Shown here: positions 1 to 13,972 of the stretch, piece by piece
Layout of the letters: every line of letters starts with the position of its first letter
Position numbering within the stretch: the first letter of the stretch is position 1
Assembly: GCA_013298245.1 (NCBI GenBank)
Contig: JAAFHD010000048.1
Location: forward strand, 1 to 13,972
Length of the DNA stretch: 13,972 nt
Source of the DNA: Alphaproteobacteria bacterium
Lineage (GTDB): Bacteria > Pseudomonadota > Alphaproteobacteria > Acetobacterales > Acetobacteraceae
Reading direction: 5' to 3'
The notes under the pieces: model-generated
Told to the model about the DNA's origin: nothing
The model's input: only the letters and a program-made list of their open reading frames with translations
Database searches by the model: none
Position numbers and translations under genes: made by a program

Positions 1-740
1 TCCGCCGCCTGCTTGATGCAGTTCACCGTGTCGCCGCCGGCATTGGCCAGCCCGATCACCTTGGCGCGGCTCGCCTGCGCCTGCACCAGGAAGGAACTGA
101 AATCCGTCGTGCCGGGGAAGGGCGTGCGCACGCCGCCCACCACACGCCCGCCAGCCGCGCGCACGAAGTTGGAGGTGTCGCGTTCCAGCGCATGGCCGAA
201 GGCGTAGTCGGCGGTGATGAAGAACCAGGTGTCGCCACCCGCCTGCACCATCGCCCCACCCGTGGACTTGGCCAGCATGTAGGTGTCGTACACCCAATGG
301 ATGGTGTTGGGGCTGCACGCGGCACCGGTCAGGTCGGACGTGGCGGCCGCGGTGTTCAGGTGGATCTTGTTGCGCTCGCGCACGACGGTGTTGACCGCGA
401 GTGCGACGGAGCTGGTCGGCAGGTCGGTCACCACATCCACATTGTCGCGATCGAGCCATTGCCGCGCGATGGTGGAGCCGACATCGGGGCGGTTCTGGTG
501 GTCGCCCACCACCACTTCCACATTGATGCCGCGCGCGGTGACGCCGCTATCCTGGATGGCCTGGCGCACGCACACCACCGAACCCGGCCCGCCGAGGTCA
601 CGGTACAGGCCGGACTGGTCGCCCAGCACGCCGATGCGGACCGTGTTGGCGGCCTGCGCGCGGGCCTGGTGCGCGGGCAAGGCACCCCAGATCGGGGCGG
701 TGGCGGCAGCACCCAAAAGGGCGCGACGGGATGCGGTCAT
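1..740 (-). CDS. ABC transporter periplasmic substrate-binding protein, copy 1 (C-terminus beyond window)
   Basis: This is the 5' part (246 codons) of a type-I periplasmic binding protein of the Peripla_BP_6 class used by branched-chain-amino-acid-type ABC transporters; the rest lies left of position 1. The N-terminus is a Tat-like signal: SRRALLG at residues 4-10, a hydrophobic stretch, then an ARA|Q cleavage site near residue 28. The mature part opens with an IRIGVL-type strand and carries the DHQNRPDVG and WFFITADYAFGH motifs shared with the next two genes. A strong Shine-Dalgarno AGGAGGAG (751-758) fixes the ATG at 740. It is last of three tandem paralogues and is closest to its upstream neighbour at 858-2096. 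The ligand cannot be read from sequence; an N-heterocyclic or carboxylate substrate is inferred from the linked catabolic genes. Confidence 0.9.
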   Translation of the reverse strand, partial: MTASRRALLGAAATAPIWGALPAHQARAQAANTVRIGVLGDQSGLYRDLGGPGSVVCVRQAIQDSGVTARGINVEVVVGDHQNRPDVGSTIARQWLDRDNVDVVTDLPTSSVALAVNTVVRERNKIHLNTAAATSDLTGAACSPNTIHWVYDTYMLAKSTGGAMVQAGGDTWFFITADYAFGHALERDTSNFVRAAGGRVVGGVRTPFPGTTDFSSFLVQAQASRAKVIGLANAGGDTVNCIKQAA

Positions 741-750
741 CTTGGTCTTC

Positions 751-758
751 CTCCTCCT
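751..758 (-). promoter_or_regulatory. Shine-Dalgarno of SBP copy 1
   Basis: AGGAGGAG on the minus strand, 10 nt before the ATG at 740. It is the strongest ribosome-binding site among the three SBP genes. Confidence 0.75.
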
Positions 759-767
759 ATGTCCTGC

Positions 768-793
768 CCCTCGCTTCGCCTGCGAAGCGAGGG
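768..793 (-). repeat. Perfect 12-bp inverted repeat (stem-loop) between SBP copies 1 and 2
   Basis: CCCTCGCTTCGC (768-779) is followed by CT and then GCGAAGCGAGGG (782-793), a perfect inverted repeat; in RNA this gives about 11 bp and a 4-nt loop. It lies in the 117-bp gap between the stop of SBP copy 2 (858) and the start of SBP copy 1 (740). No U-tract follows on either strand, so it is not a canonical intrinsic terminator. An mRNA-stabilising or processing hairpin, a partial attenuator or a REP-like element all fit. Confidence 0.7.
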
Positions 794-857
794 ATCAGCA
801 GGCCAGTCAGCAGATTGGGATGCGCGGTCTTGTGCCGCGCTATCCCGGTTGCGTGGT

Positions 858-2096
858 TCAGCGGATCAGCGAGCAGCCACCTTCGGCCACCGGGCGGAAG
901 GCCTCTTCCGGCGTGACCGTCTGCAGGATCTTGTAGAAGTCGAAGCGGCCGCGGCTTTCGGCCGGAGTCTTCACCTCGCACAGATAGGCGGGGTGCAGCT
1001 TGCGGCCATCGGCGCGGATGCTGCCGGCGCCGAAGGCATCGTCATCGGTCGGCATCGCCTTCATGCGCTCGACCACCGCGCGGCCGCTGGCCTTGGCGGC
1101 GGTGACGCCCAGATCAGCGCAAGCCTTCAGGTAGTGCATGCTGGCGGAGTAGTCGCCCGCGTGGCTCATCGCCACCGGCATGTCCACGCCCGAAGCACGC
1201 AGGATCGCGGCGGAGACGCGCCGCGTGCGATCGTTCAGATCCCAATAGAAGGTGTTGGCGCAGACCAGACCCTGTGCGGTGGCCAGCCCCAGCGCATGCA
1301 CATCGGTGTCGAACAGCAGCAGCGCCGCGACCTTGATGCCGCGCCGCGTCAGCCCGAATTCGCCAATCTGCTTGATGCTGTTGATGGTGTCAGCACCCGC
1401 ATTCGCCAGCCCGATCACCTGCGCGCGCGAGGCTTGCGCCTGCACCAGGAACGAAGAAAAGTCGGTCGTCGCCGGGAAGGGATGGCGCACCGAACCGACC
1501 ACGCGCCCACCGGCCGCGCGCACGAAGTTGGAGGTGTCACGTTCCAGCGCATGGCCGAAGGCGTAGTCCGCGGTGATAAAGAACCAGGACTGCCCGCCCG
1601 CGCGCACCGTCGCCGCACCCGCCACTTTGGCCAGCATGTAGGTGTCATACACCCAATGGATGGTGTTGGTGTTGCAGGCGCGTCCCGTCAGGTCCGAGGT
1701 GGCGGTCGAGGTCGGGATGCAGACCTTGTTGCGCTCCAGCGCCACCTGCGACACCGCCAGCGCCACCGAGGACGCCGCCAGGTTCAGGATCATGTCGACG
1801 TTTTCATTGTCGATCCAACGCCGCGCGATCGCCACACCGGCATCGGGCCGGTTCTGATGGTCGGCGCTGACGAATTCGACATTGAAGCCGCGTTGCCCGA
1901 ATTCCTGGATCGCCAGGCGCGCGGCGGCGATGGAATTGGGCCCGTTCAGGTCACGGAAGGGTCCGGAGAAATCGGTCAGCATGCCGATCTTGATGGTGTT
2001 GGCGGCCTGCGCCTTGGCGGGGCTGTAGGGCAGCGCGCCCCACACCGGCGCGGTGGCGGCGGCGCCAAGGACGGCGCGGCGGGTTGTCTCGGTCAT
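858..2096 (-). CDS. ABC transporter periplasmic substrate-binding protein, copy 2
   Basis: A complete 412-residue type-I periplasmic binding protein (Peripla_BP_6 fold), a usual length for the family. It would bind its ligand in the periplasm and deliver it to a LivHM-type permease driven by the neighbouring LivG/LivF. The N-terminus has TRRAVLG at residues 5-11, a hydrophobic segment and an AKA|Q cleavage site, suggesting Tat export; there is no lipobox Cys. Shared motifs include DHQNRPDAG, TIHWVYDTYMLAK, WFFITADYAFGH and, near the C-terminus, EEAFRP. The ATG at 2096 is chosen because AGGAGAG (2104-2110) precedes it and the signal peptide begins there; a longer open frame to 2411 would overlap the next gene. 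It is the middle gene of three, closest in sequence to copy 1. Ligand unknown. Confidence 0.93.
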   Translation of the reverse strand: MTETTRRAVLGAAATAPVWGALPYSPAKAQAANTIKIGMLTDFSGPFRDLNGPNSIAAARLAIQEFGQRGFNVEFVSADHQNRPDAGVAIARRWIDNENVDMILNLAASSVALAVSQVALERNKVCIPTSTATSDLTGRACNTNTIHWVYDTYMLAKVAGAATVRAGGQSWFFITADYAFGHALERDTSNFVRAAGGRVVGSVRHPFPATTDFSSFLVQAQASRAQVIGLANAGADTINSIKQIGEFGLTRRGIKVAALLLFDTDVHALGLATAQGLVCANTFYWDLNDRTRRVSAAILRASGVDMPVAMSHAGDYSASMHYLKACADLGVTAAKASGRAVVERMKAMPTDDDAFGAGSIRADGRKLHPAYLCEVKTPAESRGRFDFYKILQTVTPEEAFRPVAEGGCSLIR

Positions 2097-2103
2097 GCTT
2101 GCT

Positions 2104-2110
2104 CTCTCCT
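2104..2110 (-). promoter_or_regulatory. Shine-Dalgarno of SBP copy 2
   Basis: AGGAGAG on the minus strand, 7 nt before the ATG at 2096. It supports this start over the upstream extension of the open frame. Confidence 0.7.
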
Positions 2111-2170
2111 GGGACGTGAAGAGGCGGGCGATCTGGCGTCGCCCTGCCCCGGATGGTGAACCACTCGGGT

Positions 2171-2202
2171 CTGATCGGATCAGTCTGGAACAGATTGATC
2201 CG
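2171..2202 (-). repeat. Overlapping inverted repeats between SBP copies 2 and 3
   Basis: CTGATC-G-GATCAG (2171-2183) is a perfect palindrome. It overlaps a longer inverted repeat with 12-bp arms, 2176-2187 and 2191-2202, separated by GAA, with one mismatch (11 of 12 paired). The two structures share bases and are mutually exclusive in RNA. They sit in the 127-bp gap between the stop of SBP copy 3 (2224) and the start of copy 2 (2096). No U-tract follows, so transcript processing, stabilisation or partial attenuation is more likely than full termination. Confidence 0.6.
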
Positions 2203-2223
2203 TGAATCAGCCCCGCAAAATTA

Positions 2224-3468
2224 CTATCGCACCAGCGCGCAATTGCCGGCCGCCATCGGGCGGAAGGCCTCTTCGGCGGGGGTGGTTTGCAGCAGCGTGT
2301 AGAAGTCCCAGGCGCCGCGCGATTCCTGCGGCGTCTTGACCTGGAACAGATAGGCCGGGTGCAGCTTGCGGCCATCGGGGCGGATCGTGCCGCGGCCGAA
2401 GGCGTCGTCATCGGTCGGCATGGCCTTCATGCGCGCGATGGTGGCGGCGCCATCCGCCTTGGCGGCGGCGACACCCATGTCGGCGACGGTCTTGAGGTAA
2501 TGCGTCACGGCCGAATAGCAGCCGGCATGGCCCATGGAAGGCCGGTTGCCGCCCGGCGTGCCGTTGGCGACGATGCGGCCCGAGACGGCGCGCGTGCGGT
2601 CATTCAGGTCCCAGTAGAAGGTCTCGGTCAGCACCGAACCGCCGGCCGTTTGCAGGCCCAGGCTGTTCACGTCATTCACGAACACCAGCAAGCCCGCCAC
2701 GCGCTGGCCGCGGCGCATCAGGCCGAATTCGCCGGCCTGCTTGATGGCGTTGATCGCGTCCACGCCGGCATTCGCAATGCCCACCACCTGCGCGCGGCTG
2801 GCCTGCGCCTGCAACAGGAAGGAGGAGTAGTCGGTCGTGCCGGGGAAGGGGTGGCGCACATTGCCCACCACGCGGCCGCCGGCGGAGCGGACGAATTCCA
2901 TCGTCTGCCCTTCCAGGCTGTGGCCGAAGGCGTAGTCCGCGGTGATGAAGAACCAGGACTGGCCACCCGCGCGCACCAACGCGCCGCCGGTGCTGCGCGC
3001 CAGCATCCAGGTGTCATAGGTCCAGTGGATGGTGTTCGGGCTGCACTGCCCGCCGGTCAGTTCGACGGTGGCCGCCGTGCTGTTCAGATAGACCTTGTTG
3101 CGCTCGCGCATGACGGTGTTGACCGCCAGCGCGACGCCCGAGGACGGCACATCCAGCACCACATCCACGTTGTCACGATCGACCCATTGGCGCACCAGGT
3201 TCACACCGACATCGGGGCGGTTCTGGTGGTCGGCGACCAGCACTTCGACATTGAAGCCGCGATTGCCGAAATCCTGCACGGCGGTGCGCGCGGAAATCAC
3301 GCTGGTCGGGCCGGAAATGTCACGGAACGGGCCGGACATATCGGTCAGCACACCGATGCGGATGGTGTTGGCAGCCCCTTGCGCGCGCGCATGGGTGATG
3401 GGGGTTGCGGCGCCAAGCGCCATCGCGCCCGTGGCCGAGAGAAAATTACGGCGACCCGTGTCGATCAT
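2224..3468 (-). CDS. ABC transporter periplasmic substrate-binding protein, copy 3
   Basis: A complete 414-residue Peripla_BP_6-type solute-binding protein, the most divergent of the three and the first in transcription order. Its N-terminus has a good Tat motif, GRRNFLSA (residues 5-12), a hydrophobic segment and an ARA|Q cleavage site near residue 29. The mature domain keeps the family motifs IRIGVLTDMSGP, DHQNRPDVG, TIHWTYDTWMLAR, WFFITADYAFGH and a C-terminal EEAFRP followed by a Cys. The ATG at 3468 begins the signal peptide; the ribosome site before it is weak (GGGAACC). It starts 25 nt after the livF stop, so it is probably cotranscribed with livGF. No permease gene lies between the ATPases and the binding proteins. 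Ligand unknown. Confidence 0.93.
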   Translation of the reverse strand: MIDTGRRNFLSATGAMALGAATPITHARAQGAANTIRIGVLTDMSGPFRDISGPTSVISARTAVQDFGNRGFNVEVLVADHQNRPDVGVNLVRQWVDRDNVDVVLDVPSSGVALAVNTVMRERNKVYLNSTAATVELTGGQCSPNTIHWTYDTWMLARSTGGALVRAGGQSWFFITADYAFGHSLEGQTMEFVRSAGGRVVGNVRHPFPGTTDYSSFLLQAQASRAQVVGIANAGVDAINAIKQAGEFGLMRRGQRVAGLLVFVNDVNSLGLQTAGGSVLTETFYWDLNDRTRAVSGRIVANGTPGGNRPSMGHAGCYSAVTHYLKTVADMGVAAAKADGAATIARMKAMPTDDDAFGRGTIRPDGRKLHPAYLFQVKTPQESRGAWDFYTLLQTTPAEEAFRPMAAGNCALVR

Positions 3469-3493
3469 GATTCTGGTTCCCGGTTTTGTTGGT

Positions 3494-4189
3494 TCAAACG
3501 CCCAGATACTGGTGCAGGCGGTCCATCGCGCCCGCGAGTTCAGCGTTGGTCACGCTGTCCACCACAGTGCCATGGTCCATCACATAATGCCTGTCCGCGA
3601 CGGTCTGTGCGAAGCGAAAATTCTGTTCCACCAGCAGCACGGTAAAGCCGCGGCTTTTCAACTCGCGCACGGTGCGGCCAATCTGCTGCACGATGACCGG
3701 GGCCAGGCCCTCGCTCGGTTCGTCCAGCAACAGCAGCTTCGCACCCGTGCGCAGGATACGCCCGATCGCCAGCATCTGCTGTTCGCCGCCCGAAAGCTTG
3801 GTGCCCGGGCTGCGCGCGCGTTCCTTCAGGTTCGGGAACAGCGTGTAGATTTCATCGACCGACATGCCGCCAGGCGCGATCTGCGGCGGCAGCATCAGGT
3901 TCTCGGTCACGTCGAGGCTGGCGAAAATCCCGCGCTCCTCGGGGCAATAGGCGATGCCCTTGCGTGCGATGACGTCCGAGCGCGCGCTGATGATCTCGCC
4001 GCCCTGAAACTTCACGCTGCCCGCGCGGCGGCCCGTCAGCCCCATGATGGCGCGCAGCGTGGTGGTCTTGCCCGCGCCATTGCGGCCCAGCAGCGTCACC
4101 ACCTCGCCCTCATTGATGTGGATGTCCACGCCATGCAGGACGTGCGATTCGCCGTACCAGGCCTCCAGGCCCTTCACTTCCAGCATCAT
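3494..4189 (-). CDS. livF: Branched-chain-amino-acid-type ABC transporter ATP-binding protein LivF
   Basis: A 231-residue cytoplasmic ATPase subunit of a HAAT-family ABC importer, a typical LivF length. Visible motifs are Walker A GRNGAGKT (35-42), the Q-loop region, signature LSGGEQQ (132-138), Walker B LLLLDEPSEG (152-161) and VEQN at the switch position, where LivF proteins normally have Gln instead of His. The start is the ATG at 4189 because it overlaps the livG stop as ATGA, implying translational coupling; a second ATG follows directly at 4186. The longer open frame up to 4327 lies inside livG and looks like low-complexity Arg-rich shadow. It would pair with LivG to power uptake of the ligand captured by the three binding proteins. 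Confidence 0.95.
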   Translation of the reverse strand: MMLEVKGLEAWYGESHVLHGVDIHINEGEVVTLLGRNGAGKTTTLRAIMGLTGRRAGSVKFQGGEIISARSDVIARKGIAYCPEERGIFASLDVTENLMLPPQIAPGGMSVDEIYTLFPNLKERARSPGTKLSGGEQQMLAIGRILRTGAKLLLLDEPSEGLAPVIVQQIGRTVRELKSRGFTVLLVEQNFRFAQTVADRHYVMDHGTVVDSVTNAELAGAMDRLHQYLGV

Positions 4190-4971
4190 GCCGCGCTCTC
4201 CGGAACGCCGACGCTGGCGGGGTCGGTGCCGAGATAGGCCGCGATCACCTCCGGATTGGCGGAGACGGCGGCGTAATCGCCCTCGGCCAGAACCTGGCCG
4301 CGCGCCAGCACGGTGATGCTGTCGCACAGCCCTTCGACGACCTTCAAATTATGTTCCACCAGCAGCACGGTGCGGCCCACCGAAACGCGCTTCACCAGGG
4401 TCACGATGCGGTCCACATCCTCGGCGGTCATGCCGGCGGTCGGTTCGTCCAGCAGCATCATCTTGGGGTCCATCGCGAGCGTCGTCGCGATTTCCAGCGC
4501 ACGCTTGCGGCCATAGGGCAGCTGGCCCGCGGCGAGCTCGGCGTATTCGGTCAGGCCCACATCGGCGAGCAATTCCATCGCGCGGTCGTCATATTGCTTC
4601 AGCAGGCTGTCGGCGCGCCAGAAATCGAAGCTGTTGCCGCGCTGGCGCTGCAGCGCGACGCGCACATTTTCCAACACCGTCAGATGCGGAAACACCGCTG
4701 AAATCTGGAACGACCGCACCAGCCCCAGCCGCGCCACTTCCGCGGGCTTCATCGAGGTGATGTCGCGCCCGTCATAGCTGATGGAACCGCGCGTCACCGG
4801 CAGGAACTTGGTCAGCAGATTGAAGCAGGTGGTCTTGCCCGCGCCATTGGGGCCGATCAGACCATGGATGGTGCCTCGGCGCACCTGGAGGTTGACGTCG
4901 GACACCGCGGCAAAGCCACGGAATTCCTTGGTCAGAGCCTTTGTCTCGAGGATGAAGTCACTCACCCGCAC
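4186..4971 (-). CDS. livG: Branched-chain-amino-acid-type ABC transporter ATP-binding protein LivG
   Basis: A 261-residue ATPase subunit, usual LivG length. Motifs are Walker A GPNGAGKT (40-47), the degenerate signature LPYGRKRALEIA (151-162) typical of LivG, Walker B MMLLDEPTAG (171-180) and the switch His in VEHN (His207). The start is GTG at 4971 or, two codons on, GTG at 4965. AGGAGAGG (4973-4980) lies very close to the first GTG and about 7 nt from the second, so 4965 is a real alternative. The gene begins 65 nt after the xdhB stop, on the same strand, and overlaps livF by ATGA. It links the transporter to the purine/heterocycle genes upstream. The LivH/LivM permeases are not in this window and may lie left of position 1. 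Confidence 0.94.
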   Translation of the reverse strand: MRVSDFILETKALTKEFRGFAAVSDVNLQVRRGTIHGLIGPNGAGKTTCFNLLTKFLPVTRGSISYDGRDITSMKPAEVARLGLVRSFQISAVFPHLTVLENVRVALQRQRGNSFDFWRADSLLKQYDDRAMELLADVGLTEYAELAAGQLPYGRKRALEIATTLAMDPKMMLLDEPTAGMTAEDVDRIVTLVKRVSVGRTVLLVEHNLKVVEGLCDSITVLARGQVLAEGDYAAVSANPEVIAAYLGTDPASVGVPESAA

Positions 4972-4994
4972 GCCTCTCCTGCCATAGCTTGCGC

Positions 4995-5011
4995 GCGGGG
5001 TTGACCCCCGC
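4995..5011 (-). other. Small GC stem-loop between xdhB and livG
   Basis: GCGGGG (4995-5000), loop TTGAC, CCCCGC (5006-5011): a 6-bp GC stem in the 65-bp gap before livG. It has no T-run, so it is weak as a terminator. It could modulate readthrough from xdhB into the transporter genes, but chance is possible in DNA this GC-rich. Confidence 0.3.
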
Positions 5012-5036
5012 TGCCGTCATGGCTGTATGAACGCGC

Positions 5037-7304
5037 CTAGGGCCGCTGTCCAGCGCGCAAAAGCCGCTCCGGAGAGACGGGTGCGTCGAGATGCGCAACG
5101 CCCGCCGCGTCCTTCAAGGCGTTCCACACGGCACCTGCCAGCAACAGCGGCGGCTCGCCCACCGCCTTGCTGCGGAAGATGGTGTTGGCGCGTGCGGGGC
5201 CTGCTTCCAGGATGCGCGCCTGGAACACTGGCGGTACGTCGCGCGAGCCTGGAATCTTGTAGGTGGAAGGCCCGACAGTGCGCAGGCGGCCGGCCGGGTC
5301 CCACCACAATTCCTCGCTGGTCAGCCAGCCCATGCCCTGGATGAAGGCGCCCTCGATCTGGCCGCGATCGATCGCCGGGTTCAGCGACTTGCCGCAATCC
5401 TGGACCAGATGCGCGGAGAGCACGCGGTGTTCGCCAGTGAGCGTGTCGATCACCACTTCGGAGACAGCGGCGCCATACGAAAAATAGAAGAACGGCTTGC
5501 CGCGCACCGCCTGCATGTCCCATTCCAGATCGGGCGTCGCGTAGTAGCCGGTGGCGGACAGAGACACGCGCGCCAGCCAGCATTTTTTCGCAAGCTCGCC
5601 GAAGGTCAGGCGCTGGTTGTCGGTGGCGCCCAGCACCTGGCCATCTTCGAAGCGAACGGCGTCCTCGGCGCAACCGAAATGCTTGGCGGCGACGCTGGCC
5701 ATGCGCGTGCGAATCGCATCCGCCGCGTTGAAGGCGGCCCAGCCATTCAGGTCGCTGCCGGTGCTGGCAGCCGTCGGGCTGGTGTTGGGCACTTCGGCGG
5801 TATGCGTGGCGGCCAGGCCCACGGTTTCGATGGGCACGGAAAACACTTCCGCCACCACCTGCGCGACCTTGATGAACAGCCCCTGGCCCATCTCGGTGCC
5901 GCCATGCGCGAGGCGCACGGAGCCATCGGTGTACACATGCACCAAGGCGCCCGCCTGGTTCAGATGCGGGATGCCGAAGCTGATTCCAAAGGCGCTGACG
6001 AAACAGCCAAGGCCCCGGCGCAATGTCGGATGCGTGGCGTTGAAGGCGGCGATCTCCGCGCGGCGGCGATCCCAGCTGGAATCGGCCATGGCTTCGGCAT
6101 GCACGCGGCGGATCAGATCGCCCTCCAGCGCCTGGCCATAGGGTGTGTGCGAGGGGTTCGGCCCGCCCGCGAAATTGCGCGCGCGCACCGCTTCAATGTC
6201 ATGGCCGGTGGCGCGCGCGACATGGGCGAGCACGTCATCCATCAGCATCGCGCCCTGCGGGCCGCCGAAGCCGCGGAAGGCGGTGTTGCTGACATGGTTG
6301 GTCTTGATGGCGCCGCAGGTGACGCGCAGATCGGCGACGCTATAGGCGTTGATGGCGTGGGTGAGTGCGCGCATCACCACGCCGCCGGACATGTCGACGG
6401 AATGGCCGCCATCGGCGGTCATGTCCGCGACCAGGGCGGTGATGCGGCCCGCGGCGTCGAAGCCCGCGCGCCAGCGATAGAGGAAGGGGTGGCGCTTGCC
6501 GGTGGCGGCCATATCGGCCTTGCGCGGCAAGCGCAGTTTCACGGGGCGGTTGGTGTGGCGCGCGGCCAGTGCGGCGGCGGCGGCGACCCAGCTGGCGTTG
6601 CTCTCCTTGCCGCCGAAGGCGCCGCCCATGCGGCGGCACTGCACCTGCACGGCGCCATAGGGCACGCCGAGCACGCGGGCGATGATGTGCTGGCCTTCGG
6701 AAGGGTGTTGGGTGGAGGAATGCACCAGCATTTCCGCGCCCTCGCCAGGGATGGCGAGTGCGACTTGGCCTTCGAGATAGAAGTGTTCCTGGCCGCCGAC
6801 TTCGAATTCGCCCTGCGCGGTGAAGGGGGCGGCGGCGAGTGCGGTATCGGCATCGCCGTTCTTCATCGTGAAGGGGCCGACCAGCCAGTCGCGGCCATCC
6901 TGGATGCGCAGGATGGGGGGCAGGGCTTCGATGTCAGGCTTGATGGCGGCGGCGGCGCGCAGCGCTTCGTCGCGCGTGCGCGCCACCACCAGCGCCAGCG
7001 CCTGGCCGTGATGTTCGATGATGGTCTCGACGAACAGCACTTCGTTGCGCGCGATCGGCGCGATGTCGTTCTCGCCGGGAATGTCAGTGGGGCCGAGCAC
7101 CGCGACCACGCCAGGCATGGCGCGCGCGGGCGCCAGGTCCAGCGCGCGCAGCTGGCCATGCGCCACCGGCGATGTCACCAGCGCGGCGTGCAGCGTGCCC
7201 GCGGGTTCGGCCATGTCATCGATGAAACGCGCCTCGCCTGTCGCGTGCTTGACCGCGCTGTCATGGCGCAGCGCGGCGCCGGCGATCTTGGTCACGGCGT
7301 TCAT
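5037..7304 (-). CDS. xdhB: Xanthine dehydrogenase molybdopterin-binding subunit XdhB
   Basis: The 755-residue Moco subunit of a bacterial xanthine dehydrogenase (family about 760-790). It hydroxylates hypoxanthine and xanthine to urate, with electrons passing to the Fe-S/FAD subunit XdhA. Recognisable blocks are RMGGAFGGKES (225-235), TAFRGFGGPQG (341-351), GTEMGQGL, SPTAASTGSD, PFFYFSYGAAVSEV and KAVGEPPLLLA near the C-terminus. By motif and spacing, Glu234, Arg312, Phe346 and Glu717 match the purine-binding and catalytic residues of bovine XDH (Glu802, Arg880, Phe914, Glu1261), so true xanthine specificity is likely. The ATG at 7304 overlaps the xdhA stop as ATGA; the extended frame to 7586 lies inside xdhA. 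This ORF is intact although its partner xdhA carries a stop codon. The XdhC chaperone is not in the window. Confidence 0.95.
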   Translation of the reverse strand: MNAVTKIAGAALRHDSAVKHATGEARFIDDMAEPAGTLHAALVTSPVAHGQLRALDLAPARAMPGVVAVLGPTDIPGENDIAPIARNEVLFVETIIEHHGQALALVVARTRDEALRAAAAIKPDIEALPPILRIQDGRDWLVGPFTMKNGDADTALAAAPFTAQGEFEVGGQEHFYLEGQVALAIPGEGAEMLVHSSTQHPSEGQHIIARVLGVPYGAVQVQCRRMGGAFGGKESNASWVAAAAALAARHTNRPVKLRLPRKADMAATGKRHPFLYRWRAGFDAAGRITALVADMTADGGHSVDMSGGVVMRALTHAINAYSVADLRVTCGAIKTNHVSNTAFRGFGGPQGAMLMDDVLAHVARATGHDIEAVRARNFAGGPNPSHTPYGQALEGDLIRRVHAEAMADSSWDRRRAEIAAFNATHPTLRRGLGCFVSAFGISFGIPHLNQAGALVHVYTDGSVRLAHGGTEMGQGLFIKVAQVVAEVFSVPIETVGLAATHTAEVPNTSPTAASTGSDLNGWAAFNAADAIRTRMASVAAKHFGCAEDAVRFEDGQVLGATDNQRLTFGELAKKCWLARVSLSATGYYATPDLEWDMQAVRGKPFFYFSYGAAVSEVVIDTLTGEHRVLSAHLVQDCGKSLNPAIDRGQIEGAFIQGMGWLTSEELWWDPAGRLRTVGPSTYKIPGSRDVPPVFQARILEAGPARANTIFRSKAVGEPPLLLAGAVWNALKDAAGVAHLDAPVSPERLLRAGQRP

Positions 7305-7984
7305 GCCGGCACCGCGAAGACATCCGCCGGCATCTCGGGATGCGCGTGGCGCAGCCACAGCCGTTCGACCAAGCCACGCGCGGCGGCCATGCGCCATTCG
7401 GCGCTGCCGCGCCAATCGGAGAGCGGCGTGAAGTCCAGCGCGGCGGCGGCTTCGCGCGCGGTTTCGCGCGTCAGCGCGCGGCCGGTCAGCGCGGCCTCGG
7501 CGCCCGTTGCGCGGCGCGTCGTCGCCGCCATCCCGCCGAAGGCGATGCGCGCGCGCGCCACCACGCCGCCCGCGAATTCCACACACGCCACCATCGCCAC
7601 CGCCGAGATATCCTGGTCATGCCGGCGCGAGAGTTTTTCCGCCACCAGCAGCGCGCCAGGTGCCGGGCGCGGCAGTCGGATGGCGGCGATGATCTCATCC
7701 GCCGCCAGCGCGTTGCGCCGATAGTCCAACAGGAATTCCGCAACCGGCATGTCGCGCGCGCTGGTCTCCACCACCGCATCTAGTGCCAGCAGGATCGGCA
7801 GCGCATCGCCGATGGGCGAGGCAGTGCCAAGATTGCCACCCACCGTCCCCATCGCGCGGATCTGCCGTGAACCCAGCCGCGCGAGATAATGCGCAAACGG
7901 CGCGAAATCCGTGTCGCCCGCACATGCCGCATGCAGCGCCGAATAGGGTTCTGCCGCGCCGATGCGGATGCCCGCGCCATCCAC
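7301..7984 (-). CDS. C-terminal xdhA fragment: FAD-binding domain remainder
   Basis: The open frame downstream of the TAA, in the same phase as the N-terminal part. If translated separately it could start at GTG 7984, 15 nt after the stop, giving 227 residues; no convincing Shine-Dalgarno precedes that codon. It contains the second FAD loop, GTVGGNLGTASPIGDALP (residues 46-63), a KLSRR-DQDIS segment and the C-terminal CO-dehydrogenase-flavoprotein-like region. It lacks the AGGTDLG loop, so on its own it is unlikely to bind FAD. It ends in an ATGA overlap with xdhB. Confidence 0.6.
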   Translation of the reverse strand: MDGAGIRIGAAEPYSALHAACAGDTDFAPFAHYLARLGSRQIRAMGTVGGNLGTASPIGDALPILLALDAVVETSARDMPVAEFLLDYRRNALAADEIIAAIRLPRPAPGALLVAEKLSRRHDQDISAVAMVACVEFAGGVVARARIAFGGMAATTRRATGAEAALTGRALTRETAREAAAALDFTPLSDWRGSAEWRMAAARGLVERLWLRHAHPEMPADVFAVPA

Positions 7985-7999
7985 GCGCAGCCCGCGCAG

Positions 8000-8002
8000 T
8001 TA
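8000..8002 (-). other. In-frame TAA stop within xdhA
   Basis: The plus-strand trinucleotide tta (8000-8002) reads TAA in the xdhA frame. The distance from the ATG at 8662 to the downstream frame is an exact multiple of three, so this is a point nonsense change, not a frameshift. One base (TAA to GAA) restores a Pro-Glu-Leu sequence common in XdhA proteins. Confidence 0.9.
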
Positions 8003-8662
8003 GGGAATGTTCAACAGCCCAATCACTGCCGGTGGATTCTCCCGATGTTCGGAAAACCGCAGGCCCAAATCCGTGCCGCCCGCCAGCAACCAGGCATCGG
8101 GCAGCGCGCGCTTCAGCGCCACCGCCTCGGCCAATGTCGCGGGCAGATGAAACACTTGTCCAGGTGCCGCGAACACAGCCGCCGTGGGCGTCGTCACGGC
8201 GCTCTGCGCGCCGTCATCCCGCATGCTCTCCATCGCCTCCAGGATCGGCCGATAGCCGGTGCAGCGGCACAGGTTTCCGGCCAGCGCCTCATGCGGATCG
8301 CCACCCTCGCGCGTCCAGGCCCAGGCGGACATGACAATACCCGGCGTGCAGAAACCGCATTGCGTGCCATCCGCATCCGCCAGCGCCTCGGCCACCGCGA
8401 GGCCAATGCCCTCCACCGTGCGGATCGCGCGGCCATGCATCTGGCCCAGCGTGGCCAGACAGGCATTGATCGGCTCGCGCCGCGCGCCATCCTCCAGCAC
8501 CACGGTGCAGGCGCCGCAATCGCCCTCCGCGCAGCCTTCCTTGGTGCCGGTCAGGCGCGCGCCTTCGCGCAGCCAGTCCAGCAGAGTCTGCGTGGGCACC
8601 GTGTCGGCGGGCAGCGTGATGCGCTGCCCGTTCAGGGTGAAGGCGATCCGGTTATCTTGCAT
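8000..8662 (-). CDS. xdhA: N-terminal xdhA fragment: two [2Fe-2S] domains plus start of FAD domain
   Basis: A 220-residue product if translation stops at the TAA. The plant-ferredoxin-type cluster is ligated by Cys44, Cys49, Cys52 and Cys68 (GCAEGDCGAC core). The second cluster has Cys102 and Cys105 (QCGFCTPG) and Cys132 and Cys134 (NLCRCTGYR). Residues 170-220 begin the FAD domain, with AGGTDLG at 194-200. The ATG at 8662 is 27 nt after the stop of the DUF1185 gene; the ribosome site is weak. The Fe-S domain could fold, but electron transfer to FAD/NAD would be lost without the downstream part. Confidence 0.85.
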   Translation of the reverse strand: MQDNRIAFTLNGQRITLPADTVPTQTLLDWLREGARLTGTKEGCAEGDCGACTVVLEDGARREPINACLATLGQMHGRAIRTVEGIGLAVAEALADADGTQCGFCTPGIVMSAWAWTREGGDPHEALAGNLCRCTGYRPILEAMESMRDDGAQSAVTTPTAAVFAAPGQVFHLPATLAEAVALKRALPDAWLLAGGTDLGLRFSEHRENPPAVIGLLNIP

Positions 8663-8689
8663 GCGCGTAATCTGCGGCGCAGCGGGGCT

Positions 8690-9259
8690 TCAGCGCAAGC
8701 CGTCCTTGCCCTGGATCTGATCCACGGTCAGCCCGCCGATGCGCGGCAGCGGCCTGCCACCCGCCGCCAGCGCCAGGCACAGCAGAATTTCATCGGCCAT
8801 CGGCGCATCGGTCACGCGCGCCTCGATCGCGTCGAAATGGCTGCGCACGAAGGCGGCGTCCTTGTGGCCCAGCGGCACGTCGATCACGGCGCCCATGCCG
8901 GCGCGTTTCTTCGCCGATGGAATCAACGCCGCACCGCCACCCAAGGCGGCACGCACCGGCGCACCCATCTTCGGGTGCAGCAGGGCGGCTGCGTGTTCCA
9001 ACTCGCCCGCTTCGCCCACAATCGCCGCCTTGCCATAGCCCTGCGCCGGCGCGCCGAGTGCCGCCAGGGCGCGTTCCACCAGCAGCGCGCCCAGCGCCTC
9101 GCCAGCTTCGATCAGCACCGAGACATCGGGGTTGTAGTGCCCGGCCAGCGGGTTCTTCAGCACCGCACAGGCGACCGCGCGACGGATGGGCGGCGTGATG
9201 TCGCGGTCCATCTCGGTCAGCGTGTCTTCAACAAACGTCACCAGCTTGCGGATCTTCAT
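8690..9259 (-). CDS. DUF1185 / AA_synth (PF06684) family protein
   Basis: A 189-residue protein, the full usual length of the family. Recognisable blocks are NPLAGHY (36-42), YGKAAIVGEAGELEHAAALL (74-93), LHPKMGAP, LGGGAALIPSAKK, an IDVPLGHKDAAFVRSHFDA segment and VTDAPMADEI. The family has a chorismate-mutase-like (Bacillus AroH) fold and is annotated 'amino acid synthesis' on structural grounds; its reaction is unproven as far as I know. GGAGG (9265-9269), 5 nt upstream, supports the ATG at 9259. The gene lies between the enamidase-like amidohydrolase (55-bp gap) and xdhA (27-bp gap) on one strand, so a role in the same catabolic pathway, perhaps on the ring-opened enamine/amide product, is inferred. 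It is soluble, with no signal peptide. Confidence 0.85.
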   Translation of the reverse strand: MKIRKLVTFVEDTLTEMDRDITPPIRRAVACAVLKNPLAGHYNPDVSVLIEAGEALGALLVERALAALGAPAQGYGKAAIVGEAGELEHAAALLHPKMGAPVRAALGGGAALIPSAKKRAGMGAVIDVPLGHKDAAFVRSHFDAIEARVTDAPMADEILLCLALAAGGRPLPRIGGLTVDQIQGKDGLR

Positions 9260-9264
9260 CCCTG

Positions 9265-9269
9265 CCTCC
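9265..9269 (-). promoter_or_regulatory. Shine-Dalgarno of the DUF1185 gene
   Basis: GGAGG on the minus strand, 5 nt before the ATG at 9259. Confidence 0.65.
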
Positions 9270-9314
9270 GATGGTTTGAGCGCCGCAGGCGCGAAAAGCT
9301 GAATCGGCGGCGCA

Positions 9315-10457
9315 TCATGCTAGCTCCGGCACGCGCGCCGCGGGCGGCGTGTTGCGGCTGCGCGCACCAACACGCACCTCGCCATCGATCACCACCAGGC
9401 CGATGCCTGGCAGATCACCCAGCGCCAGGCTTTCCGACGCGTCGCGCCCAGCACCGCCGATCGGTGCATCGATGAACACTATATCCGCCGGCCGCCCCGC
9501 CGCCAGCACGCCTTGTTCCAAACCGCGCCACTTCCCGATGTTGCCGCTGCCCGCCGCGATGGCGAGCCCCGCATCCAAGCCCCCGACACTCGCCAAAAAC
9601 GACACCGTGCGCAGCACCCCCAACGGCTGCACGCCCGAACCAGCCGGGCTGTCCGTGCCCAACACCAACCGGTCCAACCGCCCCATCTCGCGCAACGTGT
9701 TCAGCGCATGCAGCGCGGTGCGCGGATTGCCGTTGTGCACGATCTCGATGGCGCGCGTCGTCGCCGCCATCACGCGCGTCAGTTCCTCCGCCGAAAGGCT
9801 GGTCGGGCCGCCATTGATGTGTGCGACGATATCCGCATCCGCCGCCACCACCTGGTCGAAGCCCATGCGGTTGGACCCCGCGATGGAAGGCCCGCCGCAA
9901 TGGATCATCATGTTCAGCCCGGCCGCGCGCGCCCAGGCGGCGTGCTGCGCAACCTCCTCCGGCTCGCGAATGGAACCAAGGCCGATCTCGCCCAGCAACT
10001 GCACGCCCGCCGCGCCGCATTCGGCGTAGTCCGCGGCCGTCATGCCGCGCTCCGCAACGGGCGCGCCGGCGATCACCTTCGCACCCAGCGGCCGGAACGC
10101 GGAGAAACAACGCTGCGCCGCGATCGCCAGCGCCTTCACGCCCACGGGGTCCTTCGGTCGGCCGGGGATATGCACCTCGCCCGCACTCAGCATGGTGGTG
10201 ACACCGCCCTGCACGAAGGCCTCGATCCAACCCAGCTGGTTCTGCCGCGGCGTCCAGTCGCCAAAGGCGGGGTGCACGTGATTGTCGATCAGCCCGGGCA
10301 TCACCGCGCAGCCCTTCGCATCCCAGACCGCGCCCGCACCTTGCAGCCCGCGCCCGATCGCCGCGATCCGCCCGCCCTCGACCAGGATGGAATCCGCATC
10401 CAGCACCGGGTTCGCGACATCGCCGCTGAACATCAGCCCGATATTCTTGATCAGCAT
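9315..10457 (-). CDS. Enamidase-like binuclear-metal amidohydrolase
   Basis: A 380-residue amidohydrolase-superfamily enzyme: an N-terminal beta-sandwich strand, a TIM barrel, then the closing sandwich. The metal ligands are HVH (His60, His62), Glu157 in GEIGLG, His186, His213 in AHINGGP and Asp269 in GTDSPAG. Glu157 sits where most relatives have a carbamylated Lys; this, with GVTTMLSAG, PGRPKDPVG, HINGGPTS, NGNPRTA and the C-terminal SRNTPPA, recalls Eubacterium barkeri enamidase (Ena, 385 residues), which opens 1,4,5,6-tetrahydro-6-oxonicotinate to 2-formylglutarate. The similarity is from memory, not a search. The ATG at 10457 is preferred over 10463 because AGGAG (10465-10469) is 7 nt away. 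It is first in the leftward operon. The exact substrate lactam is unknown; isoaspartyl-dipeptidase or imidazolonepropionase-like function is less likely. Confidence 0.85.
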   Translation of the reverse strand: MLIKNIGLMFSGDVANPVLDADSILVEGGRIAAIGRGLQGAGAVWDAKGCAVMPGLIDNHVHPAFGDWTPRQNQLGWIEAFVQGGVTTMLSAGEVHIPGRPKDPVGVKALAIAAQRCFSAFRPLGAKVIAGAPVAERGMTAADYAECGAAGVQLLGEIGLGSIREPEEVAQHAAWARAAGLNMMIHCGGPSIAGSNRMGFDQVVAADADIVAHINGGPTSLSAEELTRVMAATTRAIEIVHNGNPRTALHALNTLREMGRLDRLVLGTDSPAGSGVQPLGVLRTVSFLASVGGLDAGLAIAAGSGNIGKWRGLEQGVLAAGRPADIVFIDAPIGGAGRDASESLALGDLPGIGLVVIDGEVRVGARSRNTPPAARVPELA

Positions 10458-10525
10458 CCGCATTCTCCTCGTTGGCGCAGTATTTGCCGGTTGAGTGCCG
10501 CGCGAACAGCCCCTATGCCCCATGC
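10458..10525. promoter_or_regulatory. Divergent promoter region of the two catabolic gene sets
   Basis: The only divergent gap in the window, 68 bp between the amidohydrolase and the FAD-subunit gene. Leftward, AATACT (10479-10484 reversed) with TTCGCG (10501-10506 reversed), spacer 16, is a weak sigma70-like pair. Rightward, TTGAGT (10491-10496) and TATGCC (10514-10519), spacer 17, would start RNA at about 10526, the A of the ATG. The two candidate promoters overlap, so one regulator could control both directions. Element calls are tentative, and no regulator gene is present. Confidence 0.45.
10465..10469 (-). promoter_or_regulatory. Shine-Dalgarno of the amidohydrolase
   Basis: AGGAG on the minus strand, 7 nt before the ATG at 10457 but only 1 nt before the ATG at 10463. 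It therefore selects the inner start. Confidence 0.7.
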
Positions 10526-11347
10526 ATGGACGCCTATTTCCGACCGACCTCGCTCCCCGACGCGCTGGACCTCATGGCGCAGCACCGCCCGCAACCCTTG
10601 GCCGGCGGTACCGACCTCTACCCATGGATGACCGGCGCGGAAGTGTGGGGGCCGCGCCCCGCGCTGAATTGGCTGGACATCTCAGGGCTAGCGGCGCTGC
10701 GCGGTGTGTCGGCCACGCGCATCGGCGCGCTGGCCACCTGGACGGAGGTGGCGGATGCCGCGCTGCCGCCGGCCTTCCGCGCGCTGCAACAAGCCGCGCG
10801 CCAGGTGGGCGGGCGGCAAGTGCAGAACCGCGGCACGGTGCTCGGCAATCTGTGCAATGCCTCGCCGGCCGCCGATGGTGTGCCGCCCTTGCTGCTGCTG
10901 GACGCAGAGGTGGAATTGGCCAGCGCGGCGGGCACGCGGCGCATCCCGCTGTCGCAATTCATCCTGCACAATCGGCGTACCGCGCGGGCGCCTGAGGAAA
11001 TCGCGGTGGCACTGCACATGCCCGCGCAACCCGATGCGCAAAGCCGCTTCGAGAAACTCGGCGCGCGCAAGCAGCTGGTGATTTCCATCGCTATGGCGGC
11101 GGGCCTGGCGCGCTGGGATGGCGCGCGCATCGCGCAGGTGCGCGTCGCGATCGGCGCCTGTTCGCCTGTCGCGCGCCGGCTGCTGGGCCTTGAAGCGGCG
11201 CTGCTGGGTGCCACGCACGAGGAGGCCGCGCGCATCATCGCACGCGTGCCATTGCCGGAGCTCTCGCCCATCGCGGATGTGCGTGGCAGCGCCGAATACC
11301 GCGCCGCCGCCGCGCGCGAAGTCATCGCCCGCGCGGTGCTGGCATGA
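10526..11347 (+). CDS. FAD-binding subunit of a molybdenum hydroxylase (CoxM/NdhF type)
   Basis: A 273-residue FAD subunit of the xanthine dehydrogenase/CO dehydrogenase medium-chain family (usually about 280-290). It starts with YFRPTSLPDAL and has the two FAD loops LAGGTDLYP (25-33) and RGTVLGNLCNASPAADG (102-118); the C-terminal domain includes EKLGARKQLVIS and DVRGSAEYR. It passes electrons from the [2Fe-2S] clusters of its partner to the physiological acceptor. The ATG at 10526 is the first credible start in frame; no Shine-Dalgarno precedes it, and a promoter reading would place the transcript start at this ATG. Its stop overlaps the next start as ATGA, so the two subunits are coupled. 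It is distinct from the XdhA FAD domain and belongs to the rightward hydroxylase. Confidence 0.93.
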   Translation: MDAYFRPTSLPDALDLMAQHRPQPLAGGTDLYPWMTGAEVWGPRPALNWLDISGLAALRGVSATRIGALATWTEVADAALPPAFRALQQAARQVGGRQVQNRGTVLGNLCNASPAADGVPPLLLLDAEVELASAAGTRRIPLSQFILHNRRTARAPEEIAVALHMPAQPDAQSRFEKLGARKQLVISIAMAAGLARWDGARIAQVRVAIGACSPVARRLLGLEAALLGATHEEAARIIARVPLPELSPIADVRGSAEYRAAAAREVIARAVLA

Positions 11348-13972
11348 ACGCGATGCAGCCGCCGCCGATTGCGCTGACCGTCAATGGCGAAGCGCATGCG
11401 CTGACTGTTCCGCCAGCCACGCGTCTCTCCGCCGCGCTGCGCGATACGCTGGGCCTGACCGGCACGAAAATCGGCTGCGACGCCGGCGATTGCGGCGCCT
11501 GCACCGTGCTGCTGGATGGCGCGCAGGTCTGCGCCTGCATGGTGCCGGTGGCGCAGGCCGCCGGTGCGCAGGTCACCACGGTGGAGGGCCTCGCGAGCAC
11601 GCGTTGGGGCCAGGCATTGGCCGCCGCCTTTTTGCACCATGGCGCTGCGCAATGTGGCATCTGCACGCCCGGCATGGTGATGGCCGCGGCCGATCTGCTG
11701 GCGCGCGACGCGACACCGGATGAAGCAGCGGTGGAAGCAGCGCTCGGTGGCGTGCTGTGCCGCTGCACCGGCTATCGGAAAATCACCGATGCGGTGTTGG
11801 ATGCGCATCGCTTCCTGGACACGCCGCCCGCACCCGAGACCGGCGCCGTCGGCGCGCGCATCCCGCGCCTCGACGGCCCCGCGAAACTGGATGGCAGCGA
11901 GCGCTACGGCGCCGATGCCGCGCCCGCCGACTCGCTATGGCTGCGCCCGATCCGCAGCCCGCACGCGCATGCGCGTTTCGCCCTGCCGGATGTCACCGCC
12001 TTCCTCGCCGCGAACCCGGGCGTTGAGGCAGTACTGACCGCGCGCGACGTGCCCGGCCGCAACGGCTTCGGCATCTACCCGCACATCAAGGACCAGCCGG
12101 TCTTTGCCGAGCACACCGTGCTGTATCGCGGCGATTGCGTGGCCGCGCTGGTGGGCGTGCGCGATGCCGTGTTGCGCGCGGAATTTCCAGTGGCCTGGGA
12201 ACCTCTGCCCGCGTTGGACGTGGCCGCCGCGCGGGCCGATGGCGCGCCGCTCCTGCACGCGCATCTGCCTGGCAATATCCTGACCACGGGGCGCGTGGTC
12301 TCGGGCACCGCGGCGCCTGCGGCGCATACCGCGCGCATCGCCGTGCAGACCAGATTCGTCGAACACGCCTATATCGAGCCCGAGGCCGGTTATGCGCAGC
12401 GCGTTGGTGACACGGTGGAAGTCTTCGCCTCCACCCAGGCCCCCTATATGGATCGCGAGGAAGTGGCCGGCGTGTTGGGCATCCCCGAGGACCGCGTGCG
12501 CATTATCCCCTCCGCCTGCGGTGGTGGTTTCGGCGGCAAGCTGGATGTGGCGGTGCAGCCCATGCTGGCCGTCGCCGCCTGGCTGCTGAACAAGCCCGTG
12601 CGCACCGTCTATGCGCGCCCCGAATCGATGTTGAGTTCGACGAAGCGCCACCCCGCTTCCATCACCGCCGAAGCGGGCTGCGATGCGGACGGGCGCCTCA
12701 CGCATATCCACTTCGATGGCGACTACGACACGGGTGCGTATGCCAGCTGGGGTCCGACCGTCGCGGGCCGCGTGCCCGTGCATGCCAGCGGGCCGTACCG
12801 CGTGCCGGCCGTGCATGCAGTGGCGCGCGCGGTGCACACGCACAACCCGCCATCGGGCGCCTTCCGCGGCTTTGGCGTGCCGCAGGCCGCGATCGCGCAG
12901 GAGGCGCTGTGGGACCAACTGGCTGACGCGGCCGGCGTGGACCGCTTGGAATTTCGCGTGCTGAACGCGCTGCGCGTGGGCGACACGACAGCCACCGGGC
13001 AACGCATGGAGCATTCGGTGGGGCTGGTGGCATGCCTCGAATCGCTGCGCCTACACTGGCATGCGCTGCGCGCGCGGGCGGCCGACGAAAACGCCCGCGG
13101 CGGCGTGCTGCGCCACGGCGTGGGCGTGGCCTGCATGTGGTACGGCATCGGCAATACCGGCATGTCCAACCCCTCCACGATGCGGCTGGAATTGACGCCG
13201 GGGGGGCGCCTGACCTTCTTCAACGGCGCGGTCGATATTGGCCAGGGCAGCACCACCGTGTTGCACCAGATCGCGGCCGCAGCACTGGGCCTGCCGGTCG
13301 CGGCCTTCGCGCATGTGAATGGCGACACTTTCCTGACGCCAGATGCCGGCAAGACCAGTGCCTCGCGCCAGACTTTTGTCAGTGGGCGCGCGGCGTTCGA
13401 GGCCGGGCGTGCGCTGCGCGCGGATATACTGCGTCGTGCGAATGCCGGCGATGACGCAGCGCTGTCGCTGGACGGCGGCGTGCTGCGGGTGAATGGCGTC
13501 GCGCTGCATCTGCACGAAAAACTCCTCGCCGAAGGCCGCTTCGACCCACCCACGATTCCGCTGGACGAAAACGGCCAGGGCATTCCGTACGCGACCTATG
13601 GTTTCGCGGCCCAGATCGCCGCACTCGCGGTCGATACACGTCTTGGCACCATCAAGCTGCACCGCATCGTCGCCGCCCATGATGTCGGCCGCGCCATCAA
13701 CCCGACGCTTTTGGAAGGCCAGATTCACGGCGGCATCGCACAAGGCATCGGCCTCGCGTTGATGGAAGAATACATCCCCGGCCGCACCGAAAACCTGCAC
13801 GACTACCTGATCCCCTCCATGGGCGATGTGCCGCCGATCGACACCATCCTGATCGAGGATTCGGAACCGCTCGGCCCCTGCGGCGCGAAGGGCGTGGGCG
13901 AACCCGCGCTGGTCGCAACCGCCCCCGCGATCTTCGGTGCCATCCGCGACGCAACCGGCGCCATCATCACCC
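11344..13972 (+). CDS. Fused [2Fe-2S]-molybdopterin hydroxylase subunit (C-terminus beyond window)
   Basis: The frame stays open for 876 codons to the right edge; about 30 residues are probably missing compared with the similarly built 907-residue Desulfovibrio gigas aldehyde oxidoreductase. Residues 8-80 are a ferredoxin-type domain (Cys45, Cys50, Cys53, Cys65) and 85-155 the second cluster (Cys104, Cys107, Cys139, Cys141). From about 168 on it is the Moco domain: CGGGFGGK (392-399), GAFRGFGVPQ (505-514), DIGQGS (631-636) and GAKGVGEP with catalytic Glu853. Leu400 follows GGFGGK where XdhB has the purine-binding Glu, so xanthine is an unlikely substrate; an N-heterocycle or aldehyde is. It partners the FAD protein encoded upstream (ATGA overlap). 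No signal peptide, so cytoplasmic. Substrate unknown; nicotinate-type hydroxylation is a guess from the adjacent enamidase-like gene. Confidence 0.92.
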   Translation, partial: MNAMQPPPIALTVNGEAHALTVPPATRLSAALRDTLGLTGTKIGCDAGDCGACTVLLDGAQVCACMVPVAQAAGAQVTTVEGLASTRWGQALAAAFLHHGAAQCGICTPGMVMAAADLLARDATPDEAAVEAALGGVLCRCTGYRKITDAVLDAHRFLDTPPAPETGAVGARIPRLDGPAKLDGSERYGADAAPADSLWLRPIRSPHAHARFALPDVTAFLAANPGVEAVLTARDVPGRNGFGIYPHIKDQPVFAEHTVLYRGDCVAALVGVRDAVLRAEFPVAWEPLPALDVAAARADGAPLLHAHLPGNILTTGRVVSGTAAPAAHTARIAVQTRFVEHAYIEPEAGYAQRVGDTVEVFASTQAPYMDREEVAGVLGIPEDRVRIIPSACGGGFGGKLDVAVQPMLAVAAWLLNKPVRTVYARPESMLSSTKRHPASITAEAGCDADGRLTHIHFDGDYDTGAYASWGPTVAGRVPVHASGPYRVPAVHAVARAVHTHNPPSGAFRGFGVPQAAIAQEALWDQLADAAGVDRLEFRVLNALRVGDTTATGQRMEHSVGLVACLESLRLHWHALRARAADENARGGVLRHGVGVACMWYGIGNTGMSNPSTMRLELTPGGRLTFFNGAVDIGQGSTTVLHQIAAAALGLPVAAFAHVNGDTFLTPDAGKTSASRQTFVSGRAAFEAGRALRADILRRANAGDDAALSLDGGVLRVNGVALHLHEKLLAEGRFDPPTIPLDENGQGIPYATYGFAAQIAALAVDTRLGTIKLHRIVAAHDVGRAINPTLLEGQIHGGIAQGIGLALMEEYIPGRTENLHDYLIPSMGDVPPIDTILIEDSEPLGPCGAKGVGEPALVATAPAIFGAIRDATGAIIT

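Follow-up and report, generated by a model that had tools for sequence, protein, structure and literature searches.

A contig-cut enamidase locus in an acetobacterial genome as the probable left part of a nicotinate-degradation cluster with an apparently lineage-specific XdhAB pair

The window analysed here is the entire contig C423, a stretch of 13,972 bases whose two terminal genes are both cut by the contig ends, from an assembly of 3.70 Mb in 523 contigs that is 82.8% complete and is placed in the Acetobacteraceae by its nearest named relative, L023. The minus strand carries, in this order, ena, AA_synth, xdhA and xdhB, after which come livG, livF, and three tandem genes for substrate-binding proteins that share 64–71% mutual identity. 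The plus strand, divergent from ena, carries the gene of a FAD subunit followed by a 2Fe-2S/Moco fusion gene that runs into the contig end (Table 1). Chance is excluded as a source of these predicted gene identities by E-values such as 4.4e-105 and 2.1e-290 and by a gene order that is kept in relatives.

Table 1. Features of the window, with the evidence for each.
Feature	Position	Strand	Evidence or remark
Third tandem substrate-binding protein, cut by contig end	3..740	-	68% identity to the 2224-3468 protein over 242 residues
Second tandem substrate-binding protein	858..2096	-	64% identity to the 2224-3468 protein
Periplasmic substrate-binding protein, Peripla_BP_6	2224..3468	-	Pfam 1.1e-96
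LivF-type ABC ATPase	3494..4189	-	family matches
LivG-type ABC ATPase (branched-chain amino acid/urea type)	4186..4971	-	family matches
XdhB-like Mo subunit, divergent XDH subfamily	5037..7304	-	TIGR02965 965 bits; best PDB match R. capsulatus XDH, 7.9e-198
Gly444 codon of XdhB, at the R. capsulatus XDH Thr460 place	5973..5975	-	alignment; codon checked
XdhA-like 2Fe-2S/FAD subunit, split by in-frame stop	7301..8662	-	TIGR02963 in two halves
In-frame TAA, codon 221 of xdhA	8000..8002	-	single stop in that frame
AA_synth (PF06684/DUF1185) gene, between ena and xdhA	8690..9259	-	Pfam 4.9e-67
Enamidase (Ena) homologue	9315..10463	-	phmmer vs PDB; Met at 10457 or 10523 are alternative starts
Divergent ena/FAD-gene intergenic region, about 60 bp, assuming the chosen starts	10464..10525	.	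start positions
FAD subunit, presumed nicotinate dehydrogenase	10526..11347	+	FAD_binding_5 and CO_deh_flav_C
2Fe-2S and Moco fusion subunit, E. barkeri-type nicotinate dehydrogenase (presumed), cut by contig end	11344..13972	+	3HRD matches
Tyr600 codon of fusion subunit, equivalent to E. barkeri NdhM Tyr13	13141..13143	+	alignment; codon checked

Ena is an amidohydrolase whose closest match among all PDB sequences searched with phmmer is the enamidase of E. barkeri (2VUN, 4.4e-105), followed at a distance by an allantoinase (5.5e-8). Aligned with residues 3-384 of 2VUN, 172 of 378 residues are identical. The E. barkeri residues H67, H69, E164, H193, H220, and D276, which we take to be metal ligands or catalytic residues, are all identical in the window protein (6/6). 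E179 of the window protein aligns with E164, and the metal site features a Glu, not a Lys. Across 89 aligned sequences, with the window and E. barkeri counted, this position is Glu in 88 and Lys in 1, and the other five positions are invariant. No second enamidase of the same kind was found in the assembly, where the remaining six matches score 8.5e-7 or weaker. These results identify the amidohydrolase, on its sequence, as an enamidase relative that is predicted to hydrolyse tetrahydro-6-oxonicotinate (THON). The initial annotation had described a Glu-for-Lys metal site with a likeness to E. barkeri enamidase, in a locus with an XdhAB-type pair and a divergent pair of FAD and Fe-S/Moco subunits; the genes that it named are present, and both traits of the amidohydrolase hold. 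It made no mention of AA_synth, of the stop in xdhA, of the livG, livF, and binding-protein genes, or of the window being a whole contig.

The divergent pair resembles the nicotinate dehydrogenase of E. barkeri (3HRD), which together with 2VUN provides the nearest solved relatives of the Mo halves and of Ena, with the checked residues kept in both comparisons. The large Mo half of the fusion subunit matches the 3HRD large subunit at 4.4e-77 (next match 5.8e-44), and the medium Mo half matches the 3HRD medium subunit at 1.2e-57 (next match 7.4e-35). Tyr600 of the fusion subunit corresponds to Tyr13 of the E. barkeri medium subunit and lies within an identical MWYGIGNTG motif; Tyr13 has been modelled as binding the ring nitrogen of nicotinate, as the text of PMC5746545 describes. 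Additionally, the fusion subunit and 3HRD both feature GGKL at the place where xanthine dehydrogenase has GGKE. The window protein differs from the E. barkeri enzyme in that a single chain comprises its Fe-S part and its large and medium Mo parts, whereas the L and M subunits are separate in E. barkeri, and in that its host is a proteobacterium. There are two observations that run against a nicotinate enzyme. Among NCBIfam models, the fusion chain scores best with that of a selenium-dependent xanthine dehydrogenase, at 555 bits and below the cut-off of 830, and when the chain is queried whole its top PDB match is an aldehyde oxidoreductase; the latter ranking is put down to the E. barkeri enzyme being split over several chains. 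The orthologue in the locus L024 has 892 residues, which places about 16 residues and the stop codon beyond the contig end. The divergent pair is presumed to be an E. barkeri-type nicotinate dehydrogenase.

The gene that lies beyond this edge in close relatives bears on the substrate of the locus. In L024, whose Ena is 97% identical to that of the window, the fusion gene is followed by the gene of a 479-residue protein that carries the NCBI name 6-hydroxynicotinate reductase, and close relatives among the 120 UniRef matches listed, out of 8000 candidates scored, are annotated with the same name; the naming depends on database annotation and on the identity of 42% that PMC3511419 gives for its own homologue. 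In L023, L024, and L026-L029 the Fe-S/Mo gene is immediately followed by the gene of a homologue. The protein features four cysteines, C19, C22, C26, and C36, that are invariant in 14 aligned sequences, and a search for families and structures returned no Pfam family above the cut-off and no convincing PDB relative. The family survey covered 90 genomes, including this one, which was counted as lacking the reductase. Ena was found in 25 of these genomes and the reductase in 28, the two occurring together in 23; Ena occurs without the reductase in two, namely this contig-cut genome and G059, and 5 of the 28 reductase-bearing genomes are without Ena. Of the 90 genomes, 22 have an orthologue of the fusion subunit; the reductase accompanies it in 21 of them and was not found in the remaining one, which is the genome studied here. 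The distance from the fusion gene to the reductase gene is below 500 bp in 20 of the 21 genomes with both, and in the remaining one they lie on different contigs. G069 was counted as being without the fusion gene, though a contig-cut fragment of it (81% identity) adjoins its reductase. The reductase was not found in the present, 82.8% complete assembly. Its absence could not be judged from the window, since the window is an entire contig, and is most likely an edge effect, because the fusion gene is cut by the contig end and the reductase gene lies next to it in relatives.

The conservation of the cluster was followed in loci of Ena relatives with 51–97% identity, taken as the best 80 of 129, and matches below set limits of identity and length were left out of the counts. 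The reductase is seen in 49 of these best 80 loci, accompanied by UPF0280 in 46 of the 49 and by AA_synth in 45 of the 49. The other 31 loci, some of them on short contigs, show no reductase in the fetched flank, so that some enamidase relatives may act elsewhere. The 49 reductase-bearing loci differ in their hydroxylase: 23 have the E. barkeri-type fusion, 13 have a NicB-like protein, none has both, and 13 have neither within the flank. The NicA/NicB-like label is our own assignment, given by domains. The NicB-like protein of L080 combines Moco and cytochrome c domains, and a further Fe-S/Mo/FAD set lies near Ena in G018 (L149) and L073. Since the hydroxylase slot is filled by different molybdenum enzymes, the first oxidation is the variable step among these clusters. 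AA_synth is, by its distribution, a conserved partner of Ena and the reductase; its best PDB match is 2qtp, an uncharacterised protein. No report that joins DUF1185/UPF0280 with nicotinate was found in the library of open-licence papers searched.

A cluster of this type has been described from Azorhizobium caulinodans and Bradyrhizobiaceae strain SG-6C. The text of PMC3511419 states that it is conserved in Azorhizobium, Bradyrhizobium, Rhodopseudomonas, and strain SG-6C, and that it contains the genes for the first three steps (hydroxylation, reduction, and enamidase), those of an ABC transporter, and those of a pair of conserved proteins of unknown function. The same text reports that SG-6C degrades nicotinate with the transient appearance of 6-hydroxynicotinate. 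We infer that the two unknown proteins are AA_synth and UPF0280. By that description the cluster type is already known; compared with it, the window adds XdhAB in the operon and three tandem binding proteins.

The window is very probably the left part of a nicotinate-degradation cluster that uses the THON route, with hydroxylase, enamidase, and ABC transporter genes present together. In the proposed pathway the ABC system would import the substrate, the divergent FAD and Fe-S/Mo enzyme would hydroxylate nicotinate at C6, the reductase, whose gene in close relatives lies immediately beyond the point where this contig ends, would convert 6-hydroxynicotinate to THON, and Ena would open THON, yielding 2-formylglutarate and ammonia. 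The chemistry of THON and 2-formylglutarate follows the statement in PMC9304392. AA_synth and a UPF0280-type protein, the latter encoded beyond the edge in relatives, would have conserved roles, and XdhAB would be a later insertion of a divergent XDH-like enzyme between AA_synth and livG. The comparison bears directly on gene identities, cluster conservation, and active-site residues, and from these are deduced the substrates, the step order, the transport, and a reductase in this genome.

The initial annotation had proposed a hydroxylate-then-open catabolism of an N-heterocycle, which agrees with the relatives, where the genes point to a nicotinate route via 6-hydroxynicotinate and THON. It had also read the missing reductase as a possible sign of another substrate, and this is not borne out by the positions of the homologues given above; the inspection of genes beyond the edge that it recommended reveals, in relatives, the 6-hydroxynicotinate reductase next to the Fe-S/Mo gene, and given this adjacency the enamidase can be explained without invoking a purine or another substrate. 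Of the two molybdenum hydroxylases that it placed beside the enamidase, the divergent FAD and Fe-S/Mo pair is widely conserved, whereas XdhAB is a lineage-specific addition among the fetched loci. The proposed phylogeny was obtained in part, with the E. barkeri enamidase as the sole characterised amidohydrolase clade in the tree, and places the window in a clade of mostly reductase-bearing loci; L149 was labelled in it as reductase-free although it carries the gene, which leaves the placement of the window unaffected. An alternative in which the cluster serves the breakdown of some other azaheterocycle and Ena opens a lactam other than THON is improbable: Ena relatives do occur in loci without a reductase in the flank (e.g. 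L042, L046, L047, and L063), but most loci of the clade to which the window belongs carry the reductase, and this clade, the window included, has an E. barkeri-type nicotinate dehydrogenase; a purine or other substrate of Ena was rejected on these grounds.

Of the two hydroxylases in the window, it is the divergent FAD and Fe-S/Mo pair alone that forms part of the broadly conserved pathway. Apart from the window, nine of the acetobacterial loci fetched (L024-L027 and L029-L033, with L032 partial) have XdhAB after AA_synth; it is absent from that place in L028 and cannot be followed in L023, where the sequence stops before it. Among the fetched loci XdhAB was seen within the operon in one acetobacterial branch only. 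Nine operonic XdhB proteins form one clade (97/94) beside six stand-alone ones (93/95) on a long stem (100/100); L112, which duplicates the genome region of L033, does not enter the XdhB tree or the counts. On this distribution XdhAB is best read as a lineage-specific addition to the cluster. The xdhA gene of the window is interrupted by an in-frame stop. A frameshift was rejected, as both halves share one frame and are split by the stop, and no stops were found in the aligned stretches of xdhA from L024-L027 and L029-L033. Stops in MAG genes can be sequence errors. No purine or pyridine gene was recognised around the six nearest stand-alone xdhAB, with N-termini judged by eye, and an origin of XdhAB from a purine operon is unsupported by this context. 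Neither an insertion of an XDH-like enzyme into a nicotinate operon nor a report that combines xanthine dehydrogenase, nicotinate, and Acetobacteraceae was found in the library of open-licence papers searched.

There are two readings of what XdhAB does. The first, which has an even chance of being correct, is that XdhAB is an ordinary xanthine/hypoxanthine dehydrogenase that lies in the operon by happenstance. XdhB passes the TIGR02965 cut-off of 849.5 bits, its best PDB match is the xanthine dehydrogenase of R. capsulatus (1JRO), with which it shares the XdhA/XdhB architecture as well as Glu232, Arg310, and Glu730, and the operonic XdhB is the sole TIGR02965 match over the cut-off in this genome and in 8 searched relatives, the finding in the relatives counting for the second reading as well. 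The substrate pocket, however, features Phe-Gly instead of the Phe-Thr of XDH, with Gly in place of Thr460, the residue that in R. capsulatus binds N7 of hypoxanthine or O6 of xanthine according to PMC5746545. XdhA of L024 stays below its family cut-off, with 408 bits against the TIGR02963 value of 467, and the halves of the window XdhA reach 204 and 189. The stop in xdhA of this MAG and the retention of XdhAB beside nicotinate genes in one operonic clade also speak against an ordinary purine enzyme.

The second reading, which is unlikely, is that the operonic XdhAB hydroxylates nicotinate or another pyridine, redundantly with the dedicated dehydrogenase and replacing it in places, in the way that HxnS of fungi derives from a xanthine dehydrogenase. 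Every one of the 15 distinct aligned members of the clade (that of the window, 8 further operonic, and 6 stand-alone sequences) has Gly at the Thr460 place, and the other family XdhB proteins have Thr in 16 of 17 and Asn in 1 of 17. Aspergillus HxnS, as described in PMC5746545, is likewise an XDH-like enzyme of a nicotinate cluster that is changed at the Phe1009-Thr1010 spot with the Arg/Glu pair kept; it differs in that HxnS, a nicotinate hydroxylase, inserts an Ala (FAT), whereas XdhB of the window swaps Thr for Gly. The retained purine-binding Arg and Glu count against a nicotinate enzyme here. So does the distribution of the Gly: it is common to the 6 stand-alone XdhAB, and it is not tied to nicotinate, because both Ena and the reductase are absent from three of their genomes (G003, G016, and G087). 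Among the 90 genomes, XdhB with Gly is associated with the presence of Ena (5/8 vs 20/82, p = 0.035) and shows no association with the reductase (4/8 vs 24/82, p = 0.25), both by Fisher tests uncorrected for kinship.

The pattern of gene loss also bears on a role of XdhAB in nicotinate oxidation. The Roseococcus clusters L031 and L033, the latter from R. thiosulfatophilus, hold Ena, the reductase, and a stop-free XdhAB, and their genomes have no match to the fusion protein above about 34% identity and no NicB-like match at 1e-80, but generic Mo hydroxylases with about 30–34% identity remain in both. Conversely, the window xdhA and the L025 xdhB carry stops and the fusion genes at these loci show none, L028 has the fusion only, and no acetobacterial locus that is complete over this stretch is without both enzymes. 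This reciprocal pattern is small and is partly explained by descent, and its stops are possibly sequence errors. L030 is without a fusion gene, but it is also without a reductase in the flank and its genome has NicB-like matches of ~40% identity, and G072 has the reductase without either enzyme. It is accordingly only a tentative and rather doubtful proposal that in Roseococcus-type Acetobacteraceae a nicotinate operon captured a Gly-type XdhAB that took on C6 hydroxylation of nicotinate and displaced the dedicated dehydrogenase in certain lineages, which would be a bacterial counterpart to the way HxnS arose in fungi.

With this comparison, an enamidase locus that had seemed incomplete can be clearly assigned. 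The comparison also reveals that aerobic THON clusters differ in the molybdenum enzyme that occupies their hydroxylase slot, with several kinds in use. Additionally, it singles out a divergent XdhAB, which, if the nicotinate role is true, would be a possible bacterial case of a xanthine dehydrogenase turned nicotinate hydroxylase, as in fungi.

The window carries tandem genes for periplasmic substrate-binding proteins, and two or three such genes are likewise present in several of the relatives' loci that were fetched and compared. The UPF0280-type gene gives a single match in L023, whereas its match in L024 is split. The hydroxylase near the enamidase varies; at L080 and similar Paraburkholderia loci the E. 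barkeri-type nicotinate dehydrogenase is replaced by a NicA/NicB-like enzyme with cytochrome c domains, and a further type lies close to the enamidase in L149 and L073.

Features with coordinates in the window and in related loci
Locus	Position	Feature	Remark
Window	3-3468	three genes for substrate-binding proteins, in tandem	pairwise identity 64-71%
L024	4226-5031	UPF0280-type gene	two separate matching pieces
L080	11196-15379	NicA/NicB-like hydroxylase	cytochrome c domains
L149	6.9-10 kb	additional Fe-S/Mo/FAD enzyme type	
L073		additional Fe-S/Mo/FAD enzyme type	

Genome G072, of the same genus as the window, features a cluster (loci L111 and L123) of the 6-hydroxynicotinate reductase, UPF0280, AA_synth, Liv and binding protein, with no enamidase beside it in the fetched loci. 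A genome-wide search of G072 gave no match to the dedicated dehydrogenase or to xanthine dehydrogenase, and the sole enamidase-like match at 1e-60 is 47% identical and contains an in-frame TGA.

Four other fetched loci (L042, L046, L047 and L063) combine an enamidase relative with two copies of AA_synth, and no reductase was found within their fetched flanks. Some of them include an isochorismatase-like protein, recognised by eye, and the four possibly represent a different lactam pathway.
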